DNA of 64,000 nt from an uncultured Clostridia bacterium (GTDB taxonomy: Bacteria > Bacillota > Clostridia > Oscillospirales > Acutalibacteraceae), in contig CAMCPL010000002.1 in NCBI GenBank assembly GCA_945876745.1, positions 1 to 64,000 of the forward strand. The letters are read 5' to 3'. Position numbers and translations under genes: made by a program. Under the pieces are notes generated by a model. It was not told the origin of the DNA. It was given only the letters and a program-made list of their open reading frames with translations, and did not search any database. Shown here in pieces: positions 1-64,000 of the stretch; within the stretch, counting starts at the first letter, position 1; each line of letters opens with the position of its first letter.

Positions 1-9
1 ATGCAAAAA

Positions 10-43
10 AATAAATGTTGGAGTTCCCACCCCAACATTTATT
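10..43 (-). terminator. Inverted repeat, leftward terminator-like
   Basis: Twelve-base arms (AATAAATGTTGG and its complement) flank a 10-base loop. Read leftward, the stem is followed by a run of T, so it could end a leftward transcript. No leftward gene is visible to its right, so its role is unclear. Confidence 0.5.
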
Positions 44-73
44 ATAGAACCAAAATAAATGTTTTTAGTGTGA

Positions 74-111
74 CCTTGCAGGTTTAATTATCTGCGAGGT
101 TTTTTATTTTT
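74..111 (+). terminator. Intrinsic terminator before the phage operon
   Basis: The stem CCTTGCAG/CTGCGAGG (one G-U pair) is followed by TTTTTTATTTTT. It ends transcription entering from the left, which suggests that the phage-like operon downstream is an independent transcription unit and does not continue an upstream operon. Confidence 0.7.
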
Positions 112-113
112 GT

Positions 114-143
114 TTGACAATTCCTATCTTTTTGCAGGTATAT
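114..143 (+). promoter_or_regulatory. Putative promoter of the phage operon
   Basis: TTGACA is followed after 18 bases by the weak -10 sequence GTATAT. The -10 lies inside the first of two imperfect 26-base direct repeats, so control by a protein binding those repeats is plausible. This is inference from position only. Confidence 0.4.
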
Positions 144-220
144 GCGCAAATGATGAATATCGGGCGGAAAATTAAAATATTTTCGCTTTTTTGGGCAGGA
201 ATATGCATAAAAGGTGAATA
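134..220 (+). repeat. Two imperfect 26-base direct repeats
   Basis: Copies at 134-159 and 195-220 match at 21 of 26 positions. Both begin GCAGG, contain ATATGC and end TGAATA, and they are 61 bases apart. They lie between the -10 region and the first phage gene, which suits an operator or activator site. Confidence 0.5.
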
Positions 221-296
221 AAAACGCCGTTTTCAGCCTATGGGTGAAGGGCGTTTGAAAAATGCACTTCGAAATATCGGTGAAGGGTGGTCAAAT

Positions 297-626
297 ATGG
301 CACGAAAAAAATTGAGCGTTCAGGAGCAGGTAACGCAGGGCTTAACTCAGCTTGCACTCGGCTCGGTGAACGACGCAGTATCGCTTTTGTTTATGAGCGA
401 GGAGGAGATAATGCAAAGGCTTCCTAAATTAAAGCTCTTTAACGTAAGCGAAATAAAACGTCCCAAGGGCGGAGGAATGGAGATAAAATTCTTCGACAGA
501 ATTAAGGCAATGGAACGCCTGTCTTATACCGAAGCCTCACGGCAGGAAAGTGGGCTGAGCTTTTACGAGGCACTCGAAAAAAGTGCAGTAAGGGCAAGCA
601 GGGAAAACGGTAATGATGAAATTTAA
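297..626 (+). CDS. Phage terminase small subunit-like protein
   Basis: A protein of 109 residues, shorter than usual small terminases. Its middle carries the pattern GGMEIKFFDRIKAMERL, which resembles the conserved C-terminal segment of PBSX XtmA-type small terminases (an EIK..D..KALE motif). The N-terminal DNA-binding helix-turn-helix of that family is not evident, so only the subunit-contact part may remain. I chose the ATG preceded by GAAGGGTGG; the frame is open 19 codons further upstream, but that start has no ribosome site. It overlaps the large terminase by 14 bases. In a working phage it would recognise DNA for packaging. The assignment rests on this motif and on gene order. Confidence 0.6.
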   Translation: MARKKLSVQEQVTQGLTQLALGSVNDAVSLLFMSEEEIMQRLPKLKLFNVSEIKRPKGGGMEIKFFDRIKAMERLSYTEASRQESGLSFYEALEKSAVRASRENGNDEI

Positions 627-1866
627 GCCTTTTTCCGCAAAGCAATTAAAAACGCTGAATTGGTGGTGCGTTGGGAGTAAGGATTGCGGCAAAAACGGCT
701 TGATATGCGACGGTGCAGTAAGATCGGGCAAGACGCTTTGTATGTCGCTGTCGTTCATATTTTGGGCATTTTATTCGTTTTCGGACACCTCGTTTGCACT
801 TTGCGGCAAGACTATAAGCAGTCTTCGGCGCAATGTTGTCACCCCCATAATACCTATGCTGACCTCACTCGGATTTACAGTAGAAGAGAAGCTCAGCAGA
901 AATGTTATTGAAATAAAAATGAACGGCGTGGAAAACAGATTTTATCTTTTCGGCGGCAGAGACGAAAGCTCCGCTTCGTTAATCCAGGGTATGACCTTGG
1001 GCGGCGTTCTTTTTGACGAGGTTGCGCTTATGCCGCGTTCGTTTGTTGAGCAGGCGCTTGCAAGGTGCTCGCTTGAGGGCTCAAAATTTTGGTTCAACTG
1101 CAATCCGGAGCATCCGTTTCATTGGTTTTATAATGAGTGGATAAAGAAAACCGATGAAAAAAATATGCTCTATCTTCATTTTACAATGCAGGACAACCCC
1201 TCGTTGTCGAGCGAAATCCGTTGCCGATATGAAAAATTATACACAGGTGCGTTTTACGAAAGATTTATTGAGGGCAAGTGGGTTGCCGCAGACGGCTTGG
1301 TTTATCCGATGTTTTCGACGGCAAAAAACGTTAAGGACGGCAAAGACTTTTCACAGTACTATTTAAGCTGTGACTACGGCACGGTCAATCCCTTTTCGCT
1401 CGGACTTTGGGGAAAGGGGTCGGACGGCTGGTACAGGATTGACGAGTACTATCATTCTTCAAGGGATAGGGGCGTTCAGCTTACCGACGAGGAATATTAC
1501 GAAAAGCTAAAGGAGCTTTGCGCCGACAGAAAAATAACGGCGCTAATCATTGACCCGTCCGCCGCATCGTTTATTCAAACGGTGAAGCGACACAACGAAA
1601 TAACCGTAATAAAAGCGGATAATGACGTTTTGGCAGGTATAAACAGAGTATGCTCCGCACTCAAAAATCAGGAAATATTTATATCGCCCAAATGCACCGA
1701 CTCCATTAGAGAGTTTACGATTTACAGGTGGGACAACGATATAAAAAGAGACGCACCGAAAAAAGAAAACGATCACGCAATGGACGATATAAGATACTTT
1801 GTCAGCACCGTGCTCAATAGCGACAAAGAGGATTATTCGTTTTCGATTGCAGTAGAAAGGAAGTGA
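613..1866 (+). CDS. Phage terminase large subunit (PBSX type)
   Basis: The 417-residue DNA-packaging motor. The ATPase half has a Walker A DGAVRSGKT (33-41) and a Walker B GVLFDEV (131-137), followed by the conserved segment FWFNCNPEHPFHWFYNEW (about 159-176). The nuclease half has the expected acidic residues: D254 in SCDYGT, D314 in LIIDPS, and D387/D391/D392 in DHAMDD. This is the arrangement of Terminase_3/XtmB proteins. Length and motifs are complete, so the motor looks functional. In its family it pumps DNA into the prohead through the portal encoded next and cuts it with the C-terminal nuclease. Confidence 0.93.
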   Translation: MMKFKPFSAKQLKTLNWWCVGSKDCGKNGLICDGAVRSGKTLCMSLSFIFWAFYSFSDTSFALCGKTISSLRRNVVTPIIPMLTSLGFTVEEKLSRNVIEIKMNGVENRFYLFGGRDESSASLIQGMTLGGVLFDEVALMPRSFVEQALARCSLEGSKFWFNCNPEHPFHWFYNEWIKKTDEKNMLYLHFTMQDNPSLSSEIRCRYEKLYTGAFYERFIEGKWVAADGLVYPMFSTAKNVKDGKDFSQYYLSCDYGTVNPFSLGLWGKGSDGWYRIDEYYHSSRDRGVQLTDEEYYEKLKELCADRKITALIIDPSAASFIQTVKRHNEITVIKADNDVLAGINRVCSALKNQEIFISPKCTDSIREFTIYRWDNDIKRDAPKKENDHAMDDIRYFVSTVLNSDKEDYSFSIAVERK

Positions 1867-1870
1867 AGCC

Positions 1871-3025
1871 TTGGGCATTTTCAAAAGAGAAAGAAAAAAC
1901 GGTGAAAAGCCGAGCGTTGAAGCTTCAACCTCGGTACAGACAAGCTCGCAAAATACACATCCGTTTAGATATCTCAACGGCTATATTCCGCTTGAAAACA
2001 CGGACAATCAGGTTTACAGGTCAATTAGGGAGGGCGTTCCGCTTATTGACAGCGCAATAAACAAGATTATCAGGCTGATGGGTGGATTTGAGTTCAAAAC
2101 CGGTGACGACGCACTCGATAAAAGAGTTAACGAGTTTTTTGAAAGGGTGAATGTCGGCGGAAATCAGCAGGGAATTAATGCGTTTGTCGATAATTTTATG
2201 TCCCAGCTTTTGACCTACGGCACGGCGGTCGGCGAGATGGTGGCGGACGAATACGGCTTTTATGCGCTTTACAACGCAGAGCTGAAAGCGGTTGAGGTTA
2301 AAAGAGCGAAGAACAATCTTGACTTGGTATTTTATCCGAATACTGTTTCCGGCAGTCAGCCGTTTGAGCATCAGGACAGAATATTGTTTTGCGTGCTTAA
2401 TCCCGAAGCGGGGCAAATAACCGGCACAAGTCTGTTAAAGGGCTTGCCGTTTGTTACAGATATTTTGCTTAAAATATTCAATACAATAGGCACGAATTGG
2501 CAGAGAGTCGGCAATTTGAGATATGCCGTGACATATAAGCCGCAGAATGACGGAGTGGACAAGGCGTTTGCAAAGGAAAGAGCAAACCAGATGGCGAACG
2601 CTTGGCGTGACGCTATGAGCAGTAAGGACGCAGTAAAGGACTTTGTGGCGGTCGGCGACGTTAAGGTGAGCGTTATCGGTGCAGATAATCAAATACTTGA
2701 CAGCGAGGTGCCTGTTCGACAACTGCTTGAACAGATTGTTGCAAAGACAGGACTTATGCCGTATATGTTCGGCTTGTCTTGGTCTACAACCGAGCGAATG
2801 AGCTCACAGCAGGCAGACGTTCTTACTACCGAGCTTGAAGCGTACCGAAGAATTATTTCGCCGGTGATAAAGAAAATCGGCGAGGCGTATTTGAAGAGCT
2901 TGGGCATTTACCGTGATGTGAGCGTTGAGTGGAGCGAGATTACCTTGCAGGATGAAACACAAAGCGCACAGGCTCGTCTTTATAATGCACAGGCAGACAA
3001 TTTATTAAAGGAGGGTGAAAATTGA
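1871..3025 (+). CDS. Phage portal protein
   Basis: A 384-residue portal in the standard place after the large terminase. It resembles the XkdE/SPP1-gp6-like group in having an N-terminal region entering an IREGVPLIDSAINKI helix, a GTSLL segment, and a C-terminal LYNAQAD...LLKEGEN helix. It begins with TTG preceded by AGGAAGTGAAG, four bases after the terminase stop. The portal forms the ring through which DNA enters the head and to which connectors attach. It is somewhat short for the group but continuous. Confidence 0.85.
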   Translation: MGIFKRERKNGEKPSVEASTSVQTSSQNTHPFRYLNGYIPLENTDNQVYRSIREGVPLIDSAINKIIRLMGGFEFKTGDDALDKRVNEFFERVNVGGNQQGINAFVDNFMSQLLTYGTAVGEMVADEYGFYALYNAELKAVEVKRAKNNLDLVFYPNTVSGSQPFEHQDRILFCVLNPEAGQITGTSLLKGLPFVTDILLKIFNTIGTNWQRVGNLRYAVTYKPQNDGVDKAFAKERANQMANAWRDAMSSKDAVKDFVAVGDVKVSVIGADNQILDSEVPVRQLLEQIVAKTGLMPYMFGLSWSTTERMSSQQADVLTTELEAYRRIISPVIKKIGEAYLKSLGIYRDVSVEWSEITLQDETQSAQARLYNAQADNLLKEGEN

Positions 3026-3978
3026 CGCAGGGTATTATCCTAAAAAGCGTTGCAACAAACGAGGATTTGGCAAAGATTCAACAGTTTTCAAGGCGCGAGC
3101 TTTTGCCTGAGGAAATTTACGTTTTCAATGTTGATTTATGCAACAACGATGTCGACAGGGATTACGAAAAGTTTTCTGTTGAAACGCTGAAGCAAATGGC
3201 AGAGCTTTTCGTCGGCAAAACGGGAATTTTTGACCATTCGATGAAAAGCGCCGACCAGACGGCTCGAATTTTTGACGCCTTTGTTGAAAAGGTAAACGGA
3301 AAAAAGACTGCCGACGGTGAGGATTTTTACAGCCTAAAGGCAAAGGCGTATATGCTCAATAATGAGGAAAACAAATCTCTCATAGACAGCATTGAGGCAG
3401 GAATTAAAAAAGAGGTTTCCGTTTCGTGCAGTGTTGACAAGGCGTATTGCTCAATTTGCCATACGGACAGAAAAAGAGCCGCCTGTGAGCACAGAAAGGG
3501 CAGAATGTACGGCGACAGGCTATGCTTTAATATTCTCACCGACGCAACTGACGCTTATGAATTTTCGTTTGTTGCAGTACCTGCACAGCGTGAGGCAGGC
3601 GTTACAAAATCATTCTCGGTTAAGGAGGAAGCAGAAATGCAGGACATTGTAAAAATGATTAGTCAGGGTGACGAGCTCACTCTTTCAAAATCGCAGACAA
3701 ACGAGCTTTATTCCTACATAGAGGGCTTAAAGCAGGAGGCGGAGCTTGGCGAAGCCTACAAGAAGAAGCTGATTAAGCAGGTCGTTGACCTATTCAAATC
3801 GGCTTTTCCGAAAATGGACGAGGCGCTTTTCGTATCGGTTGCCTCGGTTATGACAAGCAAGGAGCTTTTGGGCTTTTGCGACGGTATGAAAAAGAGCCTT
3901 AACGAATCTAAAATCAAGCCTCAGCTTGCAGTTAAGGCGGAAACAAAAATGAATGATTACTCAGACTTTAAGATTTAG
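3022..3978 (+). CDS. Prohead protease fused to scaffold-like domain
   Basis: A protein of 318 residues beginning at TTG with a strong AAAGGAGGGTG site, overlapping the portal stop. Residues 1-200 resemble XkdF-type prohead proteases: an early NVDLCNNDVDRDYEKF segment, a GIFDHSM motif, KEVSVSCSV, and an EFSFVAVPAQREAGVTKS ending, as in HK97-like S78 proteases. A compact Cys/His cluster (CSICHTDRKRAACEH) sits before the last motif and could bind a metal. Residues 200-318 are helical and charged, as expected for a scaffold or delta domain. The known role of the family is shaping and maturing the capsid. Confidence 0.75.
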   Translation: MTQGIILKSVATNEDLAKIQQFSRRELLPEEIYVFNVDLCNNDVDRDYEKFSVETLKQMAELFVGKTGIFDHSMKSADQTARIFDAFVEKVNGKKTADGEDFYSLKAKAYMLNNEENKSLIDSIEAGIKKEVSVSCSVDKAYCSICHTDRKRAACEHRKGRMYGDRLCFNILTDATDAYEFSFVAVPAQREAGVTKSFSVKEEAEMQDIVKMISQGDELTLSKSQTNELYSYIEGLKQEAELGEAYKKKLIKQVVDLFKSAFPKMDEALFVSVASVMTSKELLGFCDGMKKSLNESKIKPQLAVKAETKMNDYSDFKI

Positions 3979-3989
3979 GAGGAAAAAAT

Positions 3990-4349
3990 ATGTCAGTATC
4001 ATACAACGGTTTTGATGTTAAATGCATCACATTTGAAAAGAAGCCGTCAACTCAAATTATCGCAGGTGATTTGGTTGCACAGGGCGCAGATGGCTATATT
4101 GAAAAGGTTAGCGCGAACGCTCCGTTTTTCGGAGTTGCTTCATGCGTAAGAGATAATTTTGTTACGGTTCAGATTAAGGGCTATGCAGAGCTTGAATACA
4201 CAGGCTCAAGCGCACCGTCCGGTCTTTGCAAGCTCGTATCAAACGGCGCAGGCAAGGTAAGCGTTGACTCGTCAACTACCTCCGTAAACCCTGCAAGAAT
4301 GGTGCTCAAGCGCGACGAAGCAGCAAAGAAAATCGGCGTAGTATTATAA
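3990..4349 (+). CDS. Probable capsid decoration protein
   Basis: A 119-residue, beta-rich, glycine- and serine-rich protein between the protease-scaffold and the major capsid gene, with an AGGAGG site. The position and the small beta character fit a head decoration or cement protein, which stabilises the shell. I see no motif that proves it. A conserved hypothetical head protein is the alternative. Confidence 0.55.
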   Translation: MSVSYNGFDVKCITFEKKPSTQIIAGDLVAQGADGYIEKVSANAPFFGVASCVRDNFVTVQIKGYAELEYTGSSAPSGLCKLVSNGAGKVSVDSSTTSVNPARMVLKRDEAAKKIGVVL

Positions 4350-4367
4350 TTTAAGGAGGACAAAAAT

Positions 4368-5351
4368 ATGACATTTGATACCATTAAGCTCGACAAGGGC
4401 TTGTACACATCGAACAAGGGCTTTACAAGAGCGCTTGAGGAAATTGACCCGAGTGAAAACTATATCGGCACAGAGCTTGAGGGTCTCGACGCTTATGAAA
4501 GACAGCTCAAGAGATTCGATATCAAGGTAAAGGGTGCAAATTCCGACACTATTTCAAAGTTTTTCCAGACCTCGGATTCGGCGGCTTTGTTCCCGGAATA
4601 CGTTTCAAGAGCAGTAAGAACAGGTCTTACAAACAACATTCTTGAAGACTTGGTTGCAACTACAACTATTATCGACAGTCTTGATTACCGTTCAATCGAA
4701 TGTGTTGAGTCTGAAAAGGTAACAGACGGTAGGGATTTTATCAACGAGGGTACTCATATTCCGGAAACCGTTATTAAGACAAACAGCAATCTCACCCAGC
4801 TTCACAAGGTGGGCAGAAGCCTCGTCGCTTCATATGAAGCACTTAAATCGCAGAGACTCGACCTTTTCACCGTTTCTCTCGGTCAAATCGGTAATTATAT
4901 CGCAAGCTGTGAGACTATGCAGGCAATTAATACGCTTCTCGGTGCTACAAAGAGCCTTGATTATGCAGGTGATGAAATTGCATACGCAGACCTTATTGAA
5001 ATGTGGAAGAGCCTTGCGCCTTATGAGATGAATACACTCATTGCAGAGGGTGACAATGTTACAAAAATTCTTCAAATGAACGAGTTCAAGGATTCGTATG
5101 CAGGACAGAATTTCCACGCAACAGGTCAGCTTGCAACTCCTGTCGGTGCAAAGCTTGTTTATTCTCCGACAAATATTCTTTCGGGCAAGGTTATTGCGAT
5201 TGATAAGCGTTATGCACTTGAAAAGGTACAGTTCGGCGACATCGTTACCGACTTTGACAAGCTTATCGACCGTCAGCTTGAACGTGCGACAATCACGCTT
5301 ACAAGCGGCTTCAACCGTCTCATCGACGGCGCTTGCGTTATCGCGTCTTAA
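4368..5351 (+). CDS. Major capsid protein
   Basis: A 327-residue protein with an AAGGAGG site. It has the expected shape for an HK97-fold coat protein: a charged, helical N-terminal part (about 1-80), then a domain with FINEGTHIPE and a long spine-like helix (KVGRSLVASYEALKSQRLD), and a C-terminal beta segment (ERATITLTSG). It follows portal and protease, as in PBSX (XkdG). No independent motif identifies it, but length, place and the pattern of a long helix followed by strands are consistent. It would form the shell around the packaged DNA. Confidence 0.8.
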   Translation: MTFDTIKLDKGLYTSNKGFTRALEEIDPSENYIGTELEGLDAYERQLKRFDIKVKGANSDTISKFFQTSDSAALFPEYVSRAVRTGLTNNILEDLVATTTIIDSLDYRSIECVESEKVTDGRDFINEGTHIPETVIKTNSNLTQLHKVGRSLVASYEALKSQRLDLFTVSLGQIGNYIASCETMQAINTLLGATKSLDYAGDEIAYADLIEMWKSLAPYEMNTLIAEGDNVTKILQMNEFKDSYAGQNFHATGQLATPVGAKLVYSPTNILSGKVIAIDKRYALEKVQFGDIVTDFDKLIDRQLERATITLTSGFNRLIDGACVIAS

Positions 5352-5366
5352 TCGGGAGAGCAGGCT

Positions 5367-5711
5367 ATGACGATTGATGAGGTAACAGGACTTTTGCGTA
5401 TAATATCGGATTTTTCCGACGAGGAGATAGAATATTATTTTCCTCTTGTGCAGATGTATTTCAATCAGTACAGGGACATTGACGCAGAGCAAGGAGACAG
5501 AGAAAAGCTCGTATATCTTGTTGCTTCAAGAATTTATTACGAAATCTCGAAGCTGCGAATTAATGCCGACATTAGCTCGTTTAAGGCGGGAGACATAACT
5601 GTGACCTCCCGTGAGAGCGGTCTTCAAAAAGCGAAAAGAGTTTATGAAGCGGCGCTTGAAAACGCAGGCGGCTTAGTCGAGGACACGGGATTTGTATTTA
5701 AGGGAGTGTGA
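5367..5711 (+). CDS. Head-tail connector (first, XkdH position)
   Basis: A protein of 114 residues, mostly helical, directly after the capsid gene. The pattern of an N-terminal acidic helix, then LVASRIYYEISKLR, then TVTSRESGLQKAKRVYEAA resembles gp6/gp15-like adaptor proteins that bind beneath the portal. The role is inferred from position and helix content. Confidence 0.65.
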   Translation: MTIDEVTGLLRIISDFSDEEIEYYFPLVQMYFNQYRDIDAEQGDREKLVYLVASRIYYEISKLRINADISSFKAGDITVTSRESGLQKAKRVYEAALENAGGLVEDTGFVFKGV

Positions 5712-5713
5712 GT

Positions 5714-6082
5714 ATGCAGAAAAAGGATTTGGAAAGCATAATTCGAGTTAAGCTTGAAGAATACGGACAACCCTGCACAATCACTCTGTCAAACGGCGAG
5801 GTCATTACCGCAAGGGTGATGACCAAACGCCTTTGGCAAAACGACAAGACGAGGTTTGACTCCGATATGACGATGCTCGGAAAAAGCAGCAAGGATTATT
5901 TGGTTGTTTATCTGCCGAATGTATATGATTTCAGTCTTTGCGGTGAAGATGATATTTTGACGCTCGGTGCGGAAGAATACCGATTTGTAAAAACAAGCGC
6001 TTATTACACGGCAGATAAGATTATTTACTATTACTGTGTAGCAAGAAAAATTATCGGGGAGGACGAAAATGTATTTGAATAA
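5714..6082 (+). CDS. Head-tail joining protein (XkdI position)
   Basis: A 122-residue, beta-rich protein. I chose the ATG because AAGGGAG lies seven bases before it. A GTG six bases earlier overlaps the upstream stop, but its ribosome site would be too close. Small beta-barrel stoppers occupy this place in PBSX/SPP1-type heads and keep DNA in the capsid. No diagnostic motif is visible. Confidence 0.55.
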   Translation: MQKKDLESIIRVKLEEYGQPCTITLSNGEVITARVMTKRLWQNDKTRFDSDMTMLGKSSKDYLVVYLPNVYDFSLCGEDDILTLGAEEYRFVKTSAYYTADKIIYYYCVARKIIGEDENVFE

Positions 6083-6470
6083 AGAAATAGACGAGGTTAT
6101 TCATACCTTGCGAAATACGAACGAGCTTAAAGAGATTTCTTTTTTGAAGGCGTTTCCGTATGTTACAAAGCCGACAAGGCTTTCGAAAAGATGCGCCGTT
6201 TTGTCTCCTAATTCACTTGAGCTTGAAAGCGTAAGCGTTGACAATACCGATTTTTACGGCACGGGAGAAATAAGAATTGACTTGTTTTGCCCTTATCATT
6301 TGGGCTCGCCGGTAATATTTGACGATATGCAAAAAATTGTGAAAGCGTCGCTTAATGACGAAATAAGCAAGATAAGCATATCGGCAATATCGGTCGATTC
6401 CTCGTGTGAATGTTATGTGCTTACAGCGGTTTTAGGCTTCGGGTATTACGAAAAAACGGAGGAACTATGA
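6069..6470 (+). CDS. Tail terminator or completion-like protein (XkdJ position)
   Basis: A protein of 133 residues overlapping its neighbours on both sides. The order of N-terminal helix, central strands (ELESVSVDNTDFYGTGEIRIDLFCPY) and C-terminal strand (YVLTAVLGFGYYEK) resembles tail terminator/completion proteins that close the tail and bind the head connector. In a full phage the sheath and tube genes would follow at once; here they do not. Confidence 0.5.
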   Translation: MYLNKEIDEVIHTLRNTNELKEISFLKAFPYVTKPTRLSKRCAVLSPNSLELESVSVDNTDFYGTGEIRIDLFCPYHLGSPVIFDDMQKIVKASLNDEISKISISAISVDSSCECYVLTAVLGFGYYEKTEEL

Positions 6471-6571
6471 TGGAAAACGAGAGCACGGCAGCTATTTTGA
6501 AAATTGAGGAAATCAGCGATATTGTTATGCTTGATTCAAGGCGTTACGACAACGGCTTTAGAGGTGAGTAG
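6467..6571 (+). CDS. 34-residue unknown protein at the missing-tail junction
   Basis: A short frame with a good ribosome site (GGAGG, four bases before the first ATG), overlapping the connector stop by four bases and ending just before the LysM-protein gene. The peptide is acidic at its start (MENESTAAILKIEEI) and ends in RRYDNGFRGE. It lies where sheath, tube, chaperone and tape-measure genes would stand. It could be a remnant of one of these, a small adaptor, or a translated linker that keeps coupling. I do not recognise it. Confidence 0.5.
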   Translation: MMENESTAAILKIEEISDIVMLDSRRYDNGFRGE

Positions 6572-6574
6572 CAG

Positions 6575-7090
6575 ATGAAAATGATAAAAATGAAATACCG
6601 TGATTTTGAATTTGAGGTGAATCCGAGCGAGGTCAGTATGAAGCTGACGAAGAATATTTCAAAAACGGATTTTACTAATTACGGTGAAAAATGCGAGGAA
6701 ATAAACAAAAAGGGTGCGATTATTTCCGGCAAGGGCTATTTTGTCGGAGAGGACGCAATGAACAAGGCATATGCACTTGTCAGGGTTTACAACAAAAAGG
6801 GAAGCGATTTTCTTTTTACGCCGTTTTGCAATCCGAAAAAAATGCTTTTTACTTCGCTTGAAATTCATTACAGCGCGTCAGACAGCAGGGTCGAGTATTC
6901 ATTTGAATTTACGCAGGACGGCTTTGAGAAAAACGAGAATTATGATTTCGGCTATACCGTCGCTCTTGAGGGTGAAAATCTTTTCGACGTTTCAGACAGG
7001 ACGGGAGTTGAGATTCAAAGGCTCGTATCCCTTAATGATTTCGGCGATTTGTTTGCCGTTAGGGAGGGTGACAGGATATGGCTGATATAA
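6575..7090 (+). CDS. LysM-containing tail protein (XkdP-like)
   Basis: A 171-residue protein. The N-terminal two thirds are beta-rich and include a GKGYFVGEDAMNKAYALVRVYNKKG segment. The C-terminal 45 residues form a LysM-type repeat with YTVALEGENLFDVSDRTG and a final GDRIWLI. PBSX XkdP and related proteins have this layout and link the tail tube or tape measure to the baseplate hub. Its family partner, the tape measure, is absent upstream. Confidence 0.75.
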   Translation: MKMIKMKYRDFEFEVNPSEVSMKLTKNISKTDFTNYGEKCEEINKKGAIISGKGYFVGEDAMNKAYALVRVYNKKGSDFLFTPFCNPKKMLFTSLEIHYSASDSRVEYSFEFTQDGFEKNENYDFGYTVALEGENLFDVSDRTGVEIQRLVSLNDFGDLFAVREGDRIWLI

Positions 7091-8028
7091 GCATTTCACT
7101 TTTTGATTTGAATGAATGTGAAACGGTTGTTGATAATTTAATATCGTATGAGCTTTGCGAGGATTGCGACGCACCGTGCGACAGCTTAAGTCTGACGTTT
7201 TTTAGCAAAAAGGTGCTTGACGAAATATACAGGGTTGAGGCGAGCGTTGACGGAAAACGTGTGTTTACCGGCTTCGCCGATACCCAGCGTGAACAGATTA
7301 GTGACAACGGCTTTGTGTGCTTCATTTATGCTCGTTCAAGCGCCTGTCTGCTTACGGACAGCGAGGCAAAACCCTTTACATACAACTCTCCGAGTGCGTT
7401 GGGACTTTTCAAGGCAAACTGCGACGGCTTCGGCTTTAGCTACGAAGCAGGAAATATTTACTGCGAAAATCAGTATCAGGTGAGCAAGGGAACATCAAAA
7501 TTTTCTGCTTTGCAGGATTTTGTTTACGGTGTGACGGGTGACAGAATAAGAATTGACTGTAACAATGCGCTCACGCTTATGAAAACGAAAAACAGCCGCA
7601 CCTTGAAAGGCGGCGTTATCGGCATAAAACGAGTTATTAACCGTGCAAACGCCCTTGAAAAAATCAACTACAAGCTCAATTCTGACAAGGATTATATTTA
7701 CTGCCGTGAAAGCGCTTTTATGAAAAAGCGAAAAATTCGCTCACGGGTAATGAAAAATCTTGCCTATGTTGAGGATTGGCGCAGGGATAAGGTCCTTTCG
7801 AGTGTGATGAAGTCGAAAAACAGCGAATACCATACTTATACAATAATTGTTTCGGGATTTGAGAAAATCGGCCTTATGGACGAGGTTCGGTGCTTTGACA
7901 GCTTCTTCGGAAATATTTGCGGCATTGTTTATTCGGTTGTTCATTCGCAAAGCGGCGGAGTTGAGCAGACTTGTATTAAGGCGAGGATACCGTTTGATTT
8001 GGAGGAAATGACTTATGTGGATGAGTAA
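7078..8028 (+). CDS. Baseplate hub, gpD/XkdQ-like
   Basis: A 316-residue protein starting inside the end of the LysM gene. The N-terminal SISLFDLNECETVVDNLISYELCEDCDAPCDSLSLTF pattern, the following strand and FTGFAD, and the later DRIRIDCNNALTLMK and VSGFEKIGLMDEVRCFD segments fit the late-control-D/XkdQ family of hub proteins. The length is close to XkdQ. In contractile tails the hub sits at the end of the tube and carries the spike, so a hub without a tube is unusual. Confidence 0.75.
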   Translation: MADISISLFDLNECETVVDNLISYELCEDCDAPCDSLSLTFFSKKVLDEIYRVEASVDGKRVFTGFADTQREQISDNGFVCFIYARSSACLLTDSEAKPFTYNSPSALGLFKANCDGFGFSYEAGNIYCENQYQVSKGTSKFSALQDFVYGVTGDRIRIDCNNALTLMKTKNSRTLKGGVIGIKRVINRANALEKINYKLNSDKDYIYCRESAFMKKRKIRSRVMKNLAYVEDWRRDKVLSSVMKSKNSEYHTYTIIVSGFEKIGLMDEVRCFDSFFGNICGIVYSVVHSQSGGVEQTCIKARIPFDLEEMTYVDE

Positions 8029-8368
8029 ATGTTTATCTGAAAGACAAAAAAGCTCCACGCCCGAAAAAGGCAAGGTTACGCTTTCGTCAGGTCAGCTTGA
8101 AGCCGGCTCAACTCTTATGAGCCGAGGAATTGAAAGCTATGCGCCGTACGGCTATCAAAGCAATCCGCCTGTCGGAGAAAGTGTTATGATTATTCCGTCA
8201 AACAGCGGTCAGGCACTTGTCGGAACGCTGTGTAAGGCAGAAAGTCTTGAAACAGGCGAGGTCAGGCTTTCGTCGCTCGGCGGCGCAGTAATCCTGCTTA
8301 AAAACGACGGGAGCATTGTGCTAAACGGCTTGGTAATTAACAAACACGGGGTGATTGAAAATGAATGA
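8015..8368 (+). CDS. Baseplate spike-like protein (Mu gp45/gpV type)
   Basis: A protein of 117 residues with GGAGG nine bases before the ATG, overlapping the hub gene. The pattern of an oligosaccharide-binding-like strand set, then YGYQSNPPVGESVMII, a GEVRLSSLGGAVILLKNDGSIVLNG strand and a short C-terminus resembles Mu gp45-like spikes. Such spikes trimerise into the piercing tip under the hub. PBSX has XkdR at this place, so the cluster is a PBSX/Mu mosaic here. Confidence 0.65.
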   Translation: MWMSKCLSERQKSSTPEKGKVTLSSGQLEAGSTLMSRGIESYAPYGYQSNPPVGESVMIIPSNSGQALVGTLCKAESLETGEVRLSSLGGAVILLKNDGSIVLNGLVINKHGVIENE

Positions 8369-8648
8369 CGTAAAAAATGCAGTTGATACAGATTATATTC
8401 AGGGATTGCTTGAAGCTGCCGTTTTGTGCCTAAATACAACAAAGGGAGGGTTTTATCCCGATAAGGATTTCGGCGCAAAAATAAAATACACTCTTGCCGA
8501 GCCTGAAATTCTATCGCAGGCGCGAGCGTCACTTGAAAGGCTTGACGGAGTGTACGTGAAATCCGTTTGTAAGGCGGAAAACGGAATAGTGGTTTATAAC
8601 CTGACATTAAACGATGACGAAAGGCAGGTGGAATTGAAGTATGATTAG
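8361..8648 (+). CDS. Baseplate wedge protein, gp25/W-like (XkdS position)
   Basis: A 95-residue protein. I chose the ATG with GGGGTGA seven bases upstream. A TTG two codons earlier is in frame but too close to the site. The segment EILSQARASLERLDGVYVKSV and the following strands match the compact gp25-like/DUF2634 fold of wedge proteins. In known baseplates gp25-like proteins start sheath assembly, yet no sheath gene is found here. Confidence 0.65.
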   Translation: MNDVKNAVDTDYIQGLLEAAVLCLNTTKGGFYPDKDFGAKIKYTLAEPEILSQARASLERLDGVYVKSVCKAENGIVVYNLTLNDDERQVELKYD

Positions 8649-9675
8649 CTACGATGAGATACTTCAAAATATGAGAACGGCTTATTTTAATGAATGTGGG
8701 CTGTATCCCGATATGAATACAAAAATCGGAGTGAGTCTTAAAGCTGTTGCAAGTGAGCTTTGCAATTTGAGCGCATACACGGATTATGCCTTGAAGCAAA
8801 GCAACTGGAAAACCGCAACGGGAGCGTATCTTGACGCTATTGCCGCCGAGTGCTCGATTGAAAGAAGAATCGGAGCAAGAGCCTGCGGCACGCTGACATT
8901 TTCACTAAACGAGCCGACCGACAACGTTGTTGAAATTCCGCAGGGAACGATTTGCTGCAAGTCGAAAAAGCGCTTTGTTCAGTATGAAACGGTTGAAAAG
9001 GGCGTTATTTTACCCGGCGAAGGCTCTTGTACCGTTAAGGCAAGGGCGCTTGCAAACGGCGAGGAATACAACGCAAAGGGCAACGAGATTTGTATTATGG
9101 TTACGCCTCCGAGCTCGGTCGGCACCGTTTGTAATTATGAAAAATTCACAGGCGGTTATGACGACGAGAGTGACGAGGTTTTGAGAAGCAGAATTAAAGA
9201 CAGGCTGAAATATCCGGCAAACGGAGTGAATATTGATTTTGAGCGTTCTTTGATTGAAAGCATAAGCACTGTTCACAGCTGTAATATTGTTTTTCGAAGC
9301 GGCGGAGTTTATGTTTATTTGAGGACGTACAGCGGCGTAATAACCGAAAAAGAGATTTCGGCAGTTGTTGAAATTCTCGGATATTACGAGCTTATGGGAC
9401 AGACGGTATTTGTCGAACCGGCAAGCGCAAAAGAGTACAGTGTAAAAATTGATTATTCAGGTCAGGCACAGGAAAAAGAGGTTGAAGAGTTCACGAGGGA
9501 TTACTGTTCTTCTCTCAAGGTCGGCGATATGTTCAGCTACTATGATTTGAGAGAGTTTCTTCTTTCTTCGGGTCTTGATATAAAGAGGCTCTACATCAGC
9601 TGTGAAGCTCAAAGCAGGGCGGATGTAAACGAATACTGCGTTGTTGACATAAGGGAAGTGTGCAAATATGAATAG
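8641..9675 (+). CDS. Baseplate J-like wedge protein (XkdT-like)
   Basis: A full-length 344-residue baseplate J protein. Typical features are the N-terminal KLKAVASELCNLSAYTDYALK-like helix, the GAYLDAIAAECSIERRIGARACGTLTFSL hinge, a beta domain with IPQGTICC, the VTPPSSVGTVCN and FTGGYDDESDEVLRSRI motifs (the latter very conserved in J proteins), and the C-terminal LYISC strand. It forms the wedge rim of contractile baseplates. All parts appear intact. Confidence 0.88.
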   Translation: MISYDEILQNMRTAYFNECGLYPDMNTKIGVSLKAVASELCNLSAYTDYALKQSNWKTATGAYLDAIAAECSIERRIGARACGTLTFSLNEPTDNVVEIPQGTICCKSKKRFVQYETVEKGVILPGEGSCTVKARALANGEEYNAKGNEICIMVTPPSSVGTVCNYEKFTGGYDDESDEVLRSRIKDRLKYPANGVNIDFERSLIESISTVHSCNIVFRSGGVYVYLRTYSGVITEKEISAVVEILGYYELMGQTVFVEPASAKEYSVKIDYSGQAQEKEVEEFTRDYCSSLKVGDMFSYYDLREFLLSSGLDIKRLYISCEAQSRADVNEYCVVDIREVCKYE

Positions 9676-10102
9676 CTTTGTTATTGACGAAAATGCAATA
9701 TTTCAAAGGCTTTGTATCTTGCTTTCACAGGTGGGAATTGATATAGACGATAAGGTTGAAAAGGCAAAGATAAGAGCATATGTTGAGGGCTTGAAAACCG
9801 TGGGCGTCAATCTTTCAAGACTTGTAAGCAACAGTGCATTGAATATTTTTTCGCACCCCTTAAAAAGCGAGCTTGAAAAAGCGTTTGAAAATGAGCAGTT
9901 TGAGCAAGACGGATTGAGCATTAGCTTTACCGATTATTCGGTCGATAAAATCGGCGCCTTGTCATACGCTTGGCTCACTGCGCTTCACACCGTTGATTTA
10001 GGTGCAAACGGCGTAAGCTGGGAATATATTGATGAGCGAAAAATGAGCTTTAGAGATATTGAAAACGCAAAATACAGATGGGATATGATTGAAAGTAGGT
10101 GA
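9668..10102 (+). CDS. Unknown baseplate-end protein (gpI/XkdU position)
   Basis: A protein of 144 residues, starting inside the J-like gene. It is largely helical and ends in a FRDIENAKYRWDMIESR helix. XkdU/DUF2313 or gpI proteins usually occupy this place and close the wedge or attach fibres, but I cannot see their motifs. The function is inferred only from position. Confidence 0.5.
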   Translation: MNSFVIDENAIFQRLCILLSQVGIDIDDKVEKAKIRAYVEGLKTVGVNLSRLVSNSALNIFSHPLKSELEKAFENEQFEQDGLSISFTDYSVDKIGALSYAWLTALHTVDLGANGVSWEYIDERKMSFRDIENAKYRWDMIESR

Positions 10103-10106
10103 TTTT

Positions 10107-10583
10107 ATGGGAAGCTCAAGCCGTACAGAAAATTTAGGACTTAACAGGTGGATAAAGAGCGACAGACCTGTAATGGAGGATTTTAATGCCGACAACGAGA
10201 TCGTTGATTCGATACTCGGAGGACATGTTTCAAACGATGAAATTCATCTAAATGAGACACAAAGACAGGCGCTTGCACTACCGTATGATATGTATATTTA
10301 TCACGGAACAGGCGTCCAAAACAGGGCTATTGAGCTGGGCTTTGACTTTGAGCCGAGACTGTGCATTTTGCTTGCTGTCAGTGCGCCTATCGGAGTTATT
10401 GATATTCCGAACGACACGCATTACAATTACTTCGGCGTTGCGACAAAAAGCGGCTCGACTGACGGACTTACTCTTTCCGGCAAAACGTTGAGCGTAATTC
10501 AGGGCGGTACTATGGTTGCAAGGTATGAAATGCGAAGCTTTAACGAGATTGGCAGAAGCTATTTGGTAATAGGCTTTAGATAA
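10107..10583 (+). CDS. Short tail-fibre-like protein
   Basis: A protein of 158 residues. I chose the ATG after GTAGGTGATTTT; a TTG six codons earlier overlaps the upstream gene. The N-terminus GLNRWIKSDRPVMEDFNADNEIVDSIL is common on Firmicutes phage tail proteins of the fibre or adhesin type. The remainder is beta-rich and could be a small receptor-binding or fibre-cap domain. It is far shorter than normal fibres. The cluster ends here without a terminator, so transcripts may run into the DUF1015 gene. Confidence 0.6.
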   Translation: MGSSSRTENLGLNRWIKSDRPVMEDFNADNEIVDSILGGHVSNDEIHLNETQRQALALPYDMYIYHGTGVQNRAIELGFDFEPRLCILLAVSAPIGVIDIPNDTHYNYFGVATKSGSTDGLTLSGKTLSVIQGGTMVARYEMRSFNEIGRSYLVIGFR

Positions 10584-10586
10584 CAG

Positions 10587-10615
10587 TTTACAAAACGGTG
10601 ATTTAGGCGTATAAT
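10587..10615 (+). promoter_or_regulatory. Promoter of the DUF1015 gene
   Basis: TTTACA-N17-TATAAT. The -10 lies within a dyad (arms TGATTTAG at 10599-10606 and CTAAATCA at 10628-10635), which suggests operator control or a hairpin at the transcript start. Confidence 0.7.
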
Positions 10616-10652
10616 ATAGCATTATATCTAAATCAGTCACAGGAGAAAAGAA

Positions 10653-11891
10653 ATGGCAATATTCAAACCGTTTAAGGCTTACCGACCGTCGATAAAAAAT
10701 CAGTCGCTTATACCCGCTTTGCCGTATGATGTTATGAGCAGCGAGGAAGCGAGAAGAATGGTAAAGGGCAATGCGCTTTCGTTTTTGCACGTTGATAAAG
10801 CGGAAATTGACCTGCCGATTGATGTAGACCCTTACAGTGAGCAGGTATATCAAAAGGCGAGAGAAAATCTTTTAGCGCTGGAGCAAAACGGAGATTTAAT
10901 TCAGGACAAAACGCCCTGCCTTTATATTTACCGTCAAAAAATGAACGGCAGAATTCAGACAGGTATAGTTGGTTGTGCTTCGATTGACGACTATATGAAC
11001 AATGTAATCAAAAAGCACGAGCATACTCTTGCAAAAAAAGAGCAGGACAGAATTAATCACGTTAACACTCTTGACGCTAATACCGGACCTATATTTTTAA
11101 CTTACAGAAAAAATAACGCTGTTGATATGCAGGTCAACAAATGGATAAGCGAGCACGAGCCTGTTTATAATTTCGATTATGACGGCGTGGGACAGACTGT
11201 TTGGGTTATTGACGACGTTGCTGTTTCAAACAAAATTCAGTATGAATTCAGCAGGGTTGAAAGCCTTTATATTGCCGACGGTCATCATAGATGCGCTTCT
11301 GCGGTTAGGGTTGGAAATATGAGACGACAGGAAAACCCGAATTACACGGGTGAAGAGGAGTTTAACTTCTTCCTTGCTGTTGCGTTTCCCGACTGTGATT
11401 TGGAAATAATGGACTATAACCGTGTTGTAAAAGATTTGAACGGATACACCTTTGATGAATTTCTGAAAGAGGTTGAAAAATGCTTTTATGTTGAACAGCT
11501 TGACGGCAGACACCGTCCGATAAAAAAGCACACTTTCAGTATGTATTATGACGGCGGCTGGTATTCGTTAAAGGCTAAAAAGGACAGCTTTGATGAAAAC
11601 GACCCGGTTGCACGCCTTGATGTAAGCATTTTGCAAAATAATCTTTTGGCTCCTATTTTGAATATTAACGATCCGAAAAATGATGAACGCATTGACTTTA
11701 TCGGCGGAATCAGGGGATTGGAGGAACTCGAACGCAGAGCAAGCAGCGATATGAAAATTGCGTTTTCAATGTTTCCGACAACCGTTGACGATTTGATGAG
11801 CATTGCCGACGCAGGCAAAATTATGCCTCCGAAATCCACTTGGTTTGAGCCGAAGCTTTTGTCAGGTATTTTTATACATCATTTATCATAA
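10653..11891 (+). CDS. DUF1015 family protein
   Basis: A 412-residue cytoplasmic protein of the DUF1015 family: N-terminal AIFKPFKAYRPS, PYDVMSSEEAR, the LDANTGPIFLTYR segment and the YIADGHHRCASA motif typical of the family. DGHHR resembles the catalytic motif of ParB/Srx-fold proteins, including some free-serine kinases. In many Firmicutes DUF1015 genes lie near serine biosynthesis genes, which are not seen here. It has an AGGAG site and its own promoter. The function is unproven; a role in serine or other small-molecule metabolism is inference. Confidence 0.8.
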   Translation: MAIFKPFKAYRPSIKNQSLIPALPYDVMSSEEARRMVKGNALSFLHVDKAEIDLPIDVDPYSEQVYQKARENLLALEQNGDLIQDKTPCLYIYRQKMNGRIQTGIVGCASIDDYMNNVIKKHEHTLAKKEQDRINHVNTLDANTGPIFLTYRKNNAVDMQVNKWISEHEPVYNFDYDGVGQTVWVIDDVAVSNKIQYEFSRVESLYIADGHHRCASAVRVGNMRRQENPNYTGEEEFNFFLAVAFPDCDLEIMDYNRVVKDLNGYTFDEFLKEVEKCFYVEQLDGRHRPIKKHTFSMYYDGGWYSLKAKKDSFDENDPVARLDVSILQNNLLAPILNINDPKNDERIDFIGGIRGLEELERRASSDMKIAFSMFPTTVDDLMSIADAGKIMPPKSTWFEPKLLSGIFIHHLS

Positions 11892-11896
11892 AGAAT

Positions 11897-11939
11897 GCCT
11901 TTGAATTTTGCAACTGCTTTTTCTGCAAAGTTCAAAGGC
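11897..11939 (+). terminator. Terminator-like hairpin after DUF1015
   Basis: The stem GCCTTTGAATTTTGCA with its complement has 16 pairs including one G-U. The T-run after it is weak (TGTGTGTATT), so termination may be partial. Confidence 0.55.
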
Positions 11940-11947
11940 TGTGTGTA

Positions 11948-11976
11948 TTGACAAATACAAAAAATAGTTATATAAT
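11948..11976 (+). promoter_or_regulatory. Promoter of the antisense (antitoxin) RNA
   Basis: A perfect TTGACA-N17-TATAAT. The start would fall near 11983 at GAACAAGG, the same sequence with which the opposing transcript begins. No protein gene follows on this strand before a terminator hairpin, so the product is probably a small RNA. Confidence 0.85.
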
Positions 11977-11982
11977 GAAAAC

Positions 11983-12072
11983 GAACAAGGAGCCGTTAGA
12001 TAGACGGTTATCCCTTGGTGTGATTAAAAGTAACCACCTATTAGGGCAAATTATGGGCGGTTACTTTTTGTT
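11983..12072 (+). ncRNA. Putative antitoxin antisense RNA
   Basis: A predicted RNA of about 90 bases from the consensus promoter to the hairpin with arms AAAAGTAACC and GGTTACTTTT followed by TTTG. The hairpin works on both strands. The RNA is complementary to the 3' end of the toxin message, as in TxpA/RatA-type type I systems. Boundaries are estimated from promoter spacing and the hairpin. Confidence 0.65.
12027..12068. terminator. Bidirectional terminator shared by toxin and antitoxin RNAs
   Basis: Arms AAAAGTAACC and GGTTACTTTT. Rightward it is followed by TTTG and leftward by TTTTAATC, so both convergent transcripts can end here. Confidence 0.7.
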
Positions 12073-12126
12073 TATTAATGTAATAAGTACTATGACCATT
12101 GTGAGATATAAAATCATTAATTCCAT
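12061..12126 (-). CDS. Type I toxin-like hydrophobic peptide
   Basis: A frame of 21 residues starting MELMILYLTMVIV and ending LINKK: a single hydrophobic helix with a lysine-tipped end, as in holin-like and TxpA/Fst-like toxins that damage the membrane. It has an excellent site, AAAGGAGGGTGAT, four bases before ATG. The message leader holds CCCTC-rich segments that can pair with this site and hide it, a usual feature of such toxins. It has its own promoter, and a bidirectional terminator lies beyond the stop. It is recognised by architecture, not by similarity. Confidence 0.7.
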   Translation of the reverse strand: MELMILYLTMVIVLITLINKK

Positions 12127-12228
12127 AGTATCACCCTCCTTTGAATAATCTCAAGAGGGCTTGCATACCCTCTTGCAAAAGAGGGATAACCGCCTACCGT
12201 TTTTCGTTACAATTCCTTGTTCATTAGT

Positions 12229-12257
12229 ATTATATATTCGGCGTGCAATAAAGTCAA
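12229..12257 (-). promoter_or_regulatory. Promoter of the toxin message
   Basis: On the minus strand TTGACT-N17-TATAAT, with the start expected near 12222. It faces the antitoxin promoter across the locus. Confidence 0.8.
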
Positions 12258-12300
12258 TATGGAATAGATTGTTCGTCGCTCAAAAAAATATATATTTGTA

Positions 12301-12330
12301 TTGCAAAAGGCTGTTGATGTATGGTAAAAT
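12301..12330 (+). promoter_or_regulatory. Promoter of the M28 peptidase gene
   Basis: TTGCAA-N18-TAAAAT, about 50 bases before the start codon. The match to consensus is moderate. Confidence 0.5.
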
Positions 12331-12382
12331 ATGCTTGTTATTGCGTAGTTGCAAATACAATTATATTTTTGGGAGATTGCTT

Positions 12383-13729
12383 ATGAAAGAAGAAAACAGA
12401 AAATACGCCCGTGAGGCTATGAGCATTGTTGAACACGCGGCTCATAAAATCGGCTCGCGTCTTCCGGGTACAGACGGCGAAATTAAGCTGCATGAATATA
12501 TGGGCGAAAAGCTCAAGGAAATCGGAATTGAGCCGAAAACAGAGGAGTTTGCGGTATCTCCCCGTTCATCTATCGGCGGTTTGTCTTACGCAGGCTGGTC
12601 GGGAGTTATTATCAGCATAGGTGCTATTATTGCACTTGCCTGCGGCTTCAAGGGGCTTTGGTATGCTCTTGCGGCACTCGGACTGATTACTATCGTTTGG
12701 CTTGTAATGAGCTGCTTTTTCTACAAAACATGGTTTGATATGTTCTTCCCCCAGGAAATCAGCCGTAACACTCTCGGCGTTTTGGAGCCGGAGGACGGCA
12801 AGTATGACTACACAATCATTCTTTCGGGACATACAGATACCTCTTGGACTTGGCGACACAGCGAGCACGCTTATAAATACAAGGACACAAAGCCTGTTAT
12901 GGGTCTTATTGCAACATACGGTAAGGTTGGTTTCGGTGCAGTTTGCTTCTTTATTATTGCGTTGTTCAGTGTGTTTATGGCGGTTGTGAACATTTGCGAC
13001 TTTGCCGGAGCACAGTGGGTTGCAGATATGACCGCTTCAAGAGGCTGGGAAATTGCAATGTTCGTTATGAACTTCGTTCCGATTATTACCGCTATCGGTT
13101 GTCTGTTTGTTGTTATGTGGGGCGACCCTAATCCTCGCAACGCTTCTCGCGGTGCTATGGATAATGCAACAGGTATCGGTCTTAGCTATGCAGTTCTTAA
13201 ATATTTCAAGGAAAATCCCGATAAAATGCCGAAGAATTGCCGCATTATCGACGCTAATATCGGCTCGGAGGAAGCAGGTCTTCGCGGTTCAATGGCATTT
13301 GCGCAGGAACATAGATTTGACGATATGACGAAGAATGCTTGGAATATCAATATCGACTCCGTTGCAGACGAGGATTATTTTGAGGTTGTTATTAAGGACG
13401 ACTGGCAGGGCGTCAGATTTGATACCGATATGGAAAAGATGTTTAAGGACACATTTAAGGAAATGGGTATCGAATCGAAGACAAACGGTTGTATCCACAA
13501 TCCTGTCGGCGGCTGTGATTCGACCCCGATGACAAGAGCAGGTATTAAGTCGGTTACCTTTGCGGCGCAAAATCCGATGCTTACATATTACTATCACACT
13601 TGGAGAGATATGCCGGAGCGCTTCAGCGAGGATACGGTCGGCTTAGGCTTTGATGTTGTTCTTTCCGTAATAGATAAGATTGCCGCTTTCCAAGAGGAAA
13701 AGGGCTACAACGGACCTCAGACAAAGTAA
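12383..13729 (+). CDS. Membrane-embedded M28 family metallopeptidase
   Basis: A 448-residue protein. I chose the ATG after GGGAGATTGCTT; the frame is open further upstream, but that part covers the promoter. The M28 zinc-site motifs are present: GHTDTSW (H150), GAMDNATG (D260), GSEEAGLRGS (E296, E297) and a late TYYYHTWRDMPE histidine. Unusually, four hydrophobic segments are inserted, two at about 72-113 and two at about 182-205 and 224-245, so the peptidase is tied to the membrane. No signal peptide is seen. Family members cut N-terminal residues from peptides. The substrate and the side of the membrane are unknown. Confidence 0.85.
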   Translation: MKEENRKYAREAMSIVEHAAHKIGSRLPGTDGEIKLHEYMGEKLKEIGIEPKTEEFAVSPRSSIGGLSYAGWSGVIISIGAIIALACGFKGLWYALAALGLITIVWLVMSCFFYKTWFDMFFPQEISRNTLGVLEPEDGKYDYTIILSGHTDTSWTWRHSEHAYKYKDTKPVMGLIATYGKVGFGAVCFFIIALFSVFMAVVNICDFAGAQWVADMTASRGWEIAMFVMNFVPIITAIGCLFVVMWGDPNPRNASRGAMDNATGIGLSYAVLKYFKENPDKMPKNCRIIDANIGSEEAGLRGSMAFAQEHRFDDMTKNAWNINIDSVADEDYFEVVIKDDWQGVRFDTDMEKMFKDTFKEMGIESKTNGCIHNPVGGCDSTPMTRAGIKSVTFAAQNPMLTYYYHTWRDMPERFSEDTVGLGFDVVLSVIDKIAAFQEEKGYNGPQTK

Positions 13730-13740
13730 ATTTACAAAAA

Positions 13741-13770
13741 CCGATGCCGTGCGGTATCGGTCTTGTTTTA
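13741..13770 (+). terminator. Terminator after the M28 gene
   Basis: An eight-pair stem CCGATGCC/GGTATCGG (one G-U) is followed by TCTTGTTTTA. Confidence 0.75.
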
Positions 13771-13799
13771 TAAACATATAAGAGAGCAAAATAATCATT

Positions 13800-14789
13800 A
13801 TGAAAAAGACCTTAACGGAAAAAATTCTGTCAATAATATTTATCGTTATCGGCGTTTCGGCTGGCTTATATATTCTTATCGCCGGTACGATGACTTATTT
13901 TGAAGAAAAGGAGCAGGAAAGCTGGATTTTAACGAGCGCCGTAATCTGCGACATTTCAAGAAGCGAGGATAGAAACGACAGGTATGATATTACTTATGAA
14001 TACACCGTTGACGGTGAGGATTATCAAAACAGCTTTCGTGTAGAGGATTCGAGAAACACCCATCTTCTCGGTGATGAAATAAAAATCAGATATAACCCTT
14101 CGGATTTTTCGCAATCGACTTCAATAACTAAAAGCTCTGTGAGCGAGCTACTCGTTGTTATTTTCGCAGGCTTGGGCTTTATAGTAATGGGCTTGATTGC
14201 AGGCGGCGTTTTTTCTAAATTTAGGAGAAAAATTTTTCACCTTGATGAGCTTGAAAACGATAATGACGTTCAGGAATATACCTATAAATATCCGAGAGAT
14301 AACGGCAAAAAAAGTAATGTGTTGAGAACGCTGTTGCCTATTGCTTTAATTGTAGCGGTGGTTTTCGGCTCGGTGTATTTTTCGGCGCAAAAGCAAAAAA
14401 ATGAGCCGTCCGTAAGTGACAGAATAGGTGAGTTTTCGGCGAGTATGTTTTCTAACGGATATGAAAGCTATTTTTCAACCTCGGATATTGAGCAGGAATT
14501 TCGCATAGGTTCACTTCTTGATATGTCGTGCTCGGTTGATACCGAGGATATACGAATTGATTATTGTATTATGAAAACAGGCTTCGACGCATCAAAACTT
14601 TACGATGGAATGTCGCTTCCTGTGTCCGACAATACTTATAACGGCAGAAAATATGTGACTGCCGAAAACGACGAGATGTTTTGCCTGAAGCTTCAGGACG
14701 GCGACGTAGTTATTTACGCCGCTTCAACTGCGGGGCAAAAAGACGAACTACTTCGCCTTATGAGCGTATTAGGATATGAAATAGAATAA
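13800..14789 (+). CDS. DUF3592-like membrane protein
   Basis: A 329-residue membrane protein. A first transmembrane segment (about 9-32) leads to an extracytoplasmic beta domain with YDITYEYTVDGEDYQNSFRV and YNPSDFSQS, as in DUF3592. A second segment (about 113-138) follows, then a charged stretch, a third segment (about 177-195) and a C-terminal domain with no match I know. The function is unknown. It lies alone between terminators, convergent with the galactose operon. Confidence 0.7.
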   Translation: MKKTLTEKILSIIFIVIGVSAGLYILIAGTMTYFEEKEQESWILTSAVICDISRSEDRNDRYDITYEYTVDGEDYQNSFRVEDSRNTHLLGDEIKIRYNPSDFSQSTSITKSSVSELLVVIFAGLGFIVMGLIAGGVFSKFRRKIFHLDELENDNDVQEYTYKYPRDNGKKSNVLRTLLPIALIVAVVFGSVYFSAQKQKNEPSVSDRIGEFSASMFSNGYESYFSTSDIEQEFRIGSLLDMSCSVDTEDIRIDYCIMKTGFDASKLYDGMSLPVSDNTYNGRKYVTAENDEMFCLKLQDGDVVIYAASTAGQKDELLRLMSVLGYEIE

Positions 14790-14816
14790 AAAAACTTGCC
14801 CAAAGGCGAATAAAAC

Positions 14817-14846
14817 TGCCCAAGTGTCCGTTAGAACACTTGGGCA
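14817..14846. terminator. Convergent terminator hairpin
   Basis: Eleven-pair arms TGCCCAAGTGT and ACACTTGGGCA around an eight-base loop. It lies between the DUF3592 gene and the leftward alpha-galactosidase gene and can serve both. Confidence 0.75.
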
Positions 14847-14864
14847 AATTCATTGGTCGCTTTT

Positions 14865-16136
14865 TTATTTTTCGGTTTTCAGCAGTCTTGCGCCGTGCGG
14901 CTCGATTTCGATTACGTCGGCAGAGACTGTATTTTTTTGCCAAATATCATAAGCGTTTTGAACGCTGTAATTAACCGATATCGGCTTGTCGTCGGTGTTG
15001 AAAAGGGCAACGTACCTGTATTCTTCGCTGTCAGCCGTCCAAATGATATAGCCCTTGCCGTCAGTCTCGCAACGCTCTGCTTCTCTTGCGTTTTTAGCCG
15101 TTTTATGCATTAACATATACTCTTCATTTTGGAGAAGCGAGAGAGTGAACTCGTCATTTTCGGGCATATTTCCACCTATCATAAGCGGACTTTTGAAAAT
15201 GCCCCAAAGAGACATAAGAGTATAATGCTCCGGCTTTGTGAAATTCGACATTCTGTTTTGCGACCCGTGATACGAGCACAGCTTTGATATTCTGCCTATC
15301 GGGAGCATATCACAGTCGGGGTAGTTGCCCTCTTGTGTTACTCCCTGCCATTCACGGCATTTGTCGAACATCGGATAAAGATGATCCCACAAATCCCAAA
15401 AGTCGCCTGTAAGCCGCCACATATTTGCGTTTTTGCAAAGATGCTCTGTCTTGTCTCTCGGCGCAGGACCCGGTGAAAGAGAAAGCACAATTTCTCTGCC
15501 GCAGTTGTCTATCGCCTTTCGCAGCATTTCTATTTCGTAATCTGCGGAATAAGGATTGTCCCATTTACGAAATTCAGTTACGCAGATGTCGTCGCACTTT
15601 ATGAAGTCAACGCCCCAATCGGCGTACATATTGATTATCGAATTATAGTAATCCTGTGCGCCGTCGCAGTTGTACATTCCGTACATATCGGTGTTCCACG
15701 AGCAAACGGAAAAATGATGCGCAACCTGACGGGCAGTTTTTTCACTGCCGAATATCGGCGTATTTTTGTGGACAGCCTGACGGGGAATACCGCGCATTAT
15801 ATGTATTCCGAATTTTAAGCCGAGTGAATGAACATAGTCTGCAATCGGCTTGAAGCCTTTGCCGTTTGCACTTGACGGAAAACGGTTTTCGGCTGGGATA
15901 AGTCTGCCGTATTCGTCCATACAAAGCTCGGTGAAGTTATTGTAGTCGTTACTGCATGCCTTTGGCTCGTACCATTGAATATCGCAAACAATGTATTCCC
16001 AGCCGTATTTTTTTAGGTGCTTTGCCATATAATCGGCGTTTTCAATAAGCTGCTTTTCGGTTACTCCTGCGCCGAAGCAATCCCAGCTGTTCCAGCCGCA
16101 GGGCGCAGTTTTTGCCCATTGCTTAAAGTTTCCCAT
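14865..16136 (-). CDS. GH27 family alpha-galactosidase-like enzyme
   Basis: A 423-residue glycoside hydrolase of family 27. It begins with the family's PCGWNSWD segment. The nucleophile is probably D182 in VDFIKCDDI, and the acid/base is probably D245 in RLTGDFWDLW. A C-terminal beta domain (about 330-423) completes the usual layout. No signal peptide is present, so the enzyme acts inside the cell on imported galactosides. It is the last gene of an operon with galT, so released galactose would enter the Leloir pathway. GH27 also includes N-acetylgalactosaminidases and isomaltodextranases, so the exact substrate is open. Confidence 0.85.
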   Translation of the reverse strand: MGNFKQWAKTAPCGWNSWDCFGAGVTEKQLIENADYMAKHLKKYGWEYIVCDIQWYEPKACSNDYNNFTELCMDEYGRLIPAENRFPSSANGKGFKPIADYVHSLGLKFGIHIMRGIPRQAVHKNTPIFGSEKTARQVAHHFSVCSWNTDMYGMYNCDGAQDYYNSIINMYADWGVDFIKCDDICVTEFRKWDNPYSADYEIEMLRKAIDNCGREIVLSLSPGPAPRDKTEHLCKNANMWRLTGDFWDLWDHLYPMFDKCREWQGVTQEGNYPDCDMLPIGRISKLCSYHGSQNRMSNFTKPEHYTLMSLWGIFKSPLMIGGNMPENDEFTLSLLQNEEYMLMHKTAKNAREAERCETDGKGYIIWTADSEEYRYVALFNTDDKPISVNYSVQNAYDIWQKNTVSADVIEIEPHGARLLKTEK

Positions 16137-16140
16137 AAAG

Positions 16141-16938
16141 CTACCTTAATATTTCCTTTTCACTTTTGTGATTCGTTATAGTTATGCTATTCATAGGCTC
16201 TATTCCGAGCTTTGAAAGGTATTCGTGTGCAAATTGCAGATTTTCTTTGTCGGAATATACATCGGGTGAATGAGCGTCGAGACCGATGACAACATCATTT
16301 CCCATACTTGATACGATTTTCCAAAAATCGTCGTTAGGGTAGTTGCGACCTTTCGTAAAGCCCAAAAAATTGAATTCAAGCGGTATTCCGATTTCCTTGA
16401 GCCTTCCGACAAAATGCGTCATTTTTTTGATATAAACATCATTGTCGCCTACAAAGTTAATTAAGTCGGGGTGCGCAATGTATGAAAAATATCCGCTTTT
16501 GGCGCCGAGAATTGCCTGACTGATATACTTGTCCAAAACGGCAACGCTGTTTGTTTCGCTTCCCGAATATTTTGCATAATCCTCGTATTCGTTGTCGGTA
16601 AAATGCTGACCTAAAATCAAATAGTCGTATTCAAAGCCCTTGAGATATTCAATCTCCTTATTGAACAAATCGGGATAATATTCAAGCTCAAAGCCGAGCT
16701 TTATGTCGATAATACCCCTATATTTTTCTTTAAGGGCGCGAATACTTTCGGCGTAATCCTGCGCCATATCGCAGGGAATACGAAAACCGCTTTTGTGTCC
16801 CTGCGGAAAAATATGCGGTGCGTGGTCGGAAAAGCCGATAACGTCATATCCGTTTTGTATTGCCTGAAGCACATATTCCTCGTCTGTGCCTGAGGCATGG
16901 TTACATCTTGTTGTGTGGGTGTGAAGATTAAAGCTCAT
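16141..16938 (-). CDS. PHP-domain phosphatase (histidinol-phosphatase-like)
   Basis: A 265-residue PHP-domain protein with the metal-binding motifs HTHTTRCNHA (start), GFSDHAPH, GFELEYYPD, YLILGQHF, IAHPDL and GLDAHSP. It is the size of HisK-type histidinol-phosphate phosphatases. It overlaps the galT stop by one base and lies four bases before the GH27 gene, with no histidine genes near. It may therefore remove phosphate from a sugar phosphate or another ester instead of histidinol phosphate. The family is certain, the substrate is not. Confidence 0.8.
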   Translation of the reverse strand: MSFNLHTHTTRCNHASGTDEEYVLQAIQNGYDVIGFSDHAPHIFPQGHKSGFRIPCDMAQDYAESIRALKEKYRGIIDIKLGFELEYYPDLFNKEIEYLKGFEYDYLILGQHFTDNEYEDYAKYSGSETNSVAVLDKYISQAILGAKSGYFSYIAHPDLINFVGDNDVYIKKMTHFVGRLKEIGIPLEFNFLGFTKGRNYPNDDFWKIVSSMGNDVVIGLDAHSPDVYSDKENLQFAHEYLSKLGIEPMNSITITNHKSEKEILR

Positions 16939-18434
16939 TACTTTGTTTCAACGCTTTCAAGAAATTTGATAAACTGAGCCTTGCCTGTTTCGGTTCTGTC
17001 GTAAACGCCGCATTGCTCAAGGATTTCGGTAAACACAAGACCGATTTCCTGCTTGAGAATATCGTCAATATTATCTGCGTTTATCTCATATTTATTCTTT
17101 ATCATTTCAGCCCATTCGTAGTGCTTTGACAGCGTTTCGTCATTGCGAATATCGTCACCGTTTAGCATAGCGCTTGCAAGTGCTTCCATTTCACTCTTAA
17201 GTCTTGACGGCAAAACGGCAAGACCCATAACCTCTATAAGACCGATATTTTCTTTTTTGATATGGTGATGCTCCGGGTGCGGATGATAATAGCCTGCCGG
17301 GTACTCCTCGGTTGTGATATTGTTTCTCAAAACGAGGTCGATTTCAAATTTGCCGTTTCTCATTCTTGTGATAGGCGTGATTGCGTTGTGAAGCTCGCCG
17401 TCGTATTCTCTGCCGAGAATGAATGCGTCCTCGTCGGTGTAGCTTTCCCAAGCGTTGAAGATTATTCCTGCAAGGTCGGCAAGTCTGTCCTTGTTTTCAC
17501 AGGCGATTCTGATTACGCTCATAGGCCATTTTACAATACCGCCCTCAACGTCCTCAAAGCCTTCAAATGTAAACGGAGTTTCAATCGGAGCCTTTGCCAT
17601 TGCAAATTCGTAGTTGCCGCCCTGGAAATGCTCGTGTGTAAGGATTGAACCGCCGACAATCGGAAGTCCTGCGTTTGAGCCGATGAAATAGTGAGGGAAT
17701 AATTCAAGGAATGAAAGGAGCTTAACTATAGCCGCCTTGTCAATTTTCATCGGAGTGTGCTCTGCGTTGAACACTATGCAATGCTCGTTGTAGTAAACAT
17801 ACGGAGAATACTGCAAAAAGAAGTCCTCGCCGCCGAGTACCATTGGGATGATACGGTGGTTTTGGCGTGCAGGGTGGTTAACTCTTCCTGCATAGCCTTC
17901 GTTTTCCTTGCACAAAAGACATTTCGGATATGAGGTTGACTTCATTTTAAGAGCCGCCGCAATTGCCTTTGGATCCTTTTCGGGCTTTGAAAGATTAATG
18001 GTAATATCTATATCGCCGTACTCTGTTTTTGTTATCCATTTAACGTCGTTTTTTATTCTGTAAGTGCGTATGTAGTCGCTGTCACAGCTCAGCTTGTAGT
18101 AATAATCGGTTGCTTTTTTCGGCGAGTCCTTGTAAAGCTCGTTGAATTTCGAGATAACCTCGCTCGGCTTCGGGGTGAGAAGTCCCATAATTTTTGTATC
18201 GAACAAATCACGGTATACAACGCTATCCTCGCAAAGTCCGTTTTCTACCGCATAATCGAGAATTGAAGAGAGAATTTCCTCAAGCTCGGCGTTTTGAGCC
18301 TCACATTCCTCAAAAGCGTCCATATTAAGCGCCTGACAAACGGAGTTTATTGCCCAAATTTCGTCTGATTTTTTTATGAGATTATTGTTTATTGCATAAT
18401 TTACAAGTGATTTTACGGCTGTGTTGATATCCAT
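16938..18434 (-). CDS. galT: UDP-glucose-hexose-1-phosphate uridylyltransferase (class II)
   Basis: The 498-residue Firmicutes-type GalT, which exchanges UMP between UDP-glucose and galactose 1-phosphate in the Leloir pathway. Typical segments are the N-terminal VKSLVNYAINNNLI, NEGYAGRVNHPARQNHRIIP, GGSILTHEHFQGG (the His-containing active region) and the late GYYHPHPEHHHIKKENIGLIEVMG. I chose the ATG preceded by AGAGG; an in-frame ATG ten codons upstream has no clear site. It is first in the galT-PHP-GH27 operon. No galK or galE is present in the window. Confidence 0.93.
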   Translation of the reverse strand: MDINTAVKSLVNYAINNNLIKKSDEIWAINSVCQALNMDAFEECEAQNAELEEILSSILDYAVENGLCEDSVVYRDLFDTKIMGLLTPKPSEVISKFNELYKDSPKKATDYYYKLSCDSDYIRTYRIKNDVKWITKTEYGDIDITINLSKPEKDPKAIAAALKMKSTSYPKCLLCKENEGYAGRVNHPARQNHRIIPMVLGGEDFFLQYSPYVYYNEHCIVFNAEHTPMKIDKAAIVKLLSFLELFPHYFIGSNAGLPIVGGSILTHEHFQGGNYEFAMAKAPIETPFTFEGFEDVEGGIVKWPMSVIRIACENKDRLADLAGIIFNAWESYTDEDAFILGREYDGELHNAITPITRMRNGKFEIDLVLRNNITTEEYPAGYYHPHPEHHHIKKENIGLIEVMGLAVLPSRLKSEMEALASAMLNGDDIRNDETLSKHYEWAEMIKNKYEINADNIDDILKQEIGLVFTEILEQCGVYDRTETGKAQFIKFLESVETK

Positions 18435-18482
18435 ATACAAACCTCTTTTCATATGTTTTTGCATTATTATTATGATTATAAT

Positions 18483-18510
18483 ATTATATTCCTATTTTTT
18501 CAATAAGCAA
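18483..18510 (-). promoter_or_regulatory. Promoter of the galactose operon
   Basis: On the minus strand TTGCTT-N16-TATAAT. A short dyad, CAACATTTGTTG, lies just upstream of the -35 and may be an operator. Confidence 0.55.
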
Positions 18511-18638
18511 CACAACATTTGTTGAAATTTTTTGTAAACAAATTAATTTTTACTTTACTATGTCATATTTTCGTGATAAATTAATTATATAGGATAGGAA
18601 CGCTTTAGGGGCGTTATAAAATGTGAGGTGTTTATTTT

Positions 18639-19220
18639 ATGAATATATGCGTGTTCGGTGCGGCAAGCAAAACTATTGACGAAAAATACATAAGACCGGT
18701 TGAGGATATGGGCGAATATCTTGCAAAGGGCGGTCATAATCTTGTTTTCGGCGCAGGATGCACGGGAGAAATGGGCGCAGCGGCAAGAGGCTTTAAGAAA
18801 GGCGGCGGCACAATTCACGGCGTTGTTCCCGAATTTTTCAAAAAGGATTTGTACGATTTTGTAAATTGGGATTGCGATGAGCTGACGCTTACAGAAACAA
18901 TGCGTGAGCGCAAGGGTATAATGGAGGATTTGGCTGACGCATTTATCATTACGCCGGGCGGTGCCGGAACCTTTGAGGAGTTTTTTGAAATCCTAACGCT
19001 TAAACAGCTTGGACAGCATCGCAAGCCGATTGCAATTTACAACATTGACGGCTATTATAACAGTCTTATTGATGCAGTAAAATATGCGATTGAAACCGAG
19101 TTTATAAAGGCTTCCTGTGAGAAGCTCTATCAGGTTTTTGACGAAACACAGTTCGACGAAATGATATGGTATCTTGAAAATGACGATATGCAGGGTATGA
19201 CTGTTCACGATTTGAAATAG
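18639..19220 (+). CDS. LOG family nucleotide phosphoribohydrolase-like protein
   Basis: A 193-residue protein of the LOG (TIGR00730) family. It has the Rossmann-like N-terminus with FGAAS, the GAGCTGEMGAAARG segment, MRERKGIM and the signature PGGAGTFEEFFE. Family members release cytokinin-like bases or ribose 5-phosphate from nucleotide monophosphates; many bacterial ones are of unknown purpose. The start has a GAGGTG site. A kinase-like gene follows 12 bases downstream, probably in the same operon, which suggests nucleotide metabolism. Confidence 0.85.
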   Translation: MNICVFGAASKTIDEKYIRPVEDMGEYLAKGGHNLVFGAGCTGEMGAAARGFKKGGGTIHGVVPEFFKKDLYDFVNWDCDELTLTETMRERKGIMEDLADAFIITPGGAGTFEEFFEILTLKQLGQHRKPIAIYNIDGYYNSLIDAVKYAIETEFIKASCEKLYQVFDETQFDEMIWYLENDDMQGMTVHDLK

Positions 19221-19232
19221 TGGGTGAGAGGT

Positions 19233-19838
19233 ATGAATAAGAATTATGTTATCGCCTTGGGCAGGGAGTTTTGCTCGGGCGGTCGAGAGATCGGCAAAAT
19301 GATTGCCGAAAGGCTCGGAATAAACTATTATGATAAAGAGGAGCTTCGTAAAAAGGCGAAGGAGCTCGGCGTTGACGAGGGCGTTTTCGAGATGTTTGAC
19401 GAACAGCCGACGAGGTCGTTCTTGTTTTCGATTGCTATGGATCCTTACTCGATTGATAATGCACTCAACAGTGGCAAGGTAATTGAAGCACAGCGAAAAA
19501 CAATAATATCTGCCGCCGAGCAGGGGCCTTGCGTAATTGTCGGCAGAAGAGCCGATAAAATATTGCAGGAGCTTGAGGGCGTCGAGGTTGTTTCCGTTTT
19601 TATAGGAGCCGATATCGACTATCGTGTTAAACGTTTTATTGAAAGTGGTCAGGCAAGCGACGGCAAGAATATTCGCCGTATGATAGAACGCAGGGATAGG
19701 GAACGAGCTTCGTATTATAATTATCTCGGCGACGGACAATGGGGAAAGGCAAGTAATTATACAATGTGCTTTTCGAGTGACAAAATCAGTAAGGAAAAGA
19801 TTTGCGATATAGTTTGCGCATATGTAAATACGCTTTGA
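19233..19838 (+). CDS. Cytidylate kinase-like protein
   Basis: A 201-residue protein of the cytidylate-kinase-like family (AAA_26). It starts with an ALGREFCSGGREIGKMIAE loop, in place of a classical P-loop, as in that family. It then has NYYDKEEL, VIVGRRAD and RRDRERASYYNYLG in the lid region. These proteins are related to nucleoside monophosphate kinases, but their substrates are mostly untested. I chose the ATG after GTGAGAGGT; a GTG three codons earlier is possible. Confidence 0.8.
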   Translation: MNKNYVIALGREFCSGGREIGKMIAERLGINYYDKEELRKKAKELGVDEGVFEMFDEQPTRSFLFSIAMDPYSIDNALNSGKVIEAQRKTIISAAEQGPCVIVGRRADKILQELEGVEVVSVFIGADIDYRVKRFIESGQASDGKNIRRMIERRDRERASYYNYLGDGQWGKASNYTMCFSSDKISKEKICDIVCAYVNTL

Positions 19839-19840
19839 GT

Positions 19841-19877
19841 TGTACAAGTAGGGACTGTCCCTACTTGTACATTTTTT
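19841..19877 (+). terminator. Strong terminator
   Basis: A fourteen-pair perfect stem beginning TGTACAAGTAGGGA, a three-base loop and TTTTTT. Confidence 0.88.
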
Positions 19878-19969
19878 ATTGTCGGTTGTGAAAACTGCAT
19901 AAAAAATCACGGTATTGATTGTGGATTTTGCTTATTAAAAAGAATTTTTGAAAAGGCTGAAAATAGTTA

Positions 19970-19997
19970 TTGACATATGTCAATAATAGTGTATAAT
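19970..19997 (+). promoter_or_regulatory. Promoter with palindromic operator for the DUF134 gene
   Basis: TTGACA-N16-TATAAT. The -35 is the first half of the perfect 14-base palindrome TTGACATATGTCAA (19970-19983). A dimeric repressor binding there would block the polymerase. The product of the next gene is a candidate. Confidence 0.75.
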
Positions 19998-20027
19998 ATC
20001 AATGAACAGTGATTTTGGGAGGGAAAT

Positions 20028-20411
20028 ATGGCAAGACCGAAGAAGCGCAGACGTATCTGCAATTACCCCAAAATTATGGAGTTCAGACCGTTCGGAGATT
20101 ATGCCGACGTGGTCGATTTGACCTTCGACGAATACGAGGTTATGCGCCTTATGGACACTCTCGGATATTCACAGGAGGAATGCTCGAAGCAGATGGACGT
20201 TGCACGTTCAACCGTTGCGGCAATTCACGCTTCGGCGAGGGCGAAAACCGCTGACGCAATAATCAACGGCAAGGCGCTTGCTATTCACGGCGGAGATGTT
20301 GAGCTTTGCAGAAGCAGTAGCCTTTGCTGCGGCAGATGCGGACAAAAGGCGTGTATCAACTGCGAGCACGGAACAAGCCCGCAATGCCAACGCAATGCGG
20401 CGAAATTTTAG
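20028..20411 (+). CDS. DUF134 family DNA-binding protein
   Basis: A 127-residue protein. It has the family N-terminus MARPKKRRRICNYPKI, then a sigma-70 region 4-like helix-turn-helix (FDEYEVMRLMDTLGYSQEECSKQMDVARSTVAAI, in two parts), and a cysteine-rich tail with CCGRCGQKACINCEHG and further Cys, which could hold a metal or sense redox state. It stands 52 bases before pflB behind a promoter with a perfect operator-like palindrome. Control of itself and of the pyruvate formate-lyase genes is therefore inferred. Family members are often linked to metal-cofactor genes. Confidence 0.85.
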   Translation: MARPKKRRRICNYPKIMEFRPFGDYADVVDLTFDEYEVMRLMDTLGYSQEECSKQMDVARSTVAAIHASARAKTADAIINGKALAIHGGDVELCRSSSLCCGRCGQKACINCEHGTSPQCQRNAAKF

Positions 20412-20463
20412 CAAGAAGCGGTGAAACTCACCGTTTGAAATACAAATTACGGAGGAAAAGAAA

Positions 20464-22695
20464 ATGGAAGCATGGAGAGGCTTTAACAAAGGCGTTTGGT
20501 GCGACGGCATCGACGTATCAAACTTTATTAAGATGAACTACACGGCGTACGACGGCGACAGCTCATTCCTTGAGGGACCGACCGAGAGAACGCAGAGAAC
20601 TATGGACAGAGTGCACGAGCTGCTTATTGCGGAAAATGAAAAGGGCGGCGTGCTTAATGTTTGCACGGAAAGAGTTCTTTCAATTCTTTCTCACGATGCA
20701 GGCTATGTTGTTGATAAGGATACAGACATTATAGTAGGCTTGCAGACTGACGAACCACTTAAAAGAGGCGTTTCTCCGTTTGCAGGATTTAGAAATGCAG
20801 TTCAGGCTTGTAATGCTTACGGCTACGAGCTTTCGGAAAAAATCAAGGATGAGTTCACTTACAGAACAACTCATAACACAGGTGTTTTCAGAGCGTATAC
20901 CGATACGATGAAGGCTGCACGTCACGCAGGTATTCTTACAGGTCTTCCGGACGCTTATGCACGCGGAAGAATTATCGGCGACTACCGCAGAATTGCTCTT
21001 TACGGTATGGATTATCTTATTGAGCAGAAGAAAGAGGACAAGAGAAAGCTCGGCTTAAAGGAAGTTCTTGACGAGGAAACAATCCACACTCTTGAGGATT
21101 TGTCAAAGCAACTTGACTTTATGAATCAGCTCAAGGGTCTTGCTCTTCGCTACGGCTACGATATTTCAAAGCCTGCAACAAATGCAAAGGAAGCAATTCA
21201 ATGGTTGTATTTCGGCTACCTCGGCGCTATCAAGGAGCAAAACGGTGCGGCTAACTCAATCGGCAGAATTGCAGAATTTATGGATATTTATATCCAAAGA
21301 GATATTGAAGAGGGCGTACTTGACGAGGTACACGCACAGGAGCTTATTGACGACCTTGTAGTCAAGCTCAGATTAGTTCGTCACCTTCGTACACCTGAAT
21401 ATAACGATTTGTTTGCAGGCGACCCTGTTTGGGTTACCCTTGCATTGGCAGGCGTTACCTGCGAGGGTAAGCATATGGTATCGAAGACATCCTTCCGTGT
21501 GCTTCAAACTCTCTATAACCTCGGCTCATCGGCTGAACCGAATATCACTGTATTATGGTCGGACAGACTTCCGCAGGGCTTCAAGGATTTCTGTGCTCAG
21601 GTTTCTATCGACACAGACTCAATTCAGTATGAAAACGACGACGTAATGAGAAGAATGTACGGCGACGATTACGCTATCGCTTGCTGTGTATCCGCTATGA
21701 AGATGGGCAAGCAAATGCAGTTCTTCGGCGCAAGATGCAACCTTGCAAAGGTTCTTCTTATGGCACTCAACGGCGGTAAGGACGAAATCGAAGGCGTACA
21801 GATTGCACCCGAGGGTGAGATTTTCGAGGAAGAAGTCCTTTCTTACGACAAGGTTTACGCCGCATACAAGAAATATTTGTCTTGGATGGCAAGACTTTAT
21901 GTAAACACAATGAACATCATTCACTATATGCACGATAAGTACGCATACGAAAGACTTATGATGTCGCTTCACGATACAGATGTTGAAAGACTTATGGCGT
22001 TCGGTGTTTCGGGCTTCTCTGTTGCAATCGACTCACTTTCCGCTATCAAGTATGCAAAGGTTACTCCGATTAAGGACGAACGTGGAATTATTACCGACTT
22101 CAATGTTGTCGGCAAGTTCCCGAAATACGGCAACGACGACGACAGAGCCGACCTTATCGGTAAGGATTTGATTGAATACTTCTACAAGGAGCTTTGCAAA
22201 ACTCCTTGCTACCGTAACGCAAAGCACACTCTTTCTATCCTTACTATTACATCAAATGTTATGTACGGCAGAAAGACAGGTGCAACACCTGACGGAAGAA
22301 AAGCCGGCGAACCTTTCGCACCGGGTGCAAACCCGATGCACGGCAGAGACGCCGAGGGTGCTCTCGCTTCGCTCAACTCTGTTGCCAAGCTTGATTATGC
22401 TTGCTGTCAGGACGGTATTTCAAATACGTTTTCAATTACTCCCGATGCTCTCGGTTCCGACAGACAAAACCAAATTGAGCATCTTACAACAATGCTTGAC
22501 GGCTACTTTGAGCAGGACGCACACCACCTCAATGTAAACGTGCTTAACCGTGAAAAGCTCATTGCCGCTATGGAGGATCCTACTCTTTATCCGTCACTTA
22601 CAATCCGTGTAAGCGGCTATGCAGTAAACTTCAACAAGCTTACAAGGGACAAGCAGGAAGAGGTTATTGCAAGAACCTTCCATCATTCAATGTAA
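20464..22695 (+). CDS. pflB: Pyruvate formate-lyase (formate C-acetyltransferase)
   Basis: A complete 743-residue glycyl-radical enzyme turning pyruvate and CoA into acetyl-CoA and formate. Adjacent catalytic cysteines C407-C408 occur in [13 protein letters not shown], which separates PFL from glycerol and choline lyases. The glycyl-radical residue is G718 in RVSGYAVNF, near the C-terminus. The site ACGGAGG precedes ATG. The activating enzyme lies two genes on. The enzyme is cytoplasmic and oxygen-sensitive, which supports an anaerobic host. Confidence 0.97.
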
Positions 22696-22706
22696 TTTGA
22701 TAATAA

Positions 22707-22740
22707 CAAAATCGGCTTGATTGATTTCAGGTCGATTTTG
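22707..22740 (+). terminator. Hairpin after pflB
   Basis: A fourteen-pair stem (with G-U pairs) starting CAAAATCG and ending CGATTTTG. The T-run is short, so some transcription may continue to the next gene. A promoter (TTGATT-N17-TATACT, 22721-22749) overlaps its right arm. Confidence 0.6.
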
Positions 22741-22749
22741 TGTTATACT
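22721..22749 (+). promoter_or_regulatory. Promoter before the deacylase-like gene and pflA
   Basis: TTGATT-N17-TATACT overlaps the hairpin after pflB. It would let the two following genes be made apart from pflB. Confidence 0.55.
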
Positions 22750-22777
22750 GTGATTATCATTTTTTGGAGATAATATT

Positions 22778-23329
22778 ATGGAATTAATAAAAGGCAGACC
22801 GAATAATACAGACGGGAGACTTGAAAAGGAAATAAGAGTGTACGACTTGCTTGACGAGTTGGGCATTGAATATTACCGTACCGACCACGAGGAAGCAAAC
22901 ACTATGGAAAAGTGCAACGAAATTGATAGTATTTTGGGCACGATAATATGTAAGAATTTGTTTTTATGCAATAGGCAGAAAACCGATTTTTATCTGTTGA
23001 TGATGCCGGGTGACAAGCCGTTTAAGACAAAGGATATAACAAAGCAGCTCGGTTGTTCAAGATTATCGTTTGCAACGCCCGATTTTATGGAGGAATTTTT
23101 GGATATAAAGCCGGGCGCAGTTTCGATTATGGGACTTATGAACGATAAGGATAACAGAGTTCAGCTTGTTATTGACCGACCTGTTATTGAAAGCGAAACG
23201 CTCGGTTGTCACCCGTGCGTTTGCACCTCGTCACTTAAATTCAACACTTGCGATATTTTGGAGAAGTTTTTACCTGCCGTTCATCATACACCGATAATCG
23301 TCGATATGCCAGAATATGACGAAGAATGA
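22778..23329 (+). CDS. YbaK/ProX-like aminoacyl-tRNA deacylase
   Basis: A 183-residue protein resembling ProX/PrdX and the YbaK editing domain: EIRVYDLLDELGIEYYRTDHEEA, then ICKNLFLCNRQKTDFYLLMM, KPFKTKDITKQLGCSRLSFA and PGAVSIMGLMND. Such proteins remove wrongly attached amino acids (usually alanine from tRNA-Pro). It ends four bases inside an upstream pflA start candidate, so it is coupled to pflA. Its place between the lyase and its activase is uncommon. Confidence 0.8.
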   Translation: MELIKGRPNNTDGRLEKEIRVYDLLDELGIEYYRTDHEEANTMEKCNEIDSILGTIICKNLFLCNRQKTDFYLLMMPGDKPFKTKDITKQLGCSRLSFATPDFMEEFLDIKPGAVSIMGLMNDKDNRVQLVIDRPVIESETLGCHPCVCTSSLKFNTCDILEKFLPAVHHTPIIVDMPEYDEE

Positions 23330-23340
23330 AAGGAAAGAAA

Positions 23341-24045
23341 ATGGCTAATATACATTCGTTTGAAAGTCTTGCCGCAGTTGACGGCGAGGGGTTGAGGTAC
23401 GATATATTTTTCAGCGGTTGTCCGCTTCGTTGTGCTTATTGCCACAATCCTGACACTTGGCATAAAGGCGAAATCGAAATGGACGCCGAAGAATTGTTCA
23501 GGAAAATTCGCCGTTTTAAGCCGTATTTCAAAAACGGCGGCGGCGTAACTTTTTCGGGCGGCGAGCCGCTTTTGAACGCAAAATTCATTAATACTCTTTA
23601 TCCGCTTTTGAAGTCGGAAAATATCGGCTATTGTCTTGATACTTCGGGAAGCGTTGCGCTTAACAATGATGTGAAAACTGCTATCGAAAACGCCGATATG
23701 ATTATTTTGGATATAAAGTTTTATAACCGTGAGGATTACGAAAAATACACTAAGGGTAATTTTGAGTTGTTTCAGGCGGTTGGCAGATATGCGAGTGAAA
23801 AGGGCGTTCGTATGTGGCTTCGCACGGTTGTTGTGCCCGGTATCAATGATACAAAGCAAGCAATGGACGGCTATGCCGATTTCGTAAAACAGTTCAAATT
23901 TGAGAAGTATGAGCTTTTGCCGTTTCACACTATGGGCTTTTTCAAGTATGATGAGCTCGGCCTGGAAAATCCGCTCAAGGACACAAGCGCTATGGATAAA
24001 TCAAAGCTCGCCGAGCTACAAAAATATCTAAACAGTATAATATGA
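23341..24045 (+). CDS. pflA: Pyruvate formate-lyase activating enzyme
   Basis: A 234-residue radical SAM protein. The cluster motif is C27-x3-C31-x2-C34 in SGCPLRCAYCHN, followed by a GGGVTFSGGEPLL segment (the GGE motif of SAM binding). It makes the glycyl radical on PflB using S-adenosylmethionine. I chose the ATG with AAAGGAAAG upstream; the earlier in-frame ATG overlaps the preceding stop codon. Confidence 0.95.
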   Translation: MANIHSFESLAAVDGEGLRYDIFFSGCPLRCAYCHNPDTWHKGEIEMDAEELFRKIRRFKPYFKNGGGVTFSGGEPLLNAKFINTLYPLLKSENIGYCLDTSGSVALNNDVKTAIENADMIILDIKFYNREDYEKYTKGNFELFQAVGRYASEKGVRMWLRTVVVPGINDTKQAMDGYADFVKQFKFEKYELLPFHTMGFFKYDELGLENPLKDTSAMDKSKLAELQKYLNSII

Positions 24046-24057
24046 AAATAATATATT

Positions 24058-24088
24058 AAGCCGACAAAGTGCAACGTCGGCTTTTTTA
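24058..24088 (+). terminator. Terminator after pflA
   Basis: An eight-pair stem AAGCCGAC/GTCGGCTT followed by TTTTT. Confidence 0.85.
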
Positions 24089-24162
24089 ATTGCGGAAAAT
24101 AGCACTCTTGGGTCTCAATTGCTAACAAATTGTGAATTTTAGGAAAAAGTGAGAAAAAAGTG

Positions 24163-24191
24163 TTGACAAAACATAATTTTGGATATACTAT
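24163..24191 (+). promoter_or_regulatory. Heat-shock operon promoter
   Basis: TTGACA-N17-TACTAT, directly upstream of a CIRCE element. Confidence 0.8.
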
Positions 24192-24201
24192 ATAAACAGA
24201 G

Positions 24202-24228
24202 TTAGCACTCACAAGTATAGAGTGCTAA
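24202..24228 (+). promoter_or_regulatory. CIRCE operator
   Basis: A perfect TTAGCACTC-N9-GAGTGCTAA, the binding site of HrcA. It lies just after the promoter, so HrcA represses its own operon until heat or misfolded protein occupies the chaperonins. Confidence 0.97.
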
Positions 24229-24250
24229 TAACCGAGAGAGGAGGATATGA

Positions 24251-25288
24251 ATGATCGGCAACAGACAAAGCGACATTTTAGGCTTGATTATTAATCATTA
24301 TATTCAAACCGGCGAGCCTATGGGCTCAAAAACACTTTGTGCGCTTCTGCCTTATTCAGTTTCCTCGGCTACTATCCGAAACGAAATGGCGTCTCTGGGT
24401 GAGCTTGGATTTCTAAAGCAGCTTCATACCTCGGGCGGCAGAGTTCCGACAAAGGCTTCTTACAGATATTATGTTGATAATCTCGTAAGACCTATCGGCA
24501 TTGCACAGTACGAAAAGCACAGAATTGACGAGGTTCTCAGCGTTAACGCCTCCGACCCTGAAAGACTTTTGGCAGACGCGGCAAGACTGCTCAGCGAAAT
24601 GACGGGCTGTGCTTCGTTTTACAGCACTGTTAAGGACGAATACGATTGCCTTCAAGGCGTCGACCTTATTCCTGCCGGCAATCACAAGGCAATGATTGTT
24701 ATGCTCACGGTCGGCGGAAAAATTAAGTCCTCGGTTATTCATACTCCGTGTGTGATTGACGACGGCTTTCGCAGATTGTTTTATATAATCGCAAAGGAAT
24801 TTTTCATAGGCTGTCCACTTAACGAAATTAATATGTCGCTCATTCAATCGACTGCTCCGGTGCTTGCCGACAGAATGTTTGATATGATTCCGATTTTAAG
24901 CTCACTTTGTTCGCTCTGCAATGAAGCCTCGCAGGGAACGCTGAATATTGAGGGACAGATTAATCTTCTTAACCAAAGCGAGCTCGGCAACAGCGTATAC
25001 AATCTTCTTGCCCTGCTTGCCGAAAAGAAAAAGCTTGAAAAGCTGCTAAGCGAATTTGCAAAAAGCAATATGGAAAGCGCATTGTTTTTGGGCGATGAAA
25101 ATCCGGTATACGAGCTTAAAAATACGGCGATGTCGGTTACGAAGTTCAGGTATTATGACGATCAGCTTGCAACGCTCGGCATTATCGGCTCATTGAGAAT
25201 TGATTACAGCACTATTCTTCCGAGAATAGAGTATATAACAAAAGCCTGCTCGAAGCTATTAAAGGAGGGTGGAATACAATATGAGTAA
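24251..25288 (+). CDS. hrcA: Heat-inducible transcription repressor
   Basis: A 345-residue repressor. The winged-helix N-terminus has the family pattern GEPMGSKTL and SSATIRNEMASLGELGFL, then HTSGGRVPTKASYRYYVD. The length is normal. It binds the CIRCE site just upstream and opens the hrcA-grpE-dnaK-dnaJ operon. A GAGGAGG site lies at a workable distance from the ATG. Confidence 0.95.
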   Translation: MIGNRQSDILGLIINHYIQTGEPMGSKTLCALLPYSVSSATIRNEMASLGELGFLKQLHTSGGRVPTKASYRYYVDNLVRPIGIAQYEKHRIDEVLSVNASDPERLLADAARLLSEMTGCASFYSTVKDEYDCLQGVDLIPAGNHKAMIVMLTVGGKIKSSVIHTPCVIDDGFRRLFYIIAKEFFIGCPLNEINMSLIQSTAPVLADRMFDMIPILSSLCSLCNEASQGTLNIEGQINLLNQSELGNSVYNLLALLAEKKKLEKLLSEFAKSNMESALFLGDENPVYELKNTAMSVTKFRYYDDQLATLGIIGSLRIDYSTILPRIEYITKACSKLLKEGGIQYE

Positions 25289-25814
25289 AGACGAAAAGAA
25301 AAAAGCAGTTGACGAAGAAGTAAAGGAAGCTGAACAAACGCAGGAAGATTCCTGCGAAGAAAAGGTCGAGGAAAAGAAAGAGCCGACCTTGGAGGATCAG
25401 CTTGCAGATATGAAAAAGCAGCTTGCTTATACGGCGGCTGAATATGCAAATTTCCGTGCAAGAAGCGCAAAGGAAAAGGAAGCAACCTATTCTAATGCAA
25501 AGGGTAATGTGGTAAGCGAGATTTTACCCGTTATCGACAATTTAGAGCGTGCACTCGGACAGGAGGGCGAGGATTTTGAAGCGCTTAAAAAGGGCGTTCA
25601 AATGACTATGGATCAACTTGGTGCGGCTCTTACAAAGCTCGGCGTAGAGGCCTACGGCGAAAGCGGAGACAGCTTTGACCCGAATTTTCACAATGCAGTA
25701 ATGCATATAGAGGATGAACAGTTCGGCGATAGCGTAATAGTCGAGGTTTTCCAAAAAGGCTATAAAATAAATGACAGAGTTATCAGACCGGCTATGGTAA
25801 AAACAGCTAACTGA
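25281..25814 (+). CDS. grpE: Nucleotide exchange factor GrpE
   Basis: A 177-residue protein. It has an acidic, low-complexity N-terminus, a coiled coil (about 35-80) with AEYANFRARSAKEKE, and the C-terminal beta domain with DSFDPNFHNAVMHIED and GYKINDRVIRPAMVKTA. It releases ADP from DnaK. The ATG lies eight bases inside hrcA; a GTG four codons earlier touches the ribosome site and is less likely. Confidence 0.95.
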   Translation: MSKDEKKKAVDEEVKEAEQTQEDSCEEKVEEKKEPTLEDQLADMKKQLAYTAAEYANFRARSAKEKEATYSNAKGNVVSEILPVIDNLERALGQEGEDFEALKKGVQMTMDQLGAALTKLGVEAYGESGDSFDPNFHNAVMHIEDEQFGDSVIVEVFQKGYKINDRVIRPAMVKTAN

Positions 25815-25853
25815 TAGCAACAAACTAAAAAACTAACAAAGGAGATAATTATT

Positions 25854-27698
25854 ATGGGAAAAATTATTGGTATTGACTTAGGTACAACTAACAGCTGTGT
25901 ATCGGTTATCGAGGGCGGCGAGCCTGTTGTAATCACAAACGCAGAGGGTGCAAGAACTACTCCGTCTGTTGTAGCATTCACAAAGGACGGCGAGAGAATG
26001 GTCGGCGCAGTTGCAAAGCGTCAGGCTATTACAAACCCCGACAAAACAATCTCATCAATCAAGCGTCATATGGGCTCCGACTATAAGGTAAACATTGACG
26101 GCAAGAACTACACTCCGCAGGAGATTTCGTCCATCATTCTTCAAAAACTTAAGAGTGATGCAGAAGCATATCTCGGCCAGCCTGTAACAGAAGCGGTTAT
26201 TACTGTTCCTGCTTATTTCACAGACTCACAGCGTCAGGCAACAAAGGACGCAGGCAAGATTGCAGGTCTTGATGTAAAGAGAATTATCAACGAGCCGACT
26301 GCCGCTGCACTTGCATTCGGTATCGACAAGGAAGACGACCAAAAGGTTATGGTATACGACCTTGGCGGCGGTACCTTCGATGTATCTATCATCGAAATGG
26401 GCGACGGCGTTCAGGAGGTTCTTGCAACAGCAGGTAACAACAGACTCGGCGGCGACGACTTTGATAAGAAGATTATGGATTGGCTTGTAGATGACTTCAA
26501 GGCTCAAAACGGTATTGACCTTTCGGGCGACAAGATGGCTATGCAGAGAGTTAAGGAAGCCGCTGAAAAGGCAAAGATTGACCTTTCCGGTATGACAACC
26601 GCTCAAATCAGCCTTCCGTTTATTACTGCCGATGCAACAGGTCCTAAACACCTTGAAGCAACTCTTACAAGAGCGAAGTTCAACGAAATGACTGCTGACC
26701 TCGTAGAAGCTACTATGGGTCCGGTTCGTCAGGCTATGAAGGATTCGGGTCTTTCAATGGCTGAAATCGACAAGGTACTTCTTGTAGGCGGTTCAACACG
26801 TATTCCGGCAGTTCAGGAGGCTATCAAGAAGTTCTCCGGCAAGGAGCCGTTCAAGGGAATTAACCCTGACGAGTGCGTTGCAATGGGCGCCGCAATTCAG
26901 GGCGGTGTTCTTAACAACGACGTTGACGGTCTTGTACTTCTTGACGTTGCTCCGCTTTCACTCGGTATCGAGACAATGGGCGGCGTAAACACAATTATCA
27001 TTGAGCGTAATACAACTATTCCGACAAAGAAGTCGCAGATTTTCTCAACTGCCGCTGATAACCAAACCTCTGTTGAGGTACACGTTCTCCAGGGTGAAAG
27101 AGAATTTGCAAAGGACAATAAGACTCTCGGTATGTTCCATCTTGACGGTATTATGCCGGCAAGAAGAGGCGTTCCGCAGATTGAAGTAACCTTTGATATT
27201 GACGAAAACGGTATTGTTCACGTTAGCGCAAAGGATCTCGGTACAGGCAAGGAACAGCACATTTCTATCACCGCCTCCTCAAATATGTCCAAGGAGGATA
27301 TTGAAAAGGCAGTTCGTGAGGCAGAGCAGTTCGCAGAAGAGGACAAGAAAAAGAGAGAAGCAGTTGACCTCAGAAACAACGCAGACCAGATGGTTTACCA
27401 GACCGAAAAGATGCTTAGCGAGGACGCTGACAAGTTCTCTGCTGATGACAAGTCGGCTCTTGAAACAAAGGTAAACGCTCTTAAGGAAGCATTAAAGGGC
27501 GAGAATATCGAGGCTATCAAGTCTGCACAGGAGGATTTGACAAACAAGTTCTACGAGGTGTCTCAAAAGATTTATGAGGCGGCTCAGGCTGCACAGCAGG
27601 CACAGGGCGGCGCACAGGCAGGTCCGCAGGACGCAGGCGCACAGGGCGGCAATGCAGGTTATACAGACGCTGACTACACCGAGGTAGACGATAACTAA
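25854..27698 (+). CDS. dnaK: Molecular chaperone DnaK (Hsp70)
   Basis: A 614-residue Hsp70. The ATPase motifs [25 protein letters not shown] and [13 protein letters not shown] are present. The substrate domain has [14 protein letters not shown], and the tail is rich in Gln, Gly and Ala, as is usual in Firmicutes. The site AAGGAGATAA precedes ATG. It works with GrpE and DnaJ on either side. Confidence 0.98.
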
Positions 27699-27714
27699 TA
27701 TCGAAAGTGTATGG

Positions 27715-27757
27715 CAAGCAAATTGAGGGCGGCTGGAATTAGTCGCCCGTTTGCTTG
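27715..27757 (+). promoter_or_regulatory. dnaK-dnaJ intergenic hairpin
   Basis: Outer arms CAAGCAAA/TTTGCTTG and inner arms GGGCG/CGCCC. No T-run follows, so it is more likely an RNA-processing or stability element, or a partial attenuator setting the DnaK:DnaJ ratio. Confidence 0.6.
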
Positions 27758-27787
27758 AATTTGTGACAATAATTATAGGAGTTCTTT

Positions 27788-28933
27788 ATGGCAGAACAAA
27801 AACGAGATTATTACGAGGTCTTGGGGGTGAACAAAAACGCCACCAATGACGAGATAAAAAAAGCGTTCAGAAAAGCGGCGAAGCAGTATCATCCCGACTT
27901 GAATAAGGATGATCCGACTGCCGCAGAAAAATTCAAGGAATGTAATGAGGCGTATTCCGTTTTGTCAGATGCCGATAAACGCAGAAAGTACGACCAATTC
28001 GGCTTTGCCGGAGTAGACCCGAGCTATGCGGCAGGTCAGGGCGGAGGATACGGCGGCGGTGGCTTCGGATTCGACGGCGATATTGACCTCGGAGATATTT
28101 TTTCAAGCTTTTTCGGTGGTGGCTTCGGCGGCGGCTCGCGTAATCCAAATGCGCCGCAAAGGGGCAGAGATATCCAAGCTACAATCAATATTTCATTTGA
28201 GGAAGCGGCAAAGGGCTGTAAAAAGAGCGTTGAGGTTTCCAAGGTTGAGGACTGCTCGCAATGTCACGGCACAGGTGCGGCAGAGGGTACAAGCCCTAAA
28301 ACCTGTTCGCAATGCGGTGGTTCGGGCTATATTACCGTTCAGCAGGGAAGCGGTTTCTTCCAGGTTAATACAACTCGTCCGTGTCCGAGCTGTAACGGCA
28401 GCGGTAAAATTATCGAAAAGCCGTGCAGTAAGTGCGGCGGCAGAGGAAAGGTGCGTAAAAAGTCAAAGATTGATATCACCATTCCTGCCGGTATTGATAA
28501 CGGTCAGGTTGTAACTGCAAGAGGCTTGGGCGACGCAGGCTTAAACGGCGGCCCTGCCGGTGATTTGAGAGTCGGCGTATCTGTCAGCGCTCATAAGGAT
28601 TTTGTACGTGACGGCTACGATATTCATTATGAAAAGCACATCAGCATTGTTGAAGCGTGCCTCGGCGTTAAGGTGCGTATTCCTACTCTTGACGGTGATG
28701 TTGAATATCACGTTCCTGCAGGAACACAGCCTAACGAGGTCTTCAGATTAAAGGGCAAGGGTATTCAAAGGCTCAACAGTATTGCAAAGGGCGACCTTTT
28801 CGTTCATATTGTTGTTGACATTCCGAGAGAGCTTACAAATGAACAGAAAAATCTTTTGAAGCAATTTGATAAAAGCTATGTGCCCAACACTTCGGGCAAA
28901 GAGGGCTTTTTCGATAAGTTCAAGAAAAAATAA
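27788..28933 (+). CDS. dnaJ: Chaperone DnaJ
   Basis: A 381-residue protein. It has the J domain with YHPD (HPD motif), a Gly/Phe-rich stretch, four zinc motifs of the form CxxCxGxG ([32 protein letters not shown]) and the C-terminal substrate domain. It presents clients to DnaK. It is the last gene of the heat-shock operon. Confidence 0.97.
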
Positions 28934-28954
28934 AATAACATAAAAAATAAAAAG

Positions 28955-28993
28955 AACCGTATGACTTGCATAACGCAAATCATACGGTTTTTT
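28955..28993. terminator. Bidirectional terminator
   Basis: Arms AACCGTATGA and TCATACGGTT. T-runs lie on both sides, serving dnaJ and the leftward PqqD-like gene. Confidence 0.88.
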
Positions 28994-29259
28994 TATTCGT
29001 CTAACAAATTGTTTTCACGAAGCATATTGATGAATTTTTCAACATCATTTTTTACGGTTTGCTCGTCAATATCGTATTCATCGCAAACCTTTTTTACTAC
29101 CTCGCTTGGCGTTGTCTCCTCCTTAAGACATTCCCAAAAGAAAGCGCCGCTTTCGTTGAGGGTAATCATTCCGTTGAAAATATCGCCTGCCTTGCCGACG
29201 GGAACGACTATGTTTGAGCCTGCGATATTACGCATTGAAAAGCCTTTTTTTATTTTCAT
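28993..29259 (-). CDS. PqqD family protein, orphan
   Basis: An 88-residue protein of the PqqD (RiPP recognition) type, with VPVGKAGDIFNGMITLNESGAFFWECL followed by a helical VVKKVCDEYDIDEQTVKNDVEKFINML part. PqqD-like proteins are wing-helix folds that hold leader peptides for radical SAM or other RiPP enzymes. No such enzyme or precursor is visible nearby. It overlaps the preceding gene (ATGA) at the end of the coaX-metY operon. Confidence 0.8.
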   Translation of the reverse strand: MKIKKGFSMRNIAGSNIVVPVGKAGDIFNGMITLNESGAFFWECLKEETTPSEVVKKVCDEYDIDEQTVKNDVEKFINMLRENNLLDE

Positions 29260-29510
29260 CAGCCCTTAAGTCCTCTCTCCTGACGGTCCATATCCTCGAC
29301 TACTATATCAAAAATTTCGCCGAGTGTACTGCAATATTCCAAAACCTTCCACGGCTCGTTTGTGTGATAGTGGATTTTGATAAGCTCCTCATCACCGACT
29401 GCGATAAGACAGTCGCCCTTGAAGTTTTCAACAAAATAATCGTTGATTTCGTCCTCGTCAAGGTCGGTGCCCTCGATTAAAAGCTGGGTGTCGTATCTGT
29501 ATTCAAGCAT
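29259..29510 (-). CDS. Stand-alone FakA/YloV middle-domain-like protein
   Basis: An 83-residue protein matching, from memory of the family, only the middle domain of the fatty-acid kinase subunit FakA (YloV). The GDCLIAVGDEELIKIHYHTNEPWKVLEYCSTLGEI segment has the family His-x-His pair (H47, H49). The Cys that joins the metal site in FakA (in a YCTEF segment) appears as D7 in YRYDTQLLI. Neither the DAK2 kinase domain nor the FakB-binding domain is encoded beside it. It has a strong AAGGAGC site, so it is probably expressed and not debris. Confidence 0.65.
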   Translation of the reverse strand: MLEYRYDTQLLIEGTDLDEDEINDYFVENFKGDCLIAVGDEELIKIHYHTNEPWKVLEYCSTLGEIFDIVVEDMDRQERGLKG

Positions 29511-29524
29511 AATTTGCTCCTTTC

Positions 29525-30793
29525 TTATAATGCGGCAAGTGATTGCTCAATGTCAGCGATTATATCCTCTGCGGCTTCAATTCCGCAGCTGAATCTGATT
29601 AAGTCGGGGCTTACGCCGCACTCAACAAGCTGTTCGTCGGTAAGCTGACGGTGAGTAGTTGAAGCGGGGTGAAGACAACAGGTTCTTGCGTCTGCGACGT
29701 GGGTAACTACTGCGGCAAGCTTTAATCCGTCCATAAATTTTGTTGCCGCTTCTCGTCCGCCCTTAACGCCGAAAGAAACAACGCCGCAGGTGCCGTTTGG
29801 CATATATTTTTGAGCAAGGGCATACTGGCTGTCGTTTTCAAGCATTGCACATTTTACCCAATTAATTTTCGGATGATTTTCAAGATACTCGGCAACCTTT
29901 TTTGCATTTTCGCAATGACGAGCCATTCTCAAATGAAGCGTTTCAAGACCGACATTGAGCAAAAATGCGTCGTTGGGCGACTGAACGGAGCCTAAATCTC
30001 TCATAAGCTGAACGGTAGCCTTTGTGATATAAGCGCCCTTGCCGAAGGTGTCGGCGTAAACTAAACCGTGATAGCTGTCGTCGGGTGTTGTAAGACCGGG
30101 AAATTTGTCGTTTTGGGTCCAGTCGAAATTGCCGCTGTCGACGATTGCGCCGCCGATAGTCGAAGCATGTCCCTCCATATATTTTGTTGTTGAATGAGTT
30201 ACAATATCAACACCGTAATCGAATACACGGCAGTTGATAGGAGTTGCAAAGGTGTTGTCAACAATAAGCGGAATACCGTTTTTGTGCGCAACCTCGGCGA
30301 ATGCTTCAATATCTAAAATATCAAGGCTCGGATTTGAAATTGTCTCGCCGAAAATTGCCTTTGTATTAGGCTTTATTGCGGCCTGAATTTCCTCCTTTGT
30401 CGCAGTCGGAGAAACAAATGTAAAGTCAATTCCGAGCTTTCTCATAGTAACGTTAAAAAGATTGAACGTACCGCCGTAGATTGCAGATGACGAAACGATA
30501 TGGTCGCCTGCCTGTGCGATATTGAAGATTGCGTAGAAGTTAGCCGCCTGACCGGAGCCTGTGAGCATTCCGGCAACGCCGCCCTCTAACGCCGCAATTT
30601 TTGAAGCGGCGTTGTCGCAGGTTGGATTTTGAAGTCGTGAGTAGAAATATCCGCTTGCCTTTAAGTCGAATAAATCCCCCATCTCAACACTGCTGTCATA
30701 TTTGTAAGTGGTGGACTGGATAATAGGCATTACCCTCGGCTCACCGTTTTTTGGTTTATATGTTCCCTGAACGCAAATTGTGTCTAATTTCAT
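29525..30793 (-). CDS. metY: O-acetylhomoserine sulfhydrylase-type PLP enzyme
   Basis: A 422-residue PLP enzyme of the Cys/Met metabolism family. It has SRLQNPT, LTGSGQAAN, the SATIYGGT-like SSAIYGGT segment, IVDNTFATP and the lysine in THSTTKYMEGH, the PLP-binding site. The length and GHASTIGG pattern favour the O-acetylhomoserine sulfhydrylase branch (MetY), which makes homocysteine from sulfide. Cystathionine gamma-synthase is a weaker alternative. The site AGGAGG is present. It follows coaX with a gap of 13 bases. Confidence 0.88.
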   Translation of the reverse strand: MKLDTICVQGTYKPKNGEPRVMPIIQSTTYKYDSSVEMGDLFDLKASGYFYSRLQNPTCDNAASKIAALEGGVAGMLTGSGQAANFYAIFNIAQAGDHIVSSSAIYGGTFNLFNVTMRKLGIDFTFVSPTATKEEIQAAIKPNTKAIFGETISNPSLDILDIEAFAEVAHKNGIPLIVDNTFATPINCRVFDYGVDIVTHSTTKYMEGHASTIGGAIVDSGNFDWTQNDKFPGLTTPDDSYHGLVYADTFGKGAYITKATVQLMRDLGSVQSPNDAFLLNVGLETLHLRMARHCENAKKVAEYLENHPKINWVKCAMLENDSQYALAQKYMPNGTCGVVSFGVKGGREAATKFMDGLKLAAVVTHVADARTCCLHPASTTHRQLTDEQLVECGVSPDLIRFSCGIEAAEDIIADIEQSLAAL

Positions 30794-30806
30794 TTACACT
30801 TACCTC

Positions 30807-31568
30807 CTAATTTTTGTTTTTGTCATAGATGATTTTGAGACCGTCTATCAGCAAATTTTCGTCTATTATTACTTCTCTTTTGCAGTTTCTCGCAACTGTT
30901 TTTCCCAAGCCGCCGGTAACAATTACCGTCGCCCTTTCGCCGAGCTCATCTTCAAACCTTTCGATCAGTCCGTCGAGCATACACGCCGTACCGATAACAG
31001 CACCGGAACGCATACTTTCGATAGAATTTGTACCGATAACCTTTTTAGGCGCGGAAATATCTATTTGAGGGAGCAATGCCGCACCCGCAGAAAGAGCGTT
31101 GATTGAGGTCTTTATTCCTGTTGTGATAATTCCGCCGATGAAGTTTCCGTTCTTGTCGATAACTGAGCCTGTTGTCGCCGTGCCCAAATCAAAAATGATT
31201 ATCGGCAACGGGTATTTTTCCTTTGCCGCAACTGCGCCGACAACTAAATCGGCACCGAGCTGAGCAGGGTCGTCGATTTTTATCGAAAGTCCTGTTTTAA
31301 CTCCGGGGCCTACAACGATTGCATTGATTTTGCAAACCATTTTTATTGCGCTTACAAGCGACCTTATTAACGCAGGAACAACCGACGATATAATTGCGCC
31401 GTCGATTTCACCGACATTATTCAGCTTCAAAAACGAGCTTAAACGCATTGCATATTCATCTTCGGTTTCGTAAATGTTTGTACTCATTCTGCCTGAGCAA
31501 ACAAGCCTGTCGCCGTCAAGCACACCGACAACTATATTAGTATTTCCTACATCTATTGCGAGTAACAT
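30807..31568 (-). CDS. coaX: Type III pantothenate kinase
   Basis: A 253-residue ATP-dependent kinase for the first step of CoA synthesis. It shows the family pattern: LLAIDVGNTNIVVGV phosphate loop, GADLVVGAVAA, IIIFDLGTATT and IVTGGLGKTV. The length is typical. The site GAGGTGATACT precedes ATG. It is the first gene of the leftward operon. Confidence 0.95.
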   Translation of the reverse strand: MLLAIDVGNTNIVVGVLDGDRLVCSGRMSTNIYETEDEYAMRLSSFLKLNNVGEIDGAIISSVVPALIRSLVSAIKMVCKINAIVVGPGVKTGLSIKIDDPAQLGADLVVGAVAAKEKYPLPIIIFDLGTATTGSVIDKNGNFIGGIITTGIKTSINALSAGAALLPQIDISAPKKVIGTNSIESMRSGAVIGTACMLDGLIERFEDELGERATVIVTGGLGKTVARNCKREVIIDENLLIDGLKIIYDKNKN

Positions 31569-31594
31569 AGTATCACCTCAAAAGTAATATATTT

Positions 31595-31623
31595 ATTTTA
31601 TCACTTATATATAAAAAAGGCAA
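31595..31623 (-). promoter_or_regulatory. Promoter of the coaX operon
   Basis: On the minus strand TTGCCT-N17-TAAAAT, about 25 bases before the start codon of coaX. Confidence 0.55.
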
Positions 31624-31721
31624 ATATTTTTTGAATAATATCACAAAGCACAAATCAAATAAAAAGTCAAGTCTTGTTTTTTACGAAATTTTGTGGTATT
31701 AAGTATAATGAGGTGATTTAT

Positions 31722-32588
31722 GTGTTTTTAGAAAACGAGAGTAAAACTGCATATATGTGTGCTTTTTTGAAGGCCCATCATATGCGCACAAATCTGTTCA
31801 AAATTTATGACGACAGGCTTTGCGAAAAACTGCCGTTTGATAAATACGATATGATTAAAGGCAGTATTGAACAGGGCGCAGACTTTTTTGAGAAAGAAGC
31901 GAGAATAGAAGCCGTGATTAATTCGTATCTTGCAGGAAATGTTATCGCAAGGACGGCTTTTAATCTAAACAGGCTTAATAATGCGGCATTTCTAAATACA
32001 CGGCAGTATGTAAATCTTGCTTCGGGATTGGACGTTACGGGCTACGAAAAGGGAGCTTTGTGTCGGAGTGTAAAAATTTTTGATGTCGACAGGTATCAGA
32101 TGCTTTGCGCAAAAAAAGAAATGCTCGAAAAAACGCAAGCGAGCACTTATCCGATTGCGTATATACCGTGTGATTTATCTTGTGATAATCTTGCCGTGAG
32201 TTTGATAGTAAAGGGATTTTGTTCAGGCGAAAAATCGTATTTTGCGATGTTCGGCATAACGCAGTATTTGTCGCACGACGAATTTGAAAGCCTTTTACAT
32301 TCGGTTTCTCTTCTTTCCTGCAAGGGCACGGCGTTGGCATTTGATTATCAAAGCACTCAGGACAAAAAAATAAACGCCCTTGCAAACGGCGCAGGTGAGA
32401 CGATGGAAAACATTTACGGCGATGAATACGTTTTTGAGACTTTAAGAAAAAACGGCTTTCGTATTTATGAGCTGATGAACTCAAACGATATTGAACAAAC
32501 TTATTTTGAACGCTACAACCAAATTTATCCAGAAAAGGAAATGAAGCTGCAAGGGAACCTTAATCTCGTCCTCGCAGTAAAATCATAA
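31722..32588 (+). CDS. LCM-like SAM-dependent methyltransferase
   Basis: A 288-residue protein resembling leucine carboxyl methyltransferase-type enzymes (PF04072), with the TRQYVNLASGLDVTGYEKG SAM-binding segment, IPCDLS and AMFGITQYLSHDEFESLL. I chose the GTG that follows GAGGTGA by five bases. An earlier frame has no site. Family members methylate carboxyl or hydroxyl groups of peptides or small molecules. It is a single gene between terminators, so context gives no substrate. Confidence 0.7.
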   Translation: MFLENESKTAYMCAFLKAHHMRTNLFKIYDDRLCEKLPFDKYDMIKGSIEQGADFFEKEARIEAVINSYLAGNVIARTAFNLNRLNNAAFLNTRQYVNLASGLDVTGYEKGALCRSVKIFDVDRYQMLCAKKEMLEKTQASTYPIAYIPCDLSCDNLAVSLIVKGFCSGEKSYFAMFGITQYLSHDEFESLLHSVSLLSCKGTALAFDYQSTQDKKINALANGAGETMENIYGDEYVFETLRKNGFRIYELMNSNDIEQTYFERYNQIYPEKEMKLQGNLNLVLAVKS

Positions 32589-32590
32589 TA

Positions 32591-32624
32591 AAAACGGTGG
32601 TTTGGATTTCCAAGCCACCGTTTT
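32591..32624. terminator. Convergent terminator
   Basis: Arms AAAACGGTGGTTTGG and CCAAGCCACCGTTTT around a four-base loop, working for both neighbours. Confidence 0.88.
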
Positions 32625-32633
32625 AAGATTGGA

Positions 32634-34262
32634 TTATTCGTATACTACGTTGTCGGCAGTTGTGATTTCGTAAATGCCGTCAAGCTGTGTGTTGTCGGTG
32701 AGGTCGCAGAACGTATCGTTTGCGTAATCTGCAACGCCCTCGTAGTCTACAAGATAATTCTGCTTCATAGTCAGAATTTTGTCTTCCTTGCCTTGATAAT
32801 TTGTTATTATCAATTCGGGAGTAGAGTCGTTGTCAAGGTCCTTTACAAGGTATTTTGAGTTAGCCTTAACAGCGTCGTCACAGTTGTTGATTACCCATTG
32901 AACTGCCCAATAATACTGACGGTGAACATTATCGGAATAAAGCGACTTTCTTTGAGCAACGCCGTAATTTACGGGCACGGATTTTTTGAATGCCATATAG
33001 TCGTACATCGGTCGCCATTGGTCGCCCGTTGTAACGTTAGCCTCAAATTCCTCCTCGGTTGCTTCGGCGTCAAAGTATGAAATGCCCTTGAGTTCCTTGT
33101 TTTCCTTGTATACAGCGTCCCAAAATGCGTGGTGCTTAATGGTTGTAACGTTCTTCGGAATATACATATAGTTGAGCGCTCTTGTGTAGTACAATGCGTC
33201 TGAGCCGATAAATTCAAGTGATTCCGGCAGTGAAGCATAGACGGTCTTCATACTGTCAACAGCGTTGTATGTTGTGTCGGTTATCGGAGTATCGGTTGTG
33301 TAGGTGAAGATGTTTGTAAGCACCGTATTCTTGAAGATACCCATATTGTCGATAACGGTAACGCCCTCGGGAATGTACAAATCAACAATGTTTGAATATG
33401 CAAAGGCAAGCTCGTTGATTTTTGTTACGGTTGACGGAATAACGTACGTACGGCAAAGTCTGTTGTAGGTTTGATAGTAAAGCTCGTCGTGAAGCTTGTC
33501 GGTACCCCACATTCTCTCAATAATATTGTTGCCCTTTTCATCCGTAAGCTCACCCTTGTCGTTAGTAATCTTTGAGATGAATTTGCGGTTGCCGTTTTCG
33601 TCAACCTCTTCCTCGGCGTAGCCGTTTTCAATCATTAGCTGTAAATCGTGGTAGTTAGGATAGAATACTGCTTCGGTAACGTCCTTGTTGTAAACAACGC
33701 CGTCGATGTCGCAGTAATAAGGATTTTCGTCGTCTATCCATACATTTCTTACGTACCAGCAGCTGTATATTGACTTGCTGTCAATTTCCTTAACGTCCTT
33801 GCCGAAGGTGATGTTGTGGAGCGTTTCGTCACCGTTAAAGGCGTATTCGTGAATTTTTGTTATAGGCTTTGAATAGTCCTTTTCGCCTGTTTCAAAGTCT
33901 GTAACAACGTAGTCGATTGTCAGGTCGGTAATGCTGCCTGTGTTTGAAAATCTGATAAGCTCGTAGGTTCCGTCCTCTAATTGCTCGTATTTGTACAAAT
34001 CGCTGTGAACGGCTCTTACGGAGAAATACATTGCCGCCAAAATTGCAATAATAAGAATGATAACTACAAATATCTTATTTCTTGCGGCGTTTTTGAACGG
34101 CTTGTTGATGTGAGGAGCCTGCAAGCCCTCTATTTGATACTCCCAGATTTGATCATCGGGAATGTCTAAGGTGTATTCTTGAGCAGTAGCCTTGCTTTCA
34201 GCGGCTTCCTGTGCAAGAAAGTCGTCGTTTGTATTTGCTTTTTTCTTGCTCTTTTTGCTCAT
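32634..34262 (-). CDS. BspA-type leucine-rich-repeat membrane protein
   Basis: A 542-residue protein. A hydrophilic N-terminus (about 1-62) is followed by one transmembrane helix (about 63-84) and a large extracytoplasmic part with LRR_5 repeats (for example ITKIHEYAFNGDETLHNITF, TKINELAFAYSNIVDLYIP, VTTIKHHAFWDAVYKEN). The C-terminus has KYLVKDLDNDSTPELIITN, an FG-GAP/VCBS-like calcium loop. No sortase signal is present; the N-terminal helix holds it. Its ATG overlaps the stop of the transporter gene, so both are made together. Binding or sensing at the cell surface is inferred. Confidence 0.75.
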   Translation of the reverse strand: MSKKSKKKANTNDDFLAQEAAESKATAQEYTLDIPDDQIWEYQIEGLQAPHINKPFKNAARNKIFVVIILIIAILAAMYFSVRAVHSDLYKYEQLEDGTYELIRFSNTGSITDLTIDYVVTDFETGEKDYSKPITKIHEYAFNGDETLHNITFGKDVKEIDSKSIYSCWYVRNVWIDDENPYYCDIDGVVYNKDVTEAVFYPNYHDLQLMIENGYAEEEVDENGNRKFISKITNDKGELTDEKGNNIIERMWGTDKLHDELYYQTYNRLCRTYVIPSTVTKINELAFAYSNIVDLYIPEGVTVIDNMGIFKNTVLTNIFTYTTDTPITDTTYNAVDSMKTVYASLPESLEFIGSDALYYTRALNYMYIPKNVTTIKHHAFWDAVYKENKELKGISYFDAEATEEEFEANVTTGDQWRPMYDYMAFKKSVPVNYGVAQRKSLYSDNVHRQYYWAVQWVINNCDDAVKANSKYLVKDLDNDSTPELIITNYQGKEDKILTMKQNYLVDYEGVADYANDTFCDLTDNTQLDGIYEITTADNVVYE

Positions 34263-36046
34263 GATACCACCTCCTCTAATTCTTCGGCGCTTGCTTCGAC
34301 TTCGTTTTCATCAATGCCGTGCTCGATATTGTATTGCTTTCTCGTTACTTCCTCACGCTTACGCAAAACCTCCATTACCTTGCTTTGCTTGTCGTCGTCG
34401 TAATCCCAGAAGAAGAACGGGATGGTCATCAAAAGATAACCGATAATGTCAATGATTAGCGGAACAACGATAATCTTTATTCTCGAAGCGTCGATGAACA
34501 GTACGTCCCAGTTTGTATTAAAGCCGAATTTCAAAAGAAGTAACGGAATGATAAGACCTACGAATGAGGTGATAGGACCGGTAAACCAGCCGAATACGCC
34601 GGAGAAGCTTTCAAGTCTTTCACCCGAAAGATACATCTGATAGTCGTTTATACGAACGCCCATATCGTAGTTAACCGATTTCGGAACAGTCTGGAACATC
34701 TCGGTGATGAACAAAACAACGCACGAAAGCGTTCCGCAAAGAACGAGATTTTCGCCGCAGAACAGATAGCAGCATACAATCAGGCTGTAGCAAACAGCGC
34801 GTGAAAGCTGGAAGAAAATCATAATCTGCTTGTATGAAAAGCGTTTTATGAAATAAGGCGTAAACAAATCGGGCGGTGTTCCCGCAAAGCTAATAAGCGC
34901 AACGATAAGACTGTATGTAAGACCTGTCAGTCGGAATGTATACAGATAAAGAATTGTTGTGAAAGCGAGCATACCGTTTCCGAGTGAGTCCAAAAGTCCT
35001 ACGATTGTTTGAATCCACTTGTACTTGTTTCTCAAAACGCCGAACATACCGTCCCAGAAGTTGATGTTGACCTTCTTTTCAATAGGCGGTTGAGGGATAC
35101 GCTCCTTTATACGTCCTGCAAAAATCATGGTAGTCAGTGAGAATACGGTGAATGTAACCGGAATAATCCACTTGAACACAGCGATATCCGCCCAGTCGTT
35201 AGGACACATATCAATGATTGCAGGCAGGATAATTGCCATTATTGATTGGAAAATGTGAGAAAGTTTGATAGGATATGACCTTACGAAAATACGCTCTCTT
35301 ACATTCGGGCTGATGTTTTGGGTACAGGTTTCGAGGTTGTTGCCGAAGCCGAACAAATTGTAGATTGAAAACAAAAGGTTAGCAACCCAAACTCTTGTTG
35401 TAACGTCGGTAATAGTCGAATAAAACGGAAGCCAGCCGATAAGCCAAACCATAATTGTTTTCGGCAAAAAGTCGCAGTAAAGGCTGTACTTGTATCTGCC
35501 GAATTTCGGTATGAGCTTCTTACGCCAGAAAATATTTCTTGCGCCTGCCCAGCCGTTCCATAAAATATGGGTGCCGAAAATCTTGATAGCCGATGCGGCG
35601 GAAATACCCTCTAAGCCGTTGAGATATGCAACGAGCTTGTTAGTTGCCGGCAGGTAAGGAGTGAAATCGAAGAAAATCAAAAATAGTCCCGCAACTGTCA
35701 AAAACAGATACAGAAAATTGAACTTACGCTCTGTTTTTTTCGGCAAAAATCCGAGGTTGTCGTTGATTATCCAGCCGATAAGCGTCCAGACATAGTTCAG
35801 CGGCATATTGATAAGTCCGATAATTGCGTAGGTGAGATACGGCAGCTTGTAATGATACATCATCAAATAGCAGCCTGCGGCAAAGCTTATGTACTCCAAG
35901 GTTTTGGAGCCTGCATAGTTTGCACCTACACCGAAAAGAATATCGAGATATTCTTTGTATGGAACGTATTTGCCCTTAGCGGGCTTGTTCCAATGGGTTT
36001 TGATTTCGGTAAAAAGACCTTTTACTTTTGAATCTTTTTCTGACAT
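34259..36046 (-). CDS. MFS transporter, GPH-like, with long tail
   Basis: A 595-residue membrane protein with about 12 hydrophobic segments and the GPH/MFS_2 look. A long loop near 150-190 and an acidic C-terminal tail of about 50 residues (ending EASAEELEEVVS) are added. Sugars or glycosides with a cation are the usual cargo of the family; the substrate here is unknown. It is first in a two-gene operon with the LRR protein. The site GAGGGGGA precedes ATG. Confidence 0.75.
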   Translation of the reverse strand: MSEKDSKVKGLFTEIKTHWNKPAKGKYVPYKEYLDILFGVGANYAGSKTLEYISFAAGCYLMMYHYKLPYLTYAIIGLINMPLNYVWTLIGWIINDNLGFLPKKTERKFNFLYLFLTVAGLFLIFFDFTPYLPATNKLVAYLNGLEGISAASAIKIFGTHILWNGWAGARNIFWRKKLIPKFGRYKYSLYCDFLPKTIMVWLIGWLPFYSTITDVTTRVWVANLLFSIYNLFGFGNNLETCTQNISPNVRERIFVRSYPIKLSHIFQSIMAIILPAIIDMCPNDWADIAVFKWIIPVTFTVFSLTTMIFAGRIKERIPQPPIEKKVNINFWDGMFGVLRNKYKWIQTIVGLLDSLGNGMLAFTTILYLYTFRLTGLTYSLIVALISFAGTPPDLFTPYFIKRFSYKQIMIFFQLSRAVCYSLIVCCYLFCGENLVLCGTLSCVVLFITEMFQTVPKSVNYDMGVRINDYQMYLSGERLESFSGVFGWFTGPITSFVGLIIPLLLLKFGFNTNWDVLFIDASRIKIIVVPLIIDIIGYLLMTIPFFFWDYDDDKQSKVMEVLRKREEVTRKQYNIEHGIDENEVEASAEELEEVVS

Positions 36047-36143
36047 TAATTGTCCCCCTCGGTTAATTGATTTATCTGCTTATTTATAATAACATATTTT
36101 TTACAAAAATTTAACAACAATTTCACTAAAAACTATACAAAAA

Positions 36144-36186
36144 AATCACCGACTCCTTGGTCAATATTACCAATGAGTCGGTGATT
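36144..36186 (-). terminator. Terminator of the amino-acid ABC operon
   Basis: Leftward: a stem beginning AATCACCGACTC with an 18-base left arm, a seven-base loop and a run of T. Confidence 0.85.
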
Positions 36187-36204
36187 ACTCCATATTATTT
36201 GATA

Positions 36205-36948
36205 TTACAGAACCTTTGAAAGAAATTCAACAAGTCGTGGGTCCTTAGGAGAATTGAAAATTTCATCGGGCGTGCCCTGTTCAAGAATTTTTCCCTCGTC
36301 CATAAAGATTACTCTTGTTCCGACTTCCTTTGCAAAGCCCATTTCGTGAGTAACGACAACCATCGTCATTCCCTTGTGAGCAAGGTCCTTCATTACCTGC
36401 AAAACCTCGCCAACCATTTCCGGGTCAAGCGCCGAGGTCGGCTCGTCAAAAAGCATAACCTCAGGCTCCATACAAAGTGCACGAACAATTGCAACTCTTT
36501 GCTTTTGTCCGCCTGAAAGTTGACTCGGATAAGCCTGTGCTCTGTCCTCTAAACCGACGGTTTTGAGCAGCTCCATTGCCTTTGCCTCAGCTTCCTCCTT
36601 TGATTTTTTGAGGAGCTTCATAGGTGCAATGGTCATATTTTTGATTATGTTCATATTGTTAAATAGGTTGAAGTGCTGGAACACCATGCCCATTTTTTGT
36701 CTGTGGGCGTTGATGTTAAGCTTTGGGTCAGTCAAATCTTCACCGTCAAACATAATATGACCTTCTGTCGGAATTTCGAGAAGATTAAGGCTTCTGAGGA
36801 AGGTTGATTTACCTGAGCCTGACGGTCCGATGATAACGACAACCTCGCCCTTGTCAATTTCTACGCTGAGCCTGTCGAGTGCTTTTACTTTACCGCCGGC
36901 ATAGTGCTTTTTTAGATTTTTTACATCAATAACTACATTATCGTTCAC
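36205..36948 (-). CDS. Polar amino-acid ABC transporter, ATPase
   Basis: A 247-residue ATPase with Walker [11 protein letters not shown]-loop QHFNLF, signature LSGGQKQR, Walker [13 protein letters not shown] and H-loop [10 protein letters not shown], typical of the GlnQ/HisP group. I chose the GTG after GGAGG, overlapping the permease end by 11 bases. An in-frame ATG 20 codons earlier lies deep in the permease gene. Energy supply for amino-acid uptake with the two genes upstream. Confidence 0.93.
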
Positions 36949-37672
36949 TGCGACGAAGCCTCCTTTCGAAGATTGAAAATACCTTAGTAAGCAGTAATAC
37001 AGTTGCAAAATAAATCAAGGCAACGGCAATTAAAGGCATAAATGCTTCAAATGTTCTTCCGCGAATTAAGTCGCCTGCCTTTGTTAAGTCCATAATTCCA
37101 ACATAGCCTGCAACTGATGTTTCCTTCAAAAGAGCAATAATCTCGTTTAGAAGTGTCGGCAATACTGCTTTGATTGTTTGCGGAATAACAATGTGCATCA
37201 TAGTTTGAACATAGTTGAAGCCGAGTGAACGACCTGCTTCGAACTGACCTTCGTCGATAGACATAATTCCGCCTCTGAAAATCTCTGCAACATAAGCGGC
37301 AGAGTTAAATCCGAATGCGACAATTGCTATGATTACACCATTCTTTTGTGTAACCAAAATTACGAAATACCATATCATAAGCTGAACTACAACCGGTATT
37401 CCTCGAATTAAGGTGATGTATGCTTTGCAGATTGCATTTGCAATTTTTAGAAGTGTGTATCCTAAGCCGCCTCTGAGCTTGAGTGATTCCTCATTCTTGT
37501 CATAAGACGAACGGATTGTTGCAAGAATAACACCGAAAACGAAACCGATTAATACAGCAAAAACAGTAATAATTAAGGTTTTGCCCAAGCCCTCGAGCAA
37601 CCATTTCCAATAGCCGTTGTCAACAAAGCAACGCATAAATTTTTCGCATACACTGTTGAACCATTCCGCCAT
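36938..37672 (-). CDS. Polar amino-acid ABC transporter, permease
   Basis: A 244-residue HisM/GlnP-type permease with several hydrophobic helices and the coupling segment [33 protein letters not shown]. It also has [11 protein letters not shown], standard for this family. The start has an AAAGGAG site. Confidence 0.92.
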
Positions 37673-37700
37673 TTAAGTCAACTCCTTTCAATAGCAGAAA

Positions 37701-37727
37701 GAAAAGGCGATAGAATTGTCGCCTTTT
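37701..37727 (-). terminator. Attenuator hairpin between binding protein and permease
   Basis: A stem of ten pairs (GAAAAGGCGA with TCGCCTTTTC) followed by a T-rich stretch. It probably ends part of the transcripts so that more binding protein than permease is made. Confidence 0.7.
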
Positions 37728-37749
37728 CATTATTTTTTAGTGACTTATT

Positions 37750-38547
37750 TTACTTAGCAGGGATGTACTTGTCAATGATTTGCTGAATTGTACCGTCTGC
37801 TGTAAGCTCTTCAAGTGCTGTGTTAATCTTGTTAAGAAGCTCTTCGTTATCCTTAGAGATTGCGATAGCATATTCTTCTTCTACCCAAGCACCGTCAAGA
37901 ATTGTAAGACCTTCGTTTGCTTCAACGAAGCTCTTTGCAGGTTCGTTGTCGATAATAACAGCCTGAACCTTGTCTGCTTTGAGAGCTTCAATTGCTTCTG
38001 CACCTGTCTTGTAACGGATAACATTTTCTTCACCGTAGCCGCCGTTTTCTGCTGTATCGGAAGCGTAGATGTCACCGGTTGTATCCTGCTGAACACCATA
38101 CTTCATTGAGCCGTCGCCTTTCAGGTCGTCGAGCGATTTGATTGCTGAGCCTTCCTTAACGATAACAACTTGCTTTGCCTTTGCGTATGTGTTTGTGAAG
38201 TTTACTGATTGCTTTCTTTCGTCAGTAACTGTCATACCTGCCATACCCATATCGAACTTGCCTGTCTGAACGCCGCCGATGATTGAACCGAATTCAACAT
38301 CTTGGATTTCAAGCTTCAAGCCAAGCTTTTCAGCAATCTTGCCTGCGATTTCAACGTCGATACCTGCAAAGTCGTCGCCATCCTTGTATTCGTAAGGAGG
38401 GAATGTTGCGTTTGTTGCCATAACCAAAACGCCCTCGTTTGCTGTTAATGATTTTGTTTCTTCCTTTGAGCCTGAGCAAGCAACGAATGTTACCGCTACA
38501 ATTGCAACAGCAAGAACTGCTGCAAGAATTTTTTTGATGTTTTTCAT
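37750..38547 (-). CDS. Amino-acid ABC transporter, substrate-binding lipoprotein
   Basis: A 265-residue lipoprotein. It has a signal sequence of about 23 residues with the lipobox FVAC, then the SBP_bac_3 fold with ATNATFPPYEYKDGDDFAGIDVEIA and GMAGMTVTDERKQSVNFTNTY. It gathers a polar amino acid for the neighbouring permease. ArgR-like boxes in its promoter region hint at arginine, but this is weak. Confidence 0.92.
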   Translation of the reverse strand: MKNIKKILAAVLAVAIVAVTFVACSGSKEETKSLTANEGVLVMATNATFPPYEYKDGDDFAGIDVEIAGKIAEKLGLKLEIQDVEFGSIIGGVQTGKFDMGMAGMTVTDERKQSVNFTNTYAKAKQVVIVKEGSAIKSLDDLKGDGSMKYGVQQDTTGDIYASDTAENGGYGEENVIRYKTGAEAIEALKADKVQAVIIDNEPAKSFVEANEGLTILDGAWVEEEYAIAISKDNEELLNKINTALEELTADGTIQQIIDKYIPAK

Positions 38548-38607
38548 AATAGAATCTCCTTTAGTTTTCGCACCTTATGTACGTTTGATGAGCATACCTT
38601 ATCACAC

Positions 38608-38655
38608 AATGAATATTTTTGCAACATTTATGCATAAAAAGAATAAATATACATT
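38608..38655 (-). promoter_or_regulatory. Possible ArgR-like boxes between the ABC operons
   Basis: Two 18-base segments (38608-38625 and 38638-38655) agree at about 13 positions each with the Bacillus ARG box. The first contains ATGAATATTTTTGCAA and overlaps a possible leftward -35 (TTGCAA). The region is AT-rich, so chance matches are likely. Confidence 0.3.
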
Positions 38656-38776
38656 AAATATACGCAAAATGATAGATTTATACATCGTCCCATATTTATA
38701 CCTATTATATACGGCGAAAAAGTTTTGGATGTATATTCGGCATATTAAAAAATTTCAAACTTTTTTCAATTAACAC

Positions 38777-38805
38777 TTTACAACGCTAAATAAATAAAGT
38801 ATAAT
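38777..38805 (+). promoter_or_regulatory. Promoter of the rightward amino-acid ABC operon
   Basis: TTTACA-N17-TATAAT, about 38 bases before the start codon. Confidence 0.75.
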
Positions 38806-38842
38806 AGGCGTATCAATAATTACAATGAAAGAGGTAACGATT

Positions 38843-39634
38843 ATGAAATCACTCAAAAAGATTATCGCGGTAGTTCTTTGCGTTCTTGTTGTTTGCTTAG
38901 GCTTTGCGGCTTGCTCAAACTCAGGAAAAGCAGATAAGACAGACAGCGAAAAAATTGCAGAAAAAGGCGAGCTTGTAGTAGGTATTACGGATTTTGCTCC
39001 TATGGACTACAAGGATGAAAACGGAAACTGGATTGGATTTGACGCTGATTTGGCAACAAAGACTGCCGAAAAGTTAGGTGTTAAGGTTAAGTTTGTCGAG
39101 ATTGACTGGGACAACAAGTTCCTTGAGCTTGAAACAGGCTCAATCGACTGCATCTGGAACGGTATGACAATTACAGATGAGGTTAAGAACAATTCGTCCG
39201 TAACAAACTCTTATGCTATGAATCAGCAAATCGTTGTTACAAAGGCTGAACTTGCTGAAACACTCAAGACGGTTGACGATTTGAAGAGCCTTACATTCGC
39301 AGTTGAAAACGGCTCCGCAGGTCAGGGTGCCGCAATAGATAACGGTCTTAACGCAACAGCTGTAAATACACAGTCTGACGCACTTTTGGAGGTTGCTTCA
39401 GGTTCTGTTGACGCTTGCATTATCGACTCTACTATGGCAAACGCTATGACAGGTGAGGGCACAGACTATGCAAACCTTAAGTCAAGCGTAGTTCTCGTTG
39501 ACGAGCAGTACGGTATCAGCTTCCGCAAGGGCTCGGATATGACAGAGAAAATGAATGCATTTTTGAAGGAATTTGCCGAAGACGGCACTATGAAGGAATT
39601 GTCAGAAAAGTACAGCGTTCAGATCGCTCAATAA
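38843..39634 (+). CDS. Amino-acid ABC transporter, substrate-binding lipoprotein (second system)
   Basis: A 263-residue lipoprotein. The signal peptide ends in the lipobox FAAC, then comes an SBP_bac_3 domain with GITDFAPMDYKDENGNWIGF, DCIWNGMTITDE and a C-terminal GTMKELSEKY. I chose the ATG with GAGGT upstream. It differs clearly from the leftward binding protein, so the two divergent operons are different systems. The amino acid is unknown. Confidence 0.92.
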   Translation: MKSLKKIIAVVLCVLVVCLGFAACSNSGKADKTDSEKIAEKGELVVGITDFAPMDYKDENGNWIGFDADLATKTAEKLGVKVKFVEIDWDNKFLELETGSIDCIWNGMTITDEVKNNSSVTNSYAMNQQIVVTKAELAETLKTVDDLKSLTFAVENGSAGQGAAIDNGLNATAVNTQSDALLEVASGSVDACIIDSTMANAMTGEGTDYANLKSSVVLVDEQYGISFRKGSDMTEKMNAFLKEFAEDGTMKELSEKYSVQIAQ

Positions 39635-39657
39635 TCTGTACAAAAAATTAATTACTG

Positions 39658-39687
39658 GAGGCTGTTGCTTAAAAAAGTGACAGCCTC
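39658..39687 (+). terminator. Attenuator hairpin after the binding-protein gene
   Basis: Arms GAGGCTGT and ACAGCCTC with a T-poor tail. It mirrors the hairpin in the leftward operon and likely trims transcripts after the binding protein. Confidence 0.6.
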
Positions 39688-39716
39688 ATTATGTCGTATG
39701 GGAGAATAGGTTTTTT

Positions 39717-40358
39717 ATGTTTTGGACAGTAACACTTGAATTGCTCAAGGGCTTTTTGGAAACGCTGAAAATATTTGCGCTTACGCTTGCTTTTGCGTTG
39801 CCGCTCGGACTTGTGTTGAGCTTTTTTTCAATGTCAAAATTCAAGCCGCTGAAATTCATAACGAAGATTTTTATTTGGATAATCCGCGGAACGCCGCTTA
39901 TGCTTCAGCTTATTATCGTGTATTACGGTCCCGGTCTTATTTTCGGTTGGGATTTGATGGAACGCTTTAATGCCGTTCTTGTTGCGTTTGTAATAAACTA
40001 TTCGTGCTATTTCAGCGAGATTTATCGCGGCGGCATTGAGTCGATACCTAAAGGACAGCAGGAGGCAGGTCTTGTTCTCGGTATGAGCAAGGCGCAGATT
40101 TTCTTTAAGGTTACGCTTTTGCAGGTTATCAAGCGAATTGTTCCGCCTATGAGTAATGAGATTATCACGCTTGTAAAGGATACGTCTCTTGCAAGAATTA
40201 TTGCGGTTTACGAAATTATTTTTATGGGACAGAGCTTTATTAAATCGGCAGGTCTTATTTGGCCTCTGTTTTACACGGCGGTATTCTATCTTGCCTTTTG
40301 CGGATTGCTTACGCTTATTTTCCGTTGGGCAGAGAAGAAAATGTCGTATTTTGAGTAG
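39717..40358 (+). CDS. Amino-acid ABC transporter, permease (second system)
   Basis: A 213-residue permease of the HisM/GlnP type with IRGTPLMLQLIIVYYG, YFSEIYRGGIESI and QEAGLVLGMSKAQIFFKV coupling segment. A GGAGAATAGG site precedes ATG. Confidence 0.92.
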   Translation: MFWTVTLELLKGFLETLKIFALTLAFALPLGLVLSFFSMSKFKPLKFITKIFIWIIRGTPLMLQLIIVYYGPGLIFGWDLMERFNAVLVAFVINYSCYFSEIYRGGIESIPKGQQEAGLVLGMSKAQIFFKVTLLQVIKRIVPPMSNEIITLVKDTSLARIIAVYEIIFMGQSFIKSAGLIWPLFYTAVFYLAFCGLLTLIFRWAEKKMSYFE

Positions 40359-40372
40359 GAGGTGTGACGGAT

Positions 40373-41131
40373 ATGGCTTTGCTTGAGGTTAAAGGAATAA
40401 AAAAATCCTTCGGAAAAACAAATGTCTTAAAGGGAATAGATTTTGAGCTTGAAAAAGGTCAGGTTTTGTCGATAATCGGTTCGTCCGGCTCCGGTAAAAC
40501 CACTCTTTTGAGATGTATAAACTTTTTGGAATTTGCCGACGAGGGAACGATAACGGTTAACGGCAACACGATTTATGACGGCGAAAAGGATAGAAAAATC
40601 AGCGAAAAGGAGCTGAAAAGACGTCGTATGCACTTCGGTCTCGTTTTTCAGGATTTCAATCTTTTTCCGCAGTACAGCGTGCTGAAAAATCTAACGCTTG
40701 CACCGAGCCTTATGAAAATGGGCACAAGTGAGGAGCTTGAAAATAACGCAAAAAGAATTATCGAAAGAGTCGGTCTTTCGGATAAAATAGATTTTTATCC
40801 CTGCCAGCTTTCGGGCGGACAAAAGCAGAGGGTTGCGATTGCAAGGGCGCTGATGCTCAATCCCGATATTCTTTGCTTTGACGAGCCGACCTCGGCACTT
40901 GATCCGGAGCTTACCGGCGAGGTCTTGAAGGTTATCAAAAACCTAAAGGACGAGGGCAGTACGATGATTGTCGTTACTCACGAAATGGAATTTGCAAAGA
41001 ACGTTTCGGACAGCATTATGTTTATGGCGGACGGAGTGGTTGAGGAAATCGGCACACCGCAGCAGATATACAATAATCCTCAAAGCGAGAAAACGAGAGC
41101 ATTTCTTGCAACCTCGCTTGAAAAATTCTGA
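40373..41131 (+). CDS. Amino-acid ABC transporter, ATPase (second system)
   Basis: A 252-residue ATPase with Walker A GSSGSGKTT, Q-loop QDFNLF, signature LSGGQKQR, Walker [13 protein letters not shown] and H-loop VVTHEMEF. The ATG lies nine bases after AGGAGGTG; an upstream GTG is too close to that site. Confidence 0.93.
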   Translation: MALLEVKGIKKSFGKTNVLKGIDFELEKGQVLSIIGSSGSGKTTLLRCINFLEFADEGTITVNGNTIYDGEKDRKISEKELKRRRMHFGLVFQDFNLFPQYSVLKNLTLAPSLMKMGTSEELENNAKRIIERVGLSDKIDFYPCQLSGGQKQRVAIARALMLNPDILCFDEPTSALDPELTGEVLKVIKNLKDEGSTMIVVTHEMEFAKNVSDSIMFMADGVVEEIGTPQQIYNNPQSEKTRAFLATSLEKF

Positions 41132-41148
41132 CGTTAAATTAATCTACG

Positions 41149-41177
41149 AAAAGTCCTGCGTTTTGCTGGACTTTTTT
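41149..41177 (+). terminator. Terminator after the ABC operon
   Basis: The stem AAAGTCC/GGACTTT with an 11-base loop and TTTT. Confidence 0.75.
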
Positions 41178-41195
41178 GTTTTTCGGTGCTATAAT
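41167..41195 (+). promoter_or_regulatory. Promoter of rpe
   Basis: TGGACT-N17-TATAAT, overlapping the terminator. The -35 is imperfect. Confidence 0.5.
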
Positions 41196-41223
41196 AAAAT
41201 AATTAATAATAGGAGAACGACCT

Positions 41224-41874
41224 ATGGAAATGAAGATTTCACCGTCAATTTTGGCGAGCGATTATGCAAATTTGCAAACAGAATTAGAAAGGATTTCAAC
41301 TGCCGACCTTATTCACGTTGATGTTATGGACGGTCATTTTGTGCCGAATATTTCAATCGGCGCACCTGTTGTCGAGTCGATAAAAAAGGTGTGCAGTGTG
41401 CCGTTTGACGTTCATTTGATGATAAGCGAGCCGCTGAAATATGTTGAGGATTTTGCAAGGGCGGGAGCTGATATTATCTGCTTTCACGTTGAAAGCGACA
41501 GCGATACCGCACAGACTATCGACAAAATCGTTTCTCTGGGCAAAAAGCCTGCGCTTGCAATAAAGCCGAATACTCCTGCTTCAGCGGTTGTGCCGTATCT
41601 TGACAGGCTTGAAATGGTGCTTGTTATGACAGTTGAGCCGGGCTTCGGAGGACAGAGCTTTATGGAAAGCACAATGCCGAAAATTGAGGAGATTCGCGCT
41701 TTAAGACCTGATATAGACATTGAGGTTGACGGCGGCATAAACGCCGAAACAATAAAAATTGCTTCAAAAGCAGGGGCGAATGTTTTTGTTGCGGGCTCGG
41801 CTGTATTCAAGAGCGAAAGCCCTGAAAAAACTATTTCGCTTTTGAGAGAAAATGCCGCTGCTCAAAAGGCGTGA
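41224..41874 (+). CDS. rpe: Ribulose-phosphate 3-epimerase
   Basis: A 216-residue TIM-barrel epimerase of the pentose phosphate pathway. It has SPSILASDYANL, DVMDGHFVPN (metal ligands), DVHLMIS, MTVEPGFGGQSF and VDGGI. The length is standard. AGGAG lies upstream. It is not accompanied by rsgA or thiN, its usual neighbours; envelope genes follow. Confidence 0.95.
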   Translation: MEMKISPSILASDYANLQTELERISTADLIHVDVMDGHFVPNISIGAPVVESIKKVCSVPFDVHLMISEPLKYVEDFARAGADIICFHVESDSDTAQTIDKIVSLGKKPALAIKPNTPASAVVPYLDRLEMVLVMTVEPGFGGQSFMESTMPKIEEIRALRPDIDIEVDGGINAETIKIASKAGANVFVAGSAVFKSESPEKTISLLRENAAAQKA

Positions 41875-41878
41875 CGAT

Positions 41879-42973
41879 ATGAAAAAGGACAAGAAAAGAA
41901 AACAGTTTTATAATAATAAAAACCGAAATACTCATTGGACGGAGGAGCCCAAGGGCAGACCTATCGACTTTGCCGACAAGTACGACTCGGCAGGCGGATA
42001 CAGCGACAAGTACAACGAAACGAGCCGCAATCTCCACCGTCTTGCAATGCAGAAAATCGAGCGCAGAGAAAAACGCAGAAAAACAGTTATCTGTATCGTT
42101 TTGGCTGTTGTGCTGATTTGTACGGGCTATATCGCAATGGACGTTCGTATTATACGAAATGCACGACCGATTGAAGAGCTTGTTAATAACGCTTCTTCTT
42201 CAAACGGTGCGTTGTCACAGACGGATATTCAGCTTTATGCTATGAAAATTTCGAGCGTCAGTATGGATAATTCGGTAATGCTTGACTCTGTTATCAATGA
42301 CGTCGGACAGTACGGTTTTAACAGCGTTGTGTTTGATGCAAAGAGAAGCGACGGCACTATCGGTTACCGTTCGTCGCTTGCCGCAGTCGATACCTACGGC
42401 GCTATGAGCAATGTCGGAGTTGACAGCGTCGGCTCGGTTCAAAAGCTAATTGAAAACGATATTTTGCCTGTTGCAAGGATATGCTGTTATGTTGATAATG
42501 TTGTTGCGATTTACGACAGCGAAGCGGCTGTCATGAACGGCAATTCGGTTTACCGTGATAAGGACGGCGACGCTTATCTTAATCCCGATAGCGAGATTGC
42601 TTACGGCTATATACGTGATATAGTGCGCGAGCTTTACGACTTCGGCGTAAGGGTATTCGTTTTGTACGGCTGTGATTTGCCGAGTACACTTTCGGGCTAT
42701 AACGATGGCTTCGCAACGATTGCTCAAAGGCTCAGCGAGGAAATGCTCGGCGATATTAAGCTAATCGAAGAAACGCCGAGGGTGAGAATTTCGGGAATAG
42801 AAAAAACCGAGGACGGCGAGGAAAAGATAAGCAATACCGCTATTGTGCAGGAAATTCAGCAGCTTACACCGCTTAAAGAAAACAGTATCTACTATATTTC
42901 CTCGGATATTGACAGGGCTCGTTTGACGGAGCTTCTTAATGAAAACGGAGTAAACAATTATATTTTGGAGTAG
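41879..42973 (+). CDS. Membrane-anchored putative glycoside hydrolase (DUF4015-like)
   Basis: A 364-residue protein. It has a basic cytoplasmic N-terminus (1-67), one transmembrane helix (about 68-88) and an extracytoplasmic domain. This has a YGFNSVVFDAKRSDGTIGY strand, LPVARICCYVDN and a YGYIRDIVRELYDFGVRVFVLYG segment, like the DUF4015 TIM-barrel hydrolases. The catalytic residues are not certain. It follows rpe by four bases, suggesting co-transcription, and is followed by another exported protein. Confidence 0.7.
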   Translation: MKKDKKRKQFYNNKNRNTHWTEEPKGRPIDFADKYDSAGGYSDKYNETSRNLHRLAMQKIERREKRRKTVICIVLAVVLICTGYIAMDVRIIRNARPIEELVNNASSSNGALSQTDIQLYAMKISSVSMDNSVMLDSVINDVGQYGFNSVVFDAKRSDGTIGYRSSLAAVDTYGAMSNVGVDSVGSVQKLIENDILPVARICCYVDNVVAIYDSEAAVMNGNSVYRDKDGDAYLNPDSEIAYGYIRDIVRELYDFGVRVFVLYGCDLPSTLSGYNDGFATIAQRLSEEMLGDIKLIEETPRVRISGIEKTEDGEEKISNTAIVQEIQQLTPLKENSIYYISSDIDRARLTELLNENGVNNYILE

Positions 42974-42976
42974 AGT

Positions 42977-43843
42977 ATGAAAAAGATATTGAGCGCATTT
43001 TGTCTTGTTATGCTGACTTTTGCATTAGCATTTCCGTGTACTGCGTTTGCGCAGGAGGTCGACGTTGAGGTGCCGGTGCTCAAATCGGTTGAGTTCAATA
43101 ATGCACAGCTTGTAGGCGAGTTTTCGGCGTCGAGATTTGATTATGAAATCGAGCTTGATGAGTCGGGAAAAACGCCGACGCTCAAAAGTTACACCGCAAC
43201 AGACGGCGCAAATGTGATTTTTACCGATTCGGTTTCTTCAAATGAAAAGGGAATTAATATCGAGGTAAAAATGAATAATGTTTCGTCTAATTATTTTTTC
43301 ACCTATGTTTATCCGGACAGCCTGTTAGTTGACGAAACGGATAATTACTTAAAGGAAATAAGCTGTGAGCTCGCAGAGGTTTATCCGAAGCTCAACGAAA
43401 AGGATACTACGTATAGTCTGTACATTCCGTCCGATATGACAGAACTGAAAATCAGCGCAGTTGCACAGTCAGTCGGAGCAAGCTGTGAGGTGCCCGGAAT
43501 TATTACGCTCAACGCCGAGCAAAGTCCGAGCGTAAAGGTAACCGTGAAAGCGGCAGACGGCTCTGTGAGAGTTTATACATTTAATATTAAGAGGCTTGAC
43601 AAAACCTGCGAGCAGGTTGAGCAGGAAATGCAAAGCGAGGATTTTACATCTCTCGTTGAGGGCGAGCTGTTTCATCAAAAGCCGGAATTTAAGATTATTT
43701 TGGCAAGCGTTATCGGCGGTATTCTGATTATTCTTGTCGCCGTTAAATTGCTCAAAAGACTTGCGGTTAAGGTATTTGATGAGGACGAGGTCGAATTTTT
43801 CTCGTTTGATGAAAATGTAAGCGAGGACGATTCGGAACAATAA
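42977..43843 (+). CDS. Exported protein with cadherin-like beta-sandwich repeats
   Basis: A 288-residue protein with a clear signal peptide (MKKILSAFCLVMLTFALAF, cleaved near AFAQE). Two beta-sandwich domains carry the FDYEIELDESGKTPTL and YSLYIPSDMTELKISA style typical of cadherin-like repeats in Clostridia. A C-terminal transmembrane helix (about 235-257) is followed by an acidic tail. It is probably a cell-surface protein working with the preceding DUF4015-like protein. The function is unknown. Confidence 0.7.
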   Translation: MKKILSAFCLVMLTFALAFPCTAFAQEVDVEVPVLKSVEFNNAQLVGEFSASRFDYEIELDESGKTPTLKSYTATDGANVIFTDSVSSNEKGINIEVKMNNVSSNYFFTYVYPDSLLVDETDNYLKEISCELAEVYPKLNEKDTTYSLYIPSDMTELKISAVAQSVGASCEVPGIITLNAEQSPSVKVTVKAADGSVRVYTFNIKRLDKTCEQVEQEMQSEDFTSLVEGELFHQKPEFKIILASVIGGILIILVAVKLLKRLAVKVFDEDEVEFFSFDENVSEDDSEQ

Positions 43844-43860
43844 GGAAATAATAGAAATAA

Positions 43861-45264
43861 ATGAAAGGGCGGGTGATTGCTTTGGAAATGGAATTGGATG
43901 AAAAGCTTGAGGAATTGAGGGAACTCTATGAGAAAAAGGAATTCTCAAGGCTTAAGGGTCTGCTTTCGGAGCTTAACCCTGCCGATATAGCGGCGGTGCT
44001 TGATGAGCTGCCCGATAATCAGCGGCTTTTGATGTTCAGGCTTCTTTCAAAGGAGGAAGCGGCGGAAACGTTTGTCGAGCTTGACAGCGATAACCAAGAG
44101 GCGCTTATTCACGCTTTTTCGGATACCGAGCTTCGTGAAGTGCTTGACGAGCTTTACATCGACGATGCCGTTGACGTTATCGAGGAAATGCCGGCGACGG
44201 TAGTTAAGCGTATACTTCAAAATACCGATAAGCAAACGAGGGATTCAATCAACGCTCTTTTGAAATATCCGGAGGATTCCGCAGGCTCGATTATGACGCC
44301 GGAGTTTGTCGATTTGAAAAAGAATATGACGGTTGAGGACGCGTTTAAGCGTATCCGTCGTACAGGTGTTGATAAGGAAACGATTTATACCTGTTATGTT
44401 TGCGACAACTCCCGCCATCTTATCGGCGTAACAACCGTAAAGGAGCTTTTGCTCCACGATTACGAGGACGTTATCGAGGATTTTATGGAAACAAATACTA
44501 TTTCCCTAAATACTCTTGATGACCAGGAGCTTGCAACCCAGCTTTTTGATAAGTACAATTTCCTTGCGCTTCCCGTTGTTGATATGGAGCAGCGCTTGGT
44601 CGGTATTATTACCGTCGACGACGCTATCGACGTCATTCAGGAGGAGAATACCGAGGATATCCAAAAGATGAACGCTATGCTTCCTACCGAGAAGACGTAT
44701 CTTAAAACCACGGTTTTTGAAACGTGGAAGTCTCGTTTTCCGTGGCTGCTGCTTCTTATGGTGTCTGCAACCTTTACAGGCTCAATAATTACCGGCTTTG
44801 AGGATAAGCTCGCAAGCCTTACGATACTAACGGCGTTCATTCCCATGCTTATGGACACCGGAGGTAATTCCGGCGGTCAGGCGAGTGTTACGGTTATACG
44901 TGCCATGAGTCTCGGTGAGGTTGATTTCAGTGACTTTTTGAAGGTGATTTGGAAGGAGCTTCGAGTAGGCTTCGTGTGCGGCTCGTCGCTTGCCGCCGTA
45001 AACTTTGTTAAGATTTGGCTCGTTGACAGAACATTGTTCAGAAATGACGAGGTAACGCTGATAGTTGATTTGGTAATTTGTCTTACATTGATTATCGAAA
45101 TAGTCTTTGCGAAGTTCATCGGCTGTTCTTTGCCTATGCTTGCAAAGAAAATCGGCTTTGACCCTGCGGTAATGAGCTCGCCGTTTATTACAACAATTGT
45201 CGACGCAGTTTCGCTTTTGCTATATTTCGGAATTGCAACTGCATTAATTCCGAGTTTGCATTGA
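43861..45264 (+). CDS. mgtE: Magnesium transporter
   Basis: A 467-residue MgtE. It has an N-terminal helical domain (LNPADIAAVLDELPDNQRLLMFRLL), two CBS domains (about 130-260), and five transmembrane helices with the DTGGNSGGQAS pore motif. The cytoplasmic domain senses Mg2+ in this family. The start is uncertain: a TTG seven codons in has the better site (GGGCGGGTGAT), and the ATG used here has AAGGA at a longer distance. No M-box is visible. Confidence 0.93.
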   Translation: MKGRVIALEMELDEKLEELRELYEKKEFSRLKGLLSELNPADIAAVLDELPDNQRLLMFRLLSKEEAAETFVELDSDNQEALIHAFSDTELREVLDELYIDDAVDVIEEMPATVVKRILQNTDKQTRDSINALLKYPEDSAGSIMTPEFVDLKKNMTVEDAFKRIRRTGVDKETIYTCYVCDNSRHLIGVTTVKELLLHDYEDVIEDFMETNTISLNTLDDQELATQLFDKYNFLALPVVDMEQRLVGIITVDDAIDVIQEENTEDIQKMNAMLPTEKTYLKTTVFETWKSRFPWLLLLMVSATFTGSIITGFEDKLASLTILTAFIPMLMDTGGNSGGQASVTVIRAMSLGEVDFSDFLKVIWKELRVGFVCGSSLAAVNFVKIWLVDRTLFRNDEVTLIVDLVICLTLIIEIVFAKFIGCSLPMLAKKIGFDPAVMSSPFITTIVDAVSLLLYFGIATALIPSLH

Positions 45265-45289
45265 CAAAACGAGGCGTTGGCTGTATAAT
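45261..45289 (+). promoter_or_regulatory. Promoter of the thiamine operon
   Basis: TTGACA-N17-TATAAT, a full consensus match overlapping the mgtE stop codon. Confidence 0.85.
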
Positions 45290-45303
45290 AAGGTAACTTA
45301 ATA

Positions 45304-45390
45304 AGTCAGGGGTGCTGGTTGATTGTTCAATCTTGGCTGAGATTATACCCTTCTAACCTGTTCGGTAATGCGAGCGTAGGAAGACGAGAT
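45304..45390 (+). ncRNA. TPP riboswitch (THI box)
   Basis: It contains the aptamer hallmarks in order: GGGGTGCT, GGCTGAGA, ATACCC, AACCTG, CGGTAATGCG and CGTAGGAA. It binds thiamine pyrophosphate and controls the terminator that follows. The genes downstream form a thiamine-related ABC system, in agreement. Confidence 0.96.
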
Positions 45391-45403
45391 ATAAGAATTT
45401 TTC

Positions 45404-45431
45404 AGCACCGATTTTTTATCGGTGCTTTTTC
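45404..45431 (+). terminator. Riboswitch-controlled terminator
   Basis: Arms AGCACCGAT/ATCGGTGCT with a T loop and TTTTTC. It ends the transcript when the aptamer is bound. Confidence 0.85.
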
Positions 45432-45469
45432 TTGACTTATCAAGAATATGAAGGAAAGGAAGGAATATT

Positions 45470-45769
45470 ATGAAAGCAAGTGTTGCAATTCAGGTTTTGC
45501 CTAATGTTTCAAGCGAGGACGAGCTTATAAGAATCGTTGACGAGGTTATCGCCTACATAAAGTCGACAGGTCTTAATTGCTATGTCGGTCCGTTTGAAAC
45601 GACTATCGAGGGTGAAAGCTATGACGAGCTTATGGAGATTGTTGCTAATTGTCAAAAAATCGCGATAAAAGCAGGTTCTCCGAGCGTCAGTGCATACATC
45701 AAGGTGGTTTATAATCCTGAGGGAGAGGTGCTCACTATTGACAAAAAGGTTTCAAAGCATCACCAATAA
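45470..45769 (+). CDS. Thiamine-binding MTH1187/YkoF-like protein
   Basis: A 99-residue protein with the family pattern ASVAIQVLPN, GLNCYVGPFETTIEG and AGSPSVSAYIKVVY. MTH1187 relatives bind thiamine or its pyrimidine part and often lie before thiamine-related transporters. The AAGGAAGGAA site and the TPP riboswitch support this. It overlaps the permease gene by 32 bases. Confidence 0.88.
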   Translation: MKASVAIQVLPNVSSEDELIRIVDEVIAYIKSTGLNCYVGPFETTIEGESYDELMEIVANCQKIAIKAGSPSVSAYIKVVYNPEGEVLTIDKKVSKHHQ

Positions 45770-46514
45770 GATGGCACCAATTATCGCTGTCGGAGCAATA
45801 ATACTCATTTGGTTTTTGTTTTGCGACAGCGAAATAGTGCCCGCATATATGCTCCCGTCACCTGTTGATGTCGTAAAGGCGTTTGTTGATAATTTTGATA
45901 TTATGATGAAGCAGGCGGCAGTAACGCTCCAAGAGACGTTTTACGGCTTAGCTATCGGTATTTCGATTGCGTTCGTTATTGCTTGGCTTATGGATAGATT
46001 TAATTGGCTTTATAAAGCGCTTTATCCGGTGCTTGTAGTAACTCAAACAATTCCTACTATTGCAATAGCGCCGCTTTTGGTGTTGTGGATGGGCTTCGGT
46101 ATGGCGCCTAAGATTACGCTTGTTGTTATTACAACATTTTTCCCTATTGCAATAGGACTGCTAAACGGCTTCGGCTCGGTTGATACGGACGCTGTAAATC
46201 TTATGCGTGCTATGGGTGCAAACAGATTAAAAATTTTCAGATACGTAAAGCTGCCTAATGCAATACCCTCGTTTTTCAGCGGACTGAGAGTATCTTCTGC
46301 TTATGCCGTTGTCGGCGCAGTAGTTAGCGAATGGCTCGGCGGCTTTGAGGGTCTCGGCGTTTATATGACGAGAGTAAAAAAGGCTTACGCATTTGACAAG
46401 ATGTTTGCCGTTATTGTTTTCATTTCGGCAATCAGTCTTGTGCTTATGGGCATTGTAACCCTTATGGAAAAAGCGGCAATGCCATGGAACAAAAAGGAAA
46501 GGAAAGATAATTAA
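45738..46514 (+). CDS. thiX: ABC permease for thiamine precursor
   Basis: A 258-residue permease of the SsuC/TauC type, with MPSPVDV-like LPSPVDVVKAF, the QTIPTIAIAPLLVLWMGFG helix and a MGANRLKIFRYVKLPNAIPSFFSGLRVS coupling segment. I chose TTG seven bases after GAGAGGTG; the ATG 11 codons on lacks a good site. It resembles ThiX of systems for thiamine-pyrimidine salvage. Confidence 0.82.
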   Translation: MTKRFQSITNKMAPIIAVGAIILIWFLFCDSEIVPAYMLPSPVDVVKAFVDNFDIMMKQAAVTLQETFYGLAIGISIAFVIAWLMDRFNWLYKALYPVLVVTQTIPTIAIAPLLVLWMGFGMAPKITLVVITTFFPIAIGLLNGFGSVDTDAVNLMRAMGANRLKIFRYVKLPNAIPSFFSGLRVSSAYAVVGAVVSEWLGGFEGLGVYMTRVKKAYAFDKMFAVIVFISAISLVLMGIVTLMEKAAMPWNKKERKDN

Positions 46515-47533
46515 TGAAAAAATTTTCAAGGATTTTAGCACTTGCTATGGTGCTTGTGCTTGCATTTAGCTTTGCTTCATGCTCAAAGAATAATGACGAA
46601 AAAACAGACGCTTCACAGACAAAGGATATTGTTGTATCTCTTGACTGGACTCCGAATACAAACCACACAGGTCTTTATGTTGCACTTGCAAAGGGCTACT
46701 ATGCCGACGCAGGTCTCAATGTAAAAATCGTTCAGCCGCCAGAGGGCGACGCTATTGCCGCTTGCTCTTCGGGTCAGGTTCAGTTTGCAGTAGGCTATCA
46801 GGACTTGCTTGTTCCTGCTTTTACAAGCGAAACTCCTATGGAGGTTACAGCCGTTGCCGCTTTGCTTCAGCATAACTCATCCTGCATTATCTCCAAAAAA
46901 GGCTCCGGAATGAGCTCACCTAAAGGACTTGAAGGCAAGCAGTATCTCACATGGCAGTCTCCTATCGAGCTTGCTATGATGGAAAAGGTTGTTACCGATG
47001 ACGGCGGTGACTGGTCAAAGGTTGAGCAAATTCCGAATACCGTAACCGACGAGGCACAGGACGTAAACGCAAATCCGAACCACGCTATCTGGGTATATTA
47101 CGGTTGGGGCGGCATTAATGCCGAGATTAACAATATCGAGGTTGACACCTTCTACTTCAAGGATTTGAACCCGACGTTTGACTATTATTCACCTGTTTTG
47201 GTTGCAAATAACGACCTTATTAAAAATGACCCCGAAACAGTTAAGGCTTTCCTTGAAGCAACAAAGAAAGGCTATGAATACGCTGTATCAAATCCCGACG
47301 AGGCTGCTCAAATTCTTATTGACGGCGACGACACAGGCTCGCTTCAAGGCTCCGAGGAGCTTGTTAAGGCAAGCCAAAAATGGATGGCAGACCAGTATAT
47401 TGCAGACGCTCCTAAGTGGGGATATATCGACCCTGCACGTTGGAATGCGTTTTATAACTGGGTAAGTGAAAACGGTCTTTCGGATTCAAAAATTGAAGAA
47501 AACACAGGCTTTACAAACGATTACTTGGCATAA
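46514..47533 (+). CDS. thiY: ABC binding lipoprotein, NMT1/THI5-like
   Basis: A 339-residue lipoprotein with a signal peptide ending in FASC. The NMT1-like domain has VVSLDWTPNTNHTGLYVALAKGYY and a WQSPIELAMMEK segment. ThiY proteins bind formylaminopyrimidine or HMP, the pyrimidine part of thiamine. It starts one base before the permease ends. The riboswitch fits the role. Confidence 0.88.
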   Translation: MKKFSRILALAMVLVLAFSFASCSKNNDEKTDASQTKDIVVSLDWTPNTNHTGLYVALAKGYYADAGLNVKIVQPPEGDAIAACSSGQVQFAVGYQDLLVPAFTSETPMEVTAVAALLQHNSSCIISKKGSGMSSPKGLEGKQYLTWQSPIELAMMEKVVTDDGGDWSKVEQIPNTVTDEAQDVNANPNHAIWVYYGWGGINAEINNIEVDTFYFKDLNPTFDYYSPVLVANNDLIKNDPETVKAFLEATKKGYEYAVSNPDEAAQILIDGDDTGSLQGSEELVKASQKWMADQYIADAPKWGYIDPARWNAFYNWVSENGLSDSKIEENTGFTNDYLA

Positions 47534-47536
47534 ACT

Positions 47537-48274
47537 ATGGAAATTTTAAGAGCTGAAAATATTTATAAAAGCTTTGGGACAAACGAGGTACTCAAGGGCG
47601 TAGACATAACTCTCAACGAGGGTGAAATTGTCGGACTTTTGGGAGTCAGCGGAAGCGGAAAAACTACTCTGTTTAATATTCTGTCGGGAATTTATTCTCC
47701 CGACAAAGGCAGGGTTTTGCTCGGCGAAGAGGATATTACGGGAAAGCCGGGTAAGGTAAGCTATATGCTTCAAAAGGATTTGCTTTTTCCCTACCGAAGA
47801 GTTATTGATAATGTTGCTTTGCCGCTTATTTTGTCGGGTATGAGCAAAAAGGAGGCTCGCAAAAAGGCGTCGCCGCTTTTTGAAACCTTTGGTCTTGACG
47901 GTACTCAAATGCTTTATCCCTCGCAGCTTTCGGGAGGTATGCGCCAGCGTGCGGCATTGCTCAGAACATATTTAGGCTCAAAGGGAGTTGCGCTTCTTGA
48001 CGAGCCGTTCAGCGCACTCGATACAATAACAAAATCGAAAATACATAAATGGTATTTGGAGGTTATGGAAAACATCAGGCTTTCAACCGTGTTTATTACT
48101 CACGATATCGATGAGGCGATTCTGCTGTCGGATAGGATTTATATTCTTGCAGACGGTATGATTGTCAATGAAATTGTGATAGATAAGCAAAAGCCGCGGT
48201 CCGAGGATTTCAATTTGACCGATGATTTTCTTGTGTACAAACGGCAAATCGTTAATTCTCTTCATTTATCATAA
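47537..48274 (+). CDS. thiZ: ABC ATPase of the thiamine-precursor system
   Basis: A 245-residue ATPase with Walker A GVSGSGKTT, Q-loop LQKDLLFP, signature LSGGMRQR, Walker B VALLDEPFSALD and H-loop FITHDIDEA, the SsuB/TauB group. It is the last gene of the riboswitch operon. Confidence 0.88.
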   Translation: MEILRAENIYKSFGTNEVLKGVDITLNEGEIVGLLGVSGSGKTTLFNILSGIYSPDKGRVLLGEEDITGKPGKVSYMLQKDLLFPYRRVIDNVALPLILSGMSKKEARKKASPLFETFGLDGTQMLYPSQLSGGMRQRAALLRTYLGSKGVALLDEPFSALDTITKSKIHKWYLEVMENIRLSTVFITHDIDEAILLSDRIYILADGMIVNEIVIDKQKPRSEDFNLTDDFLVYKRQIVNSLHLS

Positions 48275-48283
48275 TGCCAAAGG

Positions 48284-48314
48284 CGGTTGGGATTTCATTT
48301 CCCGACCGTTTTTT
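48284..48314 (+). terminator. Terminator after the thiamine operon
   Basis: Arms CGGTTGGGA and TCCCGACCG followed by TTTTTTAT. Confidence 0.85.
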
Positions 48315-48326
48315 ATATTGTTTCTA

Positions 48327-48355
48327 TTGAAAAAATGAAAATAAGGGAATATAAT
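48327..48355 (+). promoter_or_regulatory. Promoter of alr-murI
   Basis: TTGAAA-N17-TATAAT, about 80 bases upstream of alr. Confidence 0.7.
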
Positions 48356-48435
48356 ATAATATCATTTGATAATATTTTGCATAAACAAGCTCGTTTTAGG
48401 TTAAGATTAGGTATTTTTTACGGGAGCATTTTATT

Positions 48436-49593
48436 ATGTATTACAGAACACAGGCAAAAATTGATTTAGATGCAATTGAATATAATTATAACAGTATTCG
48501 CAAAAAAATCCCCTCGGATTGCAAGCTTCTCGGAGTTATCAAGGCTTATGCCTACGGTCACGGCTCGGTTAGAATAGCGAGACTTCTTGACGGAAAATGC
48601 GATTTCTTCGGCGTTGCAACCGTTGATGAAGCTGTGGAGCTTAAAAATGCAGGAATACTGACCCCGATTTTGATACTCGGCAGAGTTATGCCGTGTCTGT
48701 ACGATGATGTTGTAAAATACGGATTAAGAATACCGATTTTTACGCTTGAGGACGCCGAGGCTTTGTCAAAGGAGGCAGTAAGACAGGGCAAGACTGTTGC
48801 GTTTCATTTTTGCGTAGATACCGGAATGAGCCGAATAGGCTTTCAGGTAAGTGACGAAAGCGCCGATTTGTGCAAAAAAATCTGCGAGCTTCCCAACATT
48901 GAGGCAGAGGGACTTTTTTCACATTTTGCAAAGGCTGACGAGGCTGATTTGACCGGCGCACTTACTCAAAGGTCATTGTTCAAGAGCTTTATTGCAAAGT
49001 TAGAGGACAGGGGAATTAATATCCCCATTAAGCATATCAACAACAGCGCAGGTATTATTAACTTTGAGCAAGCGTTTGATATGTGCAGAATGGGAATTAT
49101 TCTATACGGACTTTATCCGAGCGACGAGGTTGACAAAGCCGTTATTGATCTGAAGCCTGCATTGAAGTGGGTTAGTCATATTTGCTACATAAAAACGCTT
49201 GACGAGGGCAGAGAAATTTCCTACGGCGGAACATACAAAACGAGTGAAAAGCGTGTTATTGCAACCGTTCCCGTAGGCTATGCCGACGGCTATCCGAGAC
49301 TGCTTTCAAATAAAGGTAGAGTAATTGTAAACGGTCAGTATGCGAAAATTGTCGGCAGAGTTTGTATGGATCAGTTTATGATTGATGTTACAGGCATTGA
49401 AAATGTTAACATAAATACACCTGTAACCCTTATCGGAAGCGACGGCGAAGCGTGTGTGTCTATGGAAGAAATTGCAAAATTAACCGGTACTATTAATTAC
49501 GAGGTTACCTGCGACATTTCCCGCAGAGTGCCGAGAACATATTATAAAAACGGCGAATTTGTCGGAGTATGGGAGCATTATTATCAAAGTTGA
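48436..49593 (+). CDS. alr: Alanine racemase
   Basis: A 385-residue PLP enzyme making D-alanine for the cell wall. The PLP lysine stands in VIKAYAYGHG (most enzymes have KADAYGHG, so Asp is replaced by Tyr here). The second catalytic residue is the Tyr in ISYGGTY, and VCMDQFMIDVT closes the active site. It overlaps murI, so both racemases are coupled. Confidence 0.94.
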   Translation: MYYRTQAKIDLDAIEYNYNSIRKKIPSDCKLLGVIKAYAYGHGSVRIARLLDGKCDFFGVATVDEAVELKNAGILTPILILGRVMPCLYDDVVKYGLRIPIFTLEDAEALSKEAVRQGKTVAFHFCVDTGMSRIGFQVSDESADLCKKICELPNIEAEGLFSHFAKADEADLTGALTQRSLFKSFIAKLEDRGINIPIKHINNSAGIINFEQAFDMCRMGIILYGLYPSDEVDKAVIDLKPALKWVSHICYIKTLDEGREISYGGTYKTSEKRVIATVPVGYADGYPRLLSNKGRVIVNGQYAKIVGRVCMDQFMIDVTGIENVNINTPVTLIGSDGEACVSMEEIAKLTGTINYEVTCDISRRVPRTYYKNGEFVGVWEHYYQS

Positions 49594-50381
49594 AGCAGTT
49601 AAAAAATGATTGTCCGATAGGCTTTCTTGATTCAGGGATAGGCGGAGTCAGCGTATTGCGGCAGGCGGTTGCATTGTTGCCGAATGAAAGATATTTCTTT
49701 TTCAGCGATTCTCTTAACAACCCTTACGGTGATAAAGCAGACGGCGAAATTATTGCAAGATGCGACGAGCTTGTCGGCGAAATGATTAATGAACGAAAAT
49801 GCAAGGCGGTTGTTCTTGCGTGTAATACGGTAAGCGCAAAGGCGGCGGCTTTTTTACGAAAAAAGTACGCTTCAACGCCGATTATCGCTATTGAGCCTGC
49901 GTATAAAATGGTACACGATTTTGCACCCGACGGCTTCACTCTCGTTATGGCGACAAGGGGAACTCTTGAAAGTGAAAAATTTGCCGCATTGTATAAGAAA
50001 TACGATAATGCAAACACCGAACTATTAGCGTGCGTAGGTATGGCTGATTTGATTGAGCAGGACAGGCAGGAGGAGCTTGATTTGTATCTTGAAAATCTGC
50101 TTGGAAAATACAGGGACAAGGCGGAAAACGTTGTTTTGGGCTGTACTCATTATCCGCTTGCAATGCAGAATATTAAAAAAGTGCTCGGAGATGTTCGATT
50201 TTTTGACGGTGCAAACGGCGTCGCACGCCGTCTTGTGCAGGTGCTCAAACGAGAAAATCTTTTGTCCGAATCGGCTGAAAAGGGCACCGTTTTATTTGTT
50301 GATTCCTCAAAAACCGAGGCGCAAAGACGAGAAAAGCAAAGACGATTTTTTGCGGTTCTAAACGCTTGCTATGACGAGTAA
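49569..50381 (+). CDS. murI: Glutamate racemase
   Basis: A 270-residue racemase making D-glutamate for peptidoglycan. It has LDSGIGGVSVL, the first catalytic Cys in VLACNTVSA and the second in VLGCTHYPL. Its start lies inside alr (25-base overlap). Confidence 0.94.
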   Translation: MGALLSKLKQLKNDCPIGFLDSGIGGVSVLRQAVALLPNERYFFFSDSLNNPYGDKADGEIIARCDELVGEMINERKCKAVVLACNTVSAKAAAFLRKKYASTPIIAIEPAYKMVHDFAPDGFTLVMATRGTLESEKFAALYKKYDNANTELLACVGMADLIEQDRQEELDLYLENLLGKYRDKAENVVLGCTHYPLAMQNIKKVLGDVRFFDGANGVARRLVQVLKRENLLSESAEKGTVLFVDSSKTEAQRREKQRRFFAVLNACYDE

Positions 50382-50468
50382 TACATTGAAAATTTGTTTA
50401 TGTTTCACAAAGTGAGCGATTATTCACCGCTTTTCAATTAGAAATCTATACAAAATATACAATTTTTG

Positions 50469-50497
50469 TTGACAACGGCGAAACGCAGTCATATAAT
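50469..50497 (+). promoter_or_regulatory. Promoter upstream of glnA
   Basis: TTGACA-N17-TATAAT, a perfect match. The transcript would start near 50504, only about ten bases before an intrinsic terminator. Confidence 0.88.
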
Positions 50498-50513
50498 GAA
50501 ATTGTACTTGAAA

Positions 50514-50549
50514 CGAGGGCGTTCCAATTAGGGACGCCCTCGCTTTTTT
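50514..50549 (+). terminator. Leader terminator (attenuator) of glnA
   Basis: The stem CGAGGGCGT/ACGCCCTCG is followed by TTTTTT. It stands between the strong promoter and glnA, so most transcripts should stop here unless something prevents it. Confidence 0.85.
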
Positions 50550-50591
50550 GCATTATTATCAAATGAAATTACATAGGAGGGAGTATTTGAT

Positions 50592-51935
50592 ATGAGCAAG
50601 TATACAAAGGAAGAAATTTTGAAGCAGGCAAAGGAATGCGGCGTGGAGTTTATCAGACTTCAGTTTACCGATTTGTTCGGAATTATGAAAAATGTTGCCA
50701 TCACGCTTTCACAGCTTGAAAAGGCGCTTGACAACGATTGTATGTTCGACGGCTCGTCAATTGACGGCTTCGTAAGAATTGATGAATCGGATATGTATTT
50801 GCATCCCGATTTTGACACATGGGCAATCTTCCCTTGGAGAAAGCACCAAAATGCACAGACTGCAAGACTTATCTGCTCGGTTTATAAAGCAGACAATGTA
50901 ACACCTTTTGAGGGCGATCCGAGAAATGTTCTTCAAAAGGTAATTGACGAAGCGGCTGAAATGGGCTACGGCTTCAATGTAGGTCCCGAATGTGAATTTT
51001 TCCTCTTCAAAACTGACGAGGACGGCAAGCCGACTATGGAGCTTGGCGACGACGCAGGCTACTTTGACCTTAACCCGATTGACCACGGCGAAAACTGCCG
51101 TAGAGATATTTGCCTTGCACTTGAGGAAATGGGCTACACTATCGAGGCTTCTCACCACGAGGTTGCACAGGGTCAGCACGAGATTGACTTCCAGTTCGGT
51201 GATGTAATGACAACTGCCGACAGAGTAATGACCTTTAAGCACGTTGTAAAAACATATGCAACGAAGCACGGTCTTCACGCAACCTTTATGCCAAAGCCAA
51301 TCGAGGGTATCAACGGTTCGGGTATGCACACAAATATGTCGCTTTATGATTTGAAGACAGGCAAGAATGTGTTTGACGACCCGAACGGCGAGCTTGGACT
51401 CAGCGAAACGGCATATGCGTTTATCGGCGGTATTATGGCTCACATCAAAGGCATTGCGGTAGTATCAAACCCGACAGTAAACTCATACAAGAGATTGGTT
51501 CCCGGCTACGAGGCTCCGTCATATCTCGTATGGTCAACCTCTAACAGAAGCTGTCTTGTTCGTATTCCAGCGGCAAGAGGCAAGGGAACAAGAGTTGAGC
51601 TTAGATGTCCCGACCCGACCTGTAATCCGTATTTGGAAATGGCACTTTGCCTTGCGGCAGGTCTTGACGGTATCAAAAAGGGCTTGAAGCCGGCTCCTGC
51701 TTATGATGAAAACGTATTCGCACTTTCCGAAGAAGAGCTCAAGAAGGAAGGAATTGATTGTCTTCCAGGCTCACTTGCCGAGGCTATTGCGGCTGCCGAG
51801 GCTGATCCGTTCATCAAGGAAACATTGGGTGAGCACGTATTTAATAACTATATTTCGGGCAAAAAGGCTGAATGGGACAGCTACAAGACCGCTGTTTCAA
51901 AATGGGAAATTGACAGGTATATGATTAACTACTAA
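50592..51935 (+). CDS. glnA: Glutamine synthetase, type I
   Basis: A 447-residue GSI-alpha-like enzyme. It has [19 protein letters not shown], the ATP-site [37 protein letters not shown] and [10 protein letters not shown], then [15 protein letters not shown]. It makes glutamine from glutamate and ammonium. Its product feeds the glutamate synthase encoded nearby. AGGAGGG precedes ATG. The attenuator upstream suggests control in the leader RNA. Confidence 0.97.
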
Positions 51936-51949
51936 TCCAATCGGTGAAA

Positions 51950-52090
51950 TACCGAAAAGGTTAATGTGAAGAAGCCCTCTCTGGTTGACATTTGTCAACT
52001 CAAAAAATCGGCGGCGCCGTGAATTCGGCGCTGTCGATAAAAAAGCACAATGGGGTGCGATTCACAGATACTTTGTGATACGCGCCTCTT
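51950..52090 (+). ncRNA. Structured leader between glnA and the ammonium transporter gene
   Basis: Four hairpins can be drawn: TCGGT/ACCGA at the start; GTTGAC/GTCAAC at 51984-51999; a long one at 52007-52038 (13 pairs with two G-U, arms ATCGGCGGCGCCG and CGGCGCTGTCGAT); and one with TCACA/TGTGA near 52070. The long one has no T-run rightward, so it is not a simple terminator. I do not recognise it as a known riboswitch. Confidence 0.5.
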
Positions 52091-52134
52091 AATTTTTCTG
52101 TCTATAACAAACTATTTTTTAGGAGGAAAAAATT

Positions 52135-53886
52135 ATGTCAGACAGTATTTTAACTGCTATTACGGACAATGTGTTCGGCGTCTGGTTTTTAATCGGCGCA
52201 GCGTTGGTGTTCTTTATGCAATGCGGCTTTGCGATGGTAGAAAGCGGCTTTACCAGAGCAAAAAATGCAGGTAACATCATTATGAAAAACCTTATGGACT
52301 TCTGTATCGGTGCAGTAATGTTCATAATAATCGGCTACGGACTTATGTTCGGCGAGGATTATATCGCAGGATTGTTCGGTTTGCCGAATTTAGGCTTGCT
52401 TTCAGGCTATCTCGACCATAGTGCGGATTGGTCAAACTTCGTATTCAATCTTGTTTTCTGTGCAACGGCGGCTACAATCGTTTCGGGCGCTATGGCAGAA
52501 AGAACAAAATTCTCATCATACTGTATTTATTCGGCTGTAATTTCGGCAGTTGTTTATCCTATCGAGGCAGGTTGGATTTGGAACGGTAACGGTTGGCTTG
52601 CGAAGCTCGGCTTCCACGATTATGCAGGTTCGACTGCAATTCATATGGTCGGCGGTATTGCGGCGCTTATCGGCGCTATGATGCTCGGTCCTCGTATCGG
52701 CAAGTATGTAAAGGATAAGGAGACAGGCAAGGTAAAGGTTAAGGCTATTCCTGGTCACTCTCTTACACTCGGCGCACTCGGCGTATTCATTCTTTGGTTT
52801 GGTTGGTACGGCTTTAACGGTGCGGCGGCAACAGATACCGAAACACTCGCTTCTATTTTCCTTACAACAACAATGGCTCCTGCCGTTGCTACCTGTACAA
52901 CAATGATTTTCACTTGGATTAAGGACGGCAAGCCCGACGTTTCAATGTCGCTTAACGCTTCTCTTGCAGGCTTGGTAGCTATTACTGCACCGTGCGACTG
53001 CGTTGACGCCTTCGGTTCAATCATAATCGGTCTTGTTGCAGGTATACTCGTTGTAGTAGTTGTTGAGCTTTTAGACAAGAAACTTCATATTGACGACCCT
53101 GTCGGTGCTGTCGGCGTTCATATGGCAAACGGTATTTGGGGTACTCTTGCAGTAGGTCTTTTCTCAACAGGCTATGACGGCGTGGGCAAGGGCTTGTTCT
53201 ACGGCGGCGGCTTTAAGCAGCTTGGTATTCAGTTACTTGGCTTTGCGGCAGTTGCGACTTGGACAGTTGTTACAATGGTAATCGTATTCCTGCTTATCAA
53301 GAAGACAAACGGTCTTCGTGTCAGCGAGGAGGAGGAAATCAAGGGTCTCGACGCAACCGAGCACAATCTTCCGTCGGCTTATGCGGACTTTATGCCGGCT
53401 ATGGCATTTGCAACCTCGTCTACAATCAAGGCTTCCGTTGCTCCTGCAAGTGAGCCTGCACCTCTTGCGGCTCCTGTTGAAAAGGCAGTTCCTGTTGAAA
53501 CATACACAACAGACACAAAGAATAAGCTTTCAAAGGTAGTTATGATATTCAACCCTGCACGCTTTGAGGATGTTAAGCAGGCTATGAACAGCGTTGGCGT
53601 TACAGGTATGACGGTTACTAATGTAATGGGCTGCGGCACTCAAAAGGGTCATATCAGAAAATACCGTGGCGTAGAAATTGAGGAGCTCAACCTCAATCCG
53701 AAGATGAAGCTTGAAATGGTAATTTCGGCTGTTCCTGTTGAAGATGTAATCAATGCAGCTCGTAAGGTGCTTTATACCGGTAATATCGGCGACGGCAAGA
53801 TTTTCGTATACGGCGTTGACGACGCTGTAAAGGTTCGTACCGGTGAGCGCGGCTATGACGCACTTCAGGGCGAGGACGATATTTAA
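52135..53886 (+). CDS. amt: Ammonium transporter fused to a PII domain
   Basis: A 583-residue protein. Residues 1-400 are an Amt channel with 11 predicted helices and the family segments GFAMVESGFTRAKN, AIHMVGGIAALIGA and DDPVGAVGVHMANGIWGTL. A Pro/Ala-rich linker of about 60 residues leads to a C-terminal PII domain (about 468-583) with CGTQKGHIRKYRGVEIE as T-loop and TGNIGDGKIFVYGVDDAVKVRTGERG as C-terminal signature. The T-loop keeps Tyr46 but has Ile where the modifiable Tyr51 stands, so uridylylation there is unlikely. Sensing of ATP/ADP and 2-oxoglutarate by the fused domain is inferred. Confidence 0.93.
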   Translation: MSDSILTAITDNVFGVWFLIGAALVFFMQCGFAMVESGFTRAKNAGNIIMKNLMDFCIGAVMFIIIGYGLMFGEDYIAGLFGLPNLGLLSGYLDHSADWSNFVFNLVFCATAATIVSGAMAERTKFSSYCIYSAVISAVVYPIEAGWIWNGNGWLAKLGFHDYAGSTAIHMVGGIAALIGAMMLGPRIGKYVKDKETGKVKVKAIPGHSLTLGALGVFILWFGWYGFNGAAATDTETLASIFLTTTMAPAVATCTTMIFTWIKDGKPDVSMSLNASLAGLVAITAPCDCVDAFGSIIIGLVAGILVVVVVELLDKKLHIDDPVGAVGVHMANGIWGTLAVGLFSTGYDGVGKGLFYGGGFKQLGIQLLGFAAVATWTVVTMVIVFLLIKKTNGLRVSEEEEIKGLDATEHNLPSAYADFMPAMAFATSSTIKASVAPASEPAPLAAPVEKAVPVETYTTDTKNKLSKVVMIFNPARFEDVKQAMNSVGVTGMTVTNVMGCGTQKGHIRKYRGVEIEELNLNPKMKLEMVISAVPVEDVINAARKVLYTGNIGDGKIFVYGVDDAVKVRTGERGYDALQGEDDI

Positions 53887-53925
53887 TCGGCATATAATTG
53901 ATAATTAATAAAAAATAACTCTACT

Positions 53926-53953
53926 GTAAGCCGGTTTTTTGCAACCGGTTTAC
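53926..53953 (+). promoter_or_regulatory. Hairpin between amt and the glutamate synthase genes
   Basis: Arms GTAAGCCGGTT and AACCGGTTTAC. There is no T-run; it may be an RNA-processing site or a partial attenuator. Confidence 0.5.
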
Positions 53954-53976
53954 GGCGTTTAGAAGGAGAGGGAATT

Positions 53977-55074
53977 ATGTTAAAAGAAGGAGAAATCAGA
54001 ATTCCGTCAGGTTGCGCCATTGCGGCGATAATCGACAGAAAGGGCAAGCCGATTAACGGCTCGGAGATAATAAAGTCCATAGCTCTTATGCACGATCGTT
54101 CAAACGGTCTGGGCGGCGGCTTTGCGGCTTACGGTATCTATCCCGACCATAAGGATGATTATGCGCTTCACGTTTTTTATGACAGCAAGGAAGCGAGAAA
54201 AAACTGCGAGGAATTTTTGTTTAAGCATTTTAATATCGACGTTGCGGAGGTTATTCCGACAAAAAAGGTGGACAGTATTGAAAACGGCCCCGATATTTGG
54301 AGATATTTCGGCAAGGCAAACAGGGTGAGAATGAAGAATGCCCGACTTGACGAGCTTGAATATGTTGCGCAATGCGTTACGAGCGTAAACAACTCAATTG
54401 ACGGCGCGTATATCTTTTCAAGCGGAAAGAATATGGGTTGCTTTAAGGCTGTCGGCTTTCCGGAGGATGTCGGAGAATTTTATATGCTTGATAAGTATGA
54501 CGCATATCTTTGGACTGCTCACGGCAGATTTCCGACTAACACACCCGGCTGGTGGGGCGGAGCGCATCCGTTCAATCTTCTTGATTGGTCGATAGTACAT
54601 AACGGCGAAATTTCTTCTTATGACGCGAACAGAAGATATATCGAGCAGTTCGGCTACAAATGCACAATGCAGACCGACACAGAGGTTATAACCTATTTAT
54701 TCGACCACTTACTGCGTCATCACAATCTTCCGATTGACGTTGCGGCTGATGTTCTTACCGCACCCGAATGGGACGAAATCGACAGAATGGACGATGAAAA
54801 AAGAAATTATTTCACAACACTTCGTTCAATTTACAGCGGCGCTCTCGTAAACGGTCCGTTCTCCGTTATTTTAGGCTCAAATAAGGGCTTGCTTGCAATC
54901 AACGACCGCCTGAAGCTTCGCTCGTTAACTGCGGCTACAAAGGGCGACAGAGCATATTTTGCCTCCGAGGAATCGGCTATTCGTATAGTTTGTCCAAATC
55001 CCGACAGGGTTTGGTCTGTAAGCGGCGCAGAGCCTGTATTTGTACCGCTTGAAATCGAGGAAGAGGAGGAATAA
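53977..55074 (+). CDS. Glutamate synthase glutaminase subunit (domain 1)
   Basis: A 365-residue class II glutamine amidotransferase. The N-terminus reads IPSGCAIAAI, with the probable catalytic Cys at 13 after a short propeptide. Then follow LWTAHGRFPTNTPG, AHPFNLLDWSIVHNGEIS and TDTEVITYLFD. It frees ammonia from glutamine for the synthase subunit. Stand-alone subunits like this belong to the split, archaeal-type glutamate synthases. Confidence 0.88.
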   Translation: MLKEGEIRIPSGCAIAAIIDRKGKPINGSEIIKSIALMHDRSNGLGGGFAAYGIYPDHKDDYALHVFYDSKEARKNCEEFLFKHFNIDVAEVIPTKKVDSIENGPDIWRYFGKANRVRMKNARLDELEYVAQCVTSVNNSIDGAYIFSSGKNMGCFKAVGFPEDVGEFYMLDKYDAYLWTAHGRFPTNTPGWWGGAHPFNLLDWSIVHNGEISSYDANRRYIEQFGYKCTMQTDTEVITYLFDHLLRHHNLPIDVAADVLTAPEWDEIDRMDDEKRNYFTTLRSIYSGALVNGPFSVILGSNKGLLAINDRLKLRSLTAATKGDRAYFASEESAIRIVCPNPDRVWSVSGAEPVFVPLEIEEEEE

Positions 55075-55078
55075 GGCT

Positions 55079-56584
55079 ATGTCAATAAATTATATTCCCC
55101 GCCGATTCACCGTTGTTCGCGATAAGGAGCTGTGTATAAAGTGCGGCGGTTGTGTAAATCAATGTTCAAACGAATGTCATTATTTGGCTGATGATGGAAA
55201 AACCGTTTTGGTAAACAGTCAGGAGTGTGTTGCCTGTCACAGATGCGTTGACCTTTGTCCGACAGGCGCATTGAGAATAGAAAAATATGTATGCGATTAC
55301 AGGGATAATGCGAATTGGACGCCACAGTATCAGCAGGAAATCTGCCGTCAGGCAAACACAGGCTCAACCCTGCTTTCCGCTATGGGTAATCCGAAGCCGT
55401 ATCCTATTTACTGGGATAAAATCCTTCTCAACGCCTCTCAGGTAACGAATCCGTCCATTGACCCGCTGAGAGAGCCGATGGAAATAAGAACGATTTTGGG
55501 CAGAAAGCCCGAAAAAATAACAGTTGAGAAAAAGGGCAAATCAATTACGAAAATGCCTCCACAGGTTGTTCTTGAAACGCCGATTATGTTTTCGGCAATG
55601 TCGTTCGGTTCAATTTCTCTTAATGCTCAAAAGTCGCTTGCAATGGCGGCAAAGGAGCTCGGAACGCTTTTCAATACAGGTGAGGGCGGTTTACATCCCG
55701 ATTTAGAGCCGTATACCGACTGCGCCGTTGTTCAGGTTGCAAGCGGTCGTTTCGGCGTTCATAAGGACTATCTTAATAATTCAAAATTTGTAGAAATAAA
55801 AATCGGACAGGGCGCAAAGCCGGGTATCGGCGGACACCTTCCGGGTGAAAAGGTAAATGTTGAGGTTTCAAACGCGCGTATGATTCCGCAGGGGAGCGAC
55901 GCTATTTCTCCCGCGCCTCATCACGATATTTATTCTATTGAGGATTTGCGCCAGCTTATATGGTCGCTCAAGCAGGCTACACACGGCGAAAAGCCTGTTT
56001 CGGTAAAAATCGCCGCCGTTCACAACATTGCCGCAATTGCATCGGGCGTTGCGAGAGCAGGCGCCGATATTGTTGTAATTGACGGTTTCAGAGGCGGTAC
56101 CGGCGCCGCACCGACAAGAATAAGAGATAACGTCGGTATTCCTATTGAGCTTGCTCTCGCCGCCGCAGACCAAAGACTGCGTGACGAGGGTATAAGAAGC
56201 GAGGTGTCGCTTGTTGCGGCAGGTTCGTTTAGATGCTCGTCGGATATAGTGAAGGCAATTGCACTCGGCGCAGACGCTTGTTACATTGCTTCCGCACCGC
56301 TTATTGCAATCGGTTGTCATATGTGCCAAACCTGTAACACAGGTAAGTGCAATTGGGGTATTGCAACGCAAAGACCGGAGCTTACAAAAAGACTAAATCC
56401 TGAAATTGCCCATAAGAGAGTAATAAATCTCGTCAATGCTTGGAATCACGAAATCAAAGAGATTATGGGCGGTATGGGTATAAATTCAGTTGATTCCCTT
56501 CGAGGAAACAGACTTATGCTTCGAGGTATCGGGCTCACCGAAAAGGAGCTTGAAATACTCGGCATAAAGCACGCAGGAGAATAG
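55079..56584 (+). CDS. Glutamate synthase FMN subunit with ferredoxin domain
   Basis: A 501-residue protein. The N-terminal 4Fe-4S domain has CIKCGGCVNQC and CVACHRCVDLC. The FMN-binding TIM barrel has FNTGEGGLHPDLEPY, QGAKPGIGGHLPG, DGFRGGTGAAPTRI and the cluster ligands CHMCQTCNTGKCNWGIATQ. It joins ammonia and 2-oxoglutarate to make glutamate. I chose the ATG after the AGGAGG of the previous gene end; it starts four bases after that stop. Confidence 0.93.
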   Translation: MSINYIPRRFTVVRDKELCIKCGGCVNQCSNECHYLADDGKTVLVNSQECVACHRCVDLCPTGALRIEKYVCDYRDNANWTPQYQQEICRQANTGSTLLSAMGNPKPYPIYWDKILLNASQVTNPSIDPLREPMEIRTILGRKPEKITVEKKGKSITKMPPQVVLETPIMFSAMSFGSISLNAQKSLAMAAKELGTLFNTGEGGLHPDLEPYTDCAVVQVASGRFGVHKDYLNNSKFVEIKIGQGAKPGIGGHLPGEKVNVEVSNARMIPQGSDAISPAPHHDIYSIEDLRQLIWSLKQATHGEKPVSVKIAAVHNIAAIASGVARAGADIVVIDGFRGGTGAAPTRIRDNVGIPIELALAAADQRLRDEGIRSEVSLVAAGSFRCSSDIVKAIALGADACYIASAPLIAIGCHMCQTCNTGKCNWGIATQRPELTKRLNPEIAHKRVINLVNAWNHEIKEIMGGMGINSVDSLRGNRLMLRGIGLTEKELEILGIKHAGE

Positions 56585-56595
56585 GAGGGAATATA

Positions 56596-57033
56596 ATGAA
56601 AAAGATTTATGCAAGAGAAGATTTATGCGTAAATTGTCGTCATTGTGAGGTGTTTTGCAAAACGGCTCACAGCGTATCAAAGGATATAATTAAGGCTCAC
56701 AAGGAGGAATATCCCGAGCCTGTTGCACGAATTTCCGTTTACGGCGGAAAAATAAACAGCGTTGCCGTAAACTGCCGTCATTGCGACGACCCTGCCTGCG
56801 TTAAGGCTTGTATTACAGGCGCAATGCAAAAGGACGCAAAAACAGGAATCGTCAGCGTTAACGAGGATAAGTGCATAGGCTGTATGACCTGTCTTGCAGT
56901 ATGTCCTTACGGCTGTATAAAAACGGGAAAGATTGCGCTCAAATGTGATTTGTGCTCCGGCGAGGAGCCGCAATGTGTAAAAAATTGTCCGAACAATGCG
57001 CTTGTTTGGCTTGAAGCAGGAGGCGAGGAATAA
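56596..57033 (+). CDS. 4Fe-4S ferredoxin-type electron carrier
   Basis: A 145-residue protein with several CxxCxxC-type motifs: CVNCRHCEVFC, CRHCDDPACVKAC, CIGCMTCLAVCPYGC and CDLCSGEEPQC. The four-cluster layout of HycB/DmsB-type electron carriers is present. It probably carries electrons between the flavoprotein encoded next and the synthase. AGGAGGG precedes ATG. Confidence 0.88.
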   Translation: MKKIYAREDLCVNCRHCEVFCKTAHSVSKDIIKAHKEEYPEPVARISVYGGKINSVAVNCRHCDDPACVKACITGAMQKDAKTGIVSVNEDKCIGCMTCLAVCPYGCIKTGKIALKCDLCSGEEPQCVKNCPNNALVWLEAGGEE

Positions 57034-58295
57034 TGAAATATGTGATTATCGGAGCCTCTGCCGCAGGTCTTGCTACGGCGCAGGGCATCAGAAGTGTTGA
57101 CAAAAAGTCGGAGATTACCATTCTTACAAGAGAGGAATATTATCCTTATTCTCGACCGTCTATAAGCTATTGGCTCAAGGGCGTTGTTAACGAAAAGGAT
57201 ATGCTTCTTCGCAAGCCGTCTTTTTATAAGGAAAACAATATTAATGTTGTTACTCTTTGCGATGTAACAAAAATTGATACAAAGAAAAAGGTTGTAAAAT
57301 CGGGGCGAAAGGAATACCCATACGATAAGCTTTGCCTTGCAACAGGCTCAAAGCCGTTTGTTCCGCCGATGGAAAATGTAAGCGGTAAGAAAAATGCACT
57401 TACATTCCTTGACTTAAAGGCTGTTAAAGGCGTTAAGAAGCTGGCAAACGAAAACACGAAAGCCGTCGTAATCGGCGCAGGACTTATCGGTATGAAGGCG
57501 GCAGAGGGCTTGCAGAAAATCTGCAAGAGCGTTGACGTTGTCGAGCTTGCACCAAGGGTTTTGCCCAGTATTCTTGACGAAAAAAGCGCAAAATCCGTAA
57601 AGTCGTTTTTGGAGCAGCACGGTATAAAATTCCATCTTGAAAATACTGTTGTAAAGGCGGTATCAAAGGGTAATACGATTACTGCCGTTGAGCTTAAAAA
57701 CGGCGAGGTGCTTGATTGCGATTTGCTTATTTTGGCAGTCGGCGTGCGCCCCGAAACATCACTTGCCGAGCAGGCAGGTCTTGAGGTAAACCGAGGAATT
57801 ATAACCGACCCCGAAACTATGCAAACGAGCAATCCCGACATATATGCCGCAGGAGACTGTACGGTATCGGTTGATATGCTTGACGGCTCAAAAAAGATTA
57901 TTGCGCTTTGGCCAAACGCAGTACAGCAGGGAACCGTTGCCGGCGTTCAAATGGCAGGCGGTGAGCTTTGCACAGGCGGTACTTACAGCGTAAACGCAAT
58001 TGATTTCTTCGGTCTGCGCATATGCACCTGCGGTCTTATTAACGCAAAGGGTGAGCAGTATACAGACAGAATTTCTCAAAACGGCGACAAATATAAACGC
58101 CTCATTTTTGAGGGTAACAGGCTTGTCGGCTTTGTGCTTATTAACTCAAGCGAGAATGCAGGAATTTATACAAATCTTGTTTCATCCGGCAAGGATATTA
58201 CAACTCTTTGTACCGATATTATGGATTCTCCGTCGCTGTTTATGTTTGACAAAGAGGAAAGAACTCAAAAGTTGACGGGAGGTGCAGAAATATGA
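57033..58295 (+). CDS. NAD(P)/FAD-dependent oxidoreductase
   Basis: A 420-residue flavoprotein. FAD site VIIGASAAGLATAQGI at the N-terminus, RPSISYWLKG, LATGSKPF, a second nucleotide-binding loop VIGAGLIGMKAAEGL, and NPDIYAAGDCTVS near the FAD tail. It resembles NADH:rubredoxin-type reductases. In this cluster it likely supplies electrons from NAD(P)H to the ferredoxin-type subunit. It overlaps the preceding stop by one base. Confidence 0.9.
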   Translation: MKYVIIGASAAGLATAQGIRSVDKKSEITILTREEYYPYSRPSISYWLKGVVNEKDMLLRKPSFYKENNINVVTLCDVTKIDTKKKVVKSGRKEYPYDKLCLATGSKPFVPPMENVSGKKNALTFLDLKAVKGVKKLANENTKAVVIGAGLIGMKAAEGLQKICKSVDVVELAPRVLPSILDEKSAKSVKSFLEQHGIKFHLENTVVKAVSKGNTITAVELKNGEVLDCDLLILAVGVRPETSLAEQAGLEVNRGIITDPETMQTSNPDIYAAGDCTVSVDMLDGSKKIIALWPNAVQQGTVAGVQMAGGELCTGGTYSVNAIDFFGLRICTCGLINAKGEQYTDRISQNGDKYKRLIFEGNRLVGFVLINSSENAGIYTNLVSSGKDITTLCTDIMDSPSLFMFDKEERTQKLTGGAEI

Positions 58296-59026
58296 GTATT
58301 GAAGCAGGTATTCAAAGATATGAGGTCATTAACGATATGATTAATGACGAGCTTCGCAAAAGGAATAAGGCGGTAGTAACCGATGTTAACGGTCAGCGTT
58401 ATATAGGTTGTGCACTTGACAGCGGCAAGACTATTGAAATTCACGGCACTCCGGGCAATGATATGGCGTGCTATCTAAACGGCGGCAGAGTTATCGTTTA
58501 CGGTAATTGTCAGGACGCAGTAGGAAACACAATGGGCTGCGGCGAGATTATCGTTCACGGTCACAGCGGAGACGCTATGGGCTACGGTATGCGTGACGGT
58601 CAGATTTATATAAGAGATAATGTTGCGTGTCGAGGCGGTATTCATATGAAGGAATTTAGGGATATGCGCCCCGTGCTCGTTATCGGTCAAAATGCAGGCT
58701 CGTTTTTGGGCGAGTATATGGCAGGCGGTACTATCGTTTTGCTCGGTCTTAATATGAAGAGGGGCGAAAAGCTTTTCGGCACTCATTGCGCAAGCGGTAT
58801 GCACGGAGGAAAAATTTTTGTTCGAGGCAATTTTCCGAAGGAAAATCTTTCCCCTAATATAAAGATTTCGAGGCTTAACGACGAGGATATGGCGGAGCTT
58901 GGCGAGTATGTAAGGAAGTATTGCAAGTACTTCGACGCAGATTACGACGAGATTATGAAAAAGCCGTTTAAGAAGCTTTCGCCGCTTAGCTCACGTCCGT
59001 ATGCAAATTTGTATACGCCGAACTGA
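58292..59026 (+). CDS. Glutamate synthase GXGXG subunit (domain 3)
   Basis: A 244-residue protein with the beta-helix repeats of the GXGXG domain: IEIHGTPGNDMACYLNGGRVIVYGN-like turns, GEIIVHGHSGDAMGYGMRDG and GGTIVLLGLNM. It is the structural C-terminal domain of GltB made as a separate chain. It overlaps the reductase gene by four bases and ends the cluster. Confidence 0.92.
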   Translation: MSIEAGIQRYEVINDMINDELRKRNKAVVTDVNGQRYIGCALDSGKTIEIHGTPGNDMACYLNGGRVIVYGNCQDAVGNTMGCGEIIVHGHSGDAMGYGMRDGQIYIRDNVACRGGIHMKEFRDMRPVLVIGQNAGSFLGEYMAGGTIVLLGLNMKRGEKLFGTHCASGMHGGKIFVRGNFPKENLSPNIKISRLNDEDMAELGEYVRKYCKYFDADYDEIMKKPFKKLSPLSSRPYANLYTPN

Positions 59027-59094
59027 TAGTCTTGCTTTAACGCACTAATACAGTAATATGATAAAACTTTTTTGAAGAAATTTTGAAAAAAGCA

Positions 59095-59123
59095 TTGACA
59101 AAATTGATTTATAGTGCTAACAT
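59095..59123 (+). promoter_or_regulatory. Promoter of the trpXYZ transcript
   Basis: TTGACA-N17-TAACAT, just before the T-box leader. Confidence 0.75.
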
Positions 59124-59134
59124 TATGTAAACCG

Positions 59135-59340
59135 ATGAGAAAGAGTAAGTAAGTTTTTTACCGCTTCAAAGAGAGCTGTTGATGGTGGAAATACAGCAGG
59201 CAAGGGGAAAACCGAATGGGCTTTTGAGGGCGAGCTGAAAAGAGCAGTAGGCGAGACGGAGACGACGCTTCGTTAAAAAGGGTCAGCGTATGATAGTGCG
59301 CAACGAGTGGATGCTCAAGCATCAAGCAGGGTGGCACCGC
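59135..59340 (+). ncRNA. Tryptophan-specific T-box leader
   Basis: A T-box riboswitch. It has GAGTAAGTAAG early in stem I, a GGTGGAAATACAGC distal part, and a specifier loop ending GAATGGGC with the Trp codon TGG (59217-59219). The T-box AGGGTGGCACCGC stands at 59328-59340. TGGC in the antiterminator bulge pairs with an acceptor ending of discriminator G, as in bacterial tRNA-Trp. Uncharged tRNA-Trp would stabilise the antiterminator. The Trp call comes from the TGG reading and the trpXYZ genes downstream. Confidence 0.9.
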
Positions 59341-59355
59341 AGGATTGATTTTATT

Positions 59356-59392
59356 CTCCTGTCCCGGCAGTAATGTCAGGACAGGAGTTTTT
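59356..59392 (+). terminator. T-box terminator
   Basis: Arms CTCCTGTCC and GGACAGGAG followed by TTTTTG. It competes with the antiterminator. Confidence 0.9.
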
Positions 59393-59417
59393 GTTTTCCA
59401 ATAAAGAGGTAAGAGTT

Positions 59418-59459
59418 ATGTTCATTATTTCAAAACGATGGCGGCGATGGCGCGGCTGA
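59418..59459 (+). CDS. Trp-containing leader peptide
   Basis: A 13-residue frame MFIISKRWRRWRG with two Trp codons four codons apart and a good site (GAGGT eight bases before ATG). It lies after the T-box terminator and 66 bases before trpX. The location and Trp codons suggest a translated sensor of charged tRNA-Trp, comparable in idea to the rtpLP peptide after the T-box of the Bacillus at operon. No terminator hairpin follows it, so any effect would be on translation or RNA stability. This is inference. Confidence 0.55.
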   Translation: MFIISKRWRRWRG

Positions 59460-59525
59460 AATGAAAACTAAATTTTAATTCAACTATTTTATCATTATAT
59501 TTTTAATCACGAAAGGAAAATCATT

Positions 59526-60563
59526 ATGAAAACATTTAAGAAAATCATCGCAGTTATTTCAGTAGTAGCAATCATCTTTTCATTCGCCGCTTGCTCAAAG
59601 AACGCAGGCGACAACACAGCACAAACCAAGACATACAAGGTAGGCATTTGTAATTATGTTGACGACGCTTCACTTAATCAAATCGTAGAAAATATCGAAA
59701 AACAGCTTAAAGTCGCAGGCGAGCAAAACAATGTAACATTCGATGTAACCGTTGAAAACTGCAACGCCGACGCAAGCGTTATGAACCAGATTATTTCAAA
59801 CTTTATTTCAAATAACGTTGACCTTATGGTAGGCGTTGCAACTCCTGTTGCCGTTGCTATGCAGGCGGCAACCGAGGATAACAAAATTCCCGTTGTATTC
59901 GCAGCTGTTTCCGACCCTGTCGGCGCAGGTCTTGTAGCAGATAAGGACGCACCCGGCGCAAACATTACAGGTACTTCGGACTATCTCAATACCGACGCTA
60001 TTATGGACATCATTTTTGCAAATCAGCCTGACGCAAAGAATATTGCTCTTCTTTATGATCTCGGTCAGGACTCCTCAAAAACTCCTATCGAAAACGCAAA
60101 GAAGTATCTTGATGCAAAGGGAATTTCATACAAAGAATATACAGGAACAAATGTAACAGAGGTTCAGCAGGCTGTTGCAACAATCGTAAAGGATAAGGCA
60201 GACGCAGTATTCACCCCAACCGATAACACAATTATGACAGCAGAGCTTTCGATTTATTCCGACCTTGCAGACGCAGGTATTCCTCACTACACAGGCGCAG
60301 ATTCATTCGCACTCAACGGTGCATTCCTCGGCTACGGCGTTGACTATGCCGCACTCGGTGTTGAAACCGCAAATATGATTGTCGACATCCTCGTTAACGA
60401 AAAGGACGTAGCAAGCGAGCCTGTTAAGTTCTTTGACAACGGTACTGCAACAATCAATACCGAAATAAGCCAAAAGCTCGGCTACAATCTTGATGATGTT
60501 AAAACAAAGATTAAGGATTTCTGCACAGAGATTAAAACTCTCACAACAGCAGAAAACTTCTAA
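59526..60563 (+). CDS. trpX: Tryptophan ABC transporter, binding lipoprotein
   Basis: A 345-residue lipoprotein with the lipobox FAAC. It has the ABC_sub_bind fold: GICNYVDDASLNQIVENIEKQL, VGVATPVAVAMQAAT, FAAVSDPVGAGLV and a CLP-type GVDYAALGVETANM segment. Members behind Trp T-boxes are called TrpX. It is expressed under the leader described above. Site GAAAGGA. Confidence 0.88.
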   Translation: MKTFKKIIAVISVVAIIFSFAACSKNAGDNTAQTKTYKVGICNYVDDASLNQIVENIEKQLKVAGEQNNVTFDVTVENCNADASVMNQIISNFISNNVDLMVGVATPVAVAMQAATEDNKIPVVFAAVSDPVGAGLVADKDAPGANITGTSDYLNTDAIMDIIFANQPDAKNIALLYDLGQDSSKTPIENAKKYLDAKGISYKEYTGTNVTEVQQAVATIVKDKADAVFTPTDNTIMTAELSIYSDLADAGIPHYTGADSFALNGAFLGYGVDYAALGVETANMIVDILVNEKDVASEPVKFFDNGTATINTEISQKLGYNLDDVKTKIKDFCTEIKTLTTAENF

Positions 60564-60586
60564 CTTAAAGATTACGGAGAATATTA

Positions 60587-61528
60587 ATGTCGATAATTTC
60601 AACAATTTTTGATTTGGGACAATTACAAACGGTCGCGGAGCTGGGATTAATCAGCTCCCTGACAGTCTTGGCTCTGTTTTTGAGCTACTCAATGCTTAAT
60701 GTGTGCGATTTATCAACTGACGGTTGCTTCACCTTTGGGGCAGCCGTCGGCGCGGTTGTCGCACTTAACGGACACCCTTATTTATCAATAGCCGCCGCAA
60801 TGCTTGCCGGTGTGCTTTCGGGATTTATTACGGCTATATTGCAGACGGTTTTGGGAATAGACAGTCTGCTTGCAGGTATTGTTGTTAATACGGGACTGTA
60901 TTCAATCAATATCGCCGTTATGAAAAAGTCGTCGCTTCTTAATCTTAACAGCGTTGAAACCGTTTTCACAATGCTTAAAGGAAAGCTTGCAGGAACATTT
61001 TTAGAGGGCAAGCAAACGCTTATTATTGCATTTATCGCAGTTGTTGCGGTAGTTGCGTTCCTGTCGCTGTTTTTGAAAACGAAGCTCGGTCTTTCCATTC
61101 GTGCAACCGGAAACAATCCCGATATGGTAAAGTCGTCTTCAATAAATCCTGTTATGACGACTATAATAGGACTTTGCATTGCAAACTCGTTTACTGCGCT
61201 TTCGGGATGTCTTCTTGCACAGGCTCAAAAGCAGGCGGAAATTAATATCGGTTCGGGTATGGTAACCGTTGCACTCGCTTCGCTTCTTATCGGCGGCGTG
61301 TTTGTAAAGAGAGGCAAGATACCGTTTAGAGCAATCGGCGCAGTTTTAGGCGCAGTTATATTCAGACTTGTTTATCAAATTGCAATCGGTCTTCATATGC
61401 CGGCATTTATGCTCAAACTCGTATCGTCCGTAATTGTAATAATCGCTATTGCAGGCCCTTATATAAAATCGAAAATGCCTGAATATATCCGAAAAGCAAA
61501 GCTAAAGAGCGGAAAGAAGGTGGGCTAA
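60587..61528 (+). CDS. trpY: Tryptophan ABC transporter, permease
   Basis: A 313-residue permease of the BPD_transp_2 type with eight or more helices, including MLNVCDLSTDGCFTFGAAVGA and TGNNPDMVKSSSINP. It pairs with the binding protein and ATPase on either side. Confidence 0.85.
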   Translation: MSIISTIFDLGQLQTVAELGLISSLTVLALFLSYSMLNVCDLSTDGCFTFGAAVGAVVALNGHPYLSIAAAMLAGVLSGFITAILQTVLGIDSLLAGIVVNTGLYSINIAVMKKSSLLNLNSVETVFTMLKGKLAGTFLEGKQTLIIAFIAVVAVVAFLSLFLKTKLGLSIRATGNNPDMVKSSSINPVMTTIIGLCIANSFTALSGCLLAQAQKQAEINIGSGMVTVALASLLIGGVFVKRGKIPFRAIGAVLGAVIFRLVYQIAIGLHMPAFMLKLVSSVIVIIAIAGPYIKSKMPEYIRKAKLKSGKKVG

Positions 61529-62313
61529 TGCTGAAAATACAAAATGTAAAAATGGTTTTCTCCAAGGGAACACCTGATGAAAAATTGGCTCTTAATGACC
61601 TTTCGCTCGATGTTAAAAAAGGCGATTTTATAACAATTATCGGTGCAAACGGAGCAGGAAAATCCACCTTGTTTAATGCTATTGCAGGAACATATCTTAC
61701 GGACGAGGGCAGAATTATTCTTGATGGAAAAGATGTCACCTCGTTACCCGAGCATAAGCGTGCAAGGTTTATCGGCAGGCTTTTTCAAGACCCGATGAAG
61801 GGAAGCGCTCCCGGTATGAGTATAGAGGAAAACCTCGCTCTTGCCGCAGGTCACGGCGGTTGGTTGAGCAGAGTGTCGAAAAAGGATAAGGCACTTTTCC
61901 GTGAAAAGCTATCATTACTCGGAATGGGCTTGGAGGACAGAATGGGACAGCAGGTCGGTCTTCTTTCCGGCGGTCAAAGACAGGCGCTCACGCTTATGAT
62001 GGCGACGATTAATCCTCCGAAGCTTCTGCTTTTAGACGAGCATACTGCCGCACTCGACCCCGCTACCGCCGAAAAGGTGCTCAATCTTACGACAAAAATT
62101 GTCGAAGAAAACAAAATAACCTGCCTTATGATAACCCATAATATGCAGTCTGCTCTTGATTTGGGCAACCGTACAATTATGATGGATCATGGACAGATTA
62201 TTTTTGACGCCGCCGACGAACAGCGAAGCGGACTTACTGTCGAGGATTTGCTTGAAAAATTCAAATCAAGTGTCGGGAAATCACTTAATAATGACAGAAT
62301 GCTATTAAGCTAA
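61528..62313 (+). CDS. trpZ: Tryptophan ABC transporter, ATPase
   Basis: A 261-residue ATPase with Walker A GANGAGKST, signature LSGGQRQA, Walker B LLLLDEHTAALD (Glu-His in place of Glu-Pro, as in many of this branch) and H-loop MITHNMQSA. It overlaps the permease stop by one base. Confidence 0.88.
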   Translation: MLKIQNVKMVFSKGTPDEKLALNDLSLDVKKGDFITIIGANGAGKSTLFNAIAGTYLTDEGRIILDGKDVTSLPEHKRARFIGRLFQDPMKGSAPGMSIEENLALAAGHGGWLSRVSKKDKALFREKLSLLGMGLEDRMGQQVGLLSGGQRQALTLMMATINPPKLLLLDEHTAALDPATAEKVLNLTTKIVEENKITCLMITHNMQSALDLGNRTIMMDHGQIIFDAADEQRSGLTVEDLLEKFKSSVGKSLNNDRMLLS

Positions 62314-62330
62314 AAATGAGATGAAAAACA

Positions 62331-62364
62331 TAAACGGTTTAGATTTTGAAGTCTAAACCGTTTA
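62331..62364. terminator. Convergent terminator
   Basis: Arms TAAACGGTTTAGA and TCTAAACCGTTTA around an eight-base loop, between trpZ and the leftward transporter. Confidence 0.85.
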
Positions 62365-62378
62365 ATTATGTGTTTGAT

Positions 62379-63860
62379 TTATTCTATCGTAATGCCTCGT
62401 TTTTCGCGTTGTGCGGCAAGCTCTTTTTCCATTTTTATTTTGTTTTCGCCGCTGATTTTGTAGAAGAACATCGGGATTGCACACAGAAGCAGGCTTACAC
62501 CCGGAACTATGGAAACGAGCGAGAACATTGCGAAGTTCTGGCTTTTTGCAAGGTCGGTTGCCGCCATAATTACGTCTGACGAAAGCATTTGAGACGGCTC
62601 AAGACCTATTGCCATATACATAACAACTATGCCTGTCGTTGCAAAAGCGTTGCCCAATTTGTTTACAAAGCCCTGACAAGCCGAGCCGAGAGCGTTATCT
62701 CTAAAGCCTGTTTTAAGCTCCATATAATCAAGGCAGTCGCCTATCATAGCGTATGTGATAACATTGAGTACGCCGAGCGGTATGCACGATACGAGAATGA
62801 ACGGAATACATATATACAGATTCATCGTAAACCAGCCGATGAGCGTTGTAAAAATACTTGCAACAAAGCCCGAAAGACAGGTGACGATTACGATTTTTTT
62901 GTAGTCAAACTTTTTCATCAGCACAGGCATAAACAGCATTGCGCCGAACATTCCGACTATTGCGCAAACCTGGAAGATTGTTTTAACCGTAGATACCGAA
63001 GCGTCGATTGCGGCAATTCTTTCCTCTGCCGACATTCCCTCAAGCGGCTTGCCGATATAAAATGCGTATCTTGCAACGTGAACTGCCGCCGCCTGAATCA
63101 TATATCTTCCGCTTGAAAGCACACCCATAAGAATTACGAGCATAAGCGGCTTGCACTTGAAAATTCTTGAAAGTGCAGAAGGCTCGCCCTTAACAGGCTT
63201 TTTGTCGGGAATGACAACTCTTTCCTTAACCTTGAAGTAAGACTGAGTGTAAAGCAGGATACCTATGCAAACCGTTATGACTGCCATAACGAGATATTTC
63301 GTTTTGTTGTATTCAAGACCGTCGCTTGTGCCTAATATTTTAGGAAGCACGAAGCCGATTACGAGGAACAACACCTCCGGAACTGCCGAACCGACGCCGT
63401 TTAGAGTTCTTGCAAAGGAAATAGTCGAGCTTCTTTCCTCGTTGTTTGCGGTAAGCACATTTGGCAGGCTCCAAAACGGAACGTCCGCCATTGTGTAAAT
63501 CATACCCCAAAGTACATAAACAACTGCTGTATATACCATAAGCGCCGTTTTGCTGATGTTCGGCGCAAAGTACATAAGCACCGTGAGTATGCCGATAGGT
63601 GCCGCCGCATAAATAATGTACGGCTTCATTTTACCTCTCTTTGTTGTGTGGTGGTCAACAATCATACCCATTAGCGGGTCGTTTATTGCGTCCCAAACTC
63701 TTGCAAGAAGCATAAGCAAGAGTACAAACATCGGTGCAAGCTGAAGCACGTTTAGATAATAGTCGCTGATGTAGCTTGACATCATTGCATATATCATACC
63801 CTGTCCCATAGCACCGACGCAGTATGACATACGCTCACTTTTGTTTATGTAGTTTTTCAT
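62379..63860 (-). CDS. GPH family sugar-cation symporter
   Basis: A 493-residue membrane protein with about 12 helices. It has the GPH features RVWDAINDPLMGMIVDHHTTKRGKMKPYII and MADVPFWSLPNVLT near the start, and GDCLDYMELKTGFRDNALGSACQGFVNK in the second half. The family moves sugars or glucuronides with Na+ or H+. No sugar enzyme is left in the window to show the substrate. Two dyads upstream may be operators. Confidence 0.85.
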   Translation of the reverse strand: MKNYINKSERMSYCVGAMGQGMIYAMMSSYISDYYLNVLQLAPMFVLLLMLLARVWDAINDPLMGMIVDHHTTKRGKMKPYIIYAAAPIGILTVLMYFAPNISKTALMVYTAVVYVLWGMIYTMADVPFWSLPNVLTANNEERSSTISFARTLNGVGSAVPEVLFLVIGFVLPKILGTSDGLEYNKTKYLVMAVITVCIGILLYTQSYFKVKERVVIPDKKPVKGEPSALSRIFKCKPLMLVILMGVLSSGRYMIQAAAVHVARYAFYIGKPLEGMSAEERIAAIDASVSTVKTIFQVCAIVGMFGAMLFMPVLMKKFDYKKIVIVTCLSGFVASIFTTLIGWFTMNLYICIPFILVSCIPLGVLNVITYAMIGDCLDYMELKTGFRDNALGSACQGFVNKLGNAFATTGIVVMYMAIGLEPSQMLSSDVIMAATDLAKSQNFAMFSLVSIVPGVSLLLCAIPMFFYKISGENKIKMEKELAAQREKRGITIE

Positions 63861-63875
63861 TTTGTAACCCCTTTT

Positions 63876-63933
63876 TTACAATAATTCGATTTTGTATTGT
63901 AATCTACATAATATAATTTATCACTTTATGTAG
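63876..63933. promoter_or_regulatory. Divergent regulatory region with two dyads
   Basis: Dyad one: TTACAATA/TATTGTAA (63876-63902). Dyad two: CTACATAA/TTATGTAG, ending at 63933. A leftward promoter, TTGACT-N17-TAAATT, overlaps the second dyad. They suggest regulator binding for the transporter gene and perhaps the rightward gene. Confidence 0.5.
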
Positions 63934-63973
63934 CATAAGTCAAATATTTGTGGTATATTTTTTCGGTGATTAT

Positions 63974-64000
63974 ATGAAAACGAAAATAATTGTATCAGCC
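63974..64000 (+). CDS. Start of an unidentified rightward gene (cut by the window)
   Basis: ATG after a GGTGAT site, then MKTKIIVSA to the window end. It is divergent from the GPH transporter, so a regulator gene is plausible, but nine codons do not allow identification. Confidence 0.4.

Follow-up and report, generated by a model that had tools for sequence, protein, structure and literature searches.

A single-copy phage-derived operon in Clostridia that may encode a gene transfer agent pared down to capsid, neck and baseplate

Results

The operon encodes a head, a neck and a baseplate

The window, the whole 64,000-nucleotide stretch analysed here, starts at a contig end (G000:C2:1), and an ORF scan shows that tandem open frames, all on the forward strand, fill positions 240 to 10583. 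On the left, an intrinsic terminator-like site of an upstream transcript (72..101, +) consists of a 12-pair stem and a T run; on the right, a promoter-like TTTACA-17-TATAAT (10587..10615, +), matching 11 of 12 consensus positions, precedes a DUF1015 gene. The first-pass annotation had described an operon of open head and baseplate genes with a terminator to its left and a promoter to its right; open frames and family matches confirm the operon and both border sites were found, the total numbers of terminator-like and promoter-like sites in the region not being above those in shuffles. Additionally, two forward copies of an upstream element, ATATGCATAAANNGTGAATA, lie 61 bp apart at 140..159 (3 mismatches) and at 201..220 (0 mismatches), the second being a candidate regulator site, and the same spacing recurs in L053, L055, L056 and L058. 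At no more than 4 mismatches the element occurs in 18 of 31 genus loci against 0.65 expected from shuffles, the pattern having been picked by eye from the same upstream regions in which it was then counted.

The packaging and head genes come first. The small terminase TerS (297..626) lacks the N-terminal part of its family, matching Terminase_2 at positions 62-125 of 141 only (E 0.0059, below the Pfam cut-off), and comparison with relatives makes 297 a more likely start than 240. It is followed by the large terminase TerL (613..1866; PF03237, 4.9e-15, with the catalytic residues), the portal protein (1871..3025; phrog_30703, 2.6e-127), a putative prohead protease/scaffold (3022..3978; phrog_16951, 8.9e-92), a cement-like capsid protein (3990..4349; phrog_4588, 1.6e-12) and the major capsid protein (4368..5351; phrog_3922, major head protein, 1.3e-69), for which a sequence search against solved structures gave no relevant match. 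Two connectors, named by position as probable head completion protein (5367..5711) and stopper (5708..6082), occur in 27/27 genus loci and have no convincing family match. Connector 3 (con3, 6069..6470), likewise with no convincing family match, a 34-codon ORF (6467..6571) and a LysM protein (6575..7090) come next and are described below.

The baseplate genes follow in the same orientation. Specifically, these are a Mu gp44-like hub (7078..8028; phrog_177, 3.5e-7; PF22255 Gp44-like, 9.7e-8, in the L118 counterpart), a Mu gp45-like spike (8015..8368; phrog_25991, 4.3e-9, with no function given; PF06890, E 0.0089, below cut-off), a gp25/gp46-like wedge (8355..8648; 27/27 genus loci), a J-like wedge (8641..9675; PF04865, 4.8e-27), a gpI or Mu gp48-like wedge (9668..10102) and a putative fibre or receptor-binding-like protein, placed by position (10089..10583; phrog_33092, unknown function, 5.7e-5 over 40 residues; 27/27 genus loci). 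In the Pfam and PHROG scans the gp25-like gene had no direct match and the gpI-like gene no relevant one; both are named through their L118 counterparts (PF07409 GP46, 8.7e-7; PF10076, 3.5e-6, below cut-off). No lysis gene was recognised within the operon. Among the earlier gene names, TerL, portal, capsid, hub and J-like stand by family match, whereas "protease-scaffold" is a presumed role, phrog_16951 carrying no function.

The locus is conserved and vertically inherited within the genus

A portal gene was found in 32 of 36 other genomes of the genus; two of the four genomes with no portal match are 97% complete. The locus is single-copy, internal stops are absent from all 34 genus matches, and 16 core genes stand in one order in each of the 27 sufficiently long genus loci (the cement gene being recognised in 20). 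With synonymous sites near saturation, median dN/dS runs from 0.076 to 0.33 across the operon genes, all of which look to be under purifying selection; the neighbouring DUF1015 gene (0.065), present downstream in 20 of 33 genus loci, and peptidase gene (0.055) are more tightly constrained than every operon gene. The locus tree agrees with rpoB (quartets 0.936; Mantel r 0.69; 0 of 2000 permutations). It has 78 rows, namely 11 of 33 genus loci (window included), 64 of 66 other genome loci and 3 virome scaffolds, leaving out L093 and L082, both cut off. A GTA (gene transfer agent) is expected to be a vertically inherited, single-copy chromosomal locus whose structural and packaging genes are under purifying selection, and the locus has this inheritance and, at near-saturated synonymous sites, this signature. 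Taken together, the operon is a single-copy, vertically inherited, phage-derived locus and not an accident of one genome.

Within the operon, constraint is strongest on TerL. The lysine of Walker A, the D/E of Walker B and the three nuclease aspartates of TerL are invariant in 99/99 sequences, and TerL has the lowest dN/dS of the operon (0.076); because of this constraint and this invariance, DNA packaging appears to be under selection. The TerS proteins of the window and of L065 match Terminase_2 weakly and over the C-terminal part only, lacking what is presumably the DNA-binding part, and those of L097, L100 and L044 still match the full family. Absence of an N-terminal DNA-binding domain has been put forward as the defining trait of GTA-type TerS (PMC6854486), a trait that the TerS of the window shows, judged from its weak match.

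Two tail-end rings are retained around a small ORF

The predicted fold of con3 (AF2, pLDDT 87.4) has Foldseek matches that include lambda gpU, the diffocin collar and the Mu terminator, and that of the LysM protein (pLDDT 85.8), whose LysM and DNA_circ_N family matches are both weak, has matches that include Mu gp43 (9ki1), the diffocin tube tail (8v3w) and phiCD508. By these models, the tail terminator and the tube initiator are retained. Whether con3 is a tube in disguise was also considered, and is ruled out by its fold and by hhalign, in which genus con3 scores 98.7 against con3 of sheath-bearing loci and 0.1 against tube. From the con3 end at 6470 to the LysM gene start at 6575 there are ~104-105 bases in the window, and 7-121 in 28 relatives.

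This interval holds the 34-codon ORF, which overlaps the con3 stop and was missing from the earlier gene list. It is kept, at ~30-40 residues, in 28 relatives as well as the window, with a dN/dS of 0.225. When its HMM was run against 13,734 non-genus ORFs, 25 of the 31 matches at E<=10 fell in the ORF that immediately precedes LysM in loci of other genera and families, the matched part being the ORF's end; 2 of these 25 lie below E 1e-3, the best (1.3e-5) covering residues 144-162 of a 166-aa protein. The small ORF resembles in sequence the C-terminus of the putative tape measure of sheath-bearing loci. Three sheath-bearing f26 loci, 2 of 5 tube-only loci and 3 of 10 fused loci gave no match to the motif, and comparison by eye with the C-terminus of Mu gp42 showed no evident likeness. 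Putative tape measures are 159-289 aa long in 15 f14 loci, 100 in f1g44, 25-73 in recognised tube-only and fused loci and 28-61 in loci with no tube; because the long counterpart in L118 (194 aa) matches neither Pfam nor PHROG, the name tape measure is given by position. As far as the available text of the Mu cryo-EM study goes, gp43 is the tube initiator and carries a LysM domain, gp42 is modelled only at residues 674-690, its 17 ordered C-terminal residues, and the spike is weakly attached when gp42 is absent (PMC11915804).

Sheath, tube and chaperone genes are absent from the genus loci

The first-pass annotation had noted that sheath, tube and chaperones were missing with no broken frame, and models of all three gave matches in 0 of 33 genus loci, the opposite of a state in which relatives would carry the whole block and only this genome would be without it. 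The sheath and tube genes that mark a contractile-tailed (Mu/PBSX) phage or tailocin are thus not part of the locus. Tail genes elsewhere in the genome had been suggested as an ordinary explanation; four sheath and tube profiles, comprising sheath PF04984, an XkdM-type tube at E up to 10, and family-specific GTA-type tube and sheath, were all negative in the window's own genome. Across 60 genus genomes PF04984 was found in 2 and the PF09393 tube in 3, neither in the window's own genome, and the GTA-family tube and sheath alignments gave one noise-level match each (E ~0.08). The best match of the tube HMM in the genus is likewise noise (E 0.46), and the same HMM gives real matches in sheathless loci of the family.

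Loci across the order suggest a graded loss of the shaft

Of 394 genomes sampled from the order, Oscillospirales, 70 have the portal, and 68 of the 70 matches have no internal stop. A sample of the class (391 genomes, 373 of them of other orders as counted from the listing order) gave 8 portal matches, all within the order, which points to loci of this kind being a widespread inherited feature of the order. Sheath occurs in 22 of 66 examined loci outside the genus and in the virome scaffold L043. Elsewhere in the order, other families retain a locus with sheath, tube and a putative tape measure of short length; certain genera have kept the tube alone, at times fused to the terminator. Among the 11 "fused" loci, tube similarity over the C-terminal half reaches E<1e-3 for 5 in their own right; of the 15 long con3 ORFs in the hhalign group, L082, L105, L116 and L127 are not counted as fused. 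The group with no J-like gene includes L127 and L138, both cut by contig ends, for which a genome-wide J search was used. The tube family has no Pfam match; its matches are to phrog_27038, of unknown function, and, at low strength (E 0.0048), to a phage 812 tube. Because loci in other families carry the sheath/tube block, the shaft was probably lost, and more than once, as judged from sequence.

Discussion

We consider it likely that the operon encodes a GTA that retains capsid, neck and baseplate alone, its tape measure cut to a plug of hub and spike; the genes thus support the earlier proposal of a capsid set on a contractile-type baseplate, possibly a GTA. The operon would be the structural locus of a GTA-like particle, owned and vertically inherited by the bacterium, in which TerS without its N-terminal part and an intact TerL, both seen in the genes, may load host DNA by the headful into small capsids. 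The neck would end in the con3 tail-terminator ring. The ancestor would have had a short contractile tail connecting this ring to the tube-initiator ring; the genes for sheath, tube and chaperone would then have disappeared, leaving of the putative tape measure a C-terminal peptide of ~30-40 residues. By analogy with the C-terminal 17 residues that are ordered in the Mu tape measure, this peptide may still plug hub and spike, so that the terminator and tube-initiator rings would meet without a tube ring. As the tail between them was probably lost in evolution, we predict a head resting immediately on the attachment plate, with a Mu-type baseplate of hub, spike, wedge and fibre hanging beneath the capsid. 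Binding would be by fibre and baseplate, and DNA may be released through the opened spike without contraction.

Such shaft loss would have happened several times in the order. On balance, we favour an order-wide GTA that underwent repeated deletion of the shaft, its graded steps still visible as a short contractile tail, a tube only, a tube fused to the terminator (one ring) and no tube, with a capsid on a contractile-type baseplate, a plug of ~30-40 residues and contraction-free delivery as the end point. The fusion of a tube domain to the terminator in some genera fits a single tube ring.

A clean deletion in a decaying prophage, an alternative raised in the first-pass annotation, is extremely improbable. 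Family matches make the phage origin clear and prophages often lose blocks, but the genus loci share the same state, have intact frames with dN/dS medians of 0.08-0.33 in place of broken frames or neutral decay, give an rpoB-congruent tree and are followed by the DUF1015 gene in 20 of 33 cases. It is unlikely that the particle is made without delivering DNA to recipients, as a PBSX-like killing or storage device with a capsid: the available text on FpGTA, the GTA of Faecalibacterium, leaves that option open and cites PBSX (PMC12946183), and with the sheath absent contraction could not drive penetration, yet the low dN/dS and invariant catalytic residues of TerL speak for selected DNA packaging, and contraction-based killing would require the very part that was lost. 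Distinctly unlikely, too, is an ordinary-tailed particle whose tube, and perhaps sheath, is encoded elsewhere and too divergent for profiles. GTA genes can be split, FpGTA being described as two operons ~125 kb apart (PMC12946183, text available in part), tube proteins diverge fast, and several f1 loci have a tube domain that can hardly be recognised; against this stand the rarity of PF04984 and PF09393 in the genus genomes and their absence from the window's own, the noise-only results of the family-specific alignments, and a putative tape measure so short that nothing is left to measure a tail with.

Should particles be made, a capsid on a baseplate would be a new minimal design for gene movement between bacteria, carried by a bacterium related to Eubacterium coprostanoligenes and by most of its genus. 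It would be a natural test of what a phage baseplate requires, possibly no more than the last residues of the tape measure. Eubacterium coprostanoligenes ATCC 51222 (NZ_FUWW01000003.1) is a named strain in which a minimal DNA-delivery particle is directly testable.

Among known systems, RcGTA of Rhodobacter capsulatus shares vertical inheritance and differs in its non-contractile tail of another type. PBSX of Bacillus subtilis is likewise phage-derived, packages host DNA and has a Gram-positive host, but it has sheath and tube, and B. subtilis was positive for both PF04984 and PF09393. In the available text, PBSX is said to kill like a tailocin (PMC12946183). Mu (AF083977) shares the order tape measure, gp43, gp44, gp45, gp46, gp47, gp48 and fibre, and con3 and the LysM protein are predicted to fold like the Mu terminator and gp43; unlike Mu, the operon lacks sheath, tube and chaperone and has a 34-aa ORF in place of a 690-aa tape measure.

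The nearest published system is FpGTA (PMC12946183, 2026). Literature searches brought up one paper on GTAs of this order. As described in the available text, FpGTA particles of Faecalibacterium prausnitzii contain ~8.5-9 kb of random host DNA and have no identifiable tail. The ~10 kb FpGTA operon resembles ours in TerL, portal, scaffold and capsid, in a TerS without an obvious DNA-binding domain and in that no replication genes were found. FpGTA is called podovirus-like, and its baseplate, fibre and lysis genes are placed in a second operon, whereas our operon itself includes a Mu-type baseplate set, with no lysis gene recognised there. Some f26 loci have a layout recalling FpGTA operon I. 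The paper's main text contains 0 occurrences of "coprostanoligenes" or "Acutalibact", and shaft loss and a reduced tape measure are not described in the available portions (PMC12946183). The graded loss proposed here would be one way in which the tail-less appearance described for this gut GTA could have evolved.

Gene content of the operon and its conservation within the genus

ORF reading together with family scans of the window, the opening 64 kb of contig C2 in a genome of 1.93 Mb (98.6% complete), reveals frames in tandem on the plus strand at 240-10583, with a terminator-like site (72-101) and a promoter-like site (10587-10615) at the operon borders. The frames encode TerS, TerL, portal, a phrog_16951 protein, a cement-like protein, capsid, three connectors (con1-con3), a LysM/DNA_circ_N protein, hub, spike, gp25-like, J-like, gpI-like and fibre-like proteins, several of which are named via relatives or by position, not by a family match of their own. 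On the plus strand, con3 stops at 6470 and the LysM gene starts at 6575, with an ORF of 34 codons (6467-6571, plus strand), hereafter the small ORF, lying between them. The sequence record of phage Mu has the order sheath, tube, chaperone, tape measure, gp43, hub, spike, gp46, gp47, gp48 and fibre; by comparison, the part missing from the window operon is the sheath-to-tape-measure block. Profile and alignment searches of the own genome find neither PF04984 (sheath) nor PF09393 (tube), nor the tube and sheath of the gene transfer agent (GTA) type. Among 60 genus genomes, PF04984 occurs in two and PF09393 in three, and the GTA-type tube and sheath alignments yield one match each at E about 0.08, which we judge to be noise.

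Of the 36 other genus genomes, 32 have a single, stop-free copy of the portal gene, as does 1 of 23 genomes from other families. Two genus genomes, G001 and G007 (both 97% complete), give no portal match and appear to have lost the locus. Loci were fetched from the 32 portal-positive genus genomes, which with the window make 33 genus loci, and from G050. One genus record, L003, bears the name Eubacterium coprostanoligenes ATCC 51222. In all 27 loci of adequate length for a gene-order count, 16 core genes, including the small ORF, stand in identical order, and the cement gene is recognised in 20 of them. Sheath, tube and chaperone models match none of the 33 loci, and the con3-to-LysM distance is 7-121 in the 28 relatives having both genes (105 in the window). 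Median dN/dS ranges from 0.076 (TerL) to 0.33 (con3), with 0.225 for the small ORF, as taken from the 15 closest pairs, or fewer where saturated values drop out. Synonymous sites are close to saturation, and the two genes next to the operon in the chromosome have values below those of all operon genes (0.065 and 0.055). A DUF1015 gene follows downstream in 20 of the 33 loci, at a median distance of 108 bp, and lies farther off in some.

Among the fold matches of the predicted con3 structure (pLDDT 87.4) are the lambda, diffocin and Mu tail terminators, and the predicted structure of the LysM protein (pLDDT 85.8) matches Mu gp43 and the phiCD508 and diffocin tube initiators. Since con3 folds like terminators and the LysM protein like tube initiators, the locus retains the rings found on either side of a tube, and these two rings could contact each other directly.

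Packaging genes and an upstream element

The catalytic residues of TerL are the same in all 99 sequences compared. The window TerS aligns with Terminase_2 in the C-terminal part alone, at a score that falls short of Pfam's cut-off. Of nine other TerS proteins compared, those of L065, L104, L123 and L043 likewise match in the C-terminal part only, L148 matches from position 46 on, preceded by 66 residues, and L118 has no Terminase_2 match; in L097, L100 and L044 the match extends over the whole family. According to the proposal in PMC6854486, GTA small terminases are defined by having lost their N-terminal DNA-binding domain.

Upstream of terS, a 20-bp element, ATATGCATAAANNGTGAATA, occurs twice (140-159 and 201-220), 61 bp apart, with no third site in the window at up to 3 mismatches; 0.22 sites are expected, and two are found in 1 of 100 shuffles. 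Its 19-letter core, at up to 4 mismatches, precedes terS in 18 of 31 genus loci, against 0.65 expected by shuffling, and is absent there in the other 13; the rest of these loci gives 13 matches in 531 kb, the pattern having been picked by eye from the same upstream regions in which it was counted. The 61-bp spacing recurs in five loci, including the window, and two others have 50 bp. We propose that ATATGCATAAANNGTGAATA may be the site of a dedicated regulator.

Probable graded loss of the tail shaft across the order

A portal alignment search finds one copy each in 70 of 394 genomes of the order, which we take to be Oscillospirales, and 68 of these copies are stop-free; a class sample of 391 genomes gives 8 portal matches, every one inside the order. 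We fetched 65 more loci, annotated by iterated profiles, which with L082 make 66 genome loci outside the genus. The sheath is present in 22 of these, plus the virome scaffold L043, and the tube accompanies it in 20 of the 22, the other two (L107 and L154) being cut off at that point. In L118 both Pfam and PHROGs confirm the sheath; the genes around it match LysM/DNA_circ_N, Gp44-like and GP46, with a Mu gp48 match below cut-off. For the tube family, the matches are phrog_27038, whose function is unknown, and at a weak E of 0.0048 the phage 812 tube.

A separate tube without a sheath is found in eight loci: L090, L106, L108, L117 and L044, where the baseplate set or its visible part is present, and L121, L128 and L130, which lack J, a baseplate wedge. 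In 11 loci we read a long con3 ORF as a putative con3-tube fusion. The C-terminal halves of 15 long con3 ORFs, pooled, align with the tube profile (hhalign 98.0), and individual support at E<1e-3 over this half is confined to L097, L100, L103, L137 and L139; these five, and perhaps further loci of family f1, carry terminator and tube in one polypeptide. Such a fusion would mean one tube subunit per terminator subunit, and would thus give a single ring. The baseplate is kept in L109, L112, L125, L126, L132 and L134, six loci of f1 but not of the genus, in which neither sheath nor tube is detectable.

In another group of loci, the J wedge is missing. A genome-wide J search of 25 genomes, including the own genome (positive), finds no match anywhere in 21. 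Head and connector genes with no recognised baseplate are seen in L091, L092, L094, L114 and L131 (genus group f1g38) and in L096 and L099 (f1g35), and J has no match anywhere in these seven genomes. Six f26 loci (L143-L145, L147, L148 and L150) have head genes, con1 and a hub-like gene, LysM-like in four loci, with no sheath, tube or J. Additionally, L136 (G347, f14g14) has an altered gene order, with cement-like and capsid genes ahead of portal.

A tree with 78 rows, built by a quick method from the TerL, portal and capsid sequences, groups the loci largely by host family. It agrees with an rpoB tree of 60 genomes in 93.6% of sampled quartets (Mantel r 0.69, reached by 0 of 2000 permutations), and in 96.8% for the 10 genus genomes. 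Mapped onto the rpoB tree, sheath presence must have changed at least four times, and so must tube presence with no-J loci left out, these counts carrying no direction. Because a sheath-bearing member lies inside family f1 (G403) and the full block is common to several families, we argue for repeated loss of the shaft.

The small ORF as a possible reduced tape measure

An HMM built from the genus small ORFs alone, searched against 13,734 ORFs of other loci, gives 31 matches at E<=10, 25 of which are the ORF directly before LysM, only two of these being below 1e-3; the best (1.3e-5) covers residues 144-162 of a 166-aa protein. Taken from the longest start, the motif-carrying ORF spans 159-289 aa in 15 f14 loci, with an end motif like RD[AS]RR[YF]DG, 183 aa in L043, and 100 aa in f1g44, where the sheath is still present. 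It measures 25-73 aa where recognised in tube-only (3 of 5) and fused (7 of 10) loci, and 28-61 aa in 34 of 35 tube-less loci; the motif is unrecognised in three f26 sheath loci. "Tape measure" is a name by position, since the 194-aa L118 version has no match in Pfam or PHROGs. In the Mu structure (PMC11915804), the modelled part of the tape measure is limited to residues 674-690, which pack against hub and spike; spike attachment is weak when the tape measure is missing. From position, motif and the Mu structure, we infer that the small ORF may be a tape measure reduced to the plug.

Comparison with viral database entries and known systems

The locus also occurs in three human faecal scaffolds that GenBank lists as "Bacteriophage sp.": L042 (MT835508), L043 (MT835769) and L044 (MT835952). 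L042 has a 639-aa neighbour, transporter-like by eye, and because this neighbour is common to three f1g38 loci, L042 looks like bacterial chromosome filed as phage. L046 (IMGVR_UViG_2585428093), a bare operon of 9,995 bp, is entered in IMG/VR as a viral contig and shows the same identities to the window genes as L003 does.

Our literature search found no paper on the shaft-loss series, the reduced tape measure or the locus of this genus, nor are these, or this genus, described in the accessible text of PMC12946183. That text describes GTA-like packaging for both Ruminococcaceae and Oscillospiraceae, together with a Faecalibacterium system, FpGTA, encoded in two operons, whose particles measure about 40 nm, contain about 9 kb of DNA and lack an identifiable tail. 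In their layout, the six f26 loci are reminiscent of FpGTA operon I as published. Taken together, FpGTA and the packaging reported there indicate that the kind of system is already known, and support a GTA reading of the window locus.
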